DNA of 64,000 nt from Cutibacterium avidum ATCC 25577 (GTDB lineage Bacteria > Actinomycetota > Actinomycetes > Propionibacteriales > Propionibacteriaceae), in the NCBI RefSeq assembly GCF_000227295.1, contig NZ_JH165054.1, forward strand, positions 2,123,577-2,187,576, written 5' to 3'. Made by a program: the position numbers and the translations under genes. Shown here one piece after another: positions 1-64,000 of the stretch. The stretch's first letter is position 1. Every line of letters starts with the position of its first letter. The notes beneath the pieces were generated by a model. The model saw only the letters and a program-made list of their open reading frames with translations. It had not been told where the DNA came from and did no database searches.

Positions 1-907
1 CCGTCCCGGCCACTGAGTCGGGATCGACGGCGTATCCGTGGTTCTGGCTGGTGAAATCGATCCGTCCGGTGGACAGTTCGCGCACCGGGTGGTTGAAACC
101 ACGGTGTCCGAAGGGCAACTTGTAGGTGTCGGCTCCGTTGGCCAGGGCGAAGATCTGGTGACCCATGCAGATGCCGAAGACCGGATAGTCCTCCTGGAGC
201 TCACGCACCACGTCCTGGACCTGCGGGATCGACTTCGGATCGCCGGGGCCGTTAGACAGCATGATGCCGTCCGGGGCCAGGGCACGCACCCGGTCGGCCG
301 AGATGTTCCAGGGCACCACGGTGACGGCGCATCCCCGCTTGCCGAGCTCGCGCAGGATGGAGTGCTTAAGGCCGAAGTCGAGGAGCACCACGCCGCGTCC
401 GCCCAGGGGCGACGGATAGGCGGTGCGGGTGGAAACCTGGGCGATCTGGTCGGTGGGAAGCTGGGTGTCGCGCAGCTTCTCCAGCTCGGCGTCGAGATCG
501 GCGCCCGGGCCCAGAAGAACCCCCTTCATGACCCCCTCGTTACGCAGTCGTCGCACCAGGGCACGAGTGTCGATGCCAGCCAGGCCTGGAATGCCATGGG
601 TGGTGAGGAACTCGTCGAGGCTGCGACGGTTGCGCCAGTTGCTGGCCAGTCGCGGCACCTCTCGGCAGATGACCCCGGCAGTCGTCGGGAAGAGGGACTC
701 CATGTCGTCGCGGTTGATGCCGCAGTTTCCGATGAGGGGGTAGGTGAAGGTGACGATCTGTCCGTTGTAGGACTGGTCGGTGAGGGTCTCCTGGTATCCG
801 GTCATCCCGGTGGTGAAGACGACCTCGGCACTCACCTGAAGGTCAGCCCCGAAGGCCTCCCCCTGGTAGCTCGTCCCATCGGCCAACAACAGGGTGCGTC
901 TGCTCAT
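1..907 (-). CDS. carA: Carbamoyl-phosphate synthase small subunit, partial
   Basis: Glutamine amidotransferase subunit that hydrolyses glutamine and passes ammonia to CarB, giving carbamoyl phosphate for pyrimidine and arginine synthesis. About 302 residues are visible; the C-terminus lies beyond the left edge (family length is near 380). The N-terminal half is the CarA-specific domain. The class I amidotransferase part holds LSNGPGDP and the nucleophile elbow FGICMGHQ, with Cys near residue 247. The ATG at 907 overlaps the pyrC stop as ATGA, so carA is translationally coupled as the fourth gene of the pyr operon. Identification is firm; only the end is missing. Confidence 0.95.
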
Positions 908-2241
908 CGCGGGTCTCCCATCTCGTGGTCATCAGTCTTGCCGATCTGCTGTCCTCGACGGTGCACCGTCCGGCCACCGACCATCGTCAGCACGCAGTCA
1001 CCGAGGACGGGGCGACCGGCAAATGGGGTGTTGCGTCCCATGCCGGCACCCTCCTCGGGGATGATCGTCGTCTGGGTTTGCAGGTCGAAGGCGGCCAGGT
1101 CGGCCGGTCCGCCCGCTCGCAGTCGTCCGGCATCGGCCAGCCCGAACGTGTCCGCAGGCCCGACGGTGAGCCAGTCGACCAGCTGATCCAGGCGGAATCG
1201 ACGGTTCAGCACGAAGTTCGTGTACAGCAGGGCGAAGGTGTGCTCATTCGTGATGACCCCGAAGGCGGCATTGCGGAAGGAACAATCCTTCTCAGCACCG
1301 GCGTGCGGGGCATTGTCCGTGGCGATGCAGGTCAAGGTGCCGTCACACAGCCCCTCGACCATGGCGTCGACGTCATCCCGAGTGCGCAGCGGGGGATTCA
1401 TCTTGTAGAACCCATCGTCGCCAGGGATGTCCTCGTCGGCCAGCAGCAGGTGATGTGGTGCCGCCTCGCCGGTGACCCGTGCACCGTCCTCCCGACCACG
1501 ACGCAGGGTGCGAATCGACTGCCTGGTCGAGGCGTGGCACAGGTGGTAGTGGGCCCCGGTGGCCTCTGCGATCATGACGTCTCGGGCCACCTGGACCGTC
1601 TCGGTGAGACGAGTCATGGGCGGCAGGTCGAGTTCGCGGGCCCGGCGTCCGTCATTGATGACCCCGCCACGCACCAGGGACTCGTCCTCGGCATGGGCAG
1701 CGATGGGACGGTCCGCCGCGGCGGCAGCGCGCATGGCGTCGTACATCGTTCCGGCCAGCTGGACGCCCTTGCCATCATTGGAGAAGGCTATGGCCCCGGC
1801 CTGGGTCAGGGCATCGACGTCGACCAGATCGGTACTCGTCAGCCCGACGGTGATGGGAGCGATGGGCCGCACTCGCACCATCGCTGACTCCTTGATCCTG
1901 CGCTTGAGGTCGGCCATGAGCTCAGTGGTGTGCGGGTCGGGCACGGTGTTCGGCATCGCGCAGATCGTCGTCCACCCGCCGCGGGCTGCGGCGGCAGTGC
2001 CCGAGGCAATGGTCTCCTTGTGCTCCTGTCCCGGCTCGCGCAGATGGACGTGCAGGTCCACCATGCCGGGAGTCACGAGAGCCCCGCCCAGGTCGATGAT
2101 CTCGGCGTCGGCTCCGTCGAGGGCATTGCGACGACCTCGTGAAATGGCCTCAATTCGGTCATCGCGAACGAGGAGCTGGGAGGGAACCGGGGTGGCTCCC
2201 TCCAGCATGGTCAACCCGGTGAGGAGGACCTTTCGGCTCAC
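904..2241 (-). CDS. pyrC: Dihydroorotase
   Basis: Class I dihydroorotase (445 aa), the zinc amidohydrolase that cyclises carbamoyl aspartate to dihydroorotate, the third step of UMP synthesis in the cytoplasm. The metal-binding motif [10 protein letters not shown] lies near residue 60, and the CIATDNAPH motif contains the catalytic Asp and a His of the amidohydrolase barrel. The GTG start overlaps the pyrB stop (GTGA), and its own stop overlaps carA, so it is tightly coupled inside pyrR-pyrB-pyrC-carA. Length fits the actinobacterial family. Confidence 0.96.
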
Positions 2242-3182
2242 TTCGTCTCCCTGGCCTGCAGCACCTGTTCCAGAATGGCCATTCGCACCATGACTCCGTT
2301 CCCCATCTGCTCAAAGATACGAGATGAGGGGGCCTCCACGAGGTGACCGGAGATCTCACATCCGCGGTTCACCGGGGCCGGGTGCATGATGATCGCGTTC
2401 GGCTTCATCCGCTTCGCCCGTTCGTCGGTGAGTCCGAAGGCCTGCAGATAGTCGGTGGCGGAGAAGTCTGGGCCGGCATCGAACCTCTCATGCTGGACCC
2501 GCAGCATCATGGCGACGTCTACGTCGGAGATGGTCTCGTCGAGGGTGGCCATCGTGCCGAGCCTGGTGACGTCGTGGTCCATCCACTCGCGCGGGCCGGT
2601 GAAGACGACATTGGCACCAAGACGGGCAAGGATCTGGGCATCGGAACGAGCCACTCGCGAGTGGGCGATGTCGCCACTGATGGCGACCGTCAGGCCATCG
2701 ACGTGACCGAACTCCTCGGCGATGGTCATGAGGTCGAGCATGCACTGGCTGGGGTGCTGACCGGAACCGTCGCCACCATTGACGACCGACAGACCGAGCA
2801 TCCCGGTCGACAACAGGTAGTCGTAGTAATGGTTGGTGGAGTGGCGGATGACGGCCACCTCGGCACCGATGGCGTCGACCGTGCGCACCGAGTCGTAGAG
2901 ACTCTCCCCCTTGGTGACGCTGGAGTGTCCCGGATCGAAGTCGAGGACCTTCATGCCCAGGCGGTGCTCGGCCATCTGGAAGCTCGTCATGGTTCGGGTG
3001 GAGTTCTCGAAGAACATGTTGATGGCGACGTGCCCAGGCTCGACGTGCGGGGCCTCGCCGGCCTTGAACTGACGTCCGCGATCGATGATCTTCATGACAT
3101 CGTCATTGGACATGTCCTCCACGGACAGGAAGTGGCGTCCGGAGTAGTCGACGTCGAACTCCTCAACGACCTCAGCACTCAT
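2238..3182 (-). CDS. pyrB: Aspartate carbamoyltransferase catalytic subunit
   Basis: Catalytic ATCase chain (314 aa), joining carbamoyl phosphate and aspartate, the committed step of pyrimidine synthesis. The carbamoyl-phosphate loop NSTRTMTSF is near residue 60 and the HPAPVNRG motif is near the C-terminus. There is no PyrI regulatory chain nearby, as usual for Gram-positive bacteria where control is at RNA level through PyrR. The ATG overlaps the pyrR stop as ATGA. Length is normal for the family. Confidence 0.96.
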
Positions 3183-3754
3183 CGGGATGCCACCTTTCGA
3201 ATGGTGACGGCGTCCTCGCCATCGACTTCGGTGACGCGGACGTCAACAGCCTCACCCAGAGAGGTGGGGATGTTCTTCCCGACGAAATCGGCACGGACCG
3301 GTAGCTCGCGGTGACCGCGATCGACCATGACAGCCAGCAGGATGCGGTCGGGCCGGCCAGTGTCGAGCAGGGCGTCAAGGGCAGCCCGCACGGTGCGACC
3401 GGTGAAGAGGACGTCGTCGACGAGGACGACCGTCTTGCCGGCCAGGTCCCTCGGGACGTTGTTGCCGGAGAGCACCGGGTTCTGCGGGCGCTCGCGGTGC
3501 TCATTGGGATCGAGGTCGTCCCGGTACAAGGTGATGTCCAGCTCACTGATGGGAACATCCACATCGCTCAGGGAGGACAGCTTGGCGGCCATACGCTGTG
3601 CCAGGTATGCGCCGCGGGTGCGAATACCGACGATGACCAACTGGTCGAGCCCCTCATTGCGCTCGACGATTTCGTAACAGATTCTCGTCAGCGCCCGCTC
3701 CAAAGCCTTGGAGTCGAGGACGGTGACTTGGCCGGATGACTGGGTGAGTTGCAT
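3179..3754 (-). CDS. pyrR: Bifunctional pyr regulator / uracil phosphoribosyltransferase
   Basis: PyrR (191 aa), a UMP-sensing RNA-binding protein with type I phosphoribosyltransferase fold. The PRPP loop is seen as [19 protein letters not shown], around residues 108–126. It is the first gene of the operon, with SD GTAGGAG six to seven bases before the ATG at 3754. The leader upstream carries a good match to the PyrR RNA-binding loop (separate entry), so the protein probably represses its own operon when UMP is plentiful. The RNA-binding role follows from family knowledge and the leader match. Confidence 0.94.
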
Positions 3755-3872
3755 AACAGGCTCCTACCGCTGGACACCGCGGGTGCGAGGGTGGAGCACA
3801 CCGGGCGACGCGCACATGCGCAGCCGCCTGTTGGCACGACCTTCGCGACCTCACGGGATCGCCGTTAAAGGG
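3755..3872 (-). promoter_or_regulatory. PyrR-responsive mRNA leader of the pyr operon
   Basis: On the minus strand the leader contains GATCCCGTGAGGTC inside a short stem (GCGA/TCGC), about 3845–3862. This fits the PyrR binding-loop consensus (UCCnGnGAGGY) closely. Downstream, AACAGGC (3827–3833) is complementary to GCCTGTT at 3755–3761, lying between the SD and the start codon, so the ribosome site could be masked. This resembles translational control by PyrR as proposed for mycobacteria rather than terminator control; no U-tract terminator was seen. A TACGCT box near 3884–3890 is a possible -10. The protein–RNA contact is inferred. Confidence 0.65.
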
Positions 3873-3911
3873 CGTCGCCAAGAGCGTAGCACGACCCGGA
3901 CTGAAGTTATC

Positions 3912-4925
<1,014 letters not shown>

Positions 4926-5274
4926 GGCCTCAGCGTACCGAAAATCAGCCGTGGTGGGAGGACGCGTCAATGACCTCGCACATCGATCCCGAGCTCGACG
5001 AGATGGCCAAGGTGGGAGCGAGTCCCGGCCAGGTCACTAGTTCCTTCGCCATTGGCGTCGGCGTAGCCACATGGATAGATCTGATAGCCGACTCCGTCAT
5101 TCCGTCACTGCCGGGGAGGCCGCACCTCCTGTTGCTGAAGGCGCCAAACCTACTGGTCCAGTTCGATCTTGCGATGCTGACTCATGATTCCGCCATGACA
5201 AGCCAGAACATCCTCTCCCCTAATCTGTCGCAGGCCAGGACGATAATGGTCTCGACGTTGACGAAGGAGCCAAC
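4926..5274. other. Intergenic region between divergent aldo-keto reductase and beta-glucosidase
   Basis: About 350 bases separating two divergent genes. Likely promoter elements for the plus-strand glucosidase are TAATCT (5221–5226) and GATAAT (5242–5247), followed by the SD GAAGGAG. A 102-codon open frame (4970–5278) crosses it but has no family resemblance and overlaps the glucosidase start, so I do not call it a gene. No operator was recognised. Confidence 0.4.
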
Positions 5275-7512
5275 ATGACCCCAGCTGAGATCACCGACCT
5301 CATCTCCCAGCTCACCCTCGAGGAGAAGGCCTCCTTGTGCTCAGGAGGTGATTCCTGGCACCTCCAGACCGTCGAAAAGCTGGGGATTCCCGGACCGATG
5401 GTGACGGATGGTCCACACGGCCTGCGCAAGGTTGCCGACGGATCCATGGCAGGGATTTATGACTCCGTCCCCGCGACCTGTTTCCCCACCGCTGCTGGGT
5501 TGGCATCGACGTGGGATCCAGAGCTCGTCCATGACATCGGCGTGGCTCTGGGTGAGGAGACACGGGCCGAATCTGTGTCAGTCCTCCTTGGCCCTGGCAT
5601 CAATATGAAACGCTCCCCGCTGTGCGGACGCAACTTCGAGTACTTCTCCGAGGACCCGGTTCTCGCCGGGACCTTGGCCACCGAGTTGGTGCGCGGCATC
5701 CAGTCCCAGGGAGTCGGCACCTCCCTCAAGCATTTCGCCGCGAACAATCAGGAGACCGACCGGCTGAGAGTCAACGCTGAGATTGACGAGCGCACTCTGC
5801 GCGAGATTTATCTTCCGGCCTTCGAGATGGTCGTGAAGCAGGCTGACCCCTGGACGGTGATGTGCTCCTACAACGCCATCAACGGGGTCTACTCCAGCCA
5901 GAATCGTTGGCTACTCACGGAGCTGCTGCACGAGGAATGGGGTTACAAGGGACTCGTCATCTCCGACTGGGGTGCCGTCGTCAATCGGGTCGAGGGGCTA
6001 CGCGCCGGGCTCGATCTCGAGATGCCCGGTGACGCTCCGCGCAACGACGCCCGGATCGTCGAGGCTGTGCGTAGTGGCGATCTTGACGAAGAGATCCTCG
6101 ACACCGCTGTGGCACGGATTCTCTCCCTCATTGCGCGGGCGTCGGCTGCCATGGCCGATCCCGGCAGTTACGACATCGAGGCCCACCACCAGCTTGCTCG
6201 TCGGGCGGCTGCTGCCTCGGTGGTGCTGCTCAAGAATGACGGGGACGTCCTACCACTGATCGACCCTGACGACGTCGTCGTCATCGGAGAGTTCGCACGC
6301 ACCCCGCGTTATCAGGGAGCGGGGTCATCCAAGGTCAATCCGACTCGTGTTGACACCGCTCTGGACAGTCTGCGCCAGACCTGGGACGACGTCCCCTTCG
6401 CTCCCGGATTCACTCTCACCGACCACCCCGATCCGCAACTGGCTGACGAGGCCGTATCTCTGTCCCGGGGCAAGACAGCTGTTCTCTTCCTCGGGCTTCC
6501 GGCCGTAGCCGAGTCCGAGGGATATGACCGCACGAACACCGATCTACCGACCGACCAGATCGACCTTCTGGCCCGGGTGAGGAAGGTCGCTTCCCATACG
6601 ATCGTCGTCCTTTCCAATGGCTCATCGGTGGGCACTGCCGAGTGGGATGACCAGGCCGACGCCATCGTCGAGTGCTGGCTGGGTGGACAGGCCAGCGGAT
6701 CCGGCGTCATCGATGTCCTGACAGGTAAGGTCAATCCATCCGGACACCTCGCCGAGACCATTACGAGAAAGCTGTCTGACATCCCTGCCCAGCTCAACTT
6801 CCCCGGAGAGTTTCAGCACGTCACCTACGGCGAGGGCAGGTACATCGGTTATCGCGGCCTCGATGCCACCGAACGCGAGGTCGCCTATCCTTTCGGCCAC
6901 GGGCTAAGTTACACGACCTTTGCCTACTGCGACCTCGATCTACTCGTCCGGCCGGTCTCCGACGAAACTGCTCAGGACGAGACGGTGCTCACCGTCAGCT
7001 TCACCGTCTCCAATACCGGCGACCGCGCTGGTGCCACCGTCCCACAGGTGTACCTGGGATTTCCCGACGCTACCGTCGACCGTTGCGTACGCGAGCTCAA
7101 GGCCTTCCTCCGCGTGGAGCTGGACCCTGGCGAGAGCCGATCGATCACCATTGACCTCACCCGTCGAGACCTGTCCTACTGGGACATTCTGCTGCACTCA
7201 TGGACCGTCGAACCAGGTACCGTCAGGGTTGAGGTGGGTATCTCCAGTCGTGACCTTCCACTGACCGGAGAGGTCATCCTCGACGCCCCGACAGTCCGCC
7301 ACCCGCTGCGTCGCGATTCCACCGTGGCTGAGTGGATGGACGCGGATGAGGAGTTCGCCGCCAAGGTCCGGCGGGCCACCGAGCAGACCGGCATCGACCT
7401 TGACAGCGACCCGACAACGGCTGCCTTCATCCTTGCCATGCCGGCCTACAAGATGCTCCAGATGGCGCCAATCATGACGCCGGAGGAACTCGACAAGATG
7501 CTCGGCGACTGA
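5275..7512 (+). CDS. Glycoside hydrolase family 3 beta-glucosidase
   Basis: GH3 enzyme (745 aa) releasing non-reducing beta-D-glucosyl or related sugars. Order: GH3 N-terminal barrel (about 10–290) with TDGPHGLR and LLGPGINMKRSPLCGRNFE; the nucleophile region KGLVISDW places the catalytic Asp at residue 231; GH3 C-terminal domain (about 320–550); fibronectin III-like domain (about 580–650, SNTGDRAGATVPQVYLG); and a roughly 80-residue helical tail. No signal peptide is visible, so it probably acts in the cytoplasm on imported glucosides, but no transporter sits next to it. SD GAAGGAG precedes the ATG. Exact substrate cannot be told. Confidence 0.93.
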   Translation: MTPAEITDLISQLTLEEKASLCSGGDSWHLQTVEKLGIPGPMVTDGPHGLRKVADGSMAGIYDSVPATCFPTAAGLASTWDPELVHDIGVALGEETRAESVSVLLGPGINMKRSPLCGRNFEYFSEDPVLAGTLATELVRGIQSQGVGTSLKHFAANNQETDRLRVNAEIDERTLREIYLPAFEMVVKQADPWTVMCSYNAINGVYSSQNRWLLTELLHEEWGYKGLVISDWGAVVNRVEGLRAGLDLEMPGDAPRNDARIVEAVRSGDLDEEILDTAVARILSLIARASAAMADPGSYDIEAHHQLARRAAAASVVLLKNDGDVLPLIDPDDVVVIGEFARTPRYQGAGSSKVNPTRVDTALDSLRQTWDDVPFAPGFTLTDHPDPQLADEAVSLSRGKTAVLFLGLPAVAESEGYDRTNTDLPTDQIDLLARVRKVASHTIVVLSNGSSVGTAEWDDQADAIVECWLGGQASGSGVIDVLTGKVNPSGHLAETITRKLSDIPAQLNFPGEFQHVTYGEGRYIGYRGLDATEREVAYPFGHGLSYTTFAYCDLDLLVRPVSDETAQDETVLTVSFTVSNTGDRAGATVPQVYLGFPDATVDRCVRELKAFLRVELDPGESRSITIDLTRRDLSYWDILLHSWTVEPGTVRVEVGISSRDLPLTGEVILDAPTVRHPLRRDSTVAEWMDADEEFAAKVRRATEQTGIDLDSDPTTAAFILAMPAYKMLQMAPIMTPEELDKMLGD

Positions 7513-7521
7513 GACGCGAGT

Positions 7522-7544
7522 CGGTGGCCCATGACGGGTCACCG
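7522..7544. terminator. Hairpin between convergent genes
   Basis: CGGTGGCCC and GGGTCACCG pair with one G·T around a five-base loop, ten bases after the glucosidase stop. There is no U-tract, which is common for actinobacterial terminators. It probably serves the glucosidase and the convergent DUF3052 gene. Confidence 0.6.
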
Positions 7545-7613
7545 ATACATGTCAGGGGAAGCGTGCCGCCGCACGCCTGGATGAGATCAGACCGAGTCAG
7601 AAAGTGGACCAGG

Positions 7614-8018
7614 TCAACGACGTCCACCACGGGGACGCAAGACCTTGTGGGCCTGCCAGTCCTCGCCGGCGTCATAACTGGTCGTCAGCACCATGCCAGC
7701 GGTGTCGACACCGTCGGAAAGATCTGCCGGATCGATGGTGCCAGGACGTCCCACCTTTGGGGTGACGAGCACGATGAAACCATCGTCGGAGAGGTCGCGC
7801 ATGGCGTCCACCAGTCCATCGGCCACATCCCCGTCTTCGGCACGCAACCACAACCAGACGATGTCGACGGCATCGATCGAATCCTCGATCATGTCGCCAT
7901 CGATGATGTCCATGACCTCCTGGCGGAGATCCTCGTCAACGTCATCGTCCCAACCGAGCTCCTGGACCACCTGCCCGGCCTCGAGACCGAGCTTGTCCAA
8001 ATCGGTGCCGCTTCCCAC
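7614..8018 (-). CDS. DUF3052 family protein
   Basis: Acidic protein of 134 aa matching the actinobacterial DUF3052 family (LGWDDDVDEDLR, VDIVWLWLRAEDGD, GFIVLVTPKVGRPG). Function is unknown. In many actinobacteria it lies beside aceE, and here it lies just downstream of aceE on the same strand, separated by a strong hairpin, so it may have its own promoter. The start is GTG with GAGGA about seven bases upstream. No signal peptide or membrane segment. Confidence 0.85.
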   Translation of the reverse strand: MGSGTDLDKLGLEAGQVVQELGWDDDVDEDLRQEVMDIIDGDMIEDSIDAVDIVWLWLRAEDGDVADGLVDAMRDLSDDGFIVLVTPKVGRPGTIDPADLSDGVDTAGMVLTTSYDAGEDWQAHKVLRPRGGRR

Positions 8019-8088
8019 GAATCCTCAGCTTCCTCACGTATGTGCGTCTGGCGCGAAAGACGCCTTGGAACAAGCGTGCCAGATGCGA

Positions 8089-8123
8089 GACGCGGAGGCC
8101 ACCTCAGGGGTGACCTCCGCGTC
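8089..8123 (-). terminator. Terminator of aceE
   Basis: A 15-base inverted repeat (GACGCGGAGG core, one C·A mismatch) with a five-base loop, starting twelve bases after the aceE stop on the minus strand. No T-run follows it. Confidence 0.7.
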
Positions 8124-8134
8124 GTCAGATTCGA

Positions 8135-10888
8135 TCAGGCGTCGCCGCCGGCATTGCCGGACGACCCAGCGTTGACGTTGAGAAGGTCGTACTTCTCAGC
8201 CGCCTTGGCCGGCCAATCCTGCGGAATCTCACCCCGCTCGGCGAGCATCTGCAGGGCTCGGACGGCCATGGACGGTCCATCGATGTGGAAGAAGCGACGG
8301 GCAGCGGCGCGGGTGTCGGAGAACCCGAACCCATCGGCACCCAGGGACGCGTAGTCTCCCGACACCCACTGAGCGATCTGGTCGGGGACCTGACGCATGT
8401 AGTCGGTGGCCGCGACGACCGGGCCAGGGGCATCGGCCAGGCGCTGCACGATGTACGGAGTGCGCTTGCCCTGCTCAGGATGCAGGAAGGCCTGTTCCTC
8501 GGCCTCCATGGCGTCACGACGCAGCTTGTTCCACGAGGTGACCGACCAGACGTCGGCAACGACACCGAAGTCGTCCTTGAGGAGCTTCTGAGCCTCAAGG
8601 GCCCACGGCACCGCGACGCCGGAGGCCAACAGCTGGACGCGACGGGCGTCCTCACCAACCCCCTCGAAGGAACCCTTCGACAGCAGGTACATGCCCTTGA
8701 CGATGCCCTCGGCGTCGACTCCTTCAGGCTCGGCCGGCTGGACGATCGGCTCGTTGTAGACCGTCAGGTAGTACATGACGTTCTCGGGGTTCTCACCGTA
8801 CATCTGTTCCAGACCGGCCTGGACGATGTGGGAGATCTCGTAGGAGTAGGCCGGGTCGTAGGAGACGACCGCCGGGTTGGTGGCAGCCAGGATCGGCGAA
8901 TGGCCGTCCATGTGCTGGGTGCCCTCACCTGTCAGGGTGGTGCGCCCGGCGGTTGCGCCGATGATGAATCCCTTGCACATCTGGTCGCCGGCGGCCCAGA
9001 AGGAGTCACCGGTGCGCTGGAATCCGAACATCGAGTAGAACAGGTAGATCGGCACCATCGGCACGCCCTGGGTGGAGTAGGCCGAACCGGCAGCGATGAA
9101 GGCAGCCGTCGAGCCTGCCTCGTTGATGCCGGTGTGCAAGATCTGGCCGTTCTTGGCCTCGCGGTAGCTGAGCATGAGCTCGTGGTCCACCGGGGTGTAG
9201 TTCTGGCCGTGCGGGTTGTAGATCTTGATCGTCGGGAAGAACGAGTCCATGCCGAAGGTACGGGCCTCGTCAGGGATGATCGGGACGACGTGCGGGGCGA
9301 AGTTCTTGTCGCGCATGAGGTCCTTGAGCAAACGCACGAAAGCCATGGTGGTGGCGACTTCCTGCTTGCCCGATCCACGCTTGACACCGTCGAAGGCCTT
9401 CTGCTCCGGGATTGGCAGAGAGGTGAACTTCACGCGACGCTCCGGCACGAAACCGCCCAGAGCACGACGACGCTCCATGAGGTACTGGATGCGCTCATCG
9501 TCGGTGCCCGGGTGGAAGTACGGGGCGCGGTACGGGTCGGCCTCCAGGACCTTGTCGGAGATCGGGATCTCGAGACGGTCACGGAACTGCTTGAGGTCGT
9601 CGAGGGCCAGCTTCTTCATCTGGTGGGTCGCGTTGCGGCCCGCGAAGTGGGTTCCGAGGTCGTAGCCCTTGATGGTGCAGGCGAGCACCACGGTCGGAGC
9701 TCCCCTGAACTCGGTGGCGGCCTTGTAGGCGTTGTAGATCTTGCGATAGTCGTGGCCGCCGCGACGCAGCGCCCAAATCTGTTCGTCGGTCCAGTTCTCG
9801 ACCATCTTGGCGGTGCGCGGATCACGACCGAAGAAGTGCTCACGGACATAGGCACCGTCGTTGGCCTTGAAGGTCTGGTAGTCGCCGTCACGAGTGTTGT
9901 TCATGATGTCGACGAGAGCGCCGTCGCGGTCAGCCTGCAGCAGCGGATCCCAGCCCGATCCCCAGATGACCTTGATGACGTTCCAGCCGGCACCACGGAA
10001 AACGGCTTCCAACTCCTGGACGATCTTGCCGTTGCCACGCACCGGGCCGTCCAGACGCTGAAGATTGCAGTTGATGACGAAGGTAAGGTTGTCGAGTTCC
10101 TCATTGGCGGCAACCTGCAGGAAGCCACGCGACTCCGGCTCGTCCATCTCGCCGTCGCCGAGGAAGGCCCAGACGTGCTGGTCGGAGCAGTCCTTGACAC
10201 CACGGTTGGTGAGGTACTTGTTCATGGACGCCTGGTAGATGGAGTCCATCGGTCCCAGCCCCATAGACACCGTCGGGAACTGCCAGAAGTCGGGAAGCAT
10301 GCGCGGGTGGGGGTAGGAGGGCAGGCCGTGACCAGCCTTCGACTTCTCCTGACGGAACCCGTCAAGATCCTCCTCACTGAGGCGTCCCTCCAGGAAGGCG
10401 CGGGCGTACATACCCGGAGCTGCATGACCCTGGAAGAAGACTTGGTCGCCACCACCGGGAGCGTCCTGTCCACGCCAGAAGTGGTTCTGGCCGACCTCGT
10501 AGAGGGTGACTGCGGAGGCATAGGTGGAAATGTGGCCACCGACGCCGATGCCGGGACGCTGAGCGCGATGCACCGTGATGGCGGAGTTCCACCGCAGCAG
10601 ACGACGGATGTTCCGCTCGATCTCGGCGTCGCCGGGGTACTCCTCCTCGTCCTCGGCAGCGATGGTGTTGATGTAATCGGTGGAGGTGAGAGCCGACAGA
10701 TCGAGATGACCGTGGCTACGAGCCCGCTCCAGCATCTTCAGCAACACGATCCGAGCACGGTTGGGACCGTCAGCCTCGACCATCTTGTCGAGGGATTCGA
10801 TCCACTCCTGGGTCTCCTCGGGATCGATGTCAGGCAATGTTGTCGGTAGTCCGTTGAGGACTGGTCCACGTTCTTCGCGTGGGATCAC
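8135..10888 (-). CDS. aceE: Pyruvate dehydrogenase E1 component (homodimeric type)
   Basis: Homodimeric PDH E1 (917 aa), which decarboxylates pyruvate with thiamine diphosphate and acetylates the lipoyl E2 partner. The ThDP motif begins at [14 protein letters not shown] and continues to the [16 protein letters not shown] region near residues 230–270. The transketolase-like pyrimidine-binding and C-terminal domains follow ([19 protein letters not shown]). GTG start with AAAGGA upstream. E2 and E3 are not in the window, as in other actinobacteria where aceE stands alone. It feeds acetyl-CoA to the adjacent fatty-acid genes. Confidence 0.97.
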
Positions 10889-11129
10889 GCTGGGTCCTTT
10901 CTCATCGACGTTGACGCGCTACCGGCGTCGTCACCGGTGACGGTTCGAGGTGGCAGCCCGAGGGCCCGCCGCCAACCTATTGTGTCGTGTTATGAAAGAA
11001 AAGTCACTTGCAGATGTCGTAAATCGACTCAGCGCGAAATTCCTGCCTTGAGGCAGACGCGAGGAAGGACATCGCGGCCCAACCACATCCCCATTAGACT
11101 GTCCGACGTTTCGCCGGGGGGAGGCTCAG

Positions 11130-12356
11130 GTGACCAGGAATGACATCGCGCCGACGTCCGCGCGCCGAACGTCGAGTACCGGTCGCACCGTCGTCTCCTC
11201 TGACCGCACCCGCCGAGCCATCGCGAAGCGCTTGACTGCTCGCACCTCCGCCATGACAACCGCCACCCTCGAGGAGATGGGCCGTCGTCATTCCTGGTTC
11301 CGCGACCTCTCTGCCGAGGAGAGGTCGTGGATTTCGATCGTGGCCCGGTCCGGCATCGATGGCTTCGTGCAGTGGTTTGCTGACGACGACGCCGAGCCCT
11401 ACTCCCCGACCGACGTCTTCGACGTGGCACCGCGATCCATGACTCGCAAGATCTCGCTGCACCAGACCGTCGAGCTGGTCCGCACCACGATCGACGTCGT
11501 CGAGGCTCAAATCGAGACCGAGATGCCACGCGGGGATCGCCAGGTCCTGCGTACTGCCATCGTCCACTACTCCCGAGAGGTCGCTTTCGCCGCTGCCGAG
11601 GTGTACGCCCGGGCCGCCGAGCGCCGCGGCACCTGGGACGAGCGACTGGAATCCCTCGTCGTCGATGCCGTGGTCCGCGCCGACGCCGACGAGCAACTCA
11701 TCTCCCGCGCGTCCACCCTCGGATGGCGTCCCGGTATCAATCTGTGTGTCGTCGTGGGTCGTGCCCCGACCACTGAGCATGAACTGCACGTGCTGCGTCG
11801 CGACGGGGAACGGATGCAGATGACCGTGCTGGCCGCACTGCAGTCCGATCGCCTCGTCGTCATCCTCGCCAGTCAGAAACTCGTCGACGATCCGGCCGCG
11901 GTGGCTGCCACCGAAGCCTTGGCCGAGCATTTTGCACCCGGGCCCATCGTCGTCGGACCGGTCGTCGCTGACCTCACCCTGGCACCGGCCTCCGCTCGCG
12001 CCGCACTGTCAGGAGCCCGAGCCGCGCGAGCCTGGCCGGAGGGTCCGCGGGTCATGGCTGCCATCGACCTTCTGCCCGAGCAGGTTCTCTCCGGTGACGC
12101 CGAGGCCACTGCATGGCTCGTCGATGAGGTCTACACCCCGTTGGCCGCCGCGAGTGGGGACCTCATGGACACCACCGTCTCCTTCCTCGATCATGGCTGC
12201 TCGGTGGAAGGCACCGGTCGGGCCATGTTCATCCACCCGAACACGGTGCGCTACCGCCTCAAGAGGATCCAGGCCGTCACTGGCTACTCCCCATCGGACC
12301 CTCGAGAGGCTTATGTGCTACGACTGGCGATCACCCTGGGGCGGCTGACGAACTGA
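11130..12356 (+). CDS. PucR-type helix-turn-helix regulator next to FASII genes (FasR-like)
   Basis: Regulator of 408 aa with a long N-terminal ligand or dimerisation region, a central GGDEF-like CdaR part and a C-terminal PucR helix-turn-helix (about 345–400; FIHPNTVRYRLKRIQAVTGY). The same gene lies between aceE and fabD in mycobacteria and Streptomyces; in Streptomyces it is FasR, an activator of fatty-acid genes. Here it is divergent from aceE and separated from fabD by three foreign-looking genes. GTG start with a strong SD GGGGGAGG. Role as lipid regulator is inferred from synteny. Confidence 0.88.
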   Translation: MTRNDIAPTSARRTSSTGRTVVSSDRTRRAIAKRLTARTSAMTTATLEEMGRRHSWFRDLSAEERSWISIVARSGIDGFVQWFADDDAEPYSPTDVFDVAPRSMTRKISLHQTVELVRTTIDVVEAQIETEMPRGDRQVLRTAIVHYSREVAFAAAEVYARAAERRGTWDERLESLVVDAVVRADADEQLISRASTLGWRPGINLCVVVGRAPTTEHELHVLRRDGERMQMTVLAALQSDRLVVILASQKLVDDPAAVAATEALAEHFAPGPIVVGPVVADLTLAPASARAALSGARAARAWPEGPRVMAAIDLLPEQVLSGDAEATAWLVDEVYTPLAAASGDLMDTTVSFLDHGCSVEGTGRAMFIHPNTVRYRLKRIQAVTGYSPSDPREAYVLRLAITLGRLTN

Positions 12357-12375
12357 TGCGAACCGGTCTCAGGGC

Positions 12376-13821
12376 TCACGCCATCGAAGATGGTTCAGTC
12401 TCAGGCCACCTCGCGCCGTTGTTCCAGTAGTCCTGGATTTCCTCAAGCGAACGACCAGAGGTTTCCGGGGCGTATCGCAGCAGGAATAGCAGCGCAAGGA
12501 CGAGGAGTCCGCCATATACGCCGAAGGTTCCAGCAAGCCCGATGCCGTCGAGCATCACAGCTCCTAGTTGAGCAGTGATCGCATTGGCGACCAAGTCGGC
12601 GGTGAGCACCAAGGACGCACCGAGTGACCGGTAACGAGCCGGGAAGATCTCACCTGCATAAACCCATACGATTGAACCGAATCCGAAGGTGAATCCCATC
12701 GTAAACAAGGACATGCCGATGAGGCCCATAACACCGGCTGCGGTGCCCTCGAAGCCGCTCACCAGATAGGTCACGATGAGAATAATCGTCGCAACGATCA
12801 TCGTAGATATTCCCGTAATGAGTACAAAACGACGTCCCACCTTGTCGATAACCAGCATAGAGACGACAACACTTATCAACGACAGGAACTGAACCAGGGA
12901 CGGCACAAGGTAGGTCGTCGCGGTATCCGTGAACCCCATTCGAGAATAGATGCCAGGCGCATAATAAATAGTGGCATTGATCCCGGTGATCTGAATTGAG
13001 AATCCTAGTACAATGGCAAAAATAGCGGTTCTGGCCATGCCGCCATGGAACATCTCACGCAATCGCCCCCACACAGATCCGGCGGGTTGGGACGACAACG
13101 AGTTTCGGGTCTCGTTGAGACTTGGTTCAACCAATTCTGCTACTTCAATGCGCTCCATTGCACGGCGAGCCTCCTCCTCTCGCCCCTTGAGCATGTACCA
13201 CGACGGAGTTTCTTCAGTGCGAAACAGCATCAACAGGACGATGAATGCCGGGACGGCTGCCACACCGAGAATCCAACGCCATGTGTCCGTGGGCAGCAAC
13301 AAGTACCCGACAAGGTAACCCAAAATAATTCCGATAACACACGTCACCTGATACGCAGTCGCCAACCCGCCGCGCCGCGATGCCGGAGCGGATTCAGCAA
13401 TAAACACCGGGACGACTGTAATGGAAAGCCCAATAGTTATTCCCAGGAGAACCCGCATCGCGAGGAACAACCCGGCAGACGGAGAGATGGCAGTCAAAAT
13501 AGCAAAAACAGTGTAGCCAGCGGCAATAATGATCATCGATTTCTTGCGTCCAATGGCATTAGCCATGGGGCCGCCGAGAATAGCGCCAGCTATTTGACCC
13601 ACGACCGACGCCGTGTTGATGGCACCATAGATACCAAAGTCCCGCTTCACGAACTGCAACGCAGCAGCGGTGTTAGAAATATCATAACCGTAGGTAATTC
13701 CCAGAGCTGCTGCTGTCACCGCCATGAAGACAGCCCTACGCATCTGGCTACCGTCCACGGCACCATCTGTCTCGTATCCGCCTGCCTTGACATTCCCCTG
13801 CGCAGGATCACTCGACGCCAT
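12376..13821 (-). CDS. MFS sugar porter family transporter
   Basis: Sugar:H+ symporter-type MFS protein, 481 aa, with 12 predicted membrane helices. Sugar porter signatures are GxxYGYD near the N-terminus, RRGGLATAYQ in the loop after helix 4, the DKVGRR loop after helix 8 and PETSGRSLEEIQ at the C-terminus. The start was placed at ATG 13821 because AAAGGGA lies upstream; the in-frame codon at 13842 has no clear SD. Base composition is visibly more AT-rich than its neighbours, suggesting acquisition. Convergent with the PucR gene. Substrate unknown, possibly a hexose, pentose or inositol. Confidence 0.9.
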   Translation of the reverse strand: MASSDPAQGNVKAGGYETDGAVDGSQMRRAVFMAVTAAALGITYGYDISNTAAALQFVKRDFGIYGAINTASVVGQIAGAILGGPMANAIGRKKSMIIIAAGYTVFAILTAISPSAGLFLAMRVLLGITIGLSITVVPVFIAESAPASRRGGLATAYQVTCVIGIILGYLVGYLLLPTDTWRWILGVAAVPAFIVLLMLFRTEETPSWYMLKGREEEARRAMERIEVAELVEPSLNETRNSLSSQPAGSVWGRLREMFHGGMARTAIFAIVLGFSIQITGINATIYYAPGIYSRMGFTDTATTYLVPSLVQFLSLISVVVSMLVIDKVGRRFVLITGISTMIVATIILIVTYLVSGFEGTAAGVMGLIGMSLFTMGFTFGFGSIVWVYAGEIFPARYRSLGASLVLTADLVANAITAQLGAVMLDGIGLAGTFGVYGGLLVLALLFLLRYAPETSGRSLEEIQDYWNNGARWPETEPSSMA

Positions 13822-13978
13822 ATATTCCCTTTCTCCGAGCACTGAACTTCACGCACGCAATAACCGACCCGGCCATCCCCCTAACACTACAGTTAACGGT
13901 CGTCATCCCGCTTCCCCGCGCCGCGCATCGAGTTTCTCTTGCCATCACACTTACCGTCCGGGAAGCTAGGCTCACGTT

Positions 13979-14341
13979 ATGAACGTCATGATTCCAGTTC
14001 GCCCGGACGGCTCGGTGGAGCCCCGATTCGGCAAGGCACCCATGGTGGCCGTCGCACAGGTCGACGACAACGGTCACGTCACGCAGTGGCAGACCTTCGA
14101 GGTGGAATGGGACCGCCTCCACGACGAGGGCACCGAGGGCAGTCATCACGCTCGCATCGTCCGTTTCCTGCGCGAACACGAGGTCGTGGCATGCGTGGCC
14201 ACTCACGCCGGAATGGGGATGCAGCGCACGTTGGCAGCGATGAAGGTTCCGCTGCTGCCAGCAACCCTCCCCGACGCCCGGGAATCAGTCGAACAGGCGA
14301 TGGTCGCCGCCTGCGCCGCCGTCAAGGATGAGGCGGAGTGA
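13979..14341 (+). CDS. NifX/NifB-type dinitrogenase cofactor-binding domain protein
   Basis: Small protein (120 aa) of the dinitrogenase iron-molybdenum cofactor family (MNVMIPVRPDGSVEPRFGKAP at the N-terminus and VVACVATHAGMGMQRTL in the middle). Such single-domain proteins occur in many non-fixing bacteria and may bind Fe–S or metal clusters; no nif genes are here. It shares one base with the next gene (TGATG), so it is coupled to the ketopantoate reductase homologue. The biochemical role is not known. Confidence 0.75.
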   Translation: MNVMIPVRPDGSVEPRFGKAPMVAVAQVDDNGHVTQWQTFEVEWDRLHDEGTEGSHHARIVRFLREHEVVACVATHAGMGMQRTLAAMKVPLLPATLPDARESVEQAMVAACAAVKDEAE

Positions 14342-15255
14342 TGAGAGCAGCTGTGATCGGCGCTGGAGCCATCGGCGCTTTTTACGGTGGCGTGTTGGCC
14401 GACGCCGGGGCCGACGTCTCCTTCGTCGCCCGTGGCAAGACCTTGGAAGCCATTCGCGAGCACGGACTGCGCATCGTCGGCAACACCGAGGTGACCCTCG
14501 ATGTTCCCGCCACTGACAACTCTGCCGAGATCGGACAGGTCGATGTCGTGCTCATGTGTACCAAGACCTTCCAGGTAGCCGATGCCGCTCGTACCCACCT
14601 GTCTGCTCTCATGGGACCCGACACCCTCGTCGTCACGACCCAGAATGGCGTCATTGCACCTCGGGTGCTGGCTGAGATCATCGGCGCCGAGCACGTGGCC
14701 CCCGGTGTCTGCAGGGAATGGGTCAAGATCGTCGAGCCAGGCCTCATCATGGATCTGGGCGGGCCTCGCATGTTGGAGGTCTCGACGATGGACGACTCCC
14801 CCAATCCGATCATCGATGAGTTGCGAGCTGCCTGCGAAACGGCCAGCATCGTCTCCCCCGTCATCGACGACATCACCACCACGCTGTGGGTCAAGATGTG
14901 TTCCGTCGTTCCCCAGGGAGCCTGTGGAGCCGTCCTCGACGTCGCTCTGGGCGATCTACTCAGCACCTATCGCGACACCTTCGCCCGGTGTATTGACGAG
15001 ACGGTGCATGTCGCTCGTGGGCACGGGGCCAAGATCGCCGACGACTTCGTCGAGAAGAACCTCAGGTTCCTCGCCGGACAGGATCCTGCCTCGACGACCT
15101 CATTCCAACGCGACATCCTTGCCGGTCGCCCCAGCGAGTATGCCGCCCAGGTCGGAGCCGTTCCCGGACTGGGTGACGAGGTGGGCGTCGACACCCCCGT
15201 CAATGATGTCATTGCCACTGTGCTGGGACGTCGGGAGGCCGCCAATCGGGCCTGA
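14341..15255 (+). CDS. Ketopantoate reductase family protein (2-dehydropantoate 2-reductase)
   Basis: Protein of 304 aa with an N-terminal Rossmann motif GAGAIGAFYGG and the PanE/ApbA C-terminal domain (LWVKMCSVVPQGACGA). It may reduce ketopantoate to pantoate with NADPH for coenzyme A synthesis, but PanE-like paralogues with other 2-keto substrates are common, so panE is not assigned. ATG at 14341 overlaps the previous stop by one base. No panB or panC is nearby. Confidence 0.8.
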   Translation: MRAAVIGAGAIGAFYGGVLADAGADVSFVARGKTLEAIREHGLRIVGNTEVTLDVPATDNSAEIGQVDVVLMCTKTFQVADAARTHLSALMGPDTLVVTTQNGVIAPRVLAEIIGAEHVAPGVCREWVKIVEPGLIMDLGGPRMLEVSTMDDSPNPIIDELRAACETASIVSPVIDDITTTLWVKMCSVVPQGACGAVLDVALGDLLSTYRDTFARCIDETVHVARGHGAKIADDFVEKNLRFLAGQDPASTTSFQRDILAGRPSEYAAQVGAVPGLGDEVGVDTPVNDVIATVLGRREAANRA

Positions 15256-15294
15256 TTCGAGACACACACCGGGTTTTGGAGGAACCCCCCTGTC

Positions 15295-15317
15295 CCTTTG
15301 TGAAAACCCCACAAAGG
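15295..15317 (+). promoter_or_regulatory. Inverted repeat upstream of fabD, candidate FASII operator
   Basis: Arms CCTTTGTG and CACAAAGG match perfectly around a seven-base centre in the 127-base gap before fabD. A likely reader is the PucR-type regulator encoded at 11130–12356; this is inference. A competing pair CCCAC/GTGGG (about 15308–15333) would exclude the first hairpin in RNA, so an attenuator is an alternative. Confidence 0.4.
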
Positions 15318-15382
15318 CAACCGTGGGTACTTCGTCGGTTCCATGTCTCGCCTCAGGGCCTGTCAGGGGGCAAAGTGGGAAC

Positions 15383-16315
15383 GTGCTTGCAATCGTCGCT
15401 CCGGGCCAGGGAGCCCAGAAACCAGGATTCCTGTCGGACTGGATGTCCGACCCCACCTTCTCTGACCACCTCGCGTGGTTGTCAGCGGTGGCCGACATCG
15501 ATCTGGTGACCCACGGCACGACCTCCGACGAGGCGACCATCAAGGACACCGCTGTCGCCCAGCCGCTGCTCGTCGCCGCCGCGCTGGCGACCGCCTGGTC
15601 GGTCGATCCCGAGATCTTCTCCAAGGCGGACCTACTGGCCGGACACTCGGTCGGCGAAATCGCTGCCGGCGCTGCCGCTGGTGCTTTCTCGGCCGAAGCC
15701 GCGATGGTTCTCGTCCGTGAGCGCGGCCGAGCCATGGCAGAGGCTGCTTCTCGCACCGCGACCTCGATGACCGCCGTCATCGGTGGCAAACCTGACGAGG
15801 TCCTGGCGGCCATCGAGGCTGCGGGCCTCACCCCGGCCAACCACAATGGCAAGGGCCAGATCGTCGCGGCCGGAACCGTCGAGCAGCTCGAGGCCTTCGC
15901 CGCTGAGCCGCCGGCTCGTACCCGACTCTTCCCGCTCTCGGTCGCCGGCGCCTTCCACACCGTTCACATGGAGCCTGCCGTCGACCACCTGCGCGAGGTC
16001 GCCGCGGCCATGCCGACGACCACCCCGTCGGTTGCCCTGCTGTCGAACCGCGACGGTGTCGTCGTCACGGACGGACGCGAGTTCGCTGATCGTCTTGTCA
16101 ACCAGGTTGCCCACCCGGTGCGTTGGGACCTGTGCATGGACACCATGGCCGAGCGCGGCATCACCGGTCTGCTTGAACTCACCCCGGCTGGCACCCTGAC
16201 GGGTATCGCCAAGCGCAACCTCGGGAATGTTGAGCTGTTCAACCTCAACACCCCAGACCAGATTCCGGCTGCCCGCGATTTCATCGCGGCCCATGCTGGC
16301 AAGGAGAATGCATGA
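15383..16315 (+). CDS. fabD: ACP S-malonyltransferase
   Basis: Malonyl-CoA:ACP transacylase (310 aa), loading malonyl groups on AcpP for type II fatty-acid synthesis. The motif APGQGAQ opens the protein, and [10 protein letters not shown] places the active Ser at residue 89; the conserved His is in GAFHT. The open frame extends far upstream, but GTG 15383 begins exactly where family members begin. Stop overlaps fabH as ATGA. First gene of fabD-fabH-acpP-fabF. Confidence 0.96.
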
Positions 16316-17310
16316 CAGCCATCAAGCCCCGCCCGGCGGACAGGTACTCGAAGTTCTTGTCCACCGGGTCAGTCCGCGGTTCGCGGGTCGTCACCAACGA
16401 GGAAATGTGCACCATGATCGACTCCACCCCGGAGTGGATCGAACAACGCACCGGTATCACCGAGCGTCGTTGGGGTACCGAGTCCGAGACCGTGTTGTCG
16501 ATGGGCGCCGAGGCCGCTCGCACCGCCCTTGAGCGTTCCGGCCTCGAGACCTCGCAGATCGACGCCATCATCGTCGCGACCGTATCGCATCATCGTCCCT
16601 CCCCGAGCCTGGCGACCTACATCGCTCGCGAGCTCGGCCTGGGCAACGCCGCAGCCTTCGACCTCAACGGCGCCTGCGCGGGATTCTGCTACTCGACCGC
16701 TCTGGCCGACTCGATGATCCGCACCGGATCGTCGAACAACGTGCTCGTCGTCGGCGTCGAGAAGCTCTCCGAGATGACCAACCTCGATGATCGCTCCACT
16801 GCCTTCCTCTTCTCCGACGGCGCAGGGGCTGCAATCATCGGCGCGAGCGACGAGCCGGGAATCGGTCCGGTCATCTGGGGATCGCGCTCTGACCAGCTCA
16901 AGACCATCGAGATCGAAGACTGGGCAAGCGCCAGCGCCGATCCCAAGAAGGTCCACCCCCTCATCCACATGGAGGGCCGCGCGGTCTTCAAGTGGGCCAT
17001 GACCGACGTCGCCAAGCGCTCCGCCGAAGCGGTGGCCGCGGCCGGGATCACCCCCGAAACCCTCGACGTCTTCATCCCGCACCAGGCCAATGATCGCATC
17101 ACCGACGTCATCTGCCGTCACCTCAAGCTGCCCGAGTCGGTGACCATCTGCCACGACATCGCTGACATGGGGAATACCTCCGCCGCGTCCGTGCCGATCG
17201 CCATCGACCGTATGCTTCAGCGTGGGGAGGCCCACAGCGGCGACCTCGCCCTCATCATCGGTTTCGGAGCCGGACTGGTGTACGCCGGTCAGGTCATCCG
17301 GCTCCCCTGA
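16312..17310 (+). CDS. fabH: 3-oxoacyl-ACP synthase III
   Basis: KASIII (332 aa), condensing an acyl-CoA primer with malonyl-ACP to start each fatty acid. Cys122 in NGACAGF, His in PHQAN and Asn in GNTSAASVP form the catalytic triad. In propionibacteria primers are mostly branched or propionyl CoAs, though specificity cannot be read here. Coupled to fabD by a four-base overlap. Confidence 0.96.
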
Positions 17311-17391
17311 GACCCATACTCATGACACGAACACCACCCACACACTTCGGGTCGATGGCCCGGGGAAATCACGAGAAAAGGAACAATCATC

Positions 17392-17637
17392 ATGGCCGAC
17401 AAAGACCAGATCCTCGCCGACATGGCTGACATCGTCAACGACATCACCGGTGTCGACCAGTCCGAGGTCACCCTTGAGAAGTCCTTCGTCGACGACCTCG
17501 ACGTCGACTCCCTCTCCATGGTCGAGATCATCTACGCCTGCGACGAGAAGTTCGGCGTCGAGATCCCCGACGAGGAGTCCAAGAACATCAAGACCGTTGG
17601 CGACGCTGTCAACTACATCATCGAGCACAAGGGCTGA
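17392..17637 (+). CDS. acpP: Acyl carrier protein
   Basis: ACP of 81 aa, the cytosolic carrier of growing acyl chains. Ser40 in DVDSLSMVE is the phosphopantetheine site. Strongly acidic, as expected. SD AAAAGGA precedes the ATG with good spacing. A terminator-like hairpin follows at once (17644–17673), which could let acpP be made in excess of fabF. Confidence 0.97.
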   Translation: MADKDQILADMADIVNDITGVDQSEVTLEKSFVDDLDVDSLSMVEIIYACDEKFGVEIPDEESKNIKTVGDAVNYIIEHKG

Positions 17638-17643
17638 TTCCAG

Positions 17644-17673
17644 GGTGTCCGGGGCGGATGAGTCCCGGACACC
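17644..17673 (+). terminator. Hairpin between acpP and fabF
   Basis: Perfect ten-base stem GGTGTCCGGG/CCCGGACACC with a ten-base loop, seven bases after the acpP stop. No U-tract. It may partly end transcription or protect the 3' end of acpP mRNA. Confidence 0.6.
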
Positions 17674-17709
17674 GGCCCGCACCAACCCATCACCGACACT
17701 GGAGAACTC

Positions 17710-18984
17710 ATGAGCGACGTCGTCATCACTGGTTTCGGGGCCACCACACCGTTGGGACCCGATGCCCCCACCACATGGCAGGGGCTGCTGGAAGGTCGAA
17801 ACGGGGTGCACACCCTGGACTTCGACTGGATGGACGACGTGCCGGTCAAGTTCGCCGCATCAGCGGTGGACGAGCCGACGAACCACATCCCGCGCCCGCA
17901 GGCTCGCCGACTGGACCGTTCCAGCCAGCTTGCCCTGGTGGCAGCCAAGGAGGCCTGGGCCGACGCCGACCTGAAGCTTCCCGAGCCCGGCGACGATACC
18001 GGTGACTCCAACGGCATCGACCCCGAGCGTCTGGTGGTCTGCTGCGCCACCGGTATCGGAGGCCTGCATTCGCTGCTCGGCCAGTGGGACATCCAGAAGG
18101 ACAAGGGGTTCAAGCGGGTCAGTCCGTTCACCGTCCCGATGCTCATGGCCAACGCGCCGGCCGCCAACATCGGTCTGCTGGTGCATGCCAAGGCAGGCGT
18201 CCACACCCCGGTGTCGGCCTGTGCCTCCTCATCGGAGGCCATCTCTCTCGGTCTGGACCAGATCCGTCTGGGACGTGCCGACATCGCCGTCGTCGGTGGC
18301 GCCGAGGCCATCATCCACCCGCTGCCGGTGGCCGCCTTCGCCCAGATGAAGGCGCTGTCGACCCGCAATGACGACCCCGAGCACGCATCCCGTCCCTGGG
18401 ACGTCGACCGTGACGGATTCGTCATTGGTGAGGGTGCCGCAATCATGGTCATCGAGACTGAGGAGCACGCCAAGGCCCGCGGTGCCAAGGTCTACGGCAC
18501 CCTGGCCGGATCGGGCATCTCCGCCGACTCCCACGACATCGTCCAGCCCGATCCGACCGGTTCAGGTCAGGCCTCCGCGATGCGCAAGGCCCTCCACTCG
18601 GCTGGGCTTTCCCCCTCTGACGTCAACCACGTCAACGCCCACGCCACCTCGACCCCGCTCGGCGACACTGCTGAGGCTCACTCCATCGCCTCGGTGCTCG
18701 GAGACGCCACCGATCAGGTGCTCGTCACGGGTACCAAGTCGATGACCGGGCACCTGCTCGGTGGAGCCGGCGCTCTGGAGTCCTTCGCCTCGGTAATGGC
18801 CCTGCTGGACCACAAGGTTCCCGGCACCATCAACATCAACCAGCTCGAGGAAGGGCTCAAGGTCAACATCGTCACCAGGACGACTGATCTGCCCGTCGGA
18901 GACCTCGTCGCCCTCAACAACTCCTTCGGGTTCGGCGGACACAACGTCACCCTGGCGTTCACCAACGCCAACGCCACCCGCTGA
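17710..18984 (+). CDS. fabF: 3-oxoacyl-ACP synthase II
   Basis: KASII (424 aa), elongating acyl-ACPs with malonyl-ACP. Cys171 in SACASSSEA, His in NAHATSTPLGD and His in TGHLLGGAG form the Cys-His-His triad; the FGFGGHN motif is near the end. Last gene of the FASII cluster, followed by a strong hairpin shared with the convergent DUF3145 gene. Confidence 0.96.
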   Translation: MSDVVITGFGATTPLGPDAPTTWQGLLEGRNGVHTLDFDWMDDVPVKFAASAVDEPTNHIPRPQARRLDRSSQLALVAAKEAWADADLKLPEPGDDTGDSNGIDPERLVVCCATGIGGLHSLLGQWDIQKDKGFKRVSPFTVPMLMANAPAANIGLLVHAKAGVHTPVSACASSSEAISLGLDQIRLGRADIAVVGGAEAIIHPLPVAAFAQMKALSTRNDDPEHASRPWDVDRDGFVIGEGAAIMVIETEEHAKARGAKVYGTLAGSGISADSHDIVQPDPTGSGQASAMRKALHSAGLSPSDVNHVNAHATSTPLGDTAEAHSIASVLGDATDQVLVTGTKSMTGHLLGGAGALESFASVMALLDHKVPGTININQLEEGLKVNIVTRTTDLPVGDLVALNNSFGFGGHNVTLAFTNANATR

Positions 18985-18996
18985 TTCAATCGCACC

Positions 18997-19027
18997 AGGC
19001 CCCGGTCACCGTTCGTGACCGGGGCCT
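18997..19027. terminator. Bidirectional terminator between fabF and DUF3145
   Basis: Perfect 13-base stem AGGCCCCGGTCAC/GTGACCGGGGCCT with a five-base loop between two convergent genes. Confidence 0.75.
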
Positions 19028-19043
19028 CGTCATGTCTCAGGAG

Positions 19044-19547
19044 TCAGCCGACCTCACGAGCAAGCCACGAGACGTCCAGGGACGGGTCACAGGCCCGGTA
19101 GGCCTCCAGCTCGACGTCCCACGGCTCACCAAGCAGGTCACAGATCTCGTCCTCGAGACGAAGTCCTGTCCTTCGTGCCGCGGTCACGGCGGCTCGCAAC
19201 CTCATCTCGTCGACGAGAACCGAACCGGCCTCGTCCGTGTGGGCGGAGAAAATACCCAGGCTCGGTGTCAGGCTCCAACGATGCGGAACGGCACCGGTCT
19301 CCACCGTCATCTCGACGCGTACCCGCTGCCATGCCGCCAGGGTGGAGATGAACTTGCCGGCATCGACGACGTCCCCGCGCCACGGCGTCTCTGTACGCCA
19401 CGTCCCGGGTTCCACCGGCTGGCTGGTCCAGCGCAGCGGCACGGGCACGGCGAAAGCGGCATCGGCGGCCCATTCGATGTGGCTGCGCAATGCCGTCGGT
19501 GCCGAGTGGATGAAGAGGGTTCCACTGGCCAGCTGTGTTGTTTCCAC
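19044..19547 (-). CDS. DUF3145 family protein
   Basis: Protein of 167 aa matching the actinobacterial DUF3145 family found just after fabF in Streptomyces (LFIHSAPTALRSHIEWA, PVEPGTWRTE, LGIFSAH, LLGEPWDVELEAYR). Function unknown; the strict neighbourhood with FASII suggests a link to lipid metabolism. Start set at GTG 19547, which has GGGAGG seven bases before it; the open frame extends further but without family similarity. Transcribed against fabF. Confidence 0.85.
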   Translation of the reverse strand: METTQLASGTLFIHSAPTALRSHIEWAADAAFAVPVPLRWTSQPVEPGTWRTETPWRGDVVDAGKFISTLAAWQRVRVEMTVETGAVPHRWSLTPSLGIFSAHTDEAGSVLVDEMRLRAAVTAARRTGLRLEDEICDLLGEPWDVELEAYRACDPSLDVSWLAREVG

Positions 19548-19620
19548 GGTCGTCCTCCCGGTACCACGTGCCTTCCCCTGCAGCGGTACGGACGGACACC
19601 TCAACCATAGACGACCGGAT

Positions 19621-20340
19621 TCAGGGACGCCAGATCTCCGCGGGATCGGTCCTGGCACCGAAGATGTCGGTGCCGATACGCACCTGGGTGGATCCGTGGG
19701 CGACCGCGATTTCCAGATCTCCTGACATTCCCATGGACAGTTCTGACCAGTCGGAGACCTCGTTGACCTCCTGGCGCAGCTTCTCCTGCACCCCAACCAC
19801 GACGTCGAAGCAATCAGCCACCGCCTTCGGCTCGGAACTGTTGAGGGCCACCGTCATGAGGCCTCGCACGTCCAAGGAGTCAAAAGCCGCCAATTCCTTG
19901 GCGAAGTTCACCGCCTCGTCAGGGGCGATACCGGACTTCTGGGGCTCGACCGAGGAATTCACCTGCACCAATACCCGAAGCTGGCGTCCTTCCTTCTGCA
20001 ACCTCTTGTCGAGTTCGCGAGCCACCTTGAGGGAGTCTAAGGCCTGGAACTCGGTGGCGAATCGGGCGACATATTTTGCCTTGTTGGTCTGCAGACCGCC
20101 GATGACGGCCCACTCCAGCCCGGGGTGATCGGCGTCCATGAGTTCTGACTTCGCCAGGGCGTCCTGCACCTTGTTCTCCCCGAAGAGTCGGTACCCCGCC
20201 TCGTAGGCTTCTTCCACCATGCTGGGAGGCTTGGTCTTGGACACCGGCAGCAGGGATACCTCGCCGGGGTCGCGATCACAGGCCCGGCAGGCGTCGTCAA
20301 TGCGGGTACGTACAGCCGTCAGATTGTCGGCCACACTCAT
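19621..20340 (-). CDS. yggS: YggS/PLPBP family pyridoxal phosphate homeostasis protein
   Basis: PLP-binding barrel protein (239 aa), lacking racemase activity in known members and helping to balance free PLP and amino-acid pools. The PLP lysine lies in LLPVSKTKP; GENKVQD and the SMGMSGDLEIAVAHGSTQVRIG stretch near the end are family signatures. SD GAAGGAG. It stands alone, 55 bases upstream of nothing on the same strand except the DUF3145 gene further on, so probably has its own promoter. Confidence 0.93.
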   Translation of the reverse strand: MSVADNLTAVRTRIDDACRACDRDPGEVSLLPVSKTKPPSMVEEAYEAGYRLFGENKVQDALAKSELMDADHPGLEWAVIGGLQTNKAKYVARFATEFQALDSLKVARELDKRLQKEGRQLRVLVQVNSSVEPQKSGIAPDEAVNFAKELAAFDSLDVRGLMTVALNSSEPKAVADCFDVVVGVQEKLRQEVNEVSDWSELSMGMSGDLEIAVAHGSTQVRIGTDIFGARTDPAEIWRP

Positions 20341-20394
20341 GGTGACTCCTTCTACGAAGACATCGAAGAATCTACTCCCGATCAGGACGACAAA

Positions 20395-21348
20395 TCAGGG
20401 CCACCGGGCACACAAGCTGATGACGGAAGCCGCCGTCAACACCATGAGGGCCAGAGCGACGCCAACATATTTGTCGGTAACCTCGCCGAAGACCTTCTCG
20501 TAGCCGACCGACTGAGCGATCGACTTGTAGACGTCGGAGAGCTGACCCAAGGATTCCGCCGAGAACTTCTCTCCTCCGGACGCTTTCGCCACTGCGGCGA
20601 GTTCATAGTGGTTGACTGGAACGGCCTGGCGCTGGCCCCCCTGAACGACATATCCGTTGGCGGTTCCGTAAGCGATGGTGTACACCGGCACATGCTCGCG
20701 TGCGGCTTCCTTGGCGGCGTCAAGGGAGGGACGCCCAATGTTGGTGGCGCCGTCCGACAACAGCACGACTGCCGCAGGAGGCTTACGTCCAGGATGCTTC
20801 GGGTCATCCGGCACCAGTTTCAAGGCGTTGAGGGAGGAATAGATCCCATCGCCGATGGCGGTGGACGGCATCACCTGGAGGTTGGAGATCGCGGTCGACA
20901 CCGCAGTCCGGTCGGTGGTGGGAGGCACCACGATCTGCGCGGAGGCCGCGAACTTCACCAGCGAGACATTGAATCGTGGCGGCAGGTCGCCGACGAACTC
21001 CTTGGCCGCGGTCTTGGCCGCAGAAAGCCGGGACGGATCGACGTCGGTGGACACCATGGACCGTGAGACGTCCATGGCGACGACGACCGTCGCTCGATCT
21101 CGTGGCACCTCGTGGTAGGCCTTGGGCTGGGCGAAGGCCAACACCATGGTCGCCATCGACACCACCGACAGCCCCATCGCCACATGCTGCTTCCATGGGC
21201 GGGAGCTGGACAACAGCCTCTTGAGTTCATTGCCGCCCTGCTGCGGCTGGCGACGCCACATGACGACAATCAGATAGACGACGAGGAACGCAAGCGGCAC
21301 CAGCAGCCACCAGAGGCGTCCCGGACGTCCGAAAGCGATGAGTGTCAT
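20395..21348 (-). CDS. VWA domain membrane protein (second of pair)
   Basis: BatA/BatB-like protein (317 aa): two N-terminal membrane helices (about 10–30 and 55–80), a von Willebrand A domain with MIDAS motif MDVSRSM and later Thr/Asp ligands (LSDGATN), and one C-terminal helix. Start chosen at ATG 21348, sharing a base with the stop of the upstream VWA gene. Last gene of moxR-DUF58-VWA-VWA. These operons are thought to act in envelope or metal-dependent protein maturation; the client is unknown. Confidence 0.88.
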   Translation of the reverse strand: MTLIAFGRPGRLWWLLVPLAFLVVYLIVVMWRRQPQQGGNELKRLLSSSRPWKQHVAMGLSVVSMATMVLAFAQPKAYHEVPRDRATVVVAMDVSRSMVSTDVDPSRLSAAKTAAKEFVGDLPPRFNVSLVKFAASAQIVVPPTTDRTAVSTAISNLQVMPSTAIGDGIYSSLNALKLVPDDPKHPGRKPPAAVVLLSDGATNIGRPSLDAAKEAAREHVPVYTIAYGTANGYVVQGGQRQAVPVNHYELAAVAKASGGEKFSAESLGQLSDVYKSIAQSVGYEKVFGEVTDKYVGVALALMVLTAASVISLCARWP

Positions 21349-22322
21349 CACGGCCATCCCACCGCCACCGACAGCGTCGCCAACCCTGAGACGACGGCGA
21401 AGCAGAAGGCATAGAAGGCCCAGGTTGCCGTCACCTCCTTCTTGACCGGTTCGTAACCCACCGAGGAGTGCACCTGCTCGTAGACCTCCTGGAGCTTGTC
21501 AGCCGAGTCCGCGGACCAGGACCGACCGTCAGTACGGTCAGCGATGGCCGACAGGAGCTTGGTGTCGGGAGCGACCCTTTCCCGATTCCCGTCGAGATCG
21601 ACGTAGCCGGTCTCGGTGCCGAAGGCAATGGTGTACACCGGCACCTTGGCTGCGGCAGCACGAGTGGCGGCAACCATCGGCGACCCGCCCTGGGTGTTGC
21701 CGCCGTCGCTGAGCATGACGATCGCTGCCGGAATGGGATCCTTGGAGTCCTTGGCTCCCGGAGCCATCTTGACAGCCTCGATGGACTTGTCGATGGCCCC
21801 GCCAAGAGCGGTACCGTCCTGCAGCTCAATACCGTCGACGGCACGCAGTACGGTGGGTCGGTCGGTCGAGGGGGGCATCCGAATCTCGGAATGCTCGGAG
21901 ATGCTCACCACCGAGACGTTGAACCCCTCCGGAAGGCTGTTGATGAAGTCCTTGGCCTTGGCCTTGGCAGCTGCGAGACGATTGGGCGAGACGTCCTCGG
22001 CCTTCATGGACAAGGAGGCGTCGATGGCGACCACGATCGTGGCGCGATCGCGCGGCACCTTCTCGATGCCCATCGGACGGGCCCACGCGAAGATGGTCGT
22101 CGCCAGGCACAGCAGCGCGGCAGCAACGGCGATGTGTCTCTTCCACTGCGGCTGCCTGCTCATCACCGAACCGAGGATCGCGGTATTGGTGAACCTCATC
22201 GCGGTTGAGCGACTGCGGTGCAGTGCCCAGATGTAGAAGATCAACAGCGCCGGGATGATCAACAGCAGCCACAGGACCCACGGGGTCTTGACCTCAGGCA
22301 GACCCAGGAACAATGGCGTCAC
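21348..22322 (-). CDS. VWA domain membrane protein (first of pair)
   Basis: Paralogue of the next gene (324 aa) with the same layout: N-terminal membrane helices, VWA domain with IDASLSMK as MIDAS and MLSDGGNTQGG, C-terminal helix. GTG start overlaps the DUF58 stop (GTGA). The two paralogues share motifs such as KVPRDRATIVVAID and the GYEPV/GYEKV stretch, pointing to tandem duplication. Confidence 0.88.
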   Translation of the reverse strand: MTPLFLGLPEVKTPWVLWLLLIIPALLIFYIWALHRSRSTAMRFTNTAILGSVMSRQPQWKRHIAVAAALLCLATTIFAWARPMGIEKVPRDRATIVVAIDASLSMKAEDVSPNRLAAAKAKAKDFINSLPEGFNVSVVSISEHSEIRMPPSTDRPTVLRAVDGIELQDGTALGGAIDKSIEAVKMAPGAKDSKDPIPAAIVMLSDGGNTQGGSPMVAATRAAAAKVPVYTIAFGTETGYVDLDGNRERVAPDTKLLSAIADRTDGRSWSADSADKLQEVYEQVHSSVGYEPVKKEVTATWAFYAFCFAVVSGLATLSVAVGWP

Positions 22323-23362
22323 TTCGTCACCCCCTGCGGAGGCTGATGCAGGATAGCCGCAGTGCGGCGGTACCCGAGCACGAAGCGGGCAATGTCGGTG
22401 ACCCAGTCGGAGTCGGTGCGTAATTGCAGATGACCGGCTCCAGCTCGGCGAATGGCAGCCGCGACCCGCTCGCGCTGAGCCCGGGAAGCCGCATTCATGC
22501 GCTCCCGGGTGGCCTTGTCGGCGGTATCGACGTAGTGGGCGAAGGAGGTTTCTGGATCTCGCACCATGACATCACCCACGTCAGGGAAATCAACCTCGGC
22601 AGCGTCAACGACCTCGATGCACAGCACCTGGTTGCGCACCGAGAGCCTTCGCAGGGACCGTTCCCAGTCGGGGCGGTTGTTGGGGTCGAGCGTGTTGTCG
22701 CCCGGGGAGAGGAAGTCCGAGACGACCACCTTCATGCCTCGGCGTCGGCCCGATGCAGCCAGGTTCTCGATCCCCTTGGCCAGGATCATGTCACCAGCTG
22801 CATTGTCGGCGACGATCGGTTCGGTCAGCATCGAGCGCAACAAGCCGTAGAGGGCAGTTCTGCCAGAGCGCGCTGGCAGACGACGCACTGAATCCGGACG
22901 CATGATGAGGCCACCGAATCGGTCCCCCATCCGCTGGGACAGGAATCCGATGGTGGCAACCGCTGCGATCCCCAGATCACGCTTGGTCATGGACACGGTG
23001 CCCCAGTTCATCGACCCGGTGACGTCCAGCAGGGCCCACACCTCGAGCTCGCGATCAGCGATGGTCTCTCGTACATGTGGAACGGTGGTACGAGCGGTGA
23101 CGGCCCAGTCCATCATGCGCACGTCGTCCTGGCCGGGCTCGTAGGGGCGGGCATCATTGACGTCAGCCCCGGTGCCCGGGAGCAGACCGAGGTGGTCACC
23201 ATGCAGGAAACCCTCCAGACGACGCACGATCGTCAGCTCCAGTCGGCGCAACGCAGCCTCGGGGGCGAGCTGATTGAGCGGCAGGGTCGCCCCGGTGGGC
23301 GGACTCACCAGGGTCTGCGCCACCGACGGTGGCTGCGGATCGCGAAATGTCGGTCGCGTCAT
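22319..23362 (-). CDS. DUF58 domain protein
   Basis: Cytosolic-type DUF58 protein (347 aa) with the signature DVNDARPYEPGQDDVRMMDW and a VWA-like fold afterwards (WALLDVTGSM). Standard partner of MoxR ATPases and VWA proteins. Starts at ATG 23362, ten bases after the moxR stop. Confidence 0.88.
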   Translation of the reverse strand: MTRPTFRDPQPPSVAQTLVSPPTGATLPLNQLAPEAALRRLELTIVRRLEGFLHGDHLGLLPGTGADVNDARPYEPGQDDVRMMDWAVTARTTVPHVRETIADRELEVWALLDVTGSMNWGTVSMTKRDLGIAAVATIGFLSQRMGDRFGGLIMRPDSVRRLPARSGRTALYGLLRSMLTEPIVADNAAGDMILAKGIENLAASGRRRGMKVVVSDFLSPGDNTLDPNNRPDWERSLRRLSVRNQVLCIEVVDAAEVDFPDVGDVMVRDPETSFAHYVDTADKATRERMNAASRAQRERVAAAIRRAGAGHLQLRTDSDWVTDIARFVLGYRRTAAILHQPPQGVTK

Positions 23363-23371
23363 GGGGACGCC

Positions 23372-24496
23372 TCAGTGCTGGACAGGCGGAGTCGTCGGAG
23401 CGGGGTACTGGCCCAAGTCGTCGGGGTGGCTGTGCTGCTGGTGGGCGGCCTGGCGCTGCTCCTCGTTCCATACCGGGGTGGGCGGCGGAACCATGGCGAC
23501 AACCCGCTCGATGGCGTCCGAGGCCGAGACGTTGTCAGCGATGGCGTCGAAGCTGAGCACCAGACGGTGGGCCATGACGTCGACGGCGACGGCCTGGACG
23601 TCGGTGGGAAGGACGTAGTCACGACCATGAACGAGGGCCAGGGCACGCGCAGCGGCAATCAGACCGAGGGTGGCGCGTGGTGAGCAGCCGATCTGGATGA
23701 CGTTGGCGAGGTCCGGCATCCCGAAATCGCCCGGATTACGGGTGGCCAGCACCAGCCGGACCACGTATTCAGCGACGAGGTTGTGAACAAAGACGTCGGA
23801 GGCCATGTCCTGCAGGGCTATGACGGTCTCGGGAGTCAGCACCTGCTGGGGCTCGGGAGCCTTGACGCTCATCCGGCGCAGGATCTCGAACTCCTCGTTG
23901 CCTCGCGGGTAGGGAACGTCGATCTTGAGTAGGAAACGGTCGCGCTGGGCTTCCGGGAGCGGGTAGACGCCCTCAGACTCCACCGGGTTCTGGGTGGCAA
24001 TGACGCTGAAGGGGTGCGGGGCCGGGAAGGTCTGTCCTGCGATGGACACTTGCTTCTCGGCCATGAGCTCGAGCATCGCCGACTGGACCTTGGCCGGAGC
24101 TCGGTTGATCTCGTCGGCCAGCACGAAGTTGACGAAGACCGGGCCGAGCTCGATGTCGAAGGTCTCCTTGGAGGCCGAGTAGATGCGGGTGCCGACGATG
24201 TCGGAGGGGACGAGGTCCGGGGTGAACTGCACTCGGGCGAAGTTACCGCCGAGGACCGTCGCGAAGGAGCGCACCGCCAAGGTCTTGGCGACACCGGGAA
24301 CACCTTCCAGAAGGATGTGGCCCTTGGCCAGCACACCGACCATGAGCTGTTCGACCATGCGTTCCTGGCCGACGATGACCCGCTGGACCTGCCCGATGGC
24401 CTGCCCGATGAGGCGAGCGGCCTCGTCATTGGACATCGGGGCGTCCTGGTTGCCCTTGCCGATGTCCTGACCATCCGAGTAGTGCTGGGTGCTCAC
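23372..24496 (-). CDS. MoxR family AAA+ ATPase
   Basis: AAA+ chaperone-like ATPase (374 aa). Walker A GVPGVAKT near residue 67, Walker B VLADEINR, sensor ATQNPVE, and a C-terminal lid domain. MoxR proteins are thought to remodel metal-dependent or secreted partners together with VWA proteins. GTG start with AGGAGA. First gene of a four-gene minus-strand operon. Confidence 0.93.
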   Translation of the reverse strand: MSTQHYSDGQDIGKGNQDAPMSNDEAARLIGQAIGQVQRVIVGQERMVEQLMVGVLAKGHILLEGVPGVAKTLAVRSFATVLGGNFARVQFTPDLVPSDIVGTRIYSASKETFDIELGPVFVNFVLADEINRAPAKVQSAMLELMAEKQVSIAGQTFPAPHPFSVIATQNPVESEGVYPLPEAQRDRFLLKIDVPYPRGNEEFEILRRMSVKAPEPQQVLTPETVIALQDMASDVFVHNLVAEYVVRLVLATRNPGDFGMPDLANVIQIGCSPRATLGLIAAARALALVHGRDYVLPTDVQAVAVDVMAHRLVLSFDAIADNVSASDAIERVVAMVPPPTPVWNEEQRQAAHQQHSHPDDLGQYPAPTTPPVQH

Positions 24497-24647
24497 TGAC
24501 GTCTCCTGCCTGGTTTGCGCATGACCCGTGACGGGCCCGCACTCACGATACCGTCAGAGTGCCGCAGCCCAAGAACGGTGAGAAATCACCAAGTGCGAAC
24601 GCCTGTCGTTCGGAGGTCACGGCTGGAATGTGGTGAGATGGTGGGCG

Positions 24648-25568
24648 ATGTCGAGTAACCCGTGGCCCATCGAGGCCCTGCCACTGGAACCGTGCGACCC
24701 ACCGAGGATCGACGAGTTCTGGCTCGATGTCCGTGTTCTCGCGATGGCCTCGGGCACTGTGTTCCGGGCCCATGATGACGACGGCCGGGCCGTCCTCATC
24801 ATTCTGTTGTCCCATGGCGCCGCGAGTGATCCGGCTTCCTGGGACCGGTTGGCGGGGGAGGTCAACCACCTGCACTCCGAGACCGTCATTGCTCGCGGTG
24901 GCGCGGGACAGAACTCTGGACGCTTGGGCGAGTTGTACCGCCCTGTGACTGGTCCGGACGGGGCTGGCGGTGAGTCCCTGGCCCCGTGGGTGGCCTTGGT
25001 CCATGACGGGTCGGCAGCAGCGGTGGCCGAGGCCCGACGCATCCTGGAAGCCGTCGACATGTCGGCCCTCTCGGGATCGTCAGTTGCAGGCCCGAATTTC
25101 CGGTTGCACTGGATCGACGACACCCTTCCCGGCCGGGTGCGCGCCTGGCCGCTGCCGTGGCCGGGTCGTCGTGACAGGGTCGGCTGGTCGACGACTGTGG
25201 TGGCATGGCTGCTCACAATCTTCATCGCCCTGACTGGTCTGCTCATCGCGGTGCTGTTGTTCCAGAACGTGCCGCCCACTCCCCCGCCTCCACCGGTTCC
25301 GACCTCTGCCTCGTCGAGTAGTTCTGCCAACAGTTCTTCGAGTCCCGGCCCGAGCCAAGGATCGAGCCAGAGCGCGTCTCCGTCGAACAGCAGCGGGTCG
25401 AACAGTGCCACGCCGAGCGAGTCGCAGTCCCCGTCAACGGGTAGGAGCGCATCGCCGAGCATGTCGAACAACCCATCAAGGAGTCCGTCGCGCACCCCGT
25501 CGATGCAGTCGCCGGGAGCCGGCACCGGTACGTCGTCGGGATCTCCGACCGGGCGAGGAAGGTTGTGA
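24648..25568 (+). CDS. Membrane protein with Ser/Pro-rich C-terminal tail, unknown function
   Basis: About 306 aa. Residues 1–180 form a cytoplasmic-looking domain that I do not recognise (a PPRIDEFWLD and GTVFRAHDDDGRAVLI pattern, faintly kinase- or nucleotide-binding-like). One membrane helix lies at about 183–208 (AWLLTIFIALTGLLIAVLLF), then a PPPPP stretch and some 95 residues dominated by Ser, Pro, Gly and Asn, likely disordered and outside. Start ambiguous: ATG 24648 or GTG 24630. Divergent from the moxR operon and overlapping the HAD gene by one base. Confidence 0.7.
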   Translation: MSSNPWPIEALPLEPCDPPRIDEFWLDVRVLAMASGTVFRAHDDDGRAVLIILLSHGAASDPASWDRLAGEVNHLHSETVIARGGAGQNSGRLGELYRPVTGPDGAGGESLAPWVALVHDGSAAAVAEARRILEAVDMSALSGSSVAGPNFRLHWIDDTLPGRVRAWPLPWPGRRDRVGWSTTVVAWLLTIFIALTGLLIAVLLFQNVPPTPPPPPVPTSASSSSSANSSSSPGPSQGSSQSASPSNSSGSNSATPSESQSPSTGRSASPSMSNNPSRSPSRTPSMQSPGAGTGTSSGSPTGRGRL

Positions 25569-26365
25569 TGGTCTCACTCATCGCCACTGATTTGGACGGC
25601 ACCTTTCTGGGCGCTGACAAGATGCCCAGCGCCGAGAACACCGAGGCGATGCTCGCTGCGGCCGAGACAGGGGTCCACGTCGTCTTCGCCACTGGACGGC
25701 CCTACCGCTGGTTGACGGTTCTCGACCCGTTCCGCTCAATCCATCCGACCCTGCTGGCCTCAAATGGGGCGGTGAGCGTCGATGCCACGACCGGCGAGGT
25801 CCTCCATGACATCTTCATGAGCCCCACCAGCGTCGCCGAGATCATTGCCGATGTCCGCGAGGCTCTGCCTGAAGCTCTGTTCTGCACCGAGGAGGCCACC
25901 CAGTGGTTCGCCGACGAGGGATTCGATCGCTGGCAGATTGGCGGCCCTCCGGACGGCGAGGGGCCGATCGAGAACTTCCTGGGAGGCGATCGCCGCATCG
26001 TCAAGCTGTTGGTGCGTACCTTCAACTTCCCCAGCGACAGGCTCTTCGACGTCGTCAATCCCATCGTGGGCGACCGCGGCACGGCGACTTTTTCCGCCAC
26101 CATGACGAACGGTCTCGTGGAGATCGCGGCTCCCGGGGTTTCGAAGGGAATGGCGTTGGCCCAGGTTTGTCAAGATCTCGGCATTGACCCGTCTGACGCC
26201 GCAGCTTTTGGTGATATGCCCAACGATCTCACCATGCTGGAGTTAGTGGGGCATCCGTATGTCGTCTCGGACGCCCACCCAACATTGCGTGATCGTGGAT
26301 TCCCCATCATCGGAAACCATGACGAGTCTGCGGTGGGACGACAGATACGGATTTTGCTGGGTTGA
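25568..26365 (+). CDS. HAD family Cof-type sugar/nucleotide phosphatase
   Basis: HAD-IIB phosphatase (265 aa): motif I DLDGT at residues 8–12, motif II in VVFATGRP, motif III Lys in VSKGMAL, motif IV GDMPNDLTML. Acts on small phosphorylated metabolites; substrate cannot be told. ATG at 25568 overlaps the stop of the preceding membrane protein, so the two are coupled. A strong hairpin follows. Confidence 0.9.
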   Translation: MVSLIATDLDGTFLGADKMPSAENTEAMLAAAETGVHVVFATGRPYRWLTVLDPFRSIHPTLLASNGAVSVDATTGEVLHDIFMSPTSVAEIIADVREALPEALFCTEEATQWFADEGFDRWQIGGPPDGEGPIENFLGGDRRIVKLLVRTFNFPSDRLFDVVNPIVGDRGTATFSATMTNGLVEIAAPGVSKGMALAQVCQDLGIDPSDAAAFGDMPNDLTMLELVGHPYVVSDAHPTLRDRGFPIIGNHDESAVGRQIRILLG

Positions 26366-26426
26366 TTCGCGTCATCGCCAATCCAATGCGGCCCTCATGC
26401 CTACGAGCCATAACCGCCATGACATC

Positions 26427-26463
26427 GTTAGCGCTGGTTGCCAGGATGGCAACCAGCGCTAAC
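26427..26463. terminator. Perfect 16-bp hairpin between convergent genes
   Basis: GTTAGCGCTGGTTGCC and its exact complement flank a five-base loop. It lies 61 bases after the HAD gene and 38 bases after the lipase stop (minus strand), so it can end both transcripts. No T-run. Confidence 0.75.
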
Positions 26464-26500
26464 AGGACTCATCGCACCAATGAAGCAGCAGCGATAACGA

Positions 26501-27535
26501 TCACTGGATGAACCCCGGCACGTATACGCAGCGGATGGCCTTGGCCTTGTCAGGAAGCAACGTGTTGAAGACGACCTGGAAGGCAACGGGGTCATAGGTG
26601 AACCCGAAATGATCAGTGTGGTCCTTGGCACACACTGATTGCATGGTGATGTTCGTTACTCCAGACTCACGGATGAATGCGTTGGTGTATGGAGTCACCA
26701 CATCGTCATACTTGGTACTGATGACGGTGTACCGGACACCCGGTGCGGTCATCCCACCGTCATTGAGTTCACCCAGGAAGCGAGAGCCCGCAAGCTGCTG
26801 CGGAAGCGACTCATAGTTGTGCCTATCCGCATAGTTCTGCAAAGCCCGAGCGCTCAGGCTTCCGGGCCGGTCGAGGCCAACGGAAGTAGCCAAACCGTAG
26901 ACACTGGTGCCTTTATTGGAGGGGACGAGACCAATCAGATGGTTGACGACCCGGTCTCCTCCAAACCACTTGATATAGGCACGAGGGAGGGGGCCTCCAC
27001 CCTGGGAATGCCCCACCAGGTCAACCTTTTCGGCTCCGGTCGCTGCCCGTACTTTCTCAACATAGTGGGCCAGGAACGCGGCACTGGAACGAATGTCGCC
27101 AGTGGTGGCAGCCCATTCGCGATCAGGGTTCGTTTGAATGTTGTAGTTGAAGGTGAATACGCACAGACCGGCCAATTTGAGCTCAGGCGCGTAATATGAC
27201 CACGTGGCGAATGCGTCCTCACCGGTGCCCGGGATGAGGACGACGGGTCGAGTACCTGACGCAGGCTTACACGTGAAATCGTTAGCTCCCTTTGGATTCG
27301 TACCCACATGCGTGTGTGAATAATGGGAAGCCACCGGCCAGGTGCGAAACTGTGGCCCCGTGCCACTCGACGGGACGCCATCCGGGCTATGCGGAGCAGC
27401 GACGCCACCGGGATGATCGGGAGTGATTCCCGAATCCGTAGCCCATGAGGTGCCGGCTGCCATCGTCATCGGTAGCGCAGTAGCTGCCGCAGTGAGGACG
27501 GCGAGAACCGACCTACGTAGCTTGGTAGATCTCAT
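26501..27535 (-). CDS. Secreted triacylglycerol lipase / esterase
   Basis: Secreted alpha/beta hydrolase (344 aa). N-terminal signal peptide of about 30 residues ending near GTSWA; VVLIPGTGEDAFATW holds the oxyanion-hole region; the nucleophile elbow GHSQGG puts the catalytic Ser at residue 177. It resembles actinobacterial class 2 lipases, and Cutibacterium species secrete such lipases to split skin triglycerides; this link is inference. ATG 27535 was preferred to GTG 27544 because AAGGAG sits eight bases upstream. Upstream DNA is AT-richer than average. Confidence 0.88.
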   Translation of the reverse strand: MRSTKLRRSVLAVLTAAATALPMTMAAGTSWATDSGITPDHPGGVAAPHSPDGVPSSGTGPQFRTWPVASHYSHTHVGTNPKGANDFTCKPASGTRPVVLIPGTGEDAFATWSYYAPELKLAGLCVFTFNYNIQTNPDREWAATTGDIRSSAAFLAHYVEKVRAATGAEKVDLVGHSQGGGPLPRAYIKWFGGDRVVNHLIGLVPSNKGTSVYGLATSVGLDRPGSLSARALQNYADRHNYESLPQQLAGSRFLGELNDGGMTAPGVRYTVISTKYDDVVTPYTNAFIRESGVTNITMQSVCAKDHTDHFGFTYDPVAFQVVFNTLLPDKAKAIRCVYVPGFIQ

Positions 27536-27840
27536 GAATGACACTCCTTGTCGATCAATAACCTGACTCCCATGCCCAGGCGACGATCACACTACCGAGG
27601 GGATGGTGCATTTCAGTACACCATTGCCAAAACGACCAATTATGTAGCCCCTGAAGTGTCCCAATGTACAGTTTTCCGCTTCACGGCAGACTCATACCCG
27701 TCATTTAACTGACACCTGAACATCCGATTGACTGATTTCTTTCATCATGCGAATGAATGACCAGCCCCGACATCTTCATTCCGGGCTCGACGGACGATTT
27801 CACACCTCGAAAGCCACGAAACCCATAACCGCAGTGGCGG
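27536..27840. other. Non-coding region upstream of the lipase
   Basis: About 300 bases with lower GC than the neighbourhood and no convincing reading frame. It must hold the lipase promoter (minus strand). I recognise no operator. Confidence 0.4.
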
Positions 27841-27866
27841 TTGCTAGCCAGGGACTACCCAGGCAA
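27841..27866 (-). terminator. Possible tRNA terminator
   Basis: On the minus strand GCCTGGG-TAGT-CCCTGGC (one mismatch), flanked by TTGC/GCAA, lies 20 bases after the tRNA 3' end. Confidence 0.4.
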
Positions 27867-27885
27867 ATTGCAGGATCGTATGAAG

Positions 27886-27959
27886 TGGGGCGTGCGGGGC
27901 TCGAACCCGCGACCCAGGGATTATGAGTCCCCTGCTCTGACCGGCTGAGCTAACGCCCC
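27886..27959 (-). tRNA. tRNA with CAT anticodon (Ile2 or elongator Met)
   Basis: 74-base cloverleaf: acceptor GGGGCGT pairs with ACGCCCC plus discriminator A, D-arm GCTC/GAGC, anticodon loop CTCATAA, T-arm GCGGG-TTCGAGC-CCCGC. No encoded CCA. The CAT anticodon could be elongator Met or the lysidine-modified Ile2 decoding AUA. The AGAGCAGG..CTCATAA..CTGGGTCGC context looks closer to Ile2 tRNAs, but I cannot decide by eye. Confidence 0.92.
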
Positions 27960-28100
27960 GAGACGAATGACCACCTTACCGGGTAATGCTGATGGCAGCA
28001 TCCTCCTCGACCCCGCCATGGCAATGTGATCGTGCTTCATGTCAGCCATCACCAACACTTTTCATCGTCCACCGTCGCCACTCTCCGATAGCATTCAGCG

Positions 28101-29384
28101 GTGACGTCGTGGTTGGCTGAGACACTCAGCGTGGCAGTCCTCGTCACCGTGATGATCTTCGCCCTCGTCCGTCCGCACGGTCTGCCGGAGGCAACGACCG
28201 CGGTGCCGGGAGTTCTGCTGCTGTGCCTCGTCGGAACCATCAGTTGGTCCGATGCCGGCCACCAGGTCACCACCATGGGACCTACCGTCATCTTCCTGGC
28301 AGCGGTCCTCGCCCTGTCCGAGCTTGCCCGAGCCGAAGGGGTCTTCCGCTACTCCGGCGAGCTCATGGCCACCCACGCGAGGTCCTCCTCGAATCGCCTT
28401 CTGTTGTGGGTCTTCATCGTGGCGTCGGTGACGACGGCGGTTCTCAGCCTCGACGCCACCATCGTCCTGCTGACACCGATCGTCCTGACGACGACGAGAC
28501 GACTCGAGGCCCGACCTGAACCACACCTGTACGCCACCGCACATCTGGCCAATACGGCGTCCCTGTTGCTGCCGGTGTCCAACCTCACGAACCTGCTAGC
28601 GGTGGCAGCCGTGCCCGAACTCACCTTCGGACGCTTCACCGCCGTCATGGCCCTGCCATGGCTGTTATCCATCAGCATCGAATGGTTGGCGATGCACATC
28701 GAGTTCCGTGAGGAACTTTCCGGAAAGATCACCGCAGGGGTCGAAAAGCAGCAACGCGCCCCGATCACAGCCCTCATCATCCTCGGACTCACCCTGGCCG
28801 GATTCGCGGTGTGCTCGCTGCTGGGGACCGAACCTTTCTGGGCCGCTCTGGGAGGCGTCCTCGCCTTGATGGTGCTGAGTTCCGTCCATCACAGCGGGAA
28901 CTTCGCAGTCGAGGCCGGACGCGCCCTGCGCGCCACCAAGCCCCTTTTCCTGGCCTTCGTCCTGTGTCTGGGAATCATCGTCGAGGCCGTCGTCGGCAAC
29001 GGGCTGGGGAACCTTATCGACCATCTCGTCCCCTCCGGCCAGACCTTGCTCAGCCTGCTGGCCGTCGCCGCCATCGCTGCTCTGTTGTCGAACCTCATCA
29101 ACAACCTGCCCGCAGTGATGGTTCTTCTGCCCTTCGTCTCCCCCGCCGGGTGGGTCGCAGTGCTGGCCATGCTCATCGGGGTCAACATCGGCCCCAACCT
29201 CAGCTACGCCGGATCCCTGGCCACCCTCTTGTGGCGTCGCATCATCGGCGACCATGACCGACCTGCCCACATCGGCAGATTCACCCGGCTGGGCCTGCTC
29301 ACCGTTCCCGCGAGCATTCTCGTCTCGGTGTGCGCGGTGTGGGCGATGAGCCGCCTCTTCGGGGTGGAATTACGCCTGATGTGA
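28101..29384 (+). CDS. ArsB/SLC13-type permease
   Basis: Integral membrane protein of 427 aa with about 11–12 helices, of the ion transporter superfamily including ArsB and NhaD. Repeated re-entrant motifs are SLDATIVLLTPIVL, SNLTNLLA and the second-half pair SNLINNLPAVMVLLP and IGPNLSYAGSLATLLW. This layout fits arsenite or anion exchangers, but no arsR or arsC is beside it, so substrate is open. GTG start is preceded by TAGCAT six bases upstream and has no SD, so the mRNA may be leaderless. Its end overlaps the convergent permease gene by 15 bases. Confidence 0.85.
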   Translation: MTSWLAETLSVAVLVTVMIFALVRPHGLPEATTAVPGVLLLCLVGTISWSDAGHQVTTMGPTVIFLAAVLALSELARAEGVFRYSGELMATHARSSSNRLLLWVFIVASVTTAVLSLDATIVLLTPIVLTTTRRLEARPEPHLYATAHLANTASLLLPVSNLTNLLAVAAVPELTFGRFTAVMALPWLLSISIEWLAMHIEFREELSGKITAGVEKQQRAPITALIILGLTLAGFAVCSLLGTEPFWAALGGVLALMVLSSVHHSGNFAVEAGRALRATKPLFLAFVLCLGIIVEAVVGNGLGNLIDHLVPSGQTLLSLLAVAAIAALLSNLINNLPAVMVLLPFVSPAGWVAVLAMLIGVNIGPNLSYAGSLATLLWRRIIGDHDRPAHIGRFTRLGLLTVPASILVSVCAVWAMSRLFGVELRLM

Positions 29385-30740
29385 AGTCAATTTCCCAGCC
29401 TGACGTGATCTGTGTACCCGAGTGATGATCGCACCGATGACACCAGCCGCGAGCCAGCTGAGGCCCACGATCCGCGTCATCTCCTCGGTCTTCGCCAGGG
29501 CGATGAGCAAGGTTAGGGCACCCAGGATCGGGACGACGAGGTGACGCACCCACTTGCGTGAGCCCTCCTTGGAAACACACTGGACTATGACGTCGGCGTG
29601 CAGGAAGACGTAGCTCGACAGCGCACCGAAGGTCACCAGGGTCGTCATCGTCTCGACGTGGGAGGCGAAGGTGACAGCCAGGATGGCGGTGACGGTGGCG
29701 ACGACAACGGTGGCCACCCACGGCACACCCTTGGAACTGGTGAGCGAGAGCACCGAGGGCATCACCTTGTCACGGGCCATGGCGAAGACCAGCCGGGCTG
29801 TCGAGGAATGGGCGACGACCAGGCAGGCGAAGATGGCGACGAAGGCATTGACGACGGTGAAGATCGAGGTGAACCAGCCTGGGCACACCTGATCGACGGT
29901 GTGGTAGAAGGCCCGGTCGGTCGCCCCGCCGGGAGCAAAGTGCATGGTGTCAGAGACCAGACCGGCGGCCAACACCTGTACCCCGAAGAGGACGGCGAGC
30001 AGGCCGACGAGGAGGAGGGTGACGATGCCGACGGCTCGGCCTCCCCCACGGGCCTCCTCGTTCAAGGTGGCTACGGCGTCGAAACCGAGGTAGCTCAGCG
30101 CGGCTATGGACACCGCCGAGGCCACCGACGCCCACGACGTCCCCGGACGCCACAGGGCATGCCAACTCCACGCCACCTCGCCACTGGCCAACCCTTGCCC
30201 GACGCACACCAGGAAGACGGCGATCGTCGCCACCTGGATGGCCAGCAGGACGAGGCCGACTCGGGTGGTGACCGTCACCCCTTGCAGGTTGAGGGCCATG
30301 GAGGCCAGCACGAAGACCACGGCGAAAATCCCCGTCGGGACGCTGGGCCAGATGTGGGCCAGGGCGACGGCGGAGAGCACCGTCAACAAGGCAGGCATGA
30401 GGATGTAGTCGAGCAGGATGAGCCATCCGGCGATGAACCCGGGGACGCGTCCCAGGGAGAACCGGGTGTACCCGTACACCGATCCGGCAACTGGGAAGCG
30501 CAGGGCCATCTCGCGATAGCTGATGGCCGAGAGCCCCATGACGGCCGCGGCCACCAGGTACACCAACACCGGTACCCCGCCGGAGCGGTTGACTACCGGG
30601 CCGAAGACGGCGACCGGGGCCATCGGGACGAAGAAGAGCAGTCCGTAGACCAACAGCGAACCGAGGGGAAGCTGACGGTTCAGACTGGGCTGGTAGCCCA
30701 GGTCCTCCAACTGGGAGTCGGGGGCGAGGGTTACGCTCAC
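29370..30740 (-). CDS. APC family amino acid permease in the biotin operon
   Basis: Permease of 456 aa with 12 membrane helices. N-terminal PMAPVAVFGPVVNRSGG and AISYREMALRFPVAGSVYGY are APC-superfamily signatures. GTG 30740 overlaps the bioD stop and has GGAG upstream, so it is cotranscribed after bioA-bioD. That position suggests uptake of a biotin precursor or of an amine/amino acid used by the pathway, but this is inference only. The open frame extends upstream of 30740 inside bioD without family similarity. Confidence 0.87.
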   Translation of the reverse strand: MSVTLAPDSQLEDLGYQPSLNRQLPLGSLLVYGLLFFVPMAPVAVFGPVVNRSGGVPVLVYLVAAAVMGLSAISYREMALRFPVAGSVYGYTRFSLGRVPGFIAGWLILLDYILMPALLTVLSAVALAHIWPSVPTGIFAVVFVLASMALNLQGVTVTTRVGLVLLAIQVATIAVFLVCVGQGLASGEVAWSWHALWRPGTSWASVASAVSIAALSYLGFDAVATLNEEARGGGRAVGIVTLLLVGLLAVLFGVQVLAAGLVSDTMHFAPGGATDRAFYHTVDQVCPGWFTSIFTVVNAFVAIFACLVVAHSSTARLVFAMARDKVMPSVLSLTSSKGVPWVATVVVATVTAILAVTFASHVETMTTLVTFGALSSYVFLHADVIVQCVSKEGSRKWVRHLVVPILGALTLLIALAKTEEMTRIVGLSWLAAGVIGAIITRVHRSRQAGKLTSHQA

Positions 30741-31441
30741 TGAGTTTCTCCCAGTGTCAGGGCCGTCCGCTGAACGGCGGCGGGGTCCTTTCCGATGCCG
30801 GCCGGAATTACTCCAGCCAATGGGGCTCCGGCAGCATCCTCGATCTCCTCGAGGTTGCACCTCTCGGCCAGGTCGGGCTCGGCCGGCCAGGACCCGATAA
30901 TGATGGCGTCGACCTGGTGGCCGCGATCGCGAATCGCATTGCAGGTCAGTCCGGTGTGGTTGAGGCTGCCCAGCACCGAGCGGGTAGCGACGACCACGTG
31001 GGGCTCGTGTCCACGGTGTGTCAGGGAATCCATGAGATCGAGGACACCGGCTCCGGCGTTGTCCAGACCGACGAGAACGCCCCCGGCACCCTCGACAAGA
31101 GTGACGTCGTAGCCGTCGGAGTCGACAAGGACTCGCGCCGCGATCTCCTCGATGGAAGGAATCGTCATCCCAGCGCGGGCAGCCGACGTCGTCGGGGCCA
31201 GTGGCTCAGGACAGCGCACGTACTCGAGCAGATTCTCGGAATCAATACCTGCCAGACGGCCTGCGTCATGGACGTCGCCGGGTTCCTCGGGGGGCAAACC
31301 GGTTTGGTAGGGCTTGATGATGAGGACCTCCTTGCCGGCCTGCTTCAGGGCCGAGGCGATGACGGCCGTCGCTACAGTCTTGCCGGCATCGGTGTCAGTT
31401 CCGGTGACGATGACGATTCCGTCCAGATCGGTGATCTTCAT
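30737..31441 (-). CDS. bioD: Dethiobiotin synthetase
   Basis: ATP-dependent carboxylase (234 aa) closing the ureido ring of 7,8-diaminopelargonate to dethiobiotin. P-loop GTDTDAGKT near residue 14, KPYQTG and EGAGGVLV motifs are all present. ATGA overlap with bioA. No bioB or bioF in the window. Confidence 0.95.
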   Translation of the reverse strand: MKITDLDGIVIVTGTDTDAGKTVATAVIASALKQAGKEVLIIKPYQTGLPPEEPGDVHDAGRLAGIDSENLLEYVRCPEPLAPTTSAARAGMTIPSIEEIAARVLVDSDGYDVTLVEGAGGVLVGLDNAGAGVLDLMDSLTHRGHEPHVVVATRSVLGSLNHTGLTCNAIRDRGHQVDAIIIGSWPAEPDLAERCNLEEIEDAAGAPLAGVIPAGIGKDPAAVQRTALTLGETQ

Positions 31442-32775
31442 GACTCCTCCAATGACGTGTGTGTCAGCTGATCGGTGACGACTGCCCGCATTCCGGCAGC
31501 CATCACCACCAGGTCGTCCTCGGTGCAGATGTAGGGCGGCATGGCGTAGACGAGATCACGGAACGGGCGCAACCACACCCGGTTCTCTACGGCGGTACGG
31601 GTGGCTCGTCTCATGACGATCGGGCTGTCAACCTGAACAGCTGCGATGGCTCCGAAGACGCGCACGTCGATGACACCGTCGAGGTCCCGCAGCGGGGTCA
31701 GCTCGCGGGACATGACCTCGTTGATCCGGGCGACGTCGTCCTGCCATCCGCCCTGGGCGACGATGCCCAGGCTGGCCGCGGTGACAGCGCTGGCCAGTGG
31801 GTTGCCCATGAAGGTTGGCCCGTGCATGAGGGACCCGCCCGGGCCTCGACTGACCTCGGTGGCGAGCTCGTCGGAGCACAGCACGGCCGACTGGGTCATG
31901 TACCCGCCAGTCATGGACTTCCCGACGACCATGATGTCGGGGACGATGTCGGCCCACTCACAGGCGAAGAGCTTTCCGGTACGACCGAATCCGGTGGCGA
32001 CCTCGTCAGCGATGAGAACGAGGTCCAGGTCGTCAGCGCGCTGGCGAAGGTGCTTCAGACATGCCGGAGACCACGGCCACATGCCGCCCGCCCCCTGCAG
32101 AATCGGCTCGACGATGATGCCGGCCAGCTCGTCGCGGTGCGCGTCGATGATCTCATTGGCCTGGTCACACCAGGTCTCGACGGCATCGTCATCGGCATCG
32201 AAGGAGGGCGGGCGAGGCAGGAAGAGCTGCTGGGGAATCGAGTCGGAGAACATGGCGTGCATGCCGCCGACCGGGTCGCACACGCTCATGGCACCGAGGG
32301 TGTCACCGTGGTAGGCACCGCGCAGGGCGGCGATACGAGTACGGGTGAGGGTGCCGCCACGCGCAGCAGTGCGCGCAATTTGCACCTGACGAGCCAATTT
32401 GAGGCTCACCTCGACACCCACCGAGCCGGAGTCGGCCAGGAAGACCCGATCCAACGGTTCCGGGGCGAGGTCGACGAGGGCCTTGACGGCGTCGACGGCT
32501 GCCTGGTGGGTGAGCCCACCGAACATCACATGGCTGAACTGGGAACTCTGACGGCTCACGGCCTCGTCGAGGACAGGGTTGCGGTAACCATGGATCTGGC
32601 ACCACCACGAGGCCATGCCATCAATAACCTCGTAGCGGTGTTCCCCGTCATGGAGCTGCAACCGGGCCCCGTCGGCGGCCGTGACGGCAAGCATCGGATC
32701 GGCCCCGACCGTCGGAGCGTAGGGGTGCCAGACATGACGTCTGTCGTATTCGAGAAGATGCTGTTCAGGACTCAC
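31438..32775 (-). CDS. bioA: Adenosylmethionine–8-amino-7-oxononanoate aminotransferase
   Basis: PLP aminotransferase (445 aa) that uses SAM to turn KAPA into diaminopelargonate. HVWHPYAP at the start, DGMASWWCQIHGYRNP, the Asp in LIADEVATGFGRTG and the PLP Lys in VVGKSMTGGYM are all seen. GTG start with a poor SD. A TAGCAT -10-like box ends about eight bases upstream, so translation may be leaderless. The promoter is overlapped by a palindrome like the BioQ site (separate entry). Confidence 0.95.
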   Translation of the reverse strand: MSPEQHLLEYDRRHVWHPYAPTVGADPMLAVTAADGARLQLHDGEHRYEVIDGMASWWCQIHGYRNPVLDEAVSRQSSQFSHVMFGGLTHQAAVDAVKALVDLAPEPLDRVFLADSGSVGVEVSLKLARQVQIARTAARGGTLTRTRIAALRGAYHGDTLGAMSVCDPVGGMHAMFSDSIPQQLFLPRPPSFDADDDAVETWCDQANEIIDAHRDELAGIIVEPILQGAGGMWPWSPACLKHLRQRADDLDLVLIADEVATGFGRTGKLFACEWADIVPDIMVVGKSMTGGYMTQSAVLCSDELATEVSRGPGGSLMHGPTFMGNPLASAVTAASLGIVAQGGWQDDVARINEVMSRELTPLRDLDGVIDVRVFGAIAAVQVDSPIVMRRATRTAVENRVWLRPFRDLVYAMPPYICTEDDLVVMAAGMRAVVTDQLTHTSLEES

Positions 32776-32800
32776 AGCGAGGAATGCTAGCCGTCACTCT

Positions 32801-32813
32801 TGAACAGTGTTCA
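32801..32813 (-). promoter_or_regulatory. Candidate BioQ operator at the bioA promoter
   Basis: TGAAC-AGT-GTTCA, a perfect 5-3-5 palindrome centred about 32 bases before bioA. It matches the form TGAAC-N3-GTTCA described for the actinobacterial biotin repressor BioQ. TGAACA also serves as a plausible -35, 18 bases from TAGCAT. The last three bases are the pdxT stop codon. BioQ itself is not in the window. Confidence 0.6.
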
Positions 32814-33452
32814 GGAGGGGGCGGAATTGGCCGCTCCGACGGCCTGGAGACCCCTCTCGGACAGCTCATCGAGCCACCGTCGGTGCACCCGATCATCCGC
32901 CGTCTCCTCGGGATGGAAAGACAGGGCGAGGATGTTCCCCTGTCTGACACCGACGATGGCCCCACCCGCCTCGTCGGCATCGTCGGGCAGCGTCGAGATG
33001 ACCTCGACCCCCGGCCCGGTACGGGTGACGATCGGAGCGCGAATGAAGGTGGCGGGGATCCCCTCACCCACCCCATCGATGTCCAGATGTCCCTCGAAGG
33101 AGTCGAGCTGGGATCCGAACGCATTACGACGCACGGTGACGTCGAGCCGTCCGAGGGTCTGCTGGCCCGTGGCGGCGTCCTCCACCTCTGTCGCCAGCAC
33201 GACGAGGCCGGCACAGGTTGCCAGCACCGGCAGGCCTCCGGTGATGGCTTCTCGCAGCGGGTCGGCGAGACCGAAAGATCTCATCAGCTTGTCGATGACC
33301 GTCGACTCCCCACCGGGCAGGACGATCCCGTCGAGGGATTCGAGATCAGCCTCCCGACGGACTCGACGGGTCGTCGCGCCGAGGGATTCGAGAACCTCGA
33401 TGTGCTCAGCGAATCCGCCTTGCAGGGCGACGACCCCAATGAGTGGAGCCAC
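32811..33452 (-). CDS. pdxT: Pyridoxal 5'-phosphate synthase glutaminase subunit
   Basis: Glutaminase (213 aa) feeding ammonia to PdxS. IGVVALQGGFAEH at the start, GGESTVI, nucleophile Cys in LATCAGLV and the His-Glu pair in SFHPEE are all present. GTG 33452 was chosen because it begins where the family begins, directly after the pdxS stop. Second gene of pdxST. Confidence 0.94.
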   Translation of the reverse strand: MAPLIGVVALQGGFAEHIEVLESLGATTRRVRREADLESLDGIVLPGGESTVIDKLMRSFGLADPLREAITGGLPVLATCAGLVVLATEVEDAATGQQTLGRLDVTVRRNAFGSQLDSFEGHLDIDGVGEGIPATFIRAPIVTRTGPGVEVISTLPDDADEAGGAIVGVRQGNILALSFHPEETADDRVHRRWLDELSERGLQAVGAANSAPS

Positions 33453-33453
33453 C

Positions 33454-34350
33454 TCACCAACCCCGCTCGGCCAGACGGTGCGGCGCCGGGACGTCGGCGA
33501 CATTGATGCCCACCATGGCCTCGCCCAGTCCGCGGGAGACCTCGGCGATGGTGTCGGGATCGTCGTAGGCGGTGGTGGCCTTGACGATGGCAGCGGCGCG
33601 GGCAGCAGGATTGCCGGACTTGAAGATGCCAGACCCGACGAAGACGCCCTGGGCACCCATCTGCATGACGAGGGCGGCGTCAGCCGGAGTCGCCACACCA
33701 CCGGCAACGAAGAGCACCACCGGGAGCTCACCCGTACGAGCCACCTCGACGACGAGATCGTACGGGGCCTGCAGTTCCTTGGCAGCGACATAGAGCTCAT
33801 CAGGAGACATGCTGCTCAGACGTGCCATCTCGGCTCGAATGGTGCGCAGGTGGCGGACGGCCTCCGAGACGTCACCAGTGCCGGCCTCACCTTTGGAGCG
33901 GATCATGGCGGCGCCCTCGGTGATGCGACGCAGGGCCTCACCCAGGTTGGTGGCGCCGCAGACGAAGGGGACGTCAAAGGCCCACTTGTCGATGTGATTG
34001 GCGTAGTCAGCCGGGCTGAGCACCTCGGACTCGTCAATGAAGTCCACCTTGAGGGATTCCAACACCTGAGCCTCGACGAAGTGGCCGATACGAGCCTTGG
34101 CCATGACAGGGATGGAGACGGCGTCGATAATTCCCCCGATGAGGTCGGGATCACTCATCCGGGCCACTCCGCCCTGGGCGCGGATGTCGGCAGGGACACG
34201 TTCCAGGGCCATGACGGCGCAGGCTCCGGCATCCTCGGCGATCCTCGCCTGCTCGGGGGTGACGACGTCCATGATGACGCCGCCCTTGAGCATGTCGGCC
34301 AGTCCACGCTTGACCCGCGTGGTCCCAGTGGTAGTTGCATTCTCAGTCAT
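33454..34350 (-). CDS. pdxS: Pyridoxal 5'-phosphate synthase lyase subunit
   Basis: PLP synthase barrel (298 aa) building PLP from ribose 5-phosphate, glyceraldehyde 3-phosphate and ammonia. [35 protein letters not shown] and the Lys in MAKARIGH are family hallmarks. Start 34350 or 34359; neither has an ideal SD. Divergent from pdxR with two repeated boxes between them. Confidence 0.95.
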
Positions 34351-34397
34351 GTACCTCATCGAATCGACGATTGTGGTTCATGACAAGATCCATATAT

Positions 34398-34420
34398 GAC
34401 CACTTCCGTTGGACCACTTC
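34398..34420. promoter_or_regulatory. Tandem PdxR-type boxes between pdxS and pdxR
   Basis: Two direct copies of GACCACTTC (34398–34406 and 34412–34420), i.e. GAAGTGGTC on the minus strand, 14 bases apart. They resemble the AAAGTGGW-CTA motif reported for PdxR of Corynebacterium glutamicum. They sit just after a TATATG -10 of pdxR (self-repression) and about 40–60 bases upstream of pdxS (activation). Binding is inferred. Confidence 0.6.
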
Positions 34421-34424
34421 TCGG

Positions 34425-35840
34425 ATGGACGAGATGAGACCGGATCTCGTCGTCGACGTGCCGCTGGACCTTCCTCAGGACTCCCAGCCGCTCCCGGTGC
34501 GGATCTGCGAGGGGGTGCGCGGTCTCATCATGGACGGGGTGCTGGCCCCGGGGGACCATCTGCCAAGTACCAGGGCCTTGTCCGCCCAACTCGGGGTGTC
34601 CCGCGGCACGGTCGTCGCCTCCTACGAACAGCTGGAGGCTGAGGGGTACCTCGTCGCGGCGAGCGGGTCGGGCACCCAGGTCAACCCTGACCTGCGAGGT
34701 CTCCATCGGCGCTCCGCAACGCCGACCCCTCCCCCGTCCCCTCGCCATCGCCACGGAATCGATCTGGCGCCGGGAGCACCCGACACGGCCGGATTGGCGA
34801 ACTCAGCGTGGCGGTCGGCCTGGCATCGCGCCTGCGTCCAACCGCGCCGGATCACCGATCCGTTGGGGTCTCCTCGGCTGCGGCATGAAGTCGCCGAGCA
34901 CCTACGTCAGATGCGAAGCCTGCTCGCCGATCCGCGCCAGGTCGTCGTCACCGGTGGTGCCCGCGCCGGACTGGCCGAGCTCATTCAGGTGCTCTGTGAC
35001 AGGTCCAGACACCTGATGGTCGGGGTCGAGAGCCCCGGGTACCCCAGCCTGAGGAAAGTGCCGACGGCACTTGGCCATCGCATCGTCGGGCTGCCAACTG
35101 ATGACCACGGACTTGACCCCGAGGGCCTTCCCACCGGAAGCGACGCGACGAATCTGGATGCGGTGCTCATCACCCCGAGCCATCAGTACCCCTGGGGAGG
35201 ATCGTTGTCGGCGAGTCGTCGGGCTGCCGTCATCGAGTGGGCCGAGAGGGCGGGTTGCTGGATTATCGAGGATGACTTCGACTCCGAGCTGCGTCACGTC
35301 GGTGCTCCCCTTCCGGCATTGGCATCCTTGGACGAGGAACACACCATCTTGCTGGGTACCTTCTCGTCGGTACTGACCCCCGCCTTGGGGTGTGGTTATC
35401 TGGTGATCCCGCCCGACTTGATGCACCCCTTCGCCGAACAGCGTCAGGCCACCGGGCAACCTGTTCCCGCCATCGTCCAGGAGGCCGTCGCCGACTACCT
35501 GTCGACCGGGGCGTTACGGCGTCGCACCCAGCGGATGCGCCAGGTGTACCGACGCCGCCGCCACACCGTCATCGACATTCTCGGGTCGGTACCCGGTACG
35601 ACATTGCAGCCGATCGACGGTGGGTTGCATGCCGTGTTGCTCTTCAACGGGTCCGAGGAGGACGTCGTCAGACAGTGTCGTCATGAGGGGGTCGGCGTCA
35701 CTCCCCTGTCGACCTACTGGGGATCGGCTGACGCCGACGCGGCTGGGATCGTGCTGGGTTTCGGAAGCCACGACGACGACACCTTGGCAACGGCCTTGAC
35801 GACGATCGCTCGGGTGGTCGCCGACCATACCGGTTCGTGA
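34425..35840 (+). CDS. pdxR: MocR/PdxR-type transcriptional regulator
   Basis: About 471 aa: GntR winged helix at about 15–90 (LPSTRALSAQLGVSRGTVVASYEQLEAEGYL) joined to a class I aminotransferase-like domain that binds PLP as effector (ESPGYPS, WIIEDDFDSEL, GTFSSVLTPALGCGY). The usual PLP lysine region reads GTFSSVLTPALGCGYLV; I do not see the Lys at the usual place, so effector contact may differ. Divergent from pdxST, as for known PdxR activators. Start uncertain (34425, 34434 or upstream). Confidence 0.85.
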   Translation: MDEMRPDLVVDVPLDLPQDSQPLPVRICEGVRGLIMDGVLAPGDHLPSTRALSAQLGVSRGTVVASYEQLEAEGYLVAASGSGTQVNPDLRGLHRRSATPTPPPSPRHRHGIDLAPGAPDTAGLANSAWRSAWHRACVQPRRITDPLGSPRLRHEVAEHLRQMRSLLADPRQVVVTGGARAGLAELIQVLCDRSRHLMVGVESPGYPSLRKVPTALGHRIVGLPTDDHGLDPEGLPTGSDATNLDAVLITPSHQYPWGGSLSASRRAAVIEWAERAGCWIIEDDFDSELRHVGAPLPALASLDEEHTILLGTFSSVLTPALGCGYLVIPPDLMHPFAEQRQATGQPVPAIVQEAVADYLSTGALRRRTQRMRQVYRRRRHTVIDILGSVPGTTLQPIDGGLHAVLLFNGSEEDVVRQCRHEGVGVTPLSTYWGSADADAAGIVLGFGSHDDDTLATALTTIARVVADHTGS

Positions 35841-35845
35841 CGCAA

Positions 35846-35878
35846 ATCGGCCGGCACCCCGGTGGGGTACCGGCCGAT
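35846..35878. terminator. Bidirectional terminator between pdxR and cysK
   Basis: 15-base arms ATCGGCCGGCACCCC and GGGGTACCGGCCGAT with one G·T and a three-base loop, five bases after the pdxR stop and 14 bases after the cysK stop on the other strand. Confidence 0.75.
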
Positions 35879-35892
35879 CCGCGAATGAGCCG

Positions 35893-36828
35893 TCAGTCGA
35901 CGAGGCCCTCGAAGAGAGCGGTCGACAGGTAGCGCTCACCGGTGTCGGCGATGACGACGACGATCGTCTTGCCGGCGAACTCCGGACGGGCCGCGACCTG
36001 GCCAGCGGCCTGCAGTGCGCCACCACCGGAGATGCCGGTGATGATGCCCTCCTCGGCGGCGGCACGGCGGGCGAAAGCAATGGCGTCGTCACCAGGGACG
36101 AGCAGAATCTCGTCGACGACGGACTTGTCGAGGTTCTCCGGCACGAAGCCCGGGCCCCAGCCCTGGATCTTGTGCGGGGCCTTCTCTCCCTTGGTGATGA
36201 CCGGGGACTCGGCGGGCTCGGCACCGAAGGTCTTCACCTCAGGGTTCTTCTCCTTGAGGTACTTGCCGGCACCGGAGATGGTGCCGCCGGTGCCGATGCC
36301 GGCGACGATGGCGTCAACCTTGCTCTCGGTGTCGTTCCAGATCTCCTCGCCGGTGGCATCATGATGAACCTCCGGGTTGGCCGGGTTGTCGAACTGGCTG
36401 GCCAGAATGGCGCCAGGGGTCTCCTTGACGATTTCGGCGGCCTTGGCGTTGGCACCCGGAACTCCATCAGCACCGGGGGTGAGCACGAGCTCGGCACCCA
36501 GCAGACGAATGATGGCGCGACGCTCCTTGGACATGGTCTCGGGCATGGTGATGATGACCTTGTAGCCGCGAGCAGCACCGACGAGGGCCAGGCCGACGCC
36601 GGTGTTGCCAGAGGTGGCCTCGACGATGGTGCCGCCGGGCTTGAGCTGTCCGGATGCCTCGGCCGCGTCAATGATCGACTTGGCGATGCGGTCCTTGACG
36701 CTGGAGGCCGGGTTGTAGAACTCCAGCTTGGCCAGCACGGTGGCCTGGGAGTCCGGGAAGAGTTTGTTGATCTTGACCAGCGGAGTGTGGCCGATGAGCT
36801 CGGTGACGTCGTTGGCGATCGTCGTCAT
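35893..36828 (-). CDS. cysK: Cysteine synthase A
   Basis: O-acetylserine sulfhydrylase (311 aa), making cysteine from O-acetylserine and sulfide or thiosulfate-derived sulfur. PLP Lys in NPASSVKDRIA, substrate loop TSGNTG, phosphate loop GTGGTISG. ATG 36828 has AAAGGA upstream; the in-frame 36906 codon lies inside the tusA end. Third gene after a thiosulfate importer and TusA, which suggests it uses thiosulfate-derived sulfur. Confidence 0.96.
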   Translation of the reverse strand: MTTIANDVTELIGHTPLVKINKLFPDSQATVLAKLEFYNPASSVKDRIAKSIIDAAEASGQLKPGGTIVEATSGNTGVGLALVGAARGYKVIITMPETMSKERRAIIRLLGAELVLTPGADGVPGANAKAAEIVKETPGAILASQFDNPANPEVHHDATGEEIWNDTESKVDAIVAGIGTGGTISGAGKYLKEKNPEVKTFGAEPAESPVITKGEKAPHKIQGWGPGFVPENLDKSVVDEILLVPGDDAIAFARRAAAEEGIITGISGGGALQAAGQVAARPEFAGKTIVVVIADTGERYLSTALFEGLVD

Positions 36829-36902
36829 GGTGTCAGTCCTTTCGGTTGAGATTCGAGTCAATGGGTGTTCGGAAAATCTCTGTGTGCGTAGGTTGATGTG
36901 GG

Positions 36903-37130
36903 TCATGCCTTTTCGACGGTTATCGTCCAGCCGGCATCACCCACCTTCCGGAAGTCGGTGACCGGATAACCGGCCGTGGCGGCCCATTCCGGGATGGATT
37001 CGGTGGCCTGAGTGCAGTCGAAGTTGATGGTCAGACGATCTCCGACTGGCAGCCCGGCGATGGCCTTCTGGGCTTCGACCAGCGGGAACGGGCACACCTG
37101 CCCACCGGTCTCGAGAACATGTGTGGTCAT
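36903..37130 (-). CDS. TusA/SirA-type sulfur carrier protein
   Basis: Small protein (75 aa) with the TusA-like fold. The sulfur-carrying Cys is in GGQVCPFPLVEAQKAI (Cys at residue 13). YeeE partners of this type (YeeD) take sulfur from imported thiosulfate. ATGA overlap with the transporter gene supports a functional pair. Confidence 0.92.
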   Translation of the reverse strand: MTTHVLETGGQVCPFPLVEAQKAIAGLPVGDRLTINFDCTQATESIPEWAATAGYPVTDFRKVGDAGWTITVEKA

Positions 37131-38197
37131 GACACTCCTTCGGTGACGGTGGCGGTTGGCAGCGTCCCCAGTCCGGGGTTGCGCCGGGCGAAGCCGAGCA
37201 CGAAGACCTTCGTGCCGAGGCCCACGCCGAGGAACATGAAGAGGAAGGCGATCCAGCCCTGGAAGCTGAACTGAGCAGTTTCGACCATCGCGTTGCCGAT
37301 GGTGCAGCCTCCAGCCCAGCTGGCCCCGATTCCCATTCCGAGCCCTCCTCCGATTGACTTGACGACCTGGGTTGAGTCGGGGACGCGGACTCGGAACTCA
37401 CCGGATGCCTTGGCAGCGATGAAGGACCCGACGAGGATGCCGAGCACGAGCAGCACTCCCCAGTCGACGTAGGAAGCATCACCTGTCACGGCCCACTCCA
37501 GCAGGTTGCCGGTTGGGGTGGTGATGCCCAGCCCGGCATGACGACCGGTCGCCTCGCTGAGCGGGTAGGTGATGATCGCGATCACCGAGATGAGGGCCGC
37601 AGTGAGGAACGGATGCCACTTGGCCTCGAAGAGCCAGTGCGCGACACCTGCCATCTCCGGCGGAAGGGTGGCGACCTTTCGGGCCGGCTTGCGCAGTTGA
37701 CGCCACACCAGGCCACCGACGACGAGGACCAACACGACGGTGGGAATCCAAGGAGAGACTCCCAGAGCAGGAATCGTCGTCACAGGCGCCTTGACGGATC
37801 GCACTGATTCGTTGAGTCCCGACAAGGCGCCATACTTCATGGCCGCCGCGCCGATCGCGTAGAAGACCAGCGCGATCCACGAACCGACCAGACCCTCACC
37901 ACTGCGGAACCAGGTTCCGGTGGCGCATCCGCCAGCAAGCACGATCGAGACGCCGAAGAGCAGTCCTCCGACGATCACGCCGAGCCACGGCAGCGGCTGC
38001 CAGGACAGGTGGACGACGCCGAGCTGGGTCAACGTCGTGACGCCGATGGCCTGAATGGCGATCACGAGCAGGAAAGCCGTGATCCACGTGGCGCTCCTGG
38101 CAAGCCACACTTGACGAAAGGCGTTGGTCACGCAGAAGCGACCACGTTGCAGAACGAAGCCGAAAGCAATTCCGACGAGTAAGCCGGTAAGGATCAT
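37127..38197 (-). CDS. YeeE/YedE (TsuA-type) thiosulfate transporter
   Basis: Membrane protein of 356 aa with about nine helices and the conserved cysteines of thiosulfate channels: Cys in RGRFCVTNAF near residue 21, GGCATGTWFR and GGCTIGNAM. Known TsuA proteins import thiosulfate through such Cys-lined paths. It heads a three-gene operon with tusA and cysK. The 440-base region upstream holds a polycysteine leader ORF (separate entries). Confidence 0.92.
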   Translation of the reverse strand: MILTGLLVGIAFGFVLQRGRFCVTNAFRQVWLARSATWITAFLLVIAIQAIGVTTLTQLGVVHLSWQPLPWLGVIVGGLLFGVSIVLAGGCATGTWFRSGEGLVGSWIALVFYAIGAAAMKYGALSGLNESVRSVKAPVTTIPALGVSPWIPTVVLVLVVGGLVWRQLRKPARKVATLPPEMAGVAHWLFEAKWHPFLTAALISVIAIITYPLSEATGRHAGLGITTPTGNLLEWAVTGDASYVDWGVLLVLGILVGSFIAAKASGEFRVRVPDSTQVVKSIGGGLGMGIGASWAGGCTIGNAMVETAQFSFQGWIAFLFMFLGVGLGTKVFVLGFARRNPGLGTLPTATVTEGVS

Positions 38198-38313
38198 GAC
38201 AAATTCCGTTCAGAATGATCCGACAACGCCGTTGTGAGTTTTTCGAAACACACAGGTAGAAGCGGATTCAGGGATGGACGTGATGTGCATTTCATGTGCG
38301 CTGAAATCGGCAT

Positions 38314-38359
38314 GGGGTCGACATGACCTCTCATGTCCGGCGCATGTGCGATCAACCCC
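38314..38359 (-). promoter_or_regulatory. RNA structure between the polycysteine ORF and the thiosulfate operon
   Basis: Outer arms GGGGTTGA (38352–38359) and TCGACCCC (38314–38321) on the minus strand pair with one wobble. Inside, GACATGA and TCATGTC (38320–38337) pair perfectly around a GAGG loop. It begins four bases after the ORF stop codon, where a ribosome stalled on Cys codons would block it. Likely a cysteine-sensing attenuator; inference. Confidence 0.45.
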
Positions 38360-38362
38360 GGA

Positions 38363-38455
38363 TCAGCAACAACACCGGCACATTGAACACATCATCATGG
38401 TTGAGCTCATGACCGATCGACCGGCACGATGACCCCAGACACGGTGTGTGTTCAC
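38363..38455 (-). CDS. Candidate polycysteine leader peptide
   Basis: Short ORF of 30 codons starting at GTG 38455, with GGAAGGA about eight bases upstream, and ending MCSMCRCCC then TGA; five of the last eight residues are Cys and the final three are consecutive Cys codons (38366–38374). A shorter version starting at an internal ATG is possible. The stop lies 165 bases before the thiosulfate transporter start. Polycysteine leader ORFs are known in mycobacteria as cysteine-responsive attenuators of sulfur operons; this ORF has the same place and end. Coding status is inferred. Confidence 0.55.
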   Translation of the reverse strand: MNTHRVWGHRAGRSVMSSTMMMCSMCRCCC

Positions 38456-38596
38456 CTTCTCGTCCTTCCATTCATGACCCATGACCGATGATTCCGCCAT
38501 GACGTTCATCGACCTTCCCGGGACTGCCCCGACGCCGCGCCGCAACGTTCATCAATGGTGTCTGAAATCATGCAAGCACAGTTGCCTTGGCGTTTC

Positions 38597-38618
38597 AAGA
38601 AAAAGGTTAGTTTTTCTT
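38597..38618 (-). terminator. AT-rich terminator-like hairpin after otsB
   Basis: AAGAAAAA and TTTTTCTT pair perfectly around a six-base loop, 19 bases after the otsB stop on the minus strand, within an unusual AT-rich island. Confidence 0.5.
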
Positions 38619-38636
38619 ATATTTTGATCTCGGGTA

Positions 38637-39512
38637 TCACTTTGTGAAACAAACCCGGTCTGCCAGGGCTGCCAGGAAGGCAGAGACCCCCTCAGTCTGA
38701 TCACAGATGATGTCGGCGTGATCGGTCATCGACGGCTGCTCGTCGGAATAGCTCACCACGCGGGCACCGGGGTGACCCTCCCGAATCCACTCCGCGATGA
38801 CCTCGAGGGCCGGGACGTCACCCAGATCGTCACCGCACATGATGACGACCCGCGGCTTCACCTCGTCGATGAGCTCGCGCAGAGCCTGGGCCTTGGTGGT
38901 GACGGCGGATTTCAGTTCGATGATGTTGCGGCCGTCCTCGCAGTGGAGATCGAGCTCCTCGGCGATCTCACGGACTCGCGGCGCAGCACTGGCCAGGGCA
39001 TGAGCCGGATCGGCTGCGCGACGGGTGTGGAGGGCGACAGCGCGACCCTTGTCCTCGATCCGGCAGCCGACGTCACGAGGATCCTGCTGCCCCAGTTCCT
39101 CGGCAAGTCCCTCGAGACGTCCCTTGGCGATTCGCACCGACTCGGGCACCTCGGGGTCACGCAGCGCCCCGGTGGCGGCGTCGTAGCGCTCAACCCCGTA
39201 CTGCCCCAGGACCACCAGGTGCTCCAGGCCAGGGACTTCGTCGACGGCCGTCATGTGTCGTACTGCGGCTACCTCACGTCCGGTGATGATGGCCATGATG
39301 GCGAGCTTCTCGTCCATCCGAGACATTGCCGCCCTGGACTCCTCGGCCATGGCGGAGTCAGCGGGATCGTCAACGATGGGGGCCAAGGTGCCGTCGAAGT
39401 CCAAGGCGAGAAGCACCGAACCCGGGTCAGTGGCGACGGCGTCGAGGACCCCCCTTCCGGCGTCGGTGAGAGGGGTCCACGACTTCTTGGCAGGGGCGGG
39501 GCGATCAGTCAT
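38637..39512 (-). CDS. otsB: Trehalose-6-phosphate phosphatase
   Basis: HAD-fold phosphatase (291 aa), making trehalose from trehalose 6-phosphate. Motif I is LALDFDGTLAPI near residue 36, a middle cap region has SGRxxx-type ITGREVAAV, and motif IV is CGDDLGDVPAL. Start 39512 fits family length; the in-frame codon at 39584 adds 24 residues without similarity. Divergent from otsA with 142 bases between, so the pair likely shares a regulatory region for osmotic stress or storage. Confidence 0.93.
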   Translation of the reverse strand: MTDRPAPAKKSWTPLTDAGRGVLDAVATDPGSVLLALDFDGTLAPIVDDPADSAMAEESRAAMSRMDEKLAIMAIITGREVAAVRHMTAVDEVPGLEHLVVLGQYGVERYDAATGALRDPEVPESVRIAKGRLEGLAEELGQQDPRDVGCRIEDKGRAVALHTRRAADPAHALASAAPRVREIAEELDLHCEDGRNIIELKSAVTTKAQALRELIDEVKPRVVIMCGDDLGDVPALEVIAEWIREGHPGARVVSYSDEQPSMTDHADIICDQTEGVSAFLAALADRVCFTK

Positions 39513-39654
39513 GGGCCCATGGTCACACATACCGGTCCCACGGTGGGACCTCAGCCCGCGAATAGGGAGGATCAGCTCGAACACGAACTACGGGTTGGTA
39601 GCGTGAAGGAGGGCCTGCTGCGTGGCAGGACCTCCATGAGAGGTGTGATGAGAC

Positions 39655-41058
39655 ATGTCGGAGACCGTCCAGGACAAGGTTGACTTCCTTGTCATCGCAA
39701 ATCGCCTGCCCGTGGACCGGAAGATCGACGATGAAGGAAACGTCAGCTGGCAGTCCTCCCCGGGTGGTCTGGTGACGGCACTCGAGCCGGTCATGCAGCG
39801 CAAGGGTGGTGCATGGATCGGGTGGCATGGTGCCCCTGACGAGGTTGTCGAGCCCTTCCACCATGATGGCTACGACATCCACCCTGTGCCGCTCAGCGCC
39901 CAGGAGGTCGAGGAGTACTACGAGGGATTCTCCAACGCCACCTTGTGGCCGCTGTACCACGACTGCGTGGTCGAGCCGGTCTTCCACCGCGAGTGGTGGG
40001 ACGCCTTCCAGAAAGTCAACAAGCGGTTCGCCGAGCAGGCCGCCGAGCAAGCCGCCGAGGGCGCCACGGTGTGGGTGCAGGATTACCAGCTCAACCTCGT
40101 TCCCACATACCTTCGTGAGATGCGCCCCGATCTTCGTATCGGGTTCTTCCTCCACATCCCGTTCCCGCCGATCGAGCTCTACAGTCGTCTGCCGTGGCGT
40201 GAGGAACTCGTCGAAGGACTGCTGGGGGCCGACCTCGTCGGATTCCAGACTCCTGGTGCCGCCGCCAACTTCCTGCGCCTTGCCAAGCGTCGTCCGGGGG
40301 TCACGGCCTCCCGCGGTCGGGCGCACACCCGTGACGGACGTGACGTCGTCGTCCGTGACTTCCCGATCTCGATCGACTCGCGCGGATTCCACGAACTTGC
40401 CACCTCGGAGAAGGTTCAGGCCGAGACCGCCAAGTTGCGCGAGGACCTGGGCAACCCGGAGACGATCATCTTCGGTGTCGATCGTCTTGACTACACCAAG
40501 GGTCTGCGCCAGCGCATCCGCGCCGTCGGAGAGCTGTTCAAGGAGGGCAAACTCGATCCTCACGAGGTCGTCTTCCTGCAGCTGGCCACCCCGTCGCGCG
40601 AACGCGTCGAGGAGTACAAGATCCTGCGCGACGACATCAACCAGCTCGTCGGCCAGATCAACTCCAAGGTGGGCACTATCGCCAATCGTGCGCTGGTCTA
40701 CCGCAACGAGTCGGTGCCCCGTGAGGTCCTCGCCGCCATGTACCAGGTGGCTGATCTCATGCTCGTCACCCCGGTGCGTGATGGCATGAACCTCGTTGCC
40801 AAGGAGTACATCGCATGCCGGTCCAACGACGACTCGGCCCTGGTGCTCTCCGAGTTCGCCGGTGCTGCCCGTGAGCTCAAACAGGCCTACATGGTCAATC
40901 CGTACGACATTGACGGCATGAAGGCCACGATCATGAAGGCCCTCACCGACTCGCCGAAGGTGAAGGCCCGCAAGATGCGCTCGATGCGTCGTCAGGTTTT
41001 CGACAAGACGATCGACGTCTGGGCCGATGACTTCCTCACGGAGCTGGAAGGTCGCTGA
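39655..41058 (+). CDS. otsA: Alpha,alpha-trehalose-phosphate synthase (UDP-forming)
   Basis: GT20 glycosyltransferase (467 aa), joining UDP- or ADP-glucose and glucose 6-phosphate. VIANRLPV and SSPGGLVTAL at the N-terminus, WVQDYQLNLVP, FGVDRLDYTKGL and the donor-site PVRDGMNLVAKEY all match OtsA. Trehalose is a main compatible solute of propionibacteria. A 58-base perfect palindrome follows the gene. Confidence 0.96.
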   Translation: MSETVQDKVDFLVIANRLPVDRKIDDEGNVSWQSSPGGLVTALEPVMQRKGGAWIGWHGAPDEVVEPFHHDGYDIHPVPLSAQEVEEYYEGFSNATLWPLYHDCVVEPVFHREWWDAFQKVNKRFAEQAAEQAAEGATVWVQDYQLNLVPTYLREMRPDLRIGFFLHIPFPPIELYSRLPWREELVEGLLGADLVGFQTPGAAANFLRLAKRRPGVTASRGRAHTRDGRDVVVRDFPISIDSRGFHELATSEKVQAETAKLREDLGNPETIIFGVDRLDYTKGLRQRIRAVGELFKEGKLDPHEVVFLQLATPSRERVEEYKILRDDINQLVGQINSKVGTIANRALVYRNESVPREVLAAMYQVADLMLVTPVRDGMNLVAKEYIACRSNDDSALVLSEFAGAARELKQAYMVNPYDIDGMKATIMKALTDSPKVKARKMRSMRRQVFDKTIDVWADDFLTELEGR

Positions 41059-41072
41059 GCGACAGACGGACA

Positions 41073-41130
41073 CATTGACGTTGACGGCGGCCGGTCGGTG
41101 ATCACCGACCGGCCGCCGTCAACGTCAATG
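41073..41130. terminator. 58-bp perfect palindrome after otsA
   Basis: Two exact 29-base arms with no spacer (centre TGATCA), 14 bases after the otsA stop. It can fold as a very stable terminator on either strand; see findings. Confidence 0.8.
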
Positions 41131-41150
41131 CTCGATGCTGTCTGGGCATG

Positions 41151-41182
41151 AAAAATCCCAGATCCGAAATCGGATCTGGGAT
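41151..41182 (-). terminator. Rho-independent terminator of tRNA-Asn
   Basis: ATCCCAGATCCG and CGGATCTGGGAT pair perfectly around a four-base loop, and the minus strand continues with TTTTT. A classic intrinsic terminator eight bases after the tRNA. Confidence 0.9.
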
Positions 41183-41190
41183 GATCTGCG

Positions 41191-41263
41191 CTCCCCCGAC
41201 TGGACTCGAACCAGTAACCCTCTGATTAACAGTCAGATGCTCTGCCAATTGAGCTACAGGGGA
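41191..41263 (-). tRNA. tRNA-Asn (GTT)
   Basis: 73-base cloverleaf: acceptor TCCCCTG with CGGGGGA and discriminator G, D-arm GCTC/GAGC, anticodon loop CTGTTAA giving GTT, T-arm ACTGG-TTCGAGT-CCAGT. No encoded CCA. Confidence 0.97.
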
Positions 41264-41359
41264 TCAGCGCCCCGGGCGCGAAATGAAACACTAGCAGCGC
41301 CCTTCGGCAGATGACAAATCGTTGACATTTGTCGAGTTCTGGGCAGCGGCGCGACTTCG

Positions 41360-41866
41360 TCAGTTCCACTCCTTCTTGAGAGCGTCAGTGGCCTCCAACA
41401 CCTTCTGACGGGTCTCGGGGTCATCGAGGTCGGCGGACTCCCGAGCCATCGCGGTCCAGGTGATGGCTCCCTCCGGGGCGGCCAGGTGGCCGGCCGGAAC
41501 ACGCCCGGCGATGAGAACGTCTCCGCCACGCACCGGGACAGTGCGGGTCGCGGCGATGGACTCGGTGACCCGCGCCCGGAACATCTCAGGGATCTTGCCG
41601 GGTTTCTCCAACACCGCCGAGGCACCGGATCCGTCCAGGAAGTCCCAGGTCAGCGTCGCGGTGTCGCCATTCCAGCCACCATGGACGATCTCGTGCCAGG
41701 CCACCGCGGAATCCGTCTCGTCGGTCAGGATGACGAGCCCCTCCGTCACCGCGATGACGGTCGCCCTCTCTCCTCTCCCGCAGGCGAGCACCTTGACGTC
41801 GTCGAACCCGAGTACGGCTCGTACCCGGGTCATCTCCTCGGAACTGGGCCCATTCGTCCGCCACAT
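41360..41866 (-). CDS. Conserved actinobacterial hypothetical protein
   Basis: Protein of 168 aa, soluble, no signal peptide. The first half has a beta-rich layout (VKVLACGRGERATVIAVTEGLVILTD) and a strongly conserved-looking WHEIVHGGWN; the end is helical. I do not recognise a function. Start at 41866 (AGGATGG upstream) rather than 41875. Only 13 bases after the sigma factor gene, so probably cotranscribed with it. Confidence 0.7.
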   Translation of the reverse strand: MWRTNGPSSEEMTRVRAVLGFDDVKVLACGRGERATVIAVTEGLVILTDETDSAVAWHEIVHGGWNGDTATLTWDFLDGSGASAVLEKPGKIPEMFRARVTESIAATRTVPVRGGDVLIAGRVPAGHLAAPEGAITWTAMARESADLDDPETRQKVLEATDALKKEWN

Positions 41867-41879
41867 GGCATCCATCCTG

Positions 41880-42692
41880 TCACGCCGCCCCAGCCTGCTG
41901 CAGATGGCGTCGCAGCCGGTCCAGTGCCCTCTGCTCGATCCGCCGGACGCTGGAGGCGGACATCCCCATCTCCTCGCCCACCGCCTCGAAGCTCATGGGT
42001 TCTCCCTCGAATCCATGACGCAATACCACGACTTGCCGTTCCTGCCCCGCCAGCACGGCAAGCAGGTGGAGTTCCGGACGGACTGGTCGTCTTTGTGGGG
42101 CCGCCACGTGTTCGAGGACGTTGCTGTCGACCTCCCAGCACTCGGCGCGCCGCTGCTCGACCCACATGACGTCCTTGCCCATGCACTCGGCAATCGCCTC
42201 GCTGGTCGGCACCTGCCGGCACCGCGTCGTCAGCTCCTCCTCGACTCGGGCGACCTCGGCTGACTCCCGCATCGCGGCCCGGGACCTGGCGCCACGCAGG
42301 CGGACGACCTCCTCGCCGACACGACGACGGATCCAGGTCCAGGCGACCGTTGAGAATCGAGCCCCTCGACGCTCGTCGTACCTCTCGACCGCCTCTCCCA
42401 GCCCCACGCAGCCGGCCTGGATGAGATCCTCGACGCTGCACCGATTGGTCGCGGCAGCCTGACGGGCCTGGGTGAGCACCATCGCGAGCATCTGTCGCCA
42501 GAGCTTCTGCCTGGCTGCTGCTCCGTCGTCGGAAATCGCGTTCAATTCGGAAACGGTGACCGGTGTCGTGGCCAGGAACCGTCCGGACAAGATGGCATCA
42601 GCAATCACCCCGGCATCGAGTCTGCGAAAGAGCTCGCGCTCATCGGCAGGGTCCAGGGCGACGACATCGTCGATGAAATCCGTGTATCTCAT
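41880..42692 (-). CDS. Sigma-70 family RNA polymerase sigma factor
   Basis: Alternative sigma factor of 270 aa. Region 2 is seen in DLIQAGCVGLGEAVERYDERRGARFSTVAWTWIRRRVGEEV; region 3 follows; region 4 carries the helix-turn-helix SFEAVGEEMGMSASSVRRIEQRALDRLRRHL. An N-terminal part of about 60 residues (SGRFLATTPVTVSELN) is not typical. Located directly downstream of dnaG, recalling the dnaG–sigma factor pairing of many bacteria, but its N-terminus is too short to be the main sigma factor. Confidence 0.88.
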   Translation of the reverse strand: MRYTDFIDDVVALDPADERELFRRLDAGVIADAILSGRFLATTPVTVSELNAISDDGAAARQKLWRQMLAMVLTQARQAAATNRCSVEDLIQAGCVGLGEAVERYDERRGARFSTVAWTWIRRRVGEEVVRLRGARSRAAMRESAEVARVEEELTTRCRQVPTSEAIAECMGKDVMWVEQRRAECWEVDSNVLEHVAAPQRRPVRPELHLLAVLAGQERQVVVLRHGFEGEPMSFEAVGEEMGMSASSVRRIEQRALDRLRRHLQQAGAA

Positions 42693-42741
42693 GGTCTGAC
42701 GATGACTCGCCCAGAACCACGGTGGAACCCTTCCGCGGTGA

Positions 42742-42771
42742 TCTGTGGACGGCGAATTAGCTGTCCACAGA
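42742..42771. terminator. Hairpin between dnaG and the sigma factor gene
   Basis: TCTGTGGAC and GTCCACAGA pair perfectly around a 12-base loop, eight bases after the dnaG stop. No U-tract; may be an attenuator between the two genes. Confidence 0.5.
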
Positions 42772-42778
42772 TGTCACA

Positions 42779-44623
42779 TCAGGCTGAGGTCGCTCCACCA
42801 GCGAGGATGAGACTCTTGCGCAGCGCCTCGAGGGTCACCAGGTCGGAGAACATCGCGTCGTAGAGCTTGCGATCCTGGTTCGGGTTAGTGCGTTGCAGAC
42901 GAGACTTGAGGTTGGCGATGTCGTCAGTGATGGACAGCAATCGCACCCGCGCGGCGTACGCAGCGGCGTAGCTCTGGTCCGGCTCCTCGCGCAAGATGGG
43001 CTCGACGAGGAGGGCCACCTCCAGCTGTTTCACCTGCGGGTCGCTCGTCGCCTTACCGACTTCCTCGGCCCAGTTCTCCTGACCACGAGGCACTGACAAG
43101 ATGGCTTCGAAAACCGCCTGGTAGGCGGGGTGACGCAGGTCCTCGACCTCGACCTGGTCCCAGTCCTCGTCGAAGAGATCGGGGTATTGCAGGACAAGTT
43201 TGAGGAATCCGCGCTCCACGGACAGCGAGATGTCGGCCGGGTCGGGCCACGGAATACCAGCGGGTTGCTGGGGCTGGGGCGGAGGCACCACCGTCACGGC
43301 ATGATGCTGCTTTCCGGCACGGAACACCTCACGACGCACCAGATCGATGTCGGCACCCACCACCTGGGAGAGCTCGCGCAGATAACCATCGACCAAGGAC
43401 TGGTCACGAATACTCGTCACGAGCGGGGCTGCAGCCCTGACCGCGGCGACGCGTCCATCCGCTCGGTCGAGGTCGAACTGACTGACCGTGTTCTCCATGA
43501 CGTAGCGGTACAGCGGAATCCGTCGGGCCACCAATTCCCGAACCGCCTCCGGACCGCGCTGCATGAGAAGGTCACACGGGTCAAGGCCGGTGGGCTCGAT
43601 GGCCACATAGGTCTGGGCGGAGAACTGCTTGTCACCGCGGAACACCTTGAGGGCGGCCTTCTGGCCGGCGGCGTCACCGTCAAAGGTGAAGATGACCTCG
43701 CCATTGAGGGAACCGCTGTTGCCCATGAGCCGCTGGATGAGTCGGGCATGGTCCTCACCGAACGCGGTTCCACAGGCCGCGACAGCTGTGTCGATGCCGG
43801 ACAGGTGTGCCGCCATGACGTCCGTGTATCCCTCGACGATGACAGCCTGACTCTTCTTGCCGATGTTGGCCCGAGCCATGTCCAGGCCATAGAGGACGTG
43901 CGACTTCTTGTAGACCGGGGTCTCGGGGGTGTTGACGTACTTGGCCGGCAGGCGATCGTCGTCATAAACCCGTCGGGCCCCGAAACCCAGCACGGATTTT
44001 CCGGAATCCTTGATCGGCCACAACACACGTCCCTGGAAGAAGTCCCAGCCCTGGGATCGCACCAGGCCGGACTCGATGAGGGCCTTGGGTGTGAACCCCT
44101 TGGCCAACAGGTGGTCGCGCAGCACGTGGCCGCCGCGCGGCGCATATCCCATCCCGAACTGCACCGCGGCATCCTGGGAGAATCCGCGCCCGGCGACGAA
44201 ATCTCGGGCTATCTGACCTTCCTTAGTCGACATCTGGGCCTGGAAGAACTCCGCGGCTGCCTCGTTGGCGGCCAGGATCTGCATGCGTAGACCTGGTTCC
44301 AGCCCGGGGCGACCGTCGTCGACGATGCGCAGCTGTACGCCAACCTTGTCGGCGAGACGCTGGACGGCCTCGACGAAGGTGAGGTTGTCGATCTTCTGGA
44401 CGAAGGAGATGGTGTCGCCACCTTCCCCACAGCCGAAGCAGTAGAACAGCCCACGGGAAGGGGTCACCTGGAAACTGGGCGTCTTCTCGTCGTGGAAGGG
44501 GCACAGTCCTTTCAGGGAACCGCCGCCGGCATTGCGCAGAGCCACATATTCGCCGACGACCTCGTCGATCCGAGCGCGTTCCCGGACCAGCGCGATGTCC
44601 TCCTCGTTGATCCGGCCAGCCAT
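42779..44623 (-). CDS. dnaG: DNA primase
   Basis: Primase (614 aa) making RNA primers for replication. N-terminal CHC2 zinc finger in CPFHDEKTPSF…CFGCGEGGD (about 40–70), catalytic TOPRIM domain with VIVEGYTDVMAAH and FTFDGDAAGQKA, then a helical C-terminal region that binds DnaB. ATG 44623 aligns with other actinobacterial primases; ATG 44641 is in frame. Lies in the dusB-dgt-dnaG block, split here by a divergent permease gene. Confidence 0.96.
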   Translation of the reverse strand: MAGRINEEDIALVRERARIDEVVGEYVALRNAGGGSLKGLCPFHDEKTPSFQVTPSRGLFYCFGCGEGGDTISFVQKIDNLTFVEAVQRLADKVGVQLRIVDDGRPGLEPGLRMQILAANEAAAEFFQAQMSTKEGQIARDFVAGRGFSQDAAVQFGMGYAPRGGHVLRDHLLAKGFTPKALIESGLVRSQGWDFFQGRVLWPIKDSGKSVLGFGARRVYDDDRLPAKYVNTPETPVYKKSHVLYGLDMARANIGKKSQAVIVEGYTDVMAAHLSGIDTAVAACGTAFGEDHARLIQRLMGNSGSLNGEVIFTFDGDAAGQKAALKVFRGDKQFSAQTYVAIEPTGLDPCDLLMQRGPEAVRELVARRIPLYRYVMENTVSQFDLDRADGRVAAVRAAAPLVTSIRDQSLVDGYLRELSQVVGADIDLVRREVFRAGKQHHAVTVVPPPQPQQPAGIPWPDPADISLSVERGFLKLVLQYPDLFDEDWDQVEVEDLRHPAYQAVFEAILSVPRGQENWAEEVGKATSDPQVKQLEVALLVEPILREEPDQSYAAAYAARVRLLSITDDIANLKSRLQRTNPNQDRKLYDAMFSDLVTLEALRKSLILAGGATSA

Positions 44624-44665
44624 GCCCACGATCCTACCCATCTGCGCAGGACATGCTATCCATGC

Positions 44666-45460
44666 ATGCAGGTGGGCCAGATTGGTGCCAAACTTTCCGC
44701 CGTGACAGTGAACCCCACCTGGCAGCTCGCCCTGGCGATGGTCATGCTCGTCGTGCTGGCCGTCGTCGCCTCACTCCTTGGACGTCTGGGCATCGCCAAG
44801 TCGTCCGTGATCGCGTCGATCCGCGCCGTCGTGCAGCTCGGAATCGTCTCCGTCATCCTCGTCTATGCCCTCGCCCATCTGTGGGCTGCTTGCCTGTTCA
44901 CCCTGTTGATGTTCGCCATCGCGGTTCGCACGACGGCGAATCGTTCCGGAGTCGGCAAGGCCTGGATCTGGGCCGCGGTGGCCATGCTTGCCGGGGTGAT
45001 TCCGGTCCTCCTCATCATCTTCGCGACGGGTTGCGCGCCGTTCAGCCCCGCTTCCCTCATCCCGGTGGCCGGCATCATCATCGGCAACATCATGAGCGGT
45101 CACACTCTGGCATGCCGCCGTTTCTTCGCCGACCTGCGCGAGGGCATCGGCATCTTCGAGGCCGGTCTGGCCGTTGGTTTCCCACGTCGTGACGCCATCG
45201 CCCTGGTGACCGAACCGAGCGTCACGGAATCCGTGTTGCCCACCGTGGACCGCACGGCGACCGTCGGTCTGGTGACCTTGCCGGGCGCCTTCGTCGGTGT
45301 GCTGCTCGGTGGCGGTTCGGCTCTCCAGGCCGGTGCTGCCCAGGCCCTCGTCCTCATCGGCATCTTGGCGGGCCAGACCGTCACCGTGGTGGTGGCGCAC
45401 GAATTGGTCAAGAGGGCGAAGCTGTTGCCCGAGGATCTGGCGGGCAAGCTGCACCCGTGA
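44666..45460 (+). CDS. FetB/UPF0014-type ABC transporter permease
   Basis: About 264 aa with seven to eight membrane helices. IPVAGIIIGNIMSG, LVTEPSVTESVLPTVDRTATVGLVTLPGAFVGVLLGG match the FetB iron-export permease family of E. coli. The ATPase FetA is not adjacent. Start is uncertain (ATG 44666 or GTG 44702). Sits alone on the plus strand between dgt and dnaG. Confidence 0.85.
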   Translation: MQVGQIGAKLSAVTVNPTWQLALAMVMLVVLAVVASLLGRLGIAKSSVIASIRAVVQLGIVSVILVYALAHLWAACLFTLLMFAIAVRTTANRSGVGKAWIWAAVAMLAGVIPVLLIIFATGCAPFSPASLIPVAGIIIGNIMSGHTLACRRFFADLREGIGIFEAGLAVGFPRRDAIALVTEPSVTESVLPTVDRTATVGLVTLPGAFVGVLLGGGSALQAGAAQALVLIGILAGQTVTVVVAHELVKRAKLLPEDLAGKLHP

Positions 45461-45489
45461 CGACACTCTGATCAACACCCTGACAGTTG

Positions 45490-46608
45490 TCAGAAGCCCC
45501 TGCCCATACCCTTGGGCAGCCGGCTGCAATCCCATCCCAGCAACTGGGTTGCCCGGGAGAAGGCGAACTGATCGGTCATTCCCCCCACATATGCCACAAC
45601 CTGGTGGATTCGGTCGGCATCGGTCTCGAGGAATTCGGCCGGCACATCATCAATATGTCCCTGGTAGTACGTGACCAATCCGTGCAGAACCTCGATGACG
45701 GCCTCCGACTGCCCCAGTGATTCGGGCCTGGTGTAGATCCGCTCATAGTTGAAGGCCCTGAGGGCCGCCAGGGCGTCCGCGACGTCGGCTGCCATCCCCA
45801 CCCGTCCAGTTGCGCAGGTGGTGTCGATGACGGACCGGATGAAGACCGACAACTGGGTGCGCCGATCCGTCCCAGCCACCTCGACGACGACCTGCGGCAG
45901 ATCCGCGACGGTGACGATCCCCGCCTTGATAGCGTCCTCCAGGTCATGGGCGCAATAGGCAATCCGGTCGGCGAACGAGACGACCTCCCCCTCGACGGTG
46001 CTGGGGGCCGGACGTGACCAGGAGTGGTTACGAATGCCGTCCAGGGTCTCGGCACACAGATTGAGACTGGCCAGGCTGACGTCGGCTCCCCACGGCCCAT
46101 GATCGAAACCCTCCGGGATGAACGCGTCGAAGGCCTGCTCCGATGCGTGACCTCCGGGGCCGTGGCCGCAGTCGTGCCCCAGCGCCATGGCGTCGGCCAG
46201 GGTGACGTTGGCCCCAATACCAGCCGCGATGGAGCGAGCCACCTGGGCCACCTCGAGGGCGTGGGTCAGCCGAGTGCGCTGATGATCAGTGGGATGGACG
46301 ACGACCTGGGTCTTGCCGGCAAGTCGCCGAAAAGAGGTCGAGTGGACGATACGATCACGGTCCCTCTCGAAGCAGGTCCGCTCGGGATCTGGCTCCTCCG
46401 GAATAGCGCGATTCCCTGCCCCCTGAGCGCGGGTGGCTCCAGAACGCAGCAGAAGGTTCTCCCTCTCCTCCCGAGCCTCCCGTCTGACGACCTCTCCAGT
46501 GTCGATCCGGGCACTACCTGACAGATGGGCGTGGACCACGTCGTCAGCACCGCGATGGCCGGACATCGTCAAAGCCCAGGCTCGGGCGCGTTCTCCCACT
46601 TCGGACAT
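45490..46608 (-). CDS. dgt: Deoxyguanosinetriphosphate triphosphohydrolase-like protein
   Basis: HD-domain dNTPase (372 aa) releasing triphosphate from dNTPs. HD motif in RTRLTHALEVAQVA and ALGHDCGHGPGGH, then SFADRIAYCAHDLEDA with the later Asp. Start at 46608 with GGATGGGG upstream. Slightly shorter than the usual 420 residues but with all motifs. Just downstream of dusB on the same strand (48-base gap). Confidence 0.93.
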   Translation of the reverse strand: MSEVGERARAWALTMSGHRGADDVVHAHLSGSARIDTGEVVRREAREERENLLLRSGATRAQGAGNRAIPEEPDPERTCFERDRDRIVHSTSFRRLAGKTQVVVHPTDHQRTRLTHALEVAQVARSIAAGIGANVTLADAMALGHDCGHGPGGHASEQAFDAFIPEGFDHGPWGADVSLASLNLCAETLDGIRNHSWSRPAPSTVEGEVVSFADRIAYCAHDLEDAIKAGIVTVADLPQVVVEVAGTDRRTQLSVFIRSVIDTTCATGRVGMAADVADALAALRAFNYERIYTRPESLGQSEAVIEVLHGLVTYYQGHIDDVPAEFLETDADRIHQVVAYVGGMTDQFAFSRATQLLGWDCSRLPKGMGRGF

Positions 46609-46656
46609 GGCCCCATCCTGTCTCACCTCGACCCGTAGGACCAGACCCGGATGGAA

Positions 46657-47802
46657 TCAGCCCCCGGAAGCGTCAATCTCGGCGGCTGACAGATCGTCGT
46701 CGTCGAGGGTGCGCGAGTCCAGCCAACCGTGGGGCATGACGACCTTGCGACGCGGGGTGCCCTGGCGGCCACGTGCCTTACCGAGTTCCTTGACGGGAAA
46801 GGGCGCATCGTGGTCGAGGGTGGCCAGCAGTGCGTCGAGTTCCTCGAAGCTGGAGATCTGCCCCAAGGCGTGACGGGTCTCCCCACCCACTGGAAAACCC
46901 TTGAGGTACCAGGCCATGTGCTTTCGCATGTCAACCAGGCCATGGATACCCTGATACCTCACGAGCAACTCGGCGTGACGTCGGATCATCGTACAGACCT
47001 CACCCAGGGCCGGCAGGGTGGTCGTGTCGCGACCGGCGAAGGCGTCTGCCAGGTCGCGGAAGAGCCAGGGACGGCCCAGGCAACCGCGTCCGACCTCCAC
47101 GCCAGCGCATCCGGTCTGCTCGACCATCGCCATGGCGTCTCTGGGCTCCCAGATGTCGCCGTTTCCGATGACCGGGACGTCGACGGTCTCGACGAGGTCG
47201 CCGATGGCCTCCCAGTGGGAGTGCCCGGCATAGGCCTCGGCGACGGTGCGAGCGTGCAGGCACACCGCAGCCGCCCCGGAGTCGACGGCGACGCGGGCAG
47301 AGTCGAGGTAGGTGATGTGGTCGGGGTCGATGCCGATACGGGTCTTGACGGTGACGGGAACTCCGTGGGTGTCGCCGGCCTGGACGGCAGCGGAGACGAC
47401 CGCGGCGAACCGGTCGAGCTTCCAGGGCAGGACTCCCCCGCCGCCTTTGCGAGTGACCTTCGGTACCGGGCAGCCGAAGTTGAGATCGACATGGTTGACC
47501 CCGTACTTCTCGCACAGGATCGACGTGGCCTCACCGACCATTCCGGGGTCGACCCCGTAGAGCTGCACGGAACGGACGTCCTCGCAGTCAGCGAAGGCGA
47601 GCATGTCGTGGGTCTTGTGGTCACCATGGACCAGGCCGCGAGAGGTGATCATCTCGCAGACGTAGAGCCCTGCTCCCTGCTCGGCACACAGCTGACGGAA
47701 AGCGGCATTGGTGACACCGGCCATCGGTGCCAACACCACCGGAGTGTCCACCGAAACGGTGCCGCCAGAAGGCGCGGTCAAGGTCAGAGGGTTGGAAGGC
47801 AC
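46657..47802 (-). CDS. dusB: tRNA-dihydrouridine synthase B
   Basis: Flavoenzyme (about 381 aa) reducing uridines in the tRNA D-loop. VVLAPMAGVTNAAFR at the N-terminus, VDLNFGCPVPKVTRKGGG with the catalytic Cys, VTVKTRIGID and GNGDIWEP for FMN binding. Start GTG 47802 is a best guess from family length; the frame stays open to 47868. Confidence 0.93.
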   Translation of the reverse strand: MPSNPLTLTAPSGGTVSVDTPVVLAPMAGVTNAAFRQLCAEQGAGLYVCEMITSRGLVHGDHKTHDMLAFADCEDVRSVQLYGVDPGMVGEATSILCEKYGVNHVDLNFGCPVPKVTRKGGGGVLPWKLDRFAAVVSAAVQAGDTHGVPVTVKTRIGIDPDHITYLDSARVAVDSGAAAVCLHARTVAEAYAGHSHWEAIGDLVETVDVPVIGNGDIWEPRDAMAMVEQTGCAGVEVGRGCLGRPWLFRDLADAFAGRDTTTLPALGEVCTMIRRHAELLVRYQGIHGLVDMRKHMAWYLKGFPVGGETRHALGQISSFEELDALLATLDHDAPFPVKELGKARGRQGTPRRKVVMPHGWLDSRTLDDDDLSAAEIDASGG

Positions 47803-47938
47803 TCGCCCATGGTAGACGTGGCACACCGGCTCGACCGAAACCGTCGTGCCCGCCCCGTGGCACCACAAGCCGCCGCAAACGGCCTCGCCACACCATCCCG
47901 GCGACGAGCCGCGACGGGCTTCCCACTACCCTCGTGCT

Positions 47939-49705
47939 GTGAGCACCCCTGATGAGACCGCATCCACCAGCGAGCGTTGGGCCCGCCCGATCCCCCGGAT
48001 CGGCGACACCACCTCCTCGGCCACTCGCGCCGCTGATCCCGCTGGGTGGTCCCTGGGTGACCAGGTGCAGCAGGGGCTCGACACCGCCATCGACGCCCGC
48101 CGTGACATCCGTCGTTACCGCAACGACGACGTCCCCGAAGACCTCGTCAATACCGTCCTGTGGGCTGGCCACCGCGCCCCCAGCGTCGGTCACAGCCAGC
48201 CGTGGCGGTTCATCGTGGTGCGTGACGCCGACACCCGCGATCGTGCCGCCGTCATGGCCGACCGGGAGCGACTGCGTCAGGCCGACTTGCTGACCCCGGA
48301 TCGTCGCGCCCGGCTCCTCGATCTCCAGCTCGAGGGGATCCGTGAGGCCCCGGTCGGCGTCGTCGTGGCCTGCGATCGTCGCACCCCGGCGTCGGGGGTG
48401 CTGGGACGCAACACCTTCACCGACGCCGACATGTGGAGTTGTGCCTGCGCCGTGGAGAACATGTGGCTGGCTGCCCGCGCCCACGGACTCGGAATGGGAT
48501 GGGTGACCCTCTTCCAGCCAGAGGAACTCGCCGCCCTGCTTCACCTGCCCGAGGGGGTGGAGACCCTCGGTTGGTTGTGCCTGGGATGGCCTGACGAACG
48601 TCCCCCGGCCCCGGGACTCGAGCGACGCGGCTGGTCCCGTCGGCTCCCGTTGGCCGACGTCACCCTGGCCGATCGCTGGCCCGACGACGATCAGCCCGAG
48701 GCCCCCGTCTCTGCTCTTCGGGAGACCCTGCACTCACCTGACCGCCATCGGGTGGTGGCGGCCCACGACGATGCCGACCAGCTCCTCACCCCGCCTGGAT
48801 CTCTCGGCCTGCTCGACCAGACCCTGGACCGCGTCGAGGCCGCAGGCGGAACTGAGATCACCGGCGGCACCCTCGTCCTCGTCGGGGCGGACCACCCGGT
48901 CGCCGACCTGGAGGTGACGGCCTTCGACCCCACGGTGACCCATGACGTCATGGCTGCCTCGGTTGCCGGAACGGGGCTCGGCGTGTCGACGGCCACGGCC
49001 GCCGAGCTCTCCCATCTCGTTGTTGACGCCGGGGTCACCCAGCCAGTGGAGGGCGCTCGCTCCATGCGCGTTCCCGGGGAACGCGGTGATCTTCTGCATA
49101 CCGACGCCATGGCCCCAGCCCAGGTCGAGGCCCTGCTGCGCGATGGTCGTGCCCTGGGCAAGGAGGCTGCCGAGGCCGGCCTGGTGTGTCTGGGAGAGAT
49201 CGGTGTCGGGAACACCACCGTTGCCACGGCTCTGGCCTGCGCCCTCACCGGTCTGGATCCCACGAAGGCCGTCGGCCTAGGAGCCAGCAGCGACACCGCC
49301 ATGGTTGAGCGCAAGGCTGATGTCATCACAGCTGCGCTGGCCCGCACCCAGGCCGGCCCCAACGACCCCGAGCATCTCCTGGCATCCCTCGGCGGACCGG
49401 AGTTCGTCGTCCTCGCCGGAGTGTGTCTAGGGGCCGCCCAGGCCGGGTCCCCCGTCGTCTTGGACGGGCTGGCCACCAGCGTCGCAGCCCTCATCGCCAC
49501 CAAACTCTCGCCAGGTCTCCACGGCTGGCTCGTCGCCTCCCACGCGTCCCGGGAGCACGCTCACCAAGCCGTGCTGGCCGAGCTTGGGGTGGAACCCCTC
49601 ATGGAATTGCGGATGCGAGCCGGTGAGGGTGTCGGCGCATGTCTTGGAGCCCAGATGATCCTCACTGGTCTTCAAGTGCGACGGACGGCCGCGCGCACGC
49701 GTTGA
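47939..49705 (+). CDS. BluB–CobT fusion: DMB synthase and nicotinate-nucleotide–DMB phosphoribosyltransferase
   Basis: Fusion protein of 588 aa. Residues about 40–245 are BluB, the flavin destructase making 5,6-dimethylbenzimidazole (IDARRDIRRYRNDDVP, APSVGHSQPWRF, LGMGWVTLFQ). Residues about 275–588 are CobT (LTPPGSLGLLD, GEIGVGNTTVA, MRAGEGVGA with the likely catalytic Glu563), which activates the base with nicotinate mononucleotide for the lower ligand of cobalamin. A BluB/CobT2 fusion is known from Propionibacterium freudenreichii. GTG start without SD but with TACCCT eight bases upstream, so perhaps leaderless. Confidence 0.94.
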   Translation: MSTPDETASTSERWARPIPRIGDTTSSATRAADPAGWSLGDQVQQGLDTAIDARRDIRRYRNDDVPEDLVNTVLWAGHRAPSVGHSQPWRFIVVRDADTRDRAAVMADRERLRQADLLTPDRRARLLDLQLEGIREAPVGVVVACDRRTPASGVLGRNTFTDADMWSCACAVENMWLAARAHGLGMGWVTLFQPEELAALLHLPEGVETLGWLCLGWPDERPPAPGLERRGWSRRLPLADVTLADRWPDDDQPEAPVSALRETLHSPDRHRVVAAHDDADQLLTPPGSLGLLDQTLDRVEAAGGTEITGGTLVLVGADHPVADLEVTAFDPTVTHDVMAASVAGTGLGVSTATAAELSHLVVDAGVTQPVEGARSMRVPGERGDLLHTDAMAPAQVEALLRDGRALGKEAAEAGLVCLGEIGVGNTTVATALACALTGLDPTKAVGLGASSDTAMVERKADVITAALARTQAGPNDPEHLLASLGGPEFVVLAGVCLGAAQAGSPVVLDGLATSVAALIATKLSPGLHGWLVASHASREHAHQAVLAELGVEPLMELRMRAGEGVGACLGAQMILTGLQVRRTAARTR

Positions 49706-49765
49706 ACTCAGCTGAGGCGTCTGGTTGAGCCACTGGGTCGCAAGGGTTCAGTCAGGCCTCAGGAC

Positions 49766-50518
49766 TCATTGTCCCGTGAGGTTGTCCCGTGACGCCGGAC
49801 GCAGCACGGCGAAGGGATCGGTGACCTCGTAGTCGTGTCGGGTGAAGGTCCAGGTGGCCGGTGGCCGGCCTCCTCTTTCCCCCGACTCCTCCAGGTGACC
49901 GGTCTTGACGATCTGGCCACGACGACGCAGCACTCGCGAGAGGTTCGTGACGTCGACGTCATGGCCCAGACAAGCGCAATAGATGTCGCGCAACTGGGCC
50001 AGGGTGAACTCTGCAGGCGCAAGGGCATGGGCGATGTTGGTGTAGGAGACCTTGCCACGCAGTCTGACGACGGCTTCCTCGACGGCCTGCGCGTGGTCGA
50101 AGGCCATCGGTACGGACTCCCGCACCGGCAGCCAGCGCGCTCCCCCGCCAGCCTCGACGTCGGGGGCCACCAGACCGAGGTATGTCGTCGCGACCGTCCT
50201 CTCGAAGGGGTCACGTCCCGGCTCGGAGCGTGTGGACAACTGCTCGTGGTGGCCCAACAGTGAGACGTCCAACAGACCCTTGAGGTGGCGGACGACGGCC
50301 TGCTCCATGGTCTCACAGACCTCGAGTGGTCCACCGGGCAGAGCAGGCATCCCGGTGAACGGTTCGCGAGCACGATCCTTGACCACCACCTCGAGATCAG
50401 CACCCGCGACCCTGACGACGACGACCAGCACCTCGTGACGATACTTCGCCACCCCGCTCTGGTCTCGATAGGTCGGACGCGGGGCGGGATCTCCGGCGTC
50501 ACCGTGAGCCGTTGTCAT
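49766..50518 (-). CDS. nrtR: NrtR-type Nudix regulator of NAD biosynthesis
   Basis: Protein of 250 aa: Nudix domain (about 28–150) and a C-terminal winged helix (about 160–240, [25 protein letters not shown] … [10 protein letters not shown]). The Nudix box keeps the Gly and first Glu ([17 protein letters not shown]) but lacks the catalytic REUxEE glutamates, as in NrtR repressors that sense ADP-ribose. Divergent from nadABC with a small palindrome between, so regulation of nadABC is likely. ATG 50518 or GTG 50521. Confidence 0.85.
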
Positions 50519-50574
50519 CACGGGATCAGCTTATCCGGGTGCCCCGACGATCCCATTTTCGCCTCTGAGACGAG

Positions 50575-50587
50575 TAGTTCTAGACTA
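50575..50587. promoter_or_regulatory. Candidate NrtR operator at nadABC
   Basis: TAGT-TCTAG-ACTA palindrome 30 bases before the nadA start in the 99-base gap to nrtR; TAGACT inside it could be the -10 box. The TAGT/ACTA half-sites look like those of known NrtR motifs. Binding is inferred. Confidence 0.4.
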
Positions 50588-50617
50588 GACGTCGATTACC
50601 TGAAAGGAGTCGTTCCC

Positions 50618-51625
50618 GTGACCACCGACTGCGCCACTACCCGAGTTTCCTCGACCTGGGCCGACACTGTCCGTCGCCTCGCAAAGGAGCGCGACGCGAT
50701 CATCCTCGCCCACAACTACCAGGCCCCCGAGATCCAGGACGTGGCTGACCACGTCGGCGACTCCCTGGCCCTCGCGCGCCTGGCCGCCAAGAGCTCGGCA
50801 AGCACCATCGTGCTGGCCGGAGTCCACTTCATGGCCGAGACCGCTGCCCTGCTGTGCCCCGACAGGACCGTCCTCATCCCTGACGCCCAGGCCGGCTGCT
50901 CCCTGGCCGACTCCCTCACCGTCGAACAGCTGCGGGCCTGGAAGGCCGAGCATCCCGACGCTGCCGTCGTCACCTACGTCAACACCACCGCCGAGGTGAA
51001 GGCCGAGTCCGACATCTGCTGCACCAGCTCCAATGCCGTCGACGTCGTCAACTCCCTACCTGCCGACCAGGAAATCCTCTTCGGTCCTGACCAGTTCCTC
51101 GGTGCCCATGTGCGCCGCAGGACCGGACGCCACAACATCCACGTCTGGATGGGCGAGTGCCACGTGCACGCCGACATCTCCCCCACCGAGCTGTGTGACC
51201 AGGTCAAGGCCAATCCCGAGGCCGACCTCTACATCCACCCCGAGTGCGGCTGCACGACCAGCGCCCTGTGGCTGACCAGCAATGGCGACCTTCCCCAGGA
51301 CCGTACCCACGTGTTGTCGACCGGCGGAATGCTCGATGCCGCCCGCGCCACCCGCAACAGCCACGTCCTGGTCGCCACCGAGACCGGCATGCTCCACCAG
51401 CTGCGTCAGGCCAATTCCGGCACCACCTTCACCGCGGTCAACCCGGATGCCGTCTGCCCCTTCATGAAGATGATCACTCCGGAGAAACTGCTGCGCTGCC
51501 TGGAGACCGGGGCCGAGGCCGTCACCGTCGATCCCGCCCTGGCCGAGAAGGCTCGCAGAGCCGTTGAGCGCATGATCGCCATCGGCGGGACGGCCACCCC
51601 CGTCAAGGAGTCGGCTCATGCCTGA
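50618..51625 (+). CDS. nadA: Quinolinate synthase A
   Basis: 4Fe-4S enzyme (335 aa) condensing iminoaspartate and dihydroxyacetone phosphate to quinolinate. [27 protein letters not shown], and the cluster cysteines in [17 protein letters not shown] and CPFMKMI. GTG 50618 with GAAAGGAG; the open frame upstream overlaps nrtR and is a shadow. First gene of nadA-nadB-nadC. Confidence 0.96.
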
Positions 51626-53198
51626 GCATCAATGCGACGTTCTCGTCGTCGGCAGCGGAGCCGCGGGCCTGTCCTGCGCTCTGGCCGCTGCCGAGATCGG
51701 GCGCTCCGTGACGATCATGACCCGCGAGGGGATAGACGACTCCTCCACCGATCTGGCGCAGGGTGGTCTGGCTGCGGTCTGGGGCAAGGATGACTCCTTC
51801 TCCCTCCATCTCGACGACACCCTCGCGGCAGGTGCTGGGCTGTGCCACCGCGACAACGTCGACGACCTGGTCCACCACGCCCCGGGAGCCCTGCGTCATC
51901 TCATGGGCCTCGGAGCTCACTTCGACACCGGGGCCGATGGCGAGCCGGATCTCCACCTCGAAGGGGGCCACCATGCCCGTCGAGTTCTCCATGCCGAATG
52001 CGACCGATCCGGACACGAGGTCCATCAGTGCCTCAGCGCTCAGTTGGAGGGAACCGGGATCACCGTCCTGACGGGTACCCGTCTCATCGACCTCATCATC
52101 GGTCCGAATGGGGATGTGTGCGGTGTGACGGCTCTGTCTGACGGAAATGCGGTGATGATTCCGGCGCGTTGCGTCGTACTGGCGACCGGGGGCATCGGAG
52201 CGCTGTGGTCGACCACCTCCAACCCCTCGGTGTGTACCGGTGACGGGATGGCGGCAGCCCTGCGCGCCGGACTGACGATCCGCAACCCCGAGTTCATGCA
52301 ATTCCACCCCACCGTTCTCTTCCTCCCCGGGAACGAGGGCCGATCTCCCCTCATCTCGGAGGCGGTGCGCGGCGAGGGTGCCGTCCTCCTGGACGTCAAC
52401 GGTCGTCGCATCATGACCGGAGTCCACCCGCTCGCCGACCTCGCACCCCGCGACATCGTCTCCGCCGCCGAGCACGAGGCCATGATCGCCACCGGATCTG
52501 ACCACGTACTCCTCGACGCGACCGGGTTCGGCGAGGACATGTGGCGGCATCGCTTCCCGACGATCCTGACCAGCTGTCGAGAACACGGCATCGACCCCTG
52601 TACCGAGCCGATCCCGGTCGCTCCAGGAGCTCATTACCACTGCGGTGGCATCGCCGCCGGCATGGATGGACGCACCTCGGTCCCCGGCCTGCTGACCGTC
52701 GGCGAGGCTGCCTGCACAGGAGTTCACGGGGCCAATCGTCTGGCCTCGAATTCCTTGACCGAGGCCCTCATCGCTGGCGAGCGCAGCGGACGCCGCTCCA
52801 CCAGTCCCACTGGCCCGCTCTCCCCGACGTCCCACGTCCCTGAGCAGCTGCGCCATCGTCGCTGGCTACCGGGCGAGCATCTGGAGTCCGTGCAGGCCAT
52901 CATGGACCGCGACGTCTTCATCAGTCGCAATGCCACCGGTCTGCAGCGAGCCCTCCGAGACCTGCACCGGATGACTCCCACCGAGGGTCTCGAAGACGCC
53001 ACCCTCACCGCGACCAATGCCGCTCTGGTCGCGACAACCCTGGCGATCGCGGCCCTGTGGCGCACGGAGTCCCGGGGAGCTCATCGCCGCAGCGATCATC
53101 CGGGTCAGAACCCGTCCTTCCAGCTGCACACTGACCTGCGCCTCGTCGGTGGACGTCCGACGGTCATCACGCGCAGCCAGGAGAGGAGCATCGCATGA
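51618..53198 (+). CDS. nadB: L-aspartate oxidase
   Basis: FAD enzyme (526 aa) oxidising aspartate to iminoaspartate for Nad[14 protein letters not shown] near residue 10, [20 protein letters not shown] and GAHYHCGGI are typical. ATG overlaps the nadA end by eight bases. Confidence 0.96.
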
Positions 53199-54085
53199 CC
53201 GCACTGCCGCACGATCTGGTCCGCACCATCTCCGAACGCGGGCTCGATCCCGACCTCGTCGTCAGAACCATCGAGGCCTGTCTGGACGAGGACCTGCGCG
53301 GCGGCACTGACGTCACCACCGAGTCGATCTTCGGTGGGGCCGCCGGCCGAGCCGACATCAGAGCTCGTCAGAACGGCTGCCTGGCCGGGGTTCCAGTCGC
53401 CGCTGCCGTGCTGCACGTCCTCGCCAACCGCACCGGAACCAATGTCGAGTTCACCACCCACCACGACGACGGCACCCGGGTCTCCCCCGGCGACGCCGTC
53501 GCGACCGTCTCGGGGCCGCTGCGCACCCTGCTGGTGGCAGAGCGCACCATGCTCAACCTGGCCAATCATCTCTCCGGAGTGGCGACGGCCACCTCCCAGT
53601 GGGTTGATGCCCTGGCGAGCACCGACACCAAGGTCCGCGACACCCGTAAGACCGTCCCCGGTCTGCGTGACCTCGACAAGTACGCGGTGCGCTGCGGAGG
53701 TGGGCTCAACCATCGCATGGGACTGTCGGATGCTGCCCTCGTCAAGGACAACCACATCGCCGCGGCCGGGTCTCTGACGGCCGCTGTCGAAGCGGTGCGA
53801 TCCCACCAGCCCGATATCGTCTGCGAGGTGGAGTGTGACACCGTCGACCAGGTGCGCGAGGCCGTCGAGGCAGGTGTGACGACGATTCTGCTCGACAACA
53901 TGGACGACTCCCTCATGACGGAGTCAGTCAGCATCTGTCGGCCCCGCGGTGTCATCACCGAGGCCTCTGGTGGCCTGACACTCGACCGAGCCAAGGATGT
54001 GGCCGCGACCGGGGTCGACTACATAGCGGTGGGTGTCATCACCCATTCCGCCCCGGTGCTCGACCTGGGTCTGGACTTCGACTGA
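53195..54085 (+). CDS. nadC: Nicotinate-nucleotide pyrophosphorylase (carboxylating)
   Basis: Quinolinate phosphoribosyltransferase (296 aa), forming nicotinate mononucleotide. DLRGGTDVTTESIF, DTRKTVPGLRDLDKYAVRCGGGLNHRMGLSD and EASGGL are hallmarks. ATGA overlap with nadB. The product NaMN is also the donor for the CobT domain encoded nearby. Confidence 0.96.
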   Translation: MTALPHDLVRTISERGLDPDLVVRTIEACLDEDLRGGTDVTTESIFGGAAGRADIRARQNGCLAGVPVAAAVLHVLANRTGTNVEFTTHHDDGTRVSPGDAVATVSGPLRTLLVAERTMLNLANHLSGVATATSQWVDALASTDTKVRDTRKTVPGLRDLDKYAVRCGGGLNHRMGLSDAALVKDNHIAAAGSLTAAVEAVRSHQPDIVCEVECDTVDQVREAVEAGVTTILLDNMDDSLMTESVSICRPRGVITEASGGLTLDRAKDVAATGVDYIAVGVITHSAPVLDLGLDFD

Positions 54086-54108
54086 GCCGGATCCCGTACA
54101 CATCACGC

Positions 54109-54145
54109 GAGAGGGCTGGTACCCGTGACGGGTACCAGCCCTCTC
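54109..54145. terminator. Bidirectional terminator between nadC and sdhB
   Basis: Perfect 16-base arms (GAGAGGGCTGGTACCC and complement) with a five-base loop between convergent operons. Confidence 0.85.
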
Positions 54146-54168
54146 GTCGTCTCAGCTGACCTTTCCAA

Positions 54169-54927
54169 TCAGTTGTCCTTGCTGCGCGCCCCACGGAACC
54201 CGGCACGCCAGCGCTCCCGATTGACCCGGGCGACGGCAACCAACGGGATGCTCACCGGGCAGGCCTCGACGCATTCCCCGTAGAGGGAACAGGGGCCGAA
54301 ATTCTCGTCGAGGGCATTGACCATGCGACGCGCTCGCTTCGAGCGCTCCTGACGACCCTGCGGCATCATCGCCAGGTGCGAGAGTTTCGCGCCGGCGAAA
54401 AGCATGGCAGCACCGTTCGGGCAGGCAGCCACGCAGGCTCCGCATCCGATGCAGGATGCGAAGTCAAGGGCCTGCTCGGCCTCCTTGTGCGGCTGGGGCA
54501 CCGAGTCGGCGTCGGGAGCGGTTCCCGTCATGACGTCGACGGTTCCGCCGGCCTGCACCAGGCGGTCCAGGCTCGAGCGATCGATGGCCAGGTCACGGAT
54601 GACCGGGAAGGCCGCCGAGCGGAAGGGTTCGATCTTGAAGTGGGTGATCTCGGGGAAGGCCCTGAGGTGCTGACGGCACGCCGGGGTGTTCGGCAGCGGC
54701 CCGTGCGGCTTGCCGTTGACGACGAATCCGCAGCAGCCACACACTCCCTCGCGGCAGTCGGACTCGAAGACGATCGGGTCACCGTCATTCTCGACGATCT
54801 GGTCGTTGAGCCGGTCGAGCAACTCGAGGATGCTCCACTCCGGCTCGGCGTCCTCCACGACGTGGCGTTCGAAACGTCCCTTGGCCTTCGGGCCGTCCTG
54901 ACGCCAAATATCCAATGTCACCCTCAT
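54169..54927 (-). CDS. sdhB: Succinate dehydrogenase/fumarate reductase iron-sulfur subunit
   Basis: Iron–sulfur subunit (252 aa) carrying electrons between SdhA and the membrane quinone. 2Fe-2S motif CREGVCGCCG near residue 58, 4Fe-4S motif CIGCGACVAACPNG and 3Fe-4S motif CSLYGECVEACP. ATGA overlap with sdhA. In propionibacteria the complex works as fumarate reductase in propionate fermentation as well. Confidence 0.94.
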   Translation of the reverse strand: MRVTLDIWRQDGPKAKGRFERHVVEDAEPEWSILELLDRLNDQIVENDGDPIVFESDCREGVCGCCGFVVNGKPHGPLPNTPACRQHLRAFPEITHFKIEPFRSAAFPVIRDLAIDRSSLDRLVQAGGTVDVMTGTAPDADSVPQPHKEAEQALDFASCIGCGACVAACPNGAAMLFAGAKLSHLAMMPQGRQERSKRARRMVNALDENFGPCSLYGECVEACPVSIPLVAVARVNRERWRAGFRGARSKDN

Positions 54928-57056
54928 CGGTAATCCCTCACCTGCAGATCGATCAACGAGAACGTCAGCGGCTCGCTGTGGCGAACCTGGGTGCCGTCGG
55001 GCCGTGTCTCCCACGCCGAGACCGCGCACCAGTCGTCGTCATTACGTTTGGCCTCGCCAGCTTCGGTGGCGTATTCGGTGCGGAAGTGCGCACCAGCCGA
55101 TTCCCGGCGGTCCAGGGCGTCGAGGATCATGACCTCGCCGAGTTCGATGAAGTCGGCGACCCGGCCAGCCTTCTCCAGTTCCTGGTTGAGTCGGTCACCA
55201 CTTCCGACGACTCTGACGTCGCGCCAGAACTCCTCACGCAGCTCACGCACCTTGGACAGACCCTCGAGGAGGCCCGACTCGTCACGCGAGACCCCGCAGT
55301 GCTCGTAGAGGATGTCGCCCAGCTTGCGATGGAACCACTCCGGACGGTGGGTCCCCCCACAATTGAGCAGGGCGTCGGTACGCTTCCGGACCCTCTCGAT
55401 GGCCGCGGTGACCTCGGGAGCATCCAGCGGCAATACTGGCTTCCCGACGAATCCGGCCAGGTAGTTCGGCACCGTCAGGGGCAGGGTGAACCACCCGTCG
55501 ACGCTGGCCGACAGCAGGGAGTTGGCTCCCAGCCGGTTGGCGCCGTGGTAGTTGTTCGAGGCCTCACCACCGACGAACAGACCCGGGATGGTGCTCATCT
55601 GGTCGTAATCGACCCACAGGCCACCCATTGTGAAGTGGGCTCCCGGGGCGATACGCATCGGCACCTCGTAGGGGTTCTCCCCGGTGGCATCGAGGTACAT
55701 GTCGAAGAGGTTTCCGTAACGCTCCGCAATGGTCTTCTTGCCCAGACGCTGGATGGCATCCCGGAAGTCCAGGTACACCGAGTTCTTGAGCGGGCCCACA
55801 CCGTGGCCGCTGTCGATCTGAGTCCTGGCGTTGCGGGAGGCGACGTCACGAGGCGTCAGGTTGCCGAAGGCCGGGTACTTGCGCTCCAGGTAGTAGTCAC
55901 GCTCCTCCTCCGGGATGTCGTTGGCAGGACGGTCGTCACCGGCCTTCCTCGGCACCCAGATCCGGCCGTCATTGCGCAACGACTCACTCATGAGGGTCGT
56001 CTTGGACTGCCAGTACGAACTGACCGGCAGGGCGGTCGGGTGGAACTGCACGAAACAAGGGCTGGCGAAGTAGGCACCTTGACGGTGGGCCCGCCAGGTC
56101 GCGGTGGCGTTGGATCCCTTGGCCAGGGTCGACCAGTGGTAGACCGACCCGTATCCGCCGGTGCACAGGATGACGACGTGAGCCGTCCAAGCCCTGACCT
56201 CACCGGTGAGCAGGTCACGAGTGACGATGCCCTGAGCCTTGCCGTCGGCGACGATGAGGTCGAGCATCTCGGTTCGGTTGTGCATCGTCACCGATCCGGC
56301 GTCGATCTGGGCCTGCAAGGCCTGGGAACAGGCAACCTCGAGCTGCTGACCAGTCTCACCACGGGTGTAGTAGGTGCGAGAGACCTGCACGCCGCCGAAG
56401 GATCGGGTGGCCAACTGACCGCCGTACTCGCGGGCGAACGGAGCGCCGATGGCATACATGTGGTCGATGACCTGTACAGACTCGGTGCCGAGTCGAACGA
56501 CATCGGCCTCACGGCCTCGGTAGTCGCCTCCCTTGACGGTGTCCTTGACGAACCTCTTGAGGGAGTCGCCGTCAACCTTGCGGGACCGAGCGGCGTTGAT
56601 ACCGCCCTGAGCGGCCACCGAGTGGGCCCGACGCGGCGAGTCGTGGAAGCAGAAGGAGTCGACGTGGTAGCCGAGCTGCCCCAGGGTCGCGGCGACGCCG
56701 GAACCGGACAGTCCAGTTCCCACCACGATGACGTTCATCTTGCGTCGGTTGGCGGGGTTGACCAGCTTGTACTCGCTCTGACGACGGGTCCACGCGGTCA
56801 GCGGGTCCCCCTCGGGGGCCTTGCCGTCAAGCTCGTCCCCTACGAGGTATCCGGCCTTCTTCTGAGCCGGCCCAAGGTTGTCGCGGGCCTTGGAACCCTT
56901 GCGGGCTGCTCGTCTCGGCACGCTCACCTCAGCCTGACGTGGCTGAGGTTGCTCGGGCTTGACAAGTTCCTTGGCCGGCTCGTCGACAGTCACCTCACCG
57001 TGACGTCCGGCAATCTTCTCAAGAGGCTTGATGATGGCACCAATGACGTTTTTCAT
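54924..57056 (-). CDS. sdhA: Succinate dehydrogenase/fumarate reductase flavoprotein subunit
   Basis: Type B flavoprotein subunit (710 aa) with covalent FAD site: VVGTGLSGSG at 111–120, HSVAAQGGINAARS with the FAD-binding His, and active-site FVQFHPTALP and GGLWVDYDQM. The first 65 or so residues are basic and Pro/Lys/Arg-rich, with an amphipathic start, and exceed usual actinobacterial SdhA proteins. Start at 57056 overlaps the sdhC stop (ATGA). Confidence 0.95.
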   Translation of the reverse strand: MKNVIGAIIKPLEKIAGRHGEVTVDEPAKELVKPEQPQPRQAEVSVPRRAARKGSKARDNLGPAQKKAGYLVGDELDGKAPEGDPLTAWTRRQSEYKLVNPANRRKMNVIVVGTGLSGSGVAATLGQLGYHVDSFCFHDSPRRAHSVAAQGGINAARSRKVDGDSLKRFVKDTVKGGDYRGREADVVRLGTESVQVIDHMYAIGAPFAREYGGQLATRSFGGVQVSRTYYTRGETGQQLEVACSQALQAQIDAGSVTMHNRTEMLDLIVADGKAQGIVTRDLLTGEVRAWTAHVVILCTGGYGSVYHWSTLAKGSNATATWRAHRQGAYFASPCFVQFHPTALPVSSYWQSKTTLMSESLRNDGRIWVPRKAGDDRPANDIPEEERDYYLERKYPAFGNLTPRDVASRNARTQIDSGHGVGPLKNSVYLDFRDAIQRLGKKTIAERYGNLFDMYLDATGENPYEVPMRIAPGAHFTMGGLWVDYDQMSTIPGLFVGGEASNNYHGANRLGANSLLSASVDGWFTLPLTVPNYLAGFVGKPVLPLDAPEVTAAIERVRKRTDALLNCGGTHRPEWFHRKLGDILYEHCGVSRDESGLLEGLSKVRELREEFWRDVRVVGSGDRLNQELEKAGRVADFIELGEVMILDALDRRESAGAHFRTEYATEAGEAKRNDDDWCAVSAWETRPDGTQVRHSEPLTFSLIDLQVRDYR

Positions 57057-57823
57057 GAGATCACCCCGGCGAGAATGAGCATGGGAAGTGCGCCGTTGCA
57101 CACCACGATGGCCAGTGCGATGAGCAGGCCAATCACCGTCCAGACGGCGCGGAGACGACGGCCGGTTCCGCCGAAGTCATTGATGGTGTTGCGCACGCCT
57201 TGGCAGATGTGCAACCCGATGATGATCATGACGACGGTGTAGAAGATCGCCATCCACGGCCGCGACAGACTGGCGATGAGGTTCTGGTACGCGGTGATCT
57301 GGATGTCAGGAGTTCCCTCGTTGACCGGCCCCTGGAAGGACGCGGACGCGACACCCTTACCCAAGGTCAGGTCAAGGATGTGCACCACGACGAAGGCCAA
57401 GATGACGATGCCCGACAGCACCATCGTGCGGGCCCCCCATCCCAACGCCTTCATGTTGTGCCGGGAAAACTTTCCGCGGGCTCGTCGACCCCTTGCCCAG
57501 ATCGTCAGACCGGCCCACACATGCAGGACCAGACAGACGAGCAGCACGATCCGGAAGCACCACAGCACCCCACCTATGGGGAACAGTGGGTACAGGACCG
57601 TGCGGAGAAACTCCGCGTAGGCGTTGTAGTCGTCTGCGCCCATGAAGGCCTTGAGGTTTCCGACCATGTGCACGAAGACGAACAACGCGAAGATCGTCCC
57701 CGTGATGGCCATGATCAATTTCAGTGTGACGTTGGAGGGACGCGCTGCGCTGCGCGCACGAATGGCCACGGCATCCCCCCCGCGCTCAAGTTCACGTCGC
57801 TCTCGAACGTCAGGCACGCTCAT
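57053..57823 (-). CDS. sdhC: Succinate dehydrogenase cytochrome b subunit
   Basis: Type B single-chain di-haem anchor (256 aa) with five membrane helices. Candidate haem histidines lie in FVHMVGNLK, LVLHVWAGL, RHNMKALG, VVVHILDL and IGLHICQG. First gene of sdhCAB. ATG 57823. Confidence 0.93.
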   Translation of the reverse strand: MSVPDVRERRELERGGDAVAIRARSAARPSNVTLKLIMAITGTIFALFVFVHMVGNLKAFMGADDYNAYAEFLRTVLYPLFPIGGVLWCFRIVLLVCLVLHVWAGLTIWARGRRARGKFSRHNMKALGWGARTMVLSGIVILAFVVVHILDLTLGKGVASASFQGPVNEGTPDIQITAYQNLIASLSRPWMAIFYTVVMIIIGLHICQGVRNTINDFGGTGRRLRAVWTVIGLLIALAIVVCNGALPMLILAGVIS

Positions 57824-57887
57824 GGAGTCATCACCCTTTCACTGCTGTCCGAACAGCTTAAAGGACGACGTTTTCCTAAGACGCACC

Positions 57888-57922
57888 GGGGCCGGGATAC
57901 CTGAGATGGATACCCCGGCCCC
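57888..57922 (-). terminator. Terminator of glyS
   Basis: GGGGCCGGG and CCCCGGCCCC pair across a 16-base interval, 31 bases after the glyS stop on the minus strand and ahead of sdhC. Confidence 0.6.
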
Positions 57923-57952
57923 ACTGTCAGTCGGATTGGTCTGACCAGAGGA

Positions 57953-59344
57953 TCAGCAGCCGAGCAACCTCCCGGCGAGGAACTCCTCGACCTTGTCGAT
58001 GGCAATGCGTTCCTGAGCCATGGTGTCACGGTCCCGCACCGTCACAGCATTGTCGTCAAGACTGTCAAAGTCCACAGTGACACAGAACGGAGTACCAATC
58101 TCATCCTGACGACGGTAACGCTTACCAATGGCCTGAGCATCGTCGAAGTCAACGTTCCACCGCTGACGCAGGCGAGCCGCCAGATCACGAGCCTTCGGAG
58201 ACAAATCAGAGTTACGGCTGAGCGGCAGCACAGCAGCCTTGACCGGCGAAAGACGCGAATCCAGCTTCAGGACAGTACGCTTATCAACCCCACCCTTGGC
58301 ATTCGGAGCCTCATCCTCGGTGTACGCGTCAACCATGAACGCCATGAGCGAACGCGTAAGACCAGCCGCCGGCTCAATAACATAAGGCAGATAACGCTTG
58401 TTGTTGGCCTGGTCGTAGTAGGACAGGTCCTTGCCAGAATGCTTCGAATGGGTACCCAGGTCGAAATCGGTGCGATTGGCGATGCCCTCGAGCTCGCCCC
58501 AGTCGGAACCGACGAACCCGAACTTGTACTCGATGTCGACGGTACGCTTCGAGTAGTGGGAGAGCTTCTCCTTGGGGTGCTCGTAGTGACGCAGATTGTC
58601 CGGGTTGATACCGAGGTCGGTGTACCAGGCAGTGCGGTTGTCAATCCAGTACTGGTGCCACTCCTCGTCGGTGCCGGGCTCGACGAAGAACTCCATCTCC
58701 ATCTGCTCAAACTCACGGGTGCGGAAGATGAAGTTCCCGGGGGTGATCTCGTTGCGGAAGGACTTACCGGTCTGAGCAATGCCGAACGGCGGCTTCTTAC
58801 GAGCGCTGGTGAGCACGTTCTGGAAGTTCACGAAGATACCCTGGGCGGTCTCGGGACGCAGGTAGTGCAGACCAGACTCGTCCTCGACCGGGCCGAGGTA
58901 AGTCTTGAGCATCATGTTGAAGTCACGGGGCTCGGTCCACTGGCCCTTGTTGCCACAATTGGGACAGTTGATCTCCTCCAGAGGGACGGAGTCCGGATCG
59001 TCGATCCCGTGCTTGGCGGCGTGGCCTTCTTGAAGGTGGTCGGCGCGCATGCGCTTGTGGCAGGAGAGGCACTCGGTCAACGGGTCATTGAAGACGCCGA
59101 CGTGGCCGGACGCGACCCACACATCGCGGGGCAGGACGACCGACGAGTCAAGGCCGACGACGTCGTCACGACAGGTGACCATGTAACGCCACCACTGCCT
59201 CTTGATGTTCTCCTTGAGCTCGACGCCGAATGGGCCGTAATCCCAGGCTGCGCGGGTGCCGCCGTAAATCTCGCCGCAGGGGAACACGAATCCGCGACGC
59301 TTGCAAAGGTTGATGACGTTGTCGAGTGTGCTGGTGGAGGCCAC
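57953..59344 (-). CDS. glyS: Glycyl-tRNA synthetase (dimeric type)
   Basis: Class II alpha2 glycyl-tRNA synthetase (463 aa). Catalytic motifs 2 and 3 are in [24 protein letters not shown] and [10 protein letters not shown]; a zinc-like Cys set is in CLSCHKRM…CPNCGNKG; an anticodon-binding domain closes the protein. GTG 59344 with AAAGGGA; the frame open to 59467 has no similarity. Beside a Fur-type gene, as glyS and zur are close in mycobacteria. Confidence 0.95.
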
Positions 59345-59583
59345 AGCCGTCCCTTTCTTCCAAGTCCTCATTGGAGTGGACACCCGGATGGTGTCCACGC
59401 GGGCAGCGCCACCGACGGATCTACATGTCCAGGCAGCGAGGCCATTGACCAGCCTACCGGTAACCACGCGGCAGCAATCACCACCAACCCCGCCTCGGAG
59501 CCGTCCGAGATGGTGCGCCCGGGGTCATCCACAAGACGCTGGGGTACATTTGAGGCAATTCCACGCCCAGCAGTGAGGTGATC

Positions 59584-59994
59584 ATGGTGGAGAATCGGCG
59601 GCGTACGACCAAACAGCGCCTTGCCATTCGTGCTCTGTTTGACGACGAGTCGTTCTTCCTCACTGCCCAGCAGGTCCACGACCAACTGAGGGAACGGGGG
59701 GACCAGGTCGGTCTGGCCACGGTCTACCGGAACTTGCAGACGATGGCCGAGGACGGCGAGCTCGATGCCATCCGCTCCGAGGATGGCGAGATGACCTACC
59801 GACGCTGTTCCTCAGCTCACCACCACCATCTGGTGTGCCGTAATTGCGGCAAGGCTGTCGAGATTGGCCCGGAGAAAATCCTGGAGGACTGGGCGCGCGA
59901 CATCGCTGCCAAGCACGGGTTCAGCGAGACCGGACACGAATTGGAGTTGTTCGGGATCTGCTCGGAATGCTCGACAAAGCGCGACAATTCCTAA
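59584..59994 (+). CDS. zur: Fur family regulator, probably Zur
   Basis: Metal regulator of 136 aa. Winged helix with TTKQRLAIRALF and VGLATVYRNLQTMAEDGELD, then metal ligands HHHHLVCRNCG and CSECS (structural zinc). The nearness to glyS and the Cys pairs suggest zinc-sensing Zur rather than iron-sensing Fur; not proven. ATG 59584 with GTGAGG. Its stop directly abuts the convergent response-regulator stop. Confidence 0.85.
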   Translation: MVENRRRTTKQRLAIRALFDDESFFLTAQQVHDQLRERGDQVGLATVYRNLQTMAEDGELDAIRSEDGEMTYRRCSSAHHHHLVCRNCGKAVEIGPEKILEDWARDIAAKHGFSETGHELELFGICSECSTKRDNS

Positions 59995-60669
59995 TCAGCG
60001 GCGCAGCCGCGGGGTGACGAGACCCAGCTCGCAGGCTCGCACCAGCACCTCGAGACGGCTTCGCACTCCCAGTTTCTTCGCCAGATGACCAATACGCTGT
60101 TTGACGGCAGACTCACTGAGGCACAGTTCTTCCGCGATGACAGCGTTCGACAGCCCCTCAGCGAGAAGCTTGAGGACGTCGTCGTCGGCGTTAGAGAGTT
60201 CCACCGGGTTCATGTCGACCTGACGAGGTGTTGCCTTACCCCCAACCTGGGCCGAGAAGGTCTCGACAACCCCTCGGGCGATCTCTGGTGAAACGGTCAC
60301 CTGACCGACCATGACGGCGCGTACCCCAGCGATGACGGCTTCGGGCTCGGACTCCTTGAGGAGATACCCGGCGGCACCGGCAAGGATGGCCTCGACGACG
60401 ATGTCCCGGCGGGCGAAGGTGGTCAGGGCGACGACGCGAACAGAAGGATGGCGGGAGACGATCATTCGGGTGGCCGTCAGACCGTCCATCTCAGGCATCT
60501 TGAGGTCCATGAGGACGACGTCGGGCAACAGCTGGTCAACGAGCTCGACGGCTTCACGACCGTTGGAGGCCTGACCGACGACCTCCATCTCCTCGACGCG
60601 GGAGAAATAGCCCGCGAGGGCCTGCCTCATGATCGGATGATCGTCAGTGACGACGAGTCGAACTGACAT
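59995..60669 (-). CDS. NarL/FixJ-type response regulator
   Basis: Response regulator of 224 aa: receiver domain with acidic pair DD 9–10, phospho-acceptor Asp55 in VLMDLKMPEMDG and Lys105; C-terminal LuxR helix-turn-helix (about 160–215, GLSNAVIAEELCLSESAVKQRIGHLAKKLG). SD AAGGAGG before the ATG. Divergent from the secreted peptide and the histidine kinase at 61130, its probable partner. Confidence 0.92.
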   Translation of the reverse strand: MSVRLVVTDDHPIMRQALAGYFSRVEEMEVVGQASNGREAVELVDQLLPDVVLMDLKMPEMDGLTATRMIVSRHPSVRVVALTTFARRDIVVEAILAGAAGYLLKESEPEAVIAGVRAVMVGQVTVSPEIARGVVETFSAQVGGKATPRQVDMNPVELSNADDDVLKLLAEGLSNAVIAEELCLSESAVKQRIGHLAKKLGVRSRLEVLVRACELGLVTPRLRR

Positions 60670-60892
60670 CGCACCTCCTTACGCTGGTTACCATCCTCGC
60701 ATGTCTGAGCAGTCCTCATGACAGCGGGTTCGACCCAGCGCCATTGACGAACAAATGATCACCGTCAGGCCACATTGCCGGCCATGTGCGCGGCCAACCG
60801 GCCCATGCGCACAGCATGTCGCTGCACGTGTCAGTGACATCCGCGCGACTCTCTGCATCCCGTTGTAGATGACCCCTCCGAAGGGATACATT

Positions 60893-61081
60893 GTGCCCAT
60901 GAAGAAAATCATCACCGGCATCGTGGCTGCCTTGGCAGTTAGCTCCTTCTCGATGGCAGCCCCCGCTCAGGCCTCCGCCGAGTCCACCCCTGTTCAGAAC
61001 GCCGTCAATACACAGCCAAAGGCACAAGTCAAGGGAATTATAGAAGGCTTGTGCGCCATCTATCCTAATTGGTGTGACTGA
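60893..61081 (+). CDS. Small secreted peptide precursor with C-terminal two-cysteine loop
   Basis: 62-codon ORF starting GTG CCC ATG; AAGGGA sits seven bases before the GTG. A lysine-led signal peptide (KKIITGIVAALAVSS) ends at the likely site AQA-S, leaving about 32–35 residues that end GLCAIYPNWCD; the two Cys are six residues apart and could form a loop. No known family. It lies between a response regulator and a histidine kinase, 48 bases before the kinase start, as peptide pheromones often do. Signalling role is inference; an antimicrobial or stress peptide is possible. Confidence 0.7.
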   Translation: MPMKKIITGIVAALAVSSFSMAAPAQASAESTPVQNAVNTQPKAQVKGIIEGLCAIYPNWCD

Positions 61082-61129
61082 TCCCATACCCAATATATAG
61101 GCCGTCTGGCCCATGGGGAAACGCATCAA

Positions 61130-62293
61130 ATGAATAGTGGTGCGTCTGGACGCCGCCTCATTCCCAAAGGGAGCAGTCGAACCTTTGGTATCACGGTTAC
61201 CGTCATCACTGTACTGGTGTTTTCCGGTGCGGACGATCTGCGTGTGGCTGTCGTAACTCACCGATGCGGCAGTACGATGATCTGGCTGGTAGCCACTTAC
61301 GTCTTCACCACAGTGGCTCTGCTGTGTTGGCAGCGTCCTGCACTACAGGAATTGCTACTGCTTGTCGGCCTGGTCAGTAGCGTCGCCGCGGAAAAGGTCG
61401 CATTTAGCATTCCTCTGTTGGTCGTGCTTGCATTCTTCGCCAGCCAACACGGTCTAAGACGCCATTTCATTCCGATTATTATCGGAGCCGCTGTTGTCAT
61501 GACCCGAGCGACTGCTCACGAAGAACGATGGGCTTCCATCCTATTGGTCGCAGGCCTCGCATGCGGAATCGGTGTCGGATTCGGCTCTGCATTCCGCTGG
61601 CTCGATCACCGCCGCAAGCAGGCGGAGAAACAAGCAGCTGACGCCCTCGAACAGGCAGCCCATGCCCACGAGGAAGAGCGCCAACAGTTGGCAGCCGAGC
61701 TCCACGATGTCGTGGCCAAGGATCTCACCGTCATCACCATGCTGGCGGGTTCCCTTCGTCTCAATACCGCTGACGAAGACGTCATCACGGCGTCGAAGTC
61801 CATTGAGACGACCTCCCGGACGGCCCTCGACGACCTTCAGCGCCTGCTCCTGGTGCTGCGAAACCAGAATCTTCCGCTGGTGTCCTCCCCCACCCACGAG
61901 GAGTCCGTCGAGGCCACCGTGGCAGCCATGGTGACGCGCCTTGAAACCTTGGGATGGCACGTCGACTGGTCGGTTGATTGCGAACCGATGCCAGTGAGTG
62001 TTTCCGACGCCGTCAACCGAATCCTCGACGAGTCGACCGCGAACGCGATCAAACACAATGGTCCGACCACGGCAAAGATTATTGTCAGAGACGATGGAGA
62101 TGACGTCGTCGTCACCGTCTCCAATCCGGTTACCGGATCCCAGATTGAACCCGTCCGTTCCACCGGGATGGGTATTGCGCGACTCAAGGAGCGGGTCTCC
62201 CTACTCCGTGGTGAGATCTCCATTGGTCTGCGCAATGGTTGGTGGATCGTCGATGCTCGGATCCCGCGCGCCAAACCCATTCGCGAAACCTGA
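61130..62293 (+). CDS. Sensor histidine kinase (HisKA_3 type)
   Basis: Membrane kinase of 387 aa. About five helices (20–160), a short coiled region, dimerisation and phospho-acceptor domain with His192 in AAELHDVVAKDL, then the HATPase domain (STANAIKHN N-box and TGMGIARLKERV G-box). Very little sits outside the membrane, typical of kinases that sense small peptides or membrane stress. Cotranscribed probably with the peptide ORF; pairs with the NarL-type regulator. Confidence 0.9.
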   Translation: MNSGASGRRLIPKGSSRTFGITVTVITVLVFSGADDLRVAVVTHRCGSTMIWLVATYVFTTVALLCWQRPALQELLLLVGLVSSVAAEKVAFSIPLLVVLAFFASQHGLRRHFIPIIIGAAVVMTRATAHEERWASILLVAGLACGIGVGFGSAFRWLDHRRKQAEKQAADALEQAAHAHEEERQQLAAELHDVVAKDLTVITMLAGSLRLNTADEDVITASKSIETTSRTALDDLQRLLLVLRNQNLPLVSSPTHEESVEATVAAMVTRLETLGWHVDWSVDCEPMPVSVSDAVNRILDESTANAIKHNGPTTAKIIVRDDGDDVVVTVSNPVTGSQIEPVRSTGMGIARLKERVSLLRGEISIGLRNGWWIVDARIPRAKPIRET

Positions 62294-62319
62294 TACTCCG
62301 TACAAGAACACACAAACAT

Positions 62320-62342
62320 GAGGCCGACATCACGCCGGCCTC
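62320..62342. terminator. Terminator after the histidine kinase gene
   Basis: GAGGCCG/CGGCCTC arms with a nine-base loop, 26 bases after the kinase stop. Confidence 0.55.
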
Positions 62343-62359
62343 CCGCTATCTCTGACAGC

Positions 62360-62698
62360 TCAGAACAGTCCAGCGTTCTGATAGTTATTCGTGTCGTTCC
62401 AGGTCCACTTCTAGGAATTGATGTCCTGGTCATTCCACGTGGTTCGGTCGTCAGGAAGGCGACCAGCCTGGGTGAGCGGCATCTCCCAGTCAGTGGTGCT
62501 GGTCGTCTCGAAGGCCTCATAGGGCTTGAAGGTGTCCCCCCATCCCGGGGAGATCACGGCGCGGTAGTCGTCCTGCTTGCACACCGGATGGGTGCTGAGC
62601 AGATTGGCTTTCACTGGACCGCTGGTGTCGGTGTGGATGATCGGCACGTTGTGATTAACCGTAGAAGTGTCGTCGTAGCCACCGCAGGTGGCCAGAGG
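62360..62698 (-). pseudogene. Lipoprotein gene remnant
   Basis: Minus-strand frame opening with LATCGG, a typical lipobox end, but with no signal peptide: an in-frame TGA comes two codons before it, directly behind the recO stop. About 90 residues follow, then a TAG, after which the same frame continues for 19 codons, KWTWNDTNNYQNAGLF, to TGA (62360). The similar TWND patterns on both sides of the TAG suggest one broken gene. No family recognised. Confidence 0.55.
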
Positions 62699-62715
62699 TC
62701 AGGCTCCAGACCGGG

Positions 62716-63456
62716 TCAACGCTCCAGGAATGGCATCGAACGCAGTCCTCGATCCATGTGCCAGGACACGAAGGCGGCGACGAGCCCCGATCCTTCCCGG
62801 ATCCTCGGCCACGTCACCTCACGGGTGGCAGGCCAGTCCCCCACCAGCAGCGCCTGCAGGTAGGCGATCGTCTCTTCATGGGGATGTGGCGTGCCCGGTG
62901 GCTGACAGTTGATGCAGACCACTCCGCCCAGGCTGGGCGAGAACCCAGGGTGCGGGCCGGGAGCTCCGCAGCGGACGCAATCGACCAGATCCGGGGCATA
63001 TCCCGACGCCGACAAGGATCGCAACAAGTAGGAGTCCAACACCATCTCAGGTGGACGTGGGCCGTCAGTCGTCCCCCGGCCAAGAACCCGCAGCGCACCG
63101 GCGAGCAAGCGATACTGGGCCGGGGCAGGCTCCCGATCCACCGGGACCAGGTGATCGGCGGCCTCGACCATGACCTCTGCGGCCGTGAAGAGCCCATAGT
63201 CCTGACGCAGTGGCGCGGAATATGGGTGAAGGCATTCCACCTGAGCGACGACGTCAAGGTTTCGCCCCTGCACCAACTGCAGATCGACGAGGTTGAAAGG
63301 GTCCAACCGGGCCCCGAACTTGCTGGAGGTGCGTCGGACACCTCTGGCTACTGCGCGAATCTTGCCGTGTTCCCGCGACAGCATGGAGACGATGCGATCG
63401 GCCTCACCCAGCTTGTGTGTGCGCAGGACGACGGCTTGATCGCGGTAGGTGGGCAT
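62716..63456 (-). CDS. recO: DNA repair protein RecO
   Basis: RecO (246 aa), helping RecR load RecA in recombinational repair. N-terminal OB fold (AVVLRTHKLGEADRIVSMLSREHGKIRAVARG), then a helical domain with zinc-type cysteines CVRCG and CINC. Start ATG 63456 aligns with the family; the upstream extension is not conserved. Confidence 0.94.
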   Translation of the reverse strand: MPTYRDQAVVLRTHKLGEADRIVSMLSREHGKIRAVARGVRRTSSKFGARLDPFNLVDLQLVQGRNLDVVAQVECLHPYSAPLRQDYGLFTAAEVMVEAADHLVPVDREPAPAQYRLLAGALRVLGRGTTDGPRPPEMVLDSYLLRSLSASGYAPDLVDCVRCGAPGPHPGFSPSLGGVVCINCQPPGTPHPHEETIAYLQALLVGDWPATREVTWPRIREGSGLVAAFVSWHMDRGLRSMPFLER

Positions 63457-63599
63457 GACACCTATTGTCTCCCAGTCACGGTGTGCAGCCGAAAATGCTC
63501 CGCGCAAAACTGCCATGCCTGGCCTCTCAGGGTGTCCGCCGACTCTGAGCATGCCCCCACCCAGTAACGTTGTTGCGACCCCCCACCAGGAGAAGCCTC

Positions 63600-64000
63600 A
63601 TGAATACCTTTGTCGCGCTGCTCGGCAGCGTGTGGTACCTGGTGCTCGTGGCAGCCGTCAGTCCGGTCATGATCCTCAATGCCAGCGCCGCTGTGCATGG
63701 CCAGAAACAGAACCATGGTTGGGCCTTCGTGTCGGGGGCCGGGCTGGTGCTCGGCGCCATTGGCATCACGAGTTTTGGCTTGCTTGGAAGTGCCGCCACC
63801 GACTTCGCATCCCGTCAGCTGGCTTCCCACGCCGTCGACCGTGTACTGGGCATTCTGCTCTTCCTCTTCGGCTGTTATCTGGCGTGGAAGAAATGGGGAT
63901 CCCATCGCGTCCAGAAATTCCGACACAAGAAATCGTCAGGTCCGCGATCCACGGGTGCGCACGGCATGTTCACCTGGGGTGCTCTCGGCATGGCCACCAA
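63600..64000 (+). CDS. Membrane protein, possibly GAP/Sap family, partial
   Basis: ATG with SD AGGAGAAG opens a frame that runs off the right edge after 133 codons. Three membrane helices are visible (about 5–30, 40–62, 78–96), followed by a basic loop and the start of another helix. The VAAVSPVMILNASAA start with a Pro in the first helix recalls the GAP family of small exporters, but that is only a guess. Confidence 0.6.
   Translation, partial: MNTFVALLGSVWYLVLVAAVSPVMILNASAAVHGQKQNHGWAFVSGAGLVLGAIGITSFGLLGSAATDFASRQLASHAVDRVLGILLFLFGCYLAWKKWGSHRVQKFRHKKSSGPRSTGAHGMFTWGALGMAT

Follow-up and report, generated by a model that had tools for sequence, protein, structure and literature searches.

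Does a short two-cysteine peptide, encoded between a response regulator and a histidine kinase in Cutibacterium avidum ATCC 25577, act as a signal for the kinase beside it? The question is raised by a stretch of 64,000 nucleotides of this 2.55 Mb genome, called the window here, in which the regulator is encoded on the reverse strand and the peptide and the kinase follow each other on the forward strand. This three-gene arrangement had been described in an earlier note, with 48 bases between peptide stop and kinase start, and it was borne out in both respects, with all three genes where they had been placed. The regulator (59995..60669, -) is a NarL/LuxR-type protein of 224 amino acids, with Pfam matches to Response_reg (E=1.6e-26) and GerE (E=2.4e-11). 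The secreted peptide precursor (60899..61081, +) counts 60 amino acids from its ATG, and the sensor kinase (61130..62293, +), of 387 amino acids, matches HisKA_3 (E=4e-12) and reaches 25.6 bits for HATPase_c (E=1.8e-5), just below the cut-off of 26.4. They are orthologous to pqsC, pqsB and pqsA of C. acnes, respectively. The window neighbours identified by Pfam are Fur, a class II tRNA synthetase (glyS in our reading), succinate dehydrogenase subunits and RecO; none of them is a gene for maturation or export, in agreement with the remark that no processing enzyme stood alongside. Between the kinase and recO, positions 62294-62715 are weakly conserved across species, and a frame found there without Pfam match (62411-62647, -) could be a gene remnant. 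We interpret the locus, with a probability of about 0.78, as a member of a class of peptide-pheromone two-component systems, in which an exported ring peptide is read by the adjacent kinase; disulfide, binding and regulon are inferred here, without data on any of them.

The peptide precursor carries the signal-like N-terminus and the C-x6-C tail (GLCAIYPNWCD) that had been noticed, both recognised by eye and not by a signal-peptide predictor. On this same footing a Sec signal peptide is likely at 60899..60973 (+), with the cut expected after AQA (residue 25), and the A-x-A at its end is kept in 7/7 orthologues. The C-terminal loop CAIYPNWC (Cys52-Cys59; 61052..61075, +) is proposed to be a disulfide ring on account of the motif CxxYPxWC, which is invariant in all seven Cutibacterium orthologues. 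Indeed, the alignment of the seven species contains 19 invariant residues, C52, Y55, P56, W58 and C59 among them, and no other part of the peptide has as large an invariant share as the ring, with five of its eight residues. Purifying selection acts on the frame, which is uninterrupted in all seven species (dN/dS 0.11-0.53 over 21 species pairs). The length of 62 codons first given to the precursor requires the GTG at 60893 and was not retained: the 60 codons from the ATG at 60899 are preferred because conservation starts there in all seven species and because the C. acnes transcript start overlaps the start codon, the orthologue being described in the pqsABC section of PMC3848588 as having a leaderless transcript. 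A promoter-like block (60863..60892, +; -35 TTGTAG at 60863-60868, 18 bases, -10 TACATT at 60887-60892) ends six bases 5' of this ATG and is present in the intergenic regions of the seven species, in weaker form in G004 and G005. It is the likely promoter of a leaderless peptide mRNA, the assignment of the two boxes being our own reading of the conserved bases. As had been supposed, the peptide matches no known family, in that it remains below every family cut-off of Pfam and NCBIfam; eight other peptides of the class also gave nothing over a Pfam or NCBIfam cut-off, and PHROGs returned weak matches only, for five peptides.

The structure of the kinase was modelled with AlphaFold2, at a mean pLDDT of 62.8 (poor) and then of 74.5 (better). 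The models predict a sensor domain of six helices at residues 18-155 (61181..61594, +), read as membrane-spanning without the use of a membrane-helix predictor, and then the kinase core. In a fold search the matches were histidine kinases with low TM-scores (0.24-0.31 relative to the query), a bacteriophytochrome first and then DesK, with many DesK entries; given such scores and the absence of aligned ranges, this search tells us little about the sensor. Asp36 lies close to the end of helix 1 of the prediction and is the same residue in 22/22 aligned class kinases, while the rest of the sensor is very variable. The core shows a weak match to the envelope-stress kinase LiaS of NCBIfam (46 bits for a cut-off of 450).

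Within the genus, peptide and orthologous kinase are both present in seven of nine genomes (G000, G001, G003, G004, G005, G006 and G007), and G002 and G008 lack both, having distant kinases only. The search for peptide homologues next to kinases that the earlier note had asked for gave 7/7 genomes with the orthologous kinase and 0/2 without it. In G008 fur adjoins recO with nothing of the set in between, as in an empty site; in G002 recO lies outside the stretch read. The regulator is 88-91% identical to that of the window in five sister species. In G003, which is C. acnes, the regulator (L031 7827-8482) carries a frameshift near residue 147 that puts the DNA-binding domain behind it out of frame; the peptide and kinase frames are open.

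The C. acnes copy has already appeared in print. In 2013 a putative quorum-sensing locus, pqsABC (PPA0945-PPA0947), was proposed for this species, then P. acnes, with a predicted extracellular signalling peptide preceding the kinase and a divergent regulator; for pqs a Leeds thesis of 2011 is cited (Guan 2011; PMC3848588). Both published pqs primers match G003 exactly, in the peptide and regulator genes, and G003 and the window share 78% identity in the kinase and 76% in the peptide. By gene order and orthologous sequence the window locus is the same as pqsABC, for which a quorum-sensing function was, in the section concerned, proposed and not shown. The locus itself is therefore not new. The two copies differ in that they come from different Cutibacterium species, and the pqsABC section of PMC3848588 deals with transcription, without ring motif, cross-species comparison or other genera. 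In the open-access literature, searched by locus tags and pqsB, this was the only paper found on the locus, and C. acnes pqs is the sole member of the class found in print there.

The sensor domain is by far the most variable part of the kinase. Across the seven species the identity of residues 18-155 is 36-73%, compared with 82-97% for DHp and 83-92% for the C-terminal part, and the neighbouring proteins tested are 86-97% identical to those of the window (sdhA and sdhC were not covered in G006). Sliding DNA identity drops near 60.7 kb and recovers near 61.6 kb; together with silent-site divergence it outlines an approximate variable stretch (60700..61640, assigned to no strand) comprising peptide promoter, peptide and sensor domain. 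Silent-site differences served as a measure independent of amino-acid selection. Between the window and G005 they amount to 0.33 (0.30-0.35) in the flanks, 0.40 in the regulator and 0.40 (0.33-0.48) in the catalytic part, versus 0.59 (0.44-0.74) in the peptide and 0.75 (0.65-0.84) in the sensor. The sensor interval overlaps neither flanks, regulator nor catalytic part, while that of the peptide is above the flanks but overlaps the regulator and the catalytic part. G004 displays a similar jump in the sensor, with 0.61 (0.45-0.77) for the peptide compared with 0.47 (0.45-0.50) for the flanks, so that the two intervals overlap. For G006 against G001, G003 and G007, the sensor reaches 0.66-0.80, the flanks 0.48-0.50 and the peptide 0.47-0.53.

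These jumps in three species suggest that sensor alleles have been replaced in G004, G005 and G006, which is the simplest reading of the silent sites. On the same data the peptide perhaps followed in G005, G004 is undecided, and in G006 the peptide did not follow. A joint replacement of peptide and sensor in both G004 and G005, considered at one stage, was withdrawn: the silent-site intervals do not support it for G004 and do so only partly for G005. Also dropped was the import of a cassette by the window's own species, as it is G004, G005 and G006 that hold the divergent sensor alleles by silent sites; the window shares its sensor type with G001, G003 and G007. In the close pair G003-G007 sensor silent sites are raised as well (0.46 versus 0.32), hence part of the rise may be regional. 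This counts against a simple import of the sensor, and the comparison of the window with G001, in which the sensor is less divergent at silent sites (0.49, 0.39-0.58) than the catalytic part (0.68, 0.60-0.77), counts for it. In AU tests the sensor rejected the flank tree (p 2.8e-6) and the peptide did so marginally (p 0.045), without rejecting the catalytic tree (p 0.36); these tests are merely supportive since unrooted topologies cannot show which lineage received the alleles. Furthermore, the second ring residue after the first cysteine goes along with the sensor type: rings of the form C-x-[IL]-YPxWC belong to the type of G000, G001, G003 and G007, C-x-Y-YPxWC to that of G004 and G005, and CAAYPRWC to that of G006. 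With only seven species this match is no more than a suggestion from the alignments. Outside Cutibacterium, three genera were compared: DHp is better conserved than the sensor in 30/30 pairs, and the C-terminal part is so in 20/20 pairs of g22 and g33 but in 0/10 of g4. Within the open-access literature searched, the sensor variation appears to be new.

Such variation could also surround a peptide that never leaves the dialogue of a cell with itself. Were it secreted as an inhibitor or co-sensor in an accessory role to the kinase, reporting the envelope state to its own cell, the peptide would be expected to show the same co-occurrence and the same variation around the sensor; the weak LiaS match agrees with this, and so does the peptide of G006, which did not accompany its sensor allele. 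Repeated replacement of sensor alleles, as in pherotype systems, would nevertheless have no obvious reason for a cell-internal adaptor, and it is the ring that concentrates the invariant residues of the peptide. We regard this explanation as unlikely and retain a cell-to-cell signal read by the kinase.

The occurrence of the set outside the genus was examined in 198 genomes of the family. Searched with the alignment of the Cutibacterium peptides, they yielded 7 strong matches, none of them outside the genus, and another 66 genomes showed weak matches (E up to 0.1); five of the weak places were inspected, one being the item of G027 described below and the other four overlapping longer frames. 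The class was reached from a kinase profile run on the same 198 genomes and then from the kinase flanks: a listing of 73 places, of which G098:C83 and G172:C151 were left out, and later a much longer one from which 29 loci and 40 further stretches were taken. This led to kinases of other genera that have, in the upstream flank, a short peptide bearing a signal and, close to its C-terminus, two cysteines. Altogether the divergent regulator, peptide and kinase set recurs at 48 loci, 7 of them in Cutibacterium, in 40 genomes and 11 genera of Propionibacteriaceae. The pattern C-x3-P-x2-C is present in 26/48 peptides and ring lengths vary from 4 to 11, with rings such as CYWLPNYC, CFWLPAYC, CYFFPRIC, CGWLPIAC, CHIAPLFC, CGIMPWMC, CYYLPFLC, CIVWPRAC and CTTLPWFC, and, in other spacings, CLFRIPRLC, CPIFPWLPMC and CFIAGFC. 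A divergent regulator lies 5' of the peptide in 41/48 loci (33, 6 and 2 from three scans, the first of which took 40 loci including L091, outside the 48). In L073 it is downstream on the same strand, and in six loci (L070, L071, L075, L077, L105, L111) the stretch read contained none. L091 itself was dropped from the final list: it matches the motif, without a convincing signal peptide and with the regulator on the same strand. Matches judged to be due to chance or non-adjacent, for example L097, L098, L113, L124 and the second ones of L111, L118 and L159, were not counted.

Several controls bear on the reality of the class. The fixed criterion demanded an N-terminus resembling a signal peptide, a pair of cysteines 4-12 apart close to the end, and a frame ending at most 1,500 bases 5' of the projected kinase start. 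It was fulfilled by 39/54 kinases scoring at least 180 bits with the class profile versus 2/49 lower-scoring ones (13 Cutibacterium paralogues included), where the two matches look like chance; with Markov-resampled upstream DNA the means were 2.75 (max 7) for the high set and 2.2 (max 4) for the low one. Seven of the 48 loci (L084, L156, L162, L163, L164, L166, L170) fail this criterion and come from other scans. As the profile had been built from 22 peptide-linked kinases, the high-scoring ones outside its rows and outside Cutibacterium were counted separately, and 16/30 have a peptide. A strict motif gave 14 matches in 68 loci (300 kb), compared with a mean of 0.15 (max 2) in 20 dinucleotide shuffles. 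Of the kinases outside the family, the 16 with the highest scores (176-197 bits) all lack an adjacent peptide, and their regulator is directly downstream on the same strand; among four further kinases within the family, two have a peptide (L199, L201) and two lack it. On a quick tree of 103 kinases, which carried long-branch warnings, the 47 labelled as peptide-linked (L091 included) all belong to a single group of 58 rows (support 90), and 0/45 of the others are so labelled. Within the open-access literature searched, this family-wide class appears to be new.

Some loci show further features. Eight of the 40 genomes (G059, G195, G080, G095, G074, G083, G078 and G089) hold two peptide-kinase sets each, mostly with rings that differ, a hint that one cell may run parallel channels. 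The peptide-linked kinase of L118 (1945-3084, G057) seems disrupted near its C-terminus while the peptide frame is open, and in six peptide-linked places (G195:C22, G019, G156, G024, G153, G146) the matched kinase frame contains one stop, so that some of these six copies are possibly broken, or else the match may extend beyond the real end of the kinase. Long kinase frames, read as 762-1046 amino acids with N-terminal parts lacking a Pfam match, are found in L199, directly behind the peptide, and as an additional kinase in L162, L163 and L166. A second kind of short secreted peptide, with the tail GRIIWCC in L045 (5189-5368, +, G027) and GRRIIWIA in L056 (1495-1668, -, G123), lies directly 3' of a NarL-type regulator and a kinase on the same strand and may be another signal.

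Two other explanations leave cell-to-cell signalling aside. Short, secreted, with a hydrophobic two-cysteine tail and no known target genes, the peptide might be a small bacteriocin-like effector, in which case the kinase would sense the peptide or the damage it does and control immunity or production; no immunity or transporter gene was seen among the window neighbours checked, however, and the window peptide and eight of its class stay under the Pfam and NCBIfam cut-offs, and we consider this very improbable. That the small frame is a mere leader region of the kinase mRNA without functional product, as its shortness and its position just 5' of the kinase might suggest, is scarcely credible with the dN/dS values and the invariant CxxYPxWC given above and with two-cysteine secreted frames 5' of such kinases in 10 other genera.

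The window set is real and probably functions as a peptide-signal system, with no biochemical evidence so far and with the action of the peptide on the kinase inferred. The gene set, its co-occurrence, the conserved ring, the hypervariable sensor and the recurrence in the family are established as far as sequence comparison can do so. In the mechanism that we propose, the precursor would be exported through the general secretory pathway (Sec) and lose its signal peptide thereafter, and the two C-terminal cysteines would oxidise into an eight-residue ring, C-A-I-Y-P-N-W-C, possibly trimmed further. The adjacent kinase may then recognise the secreted ring through its membrane domain of six helices, perhaps around Asp36, and would pass its phosphate to the divergently encoded NarL-type regulator. 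Over time, sensor alleles and, in part, the peptide would be replaced while the output half remains constant, and the window set would represent Cutibacterium in a class that many Propionibacteriaceae possess. Export, the disulfide, binding, the signal's direction and the target genes are all inferred. Counting against this explanation are the sensor of G006, replaced without its peptide, the overlapping peptide intervals of G004 and G005, the raised sensor of the pair G003-G007, the weak AU results for the peptide, the variable ring length (4-11), the frameshifted regulator of G003, the sensor pattern of g4, the stops in kinase frames and the lower peptide counts beyond the profile rows (16/30 and 2/4). 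For the family as a whole, we find it reasonably likely that Propionibacteriaceae hold an old and unrecognised pheromone class with a Sec-exported two-cysteine ring (typically hydrophobic-C-x-x-x-P-x-x-C), no dedicated maturase, a membrane-embedded HisKA_3 kinase and a divergent NarL-type regulator, whose sensor alleles are exchanged across species as pherotypes.

Should the rings prove to be signals, Cutibacterium would possess a peptide language with species-specific dialects, also in the common skin species C. acnes, and many of its relatives would have one too. A ring pheromone without adjacent maturase would then join the known Gram-positive peptide signals, the specificity between kinase and pheromone could be tested with cheap synthetic peptides, and there would be a handle on the community behaviour of skin and environmental actinobacteria. 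Similar sets with different rings hint at widespread and little-studied signalling in Propionibacteriaceae.

The locus had initially been likened to autoinducing peptide systems. A signalling pair of peptide and kinase is indeed supported, by the strict co-occurrence in the genus, the hypervariable sensor and the recurrence in the family with different rings, but its nearest analogue is ComX/ComP/ComA and not Agr. In staphylococcal Agr a ring peptide is sensed by a polytopic kinase and there are specificity alleles; the kinase is AgrC, the regulator AgrA is of LytTR type and the peptide is a thiolactone. The window, in contrast, has HisKA_3 and GerE domains and two cysteines. AgrB was found in 0/9 genomes of the genus; 14 control genomes gave one match and none over the cut-off, so the search is no proof that a true AgrB would be detected. 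With no AgrB match and with HisKA_3/GerE instead of AgrC/LytTR types, membership of Agr is not met. ComX, for its part, is isoprenylated by ComQ. The window peptide gave no match to the ComX family up to E=1 in Pfam and NCBIfam, and no ComQ-type prenyltransferase was identified by Pfam among the window's neighbours. Unlike ComX, the peptide has a classical signal peptide and a two-cysteine tail, and the regulator is divergent, whereas the four genes of comQXPA, including that of the isoprenyl transferase ComQ, are on one strand (PMC4008528). Membership of ComQXPA in the strict sense is accordingly not met, for lack of a ComX match and of a ComQ neighbour and with the regulator divergent. The ComX receptor ComP is described in PMC4008528 as a HisKA_3 kinase whose N-terminal membrane domain varies and whose cytoplasmic domain is conserved, and comQXP as polymorphic, with pherotypes, in PMC4408185. 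Bacillus ComQXPA and the window have in common an exported peptide, a multi-helix HisKA_3 kinase and a GerE-type regulator, and the best reading of the locus, by analogy, is that of a ComX/ComP-like pheromone system without a maturation gene.
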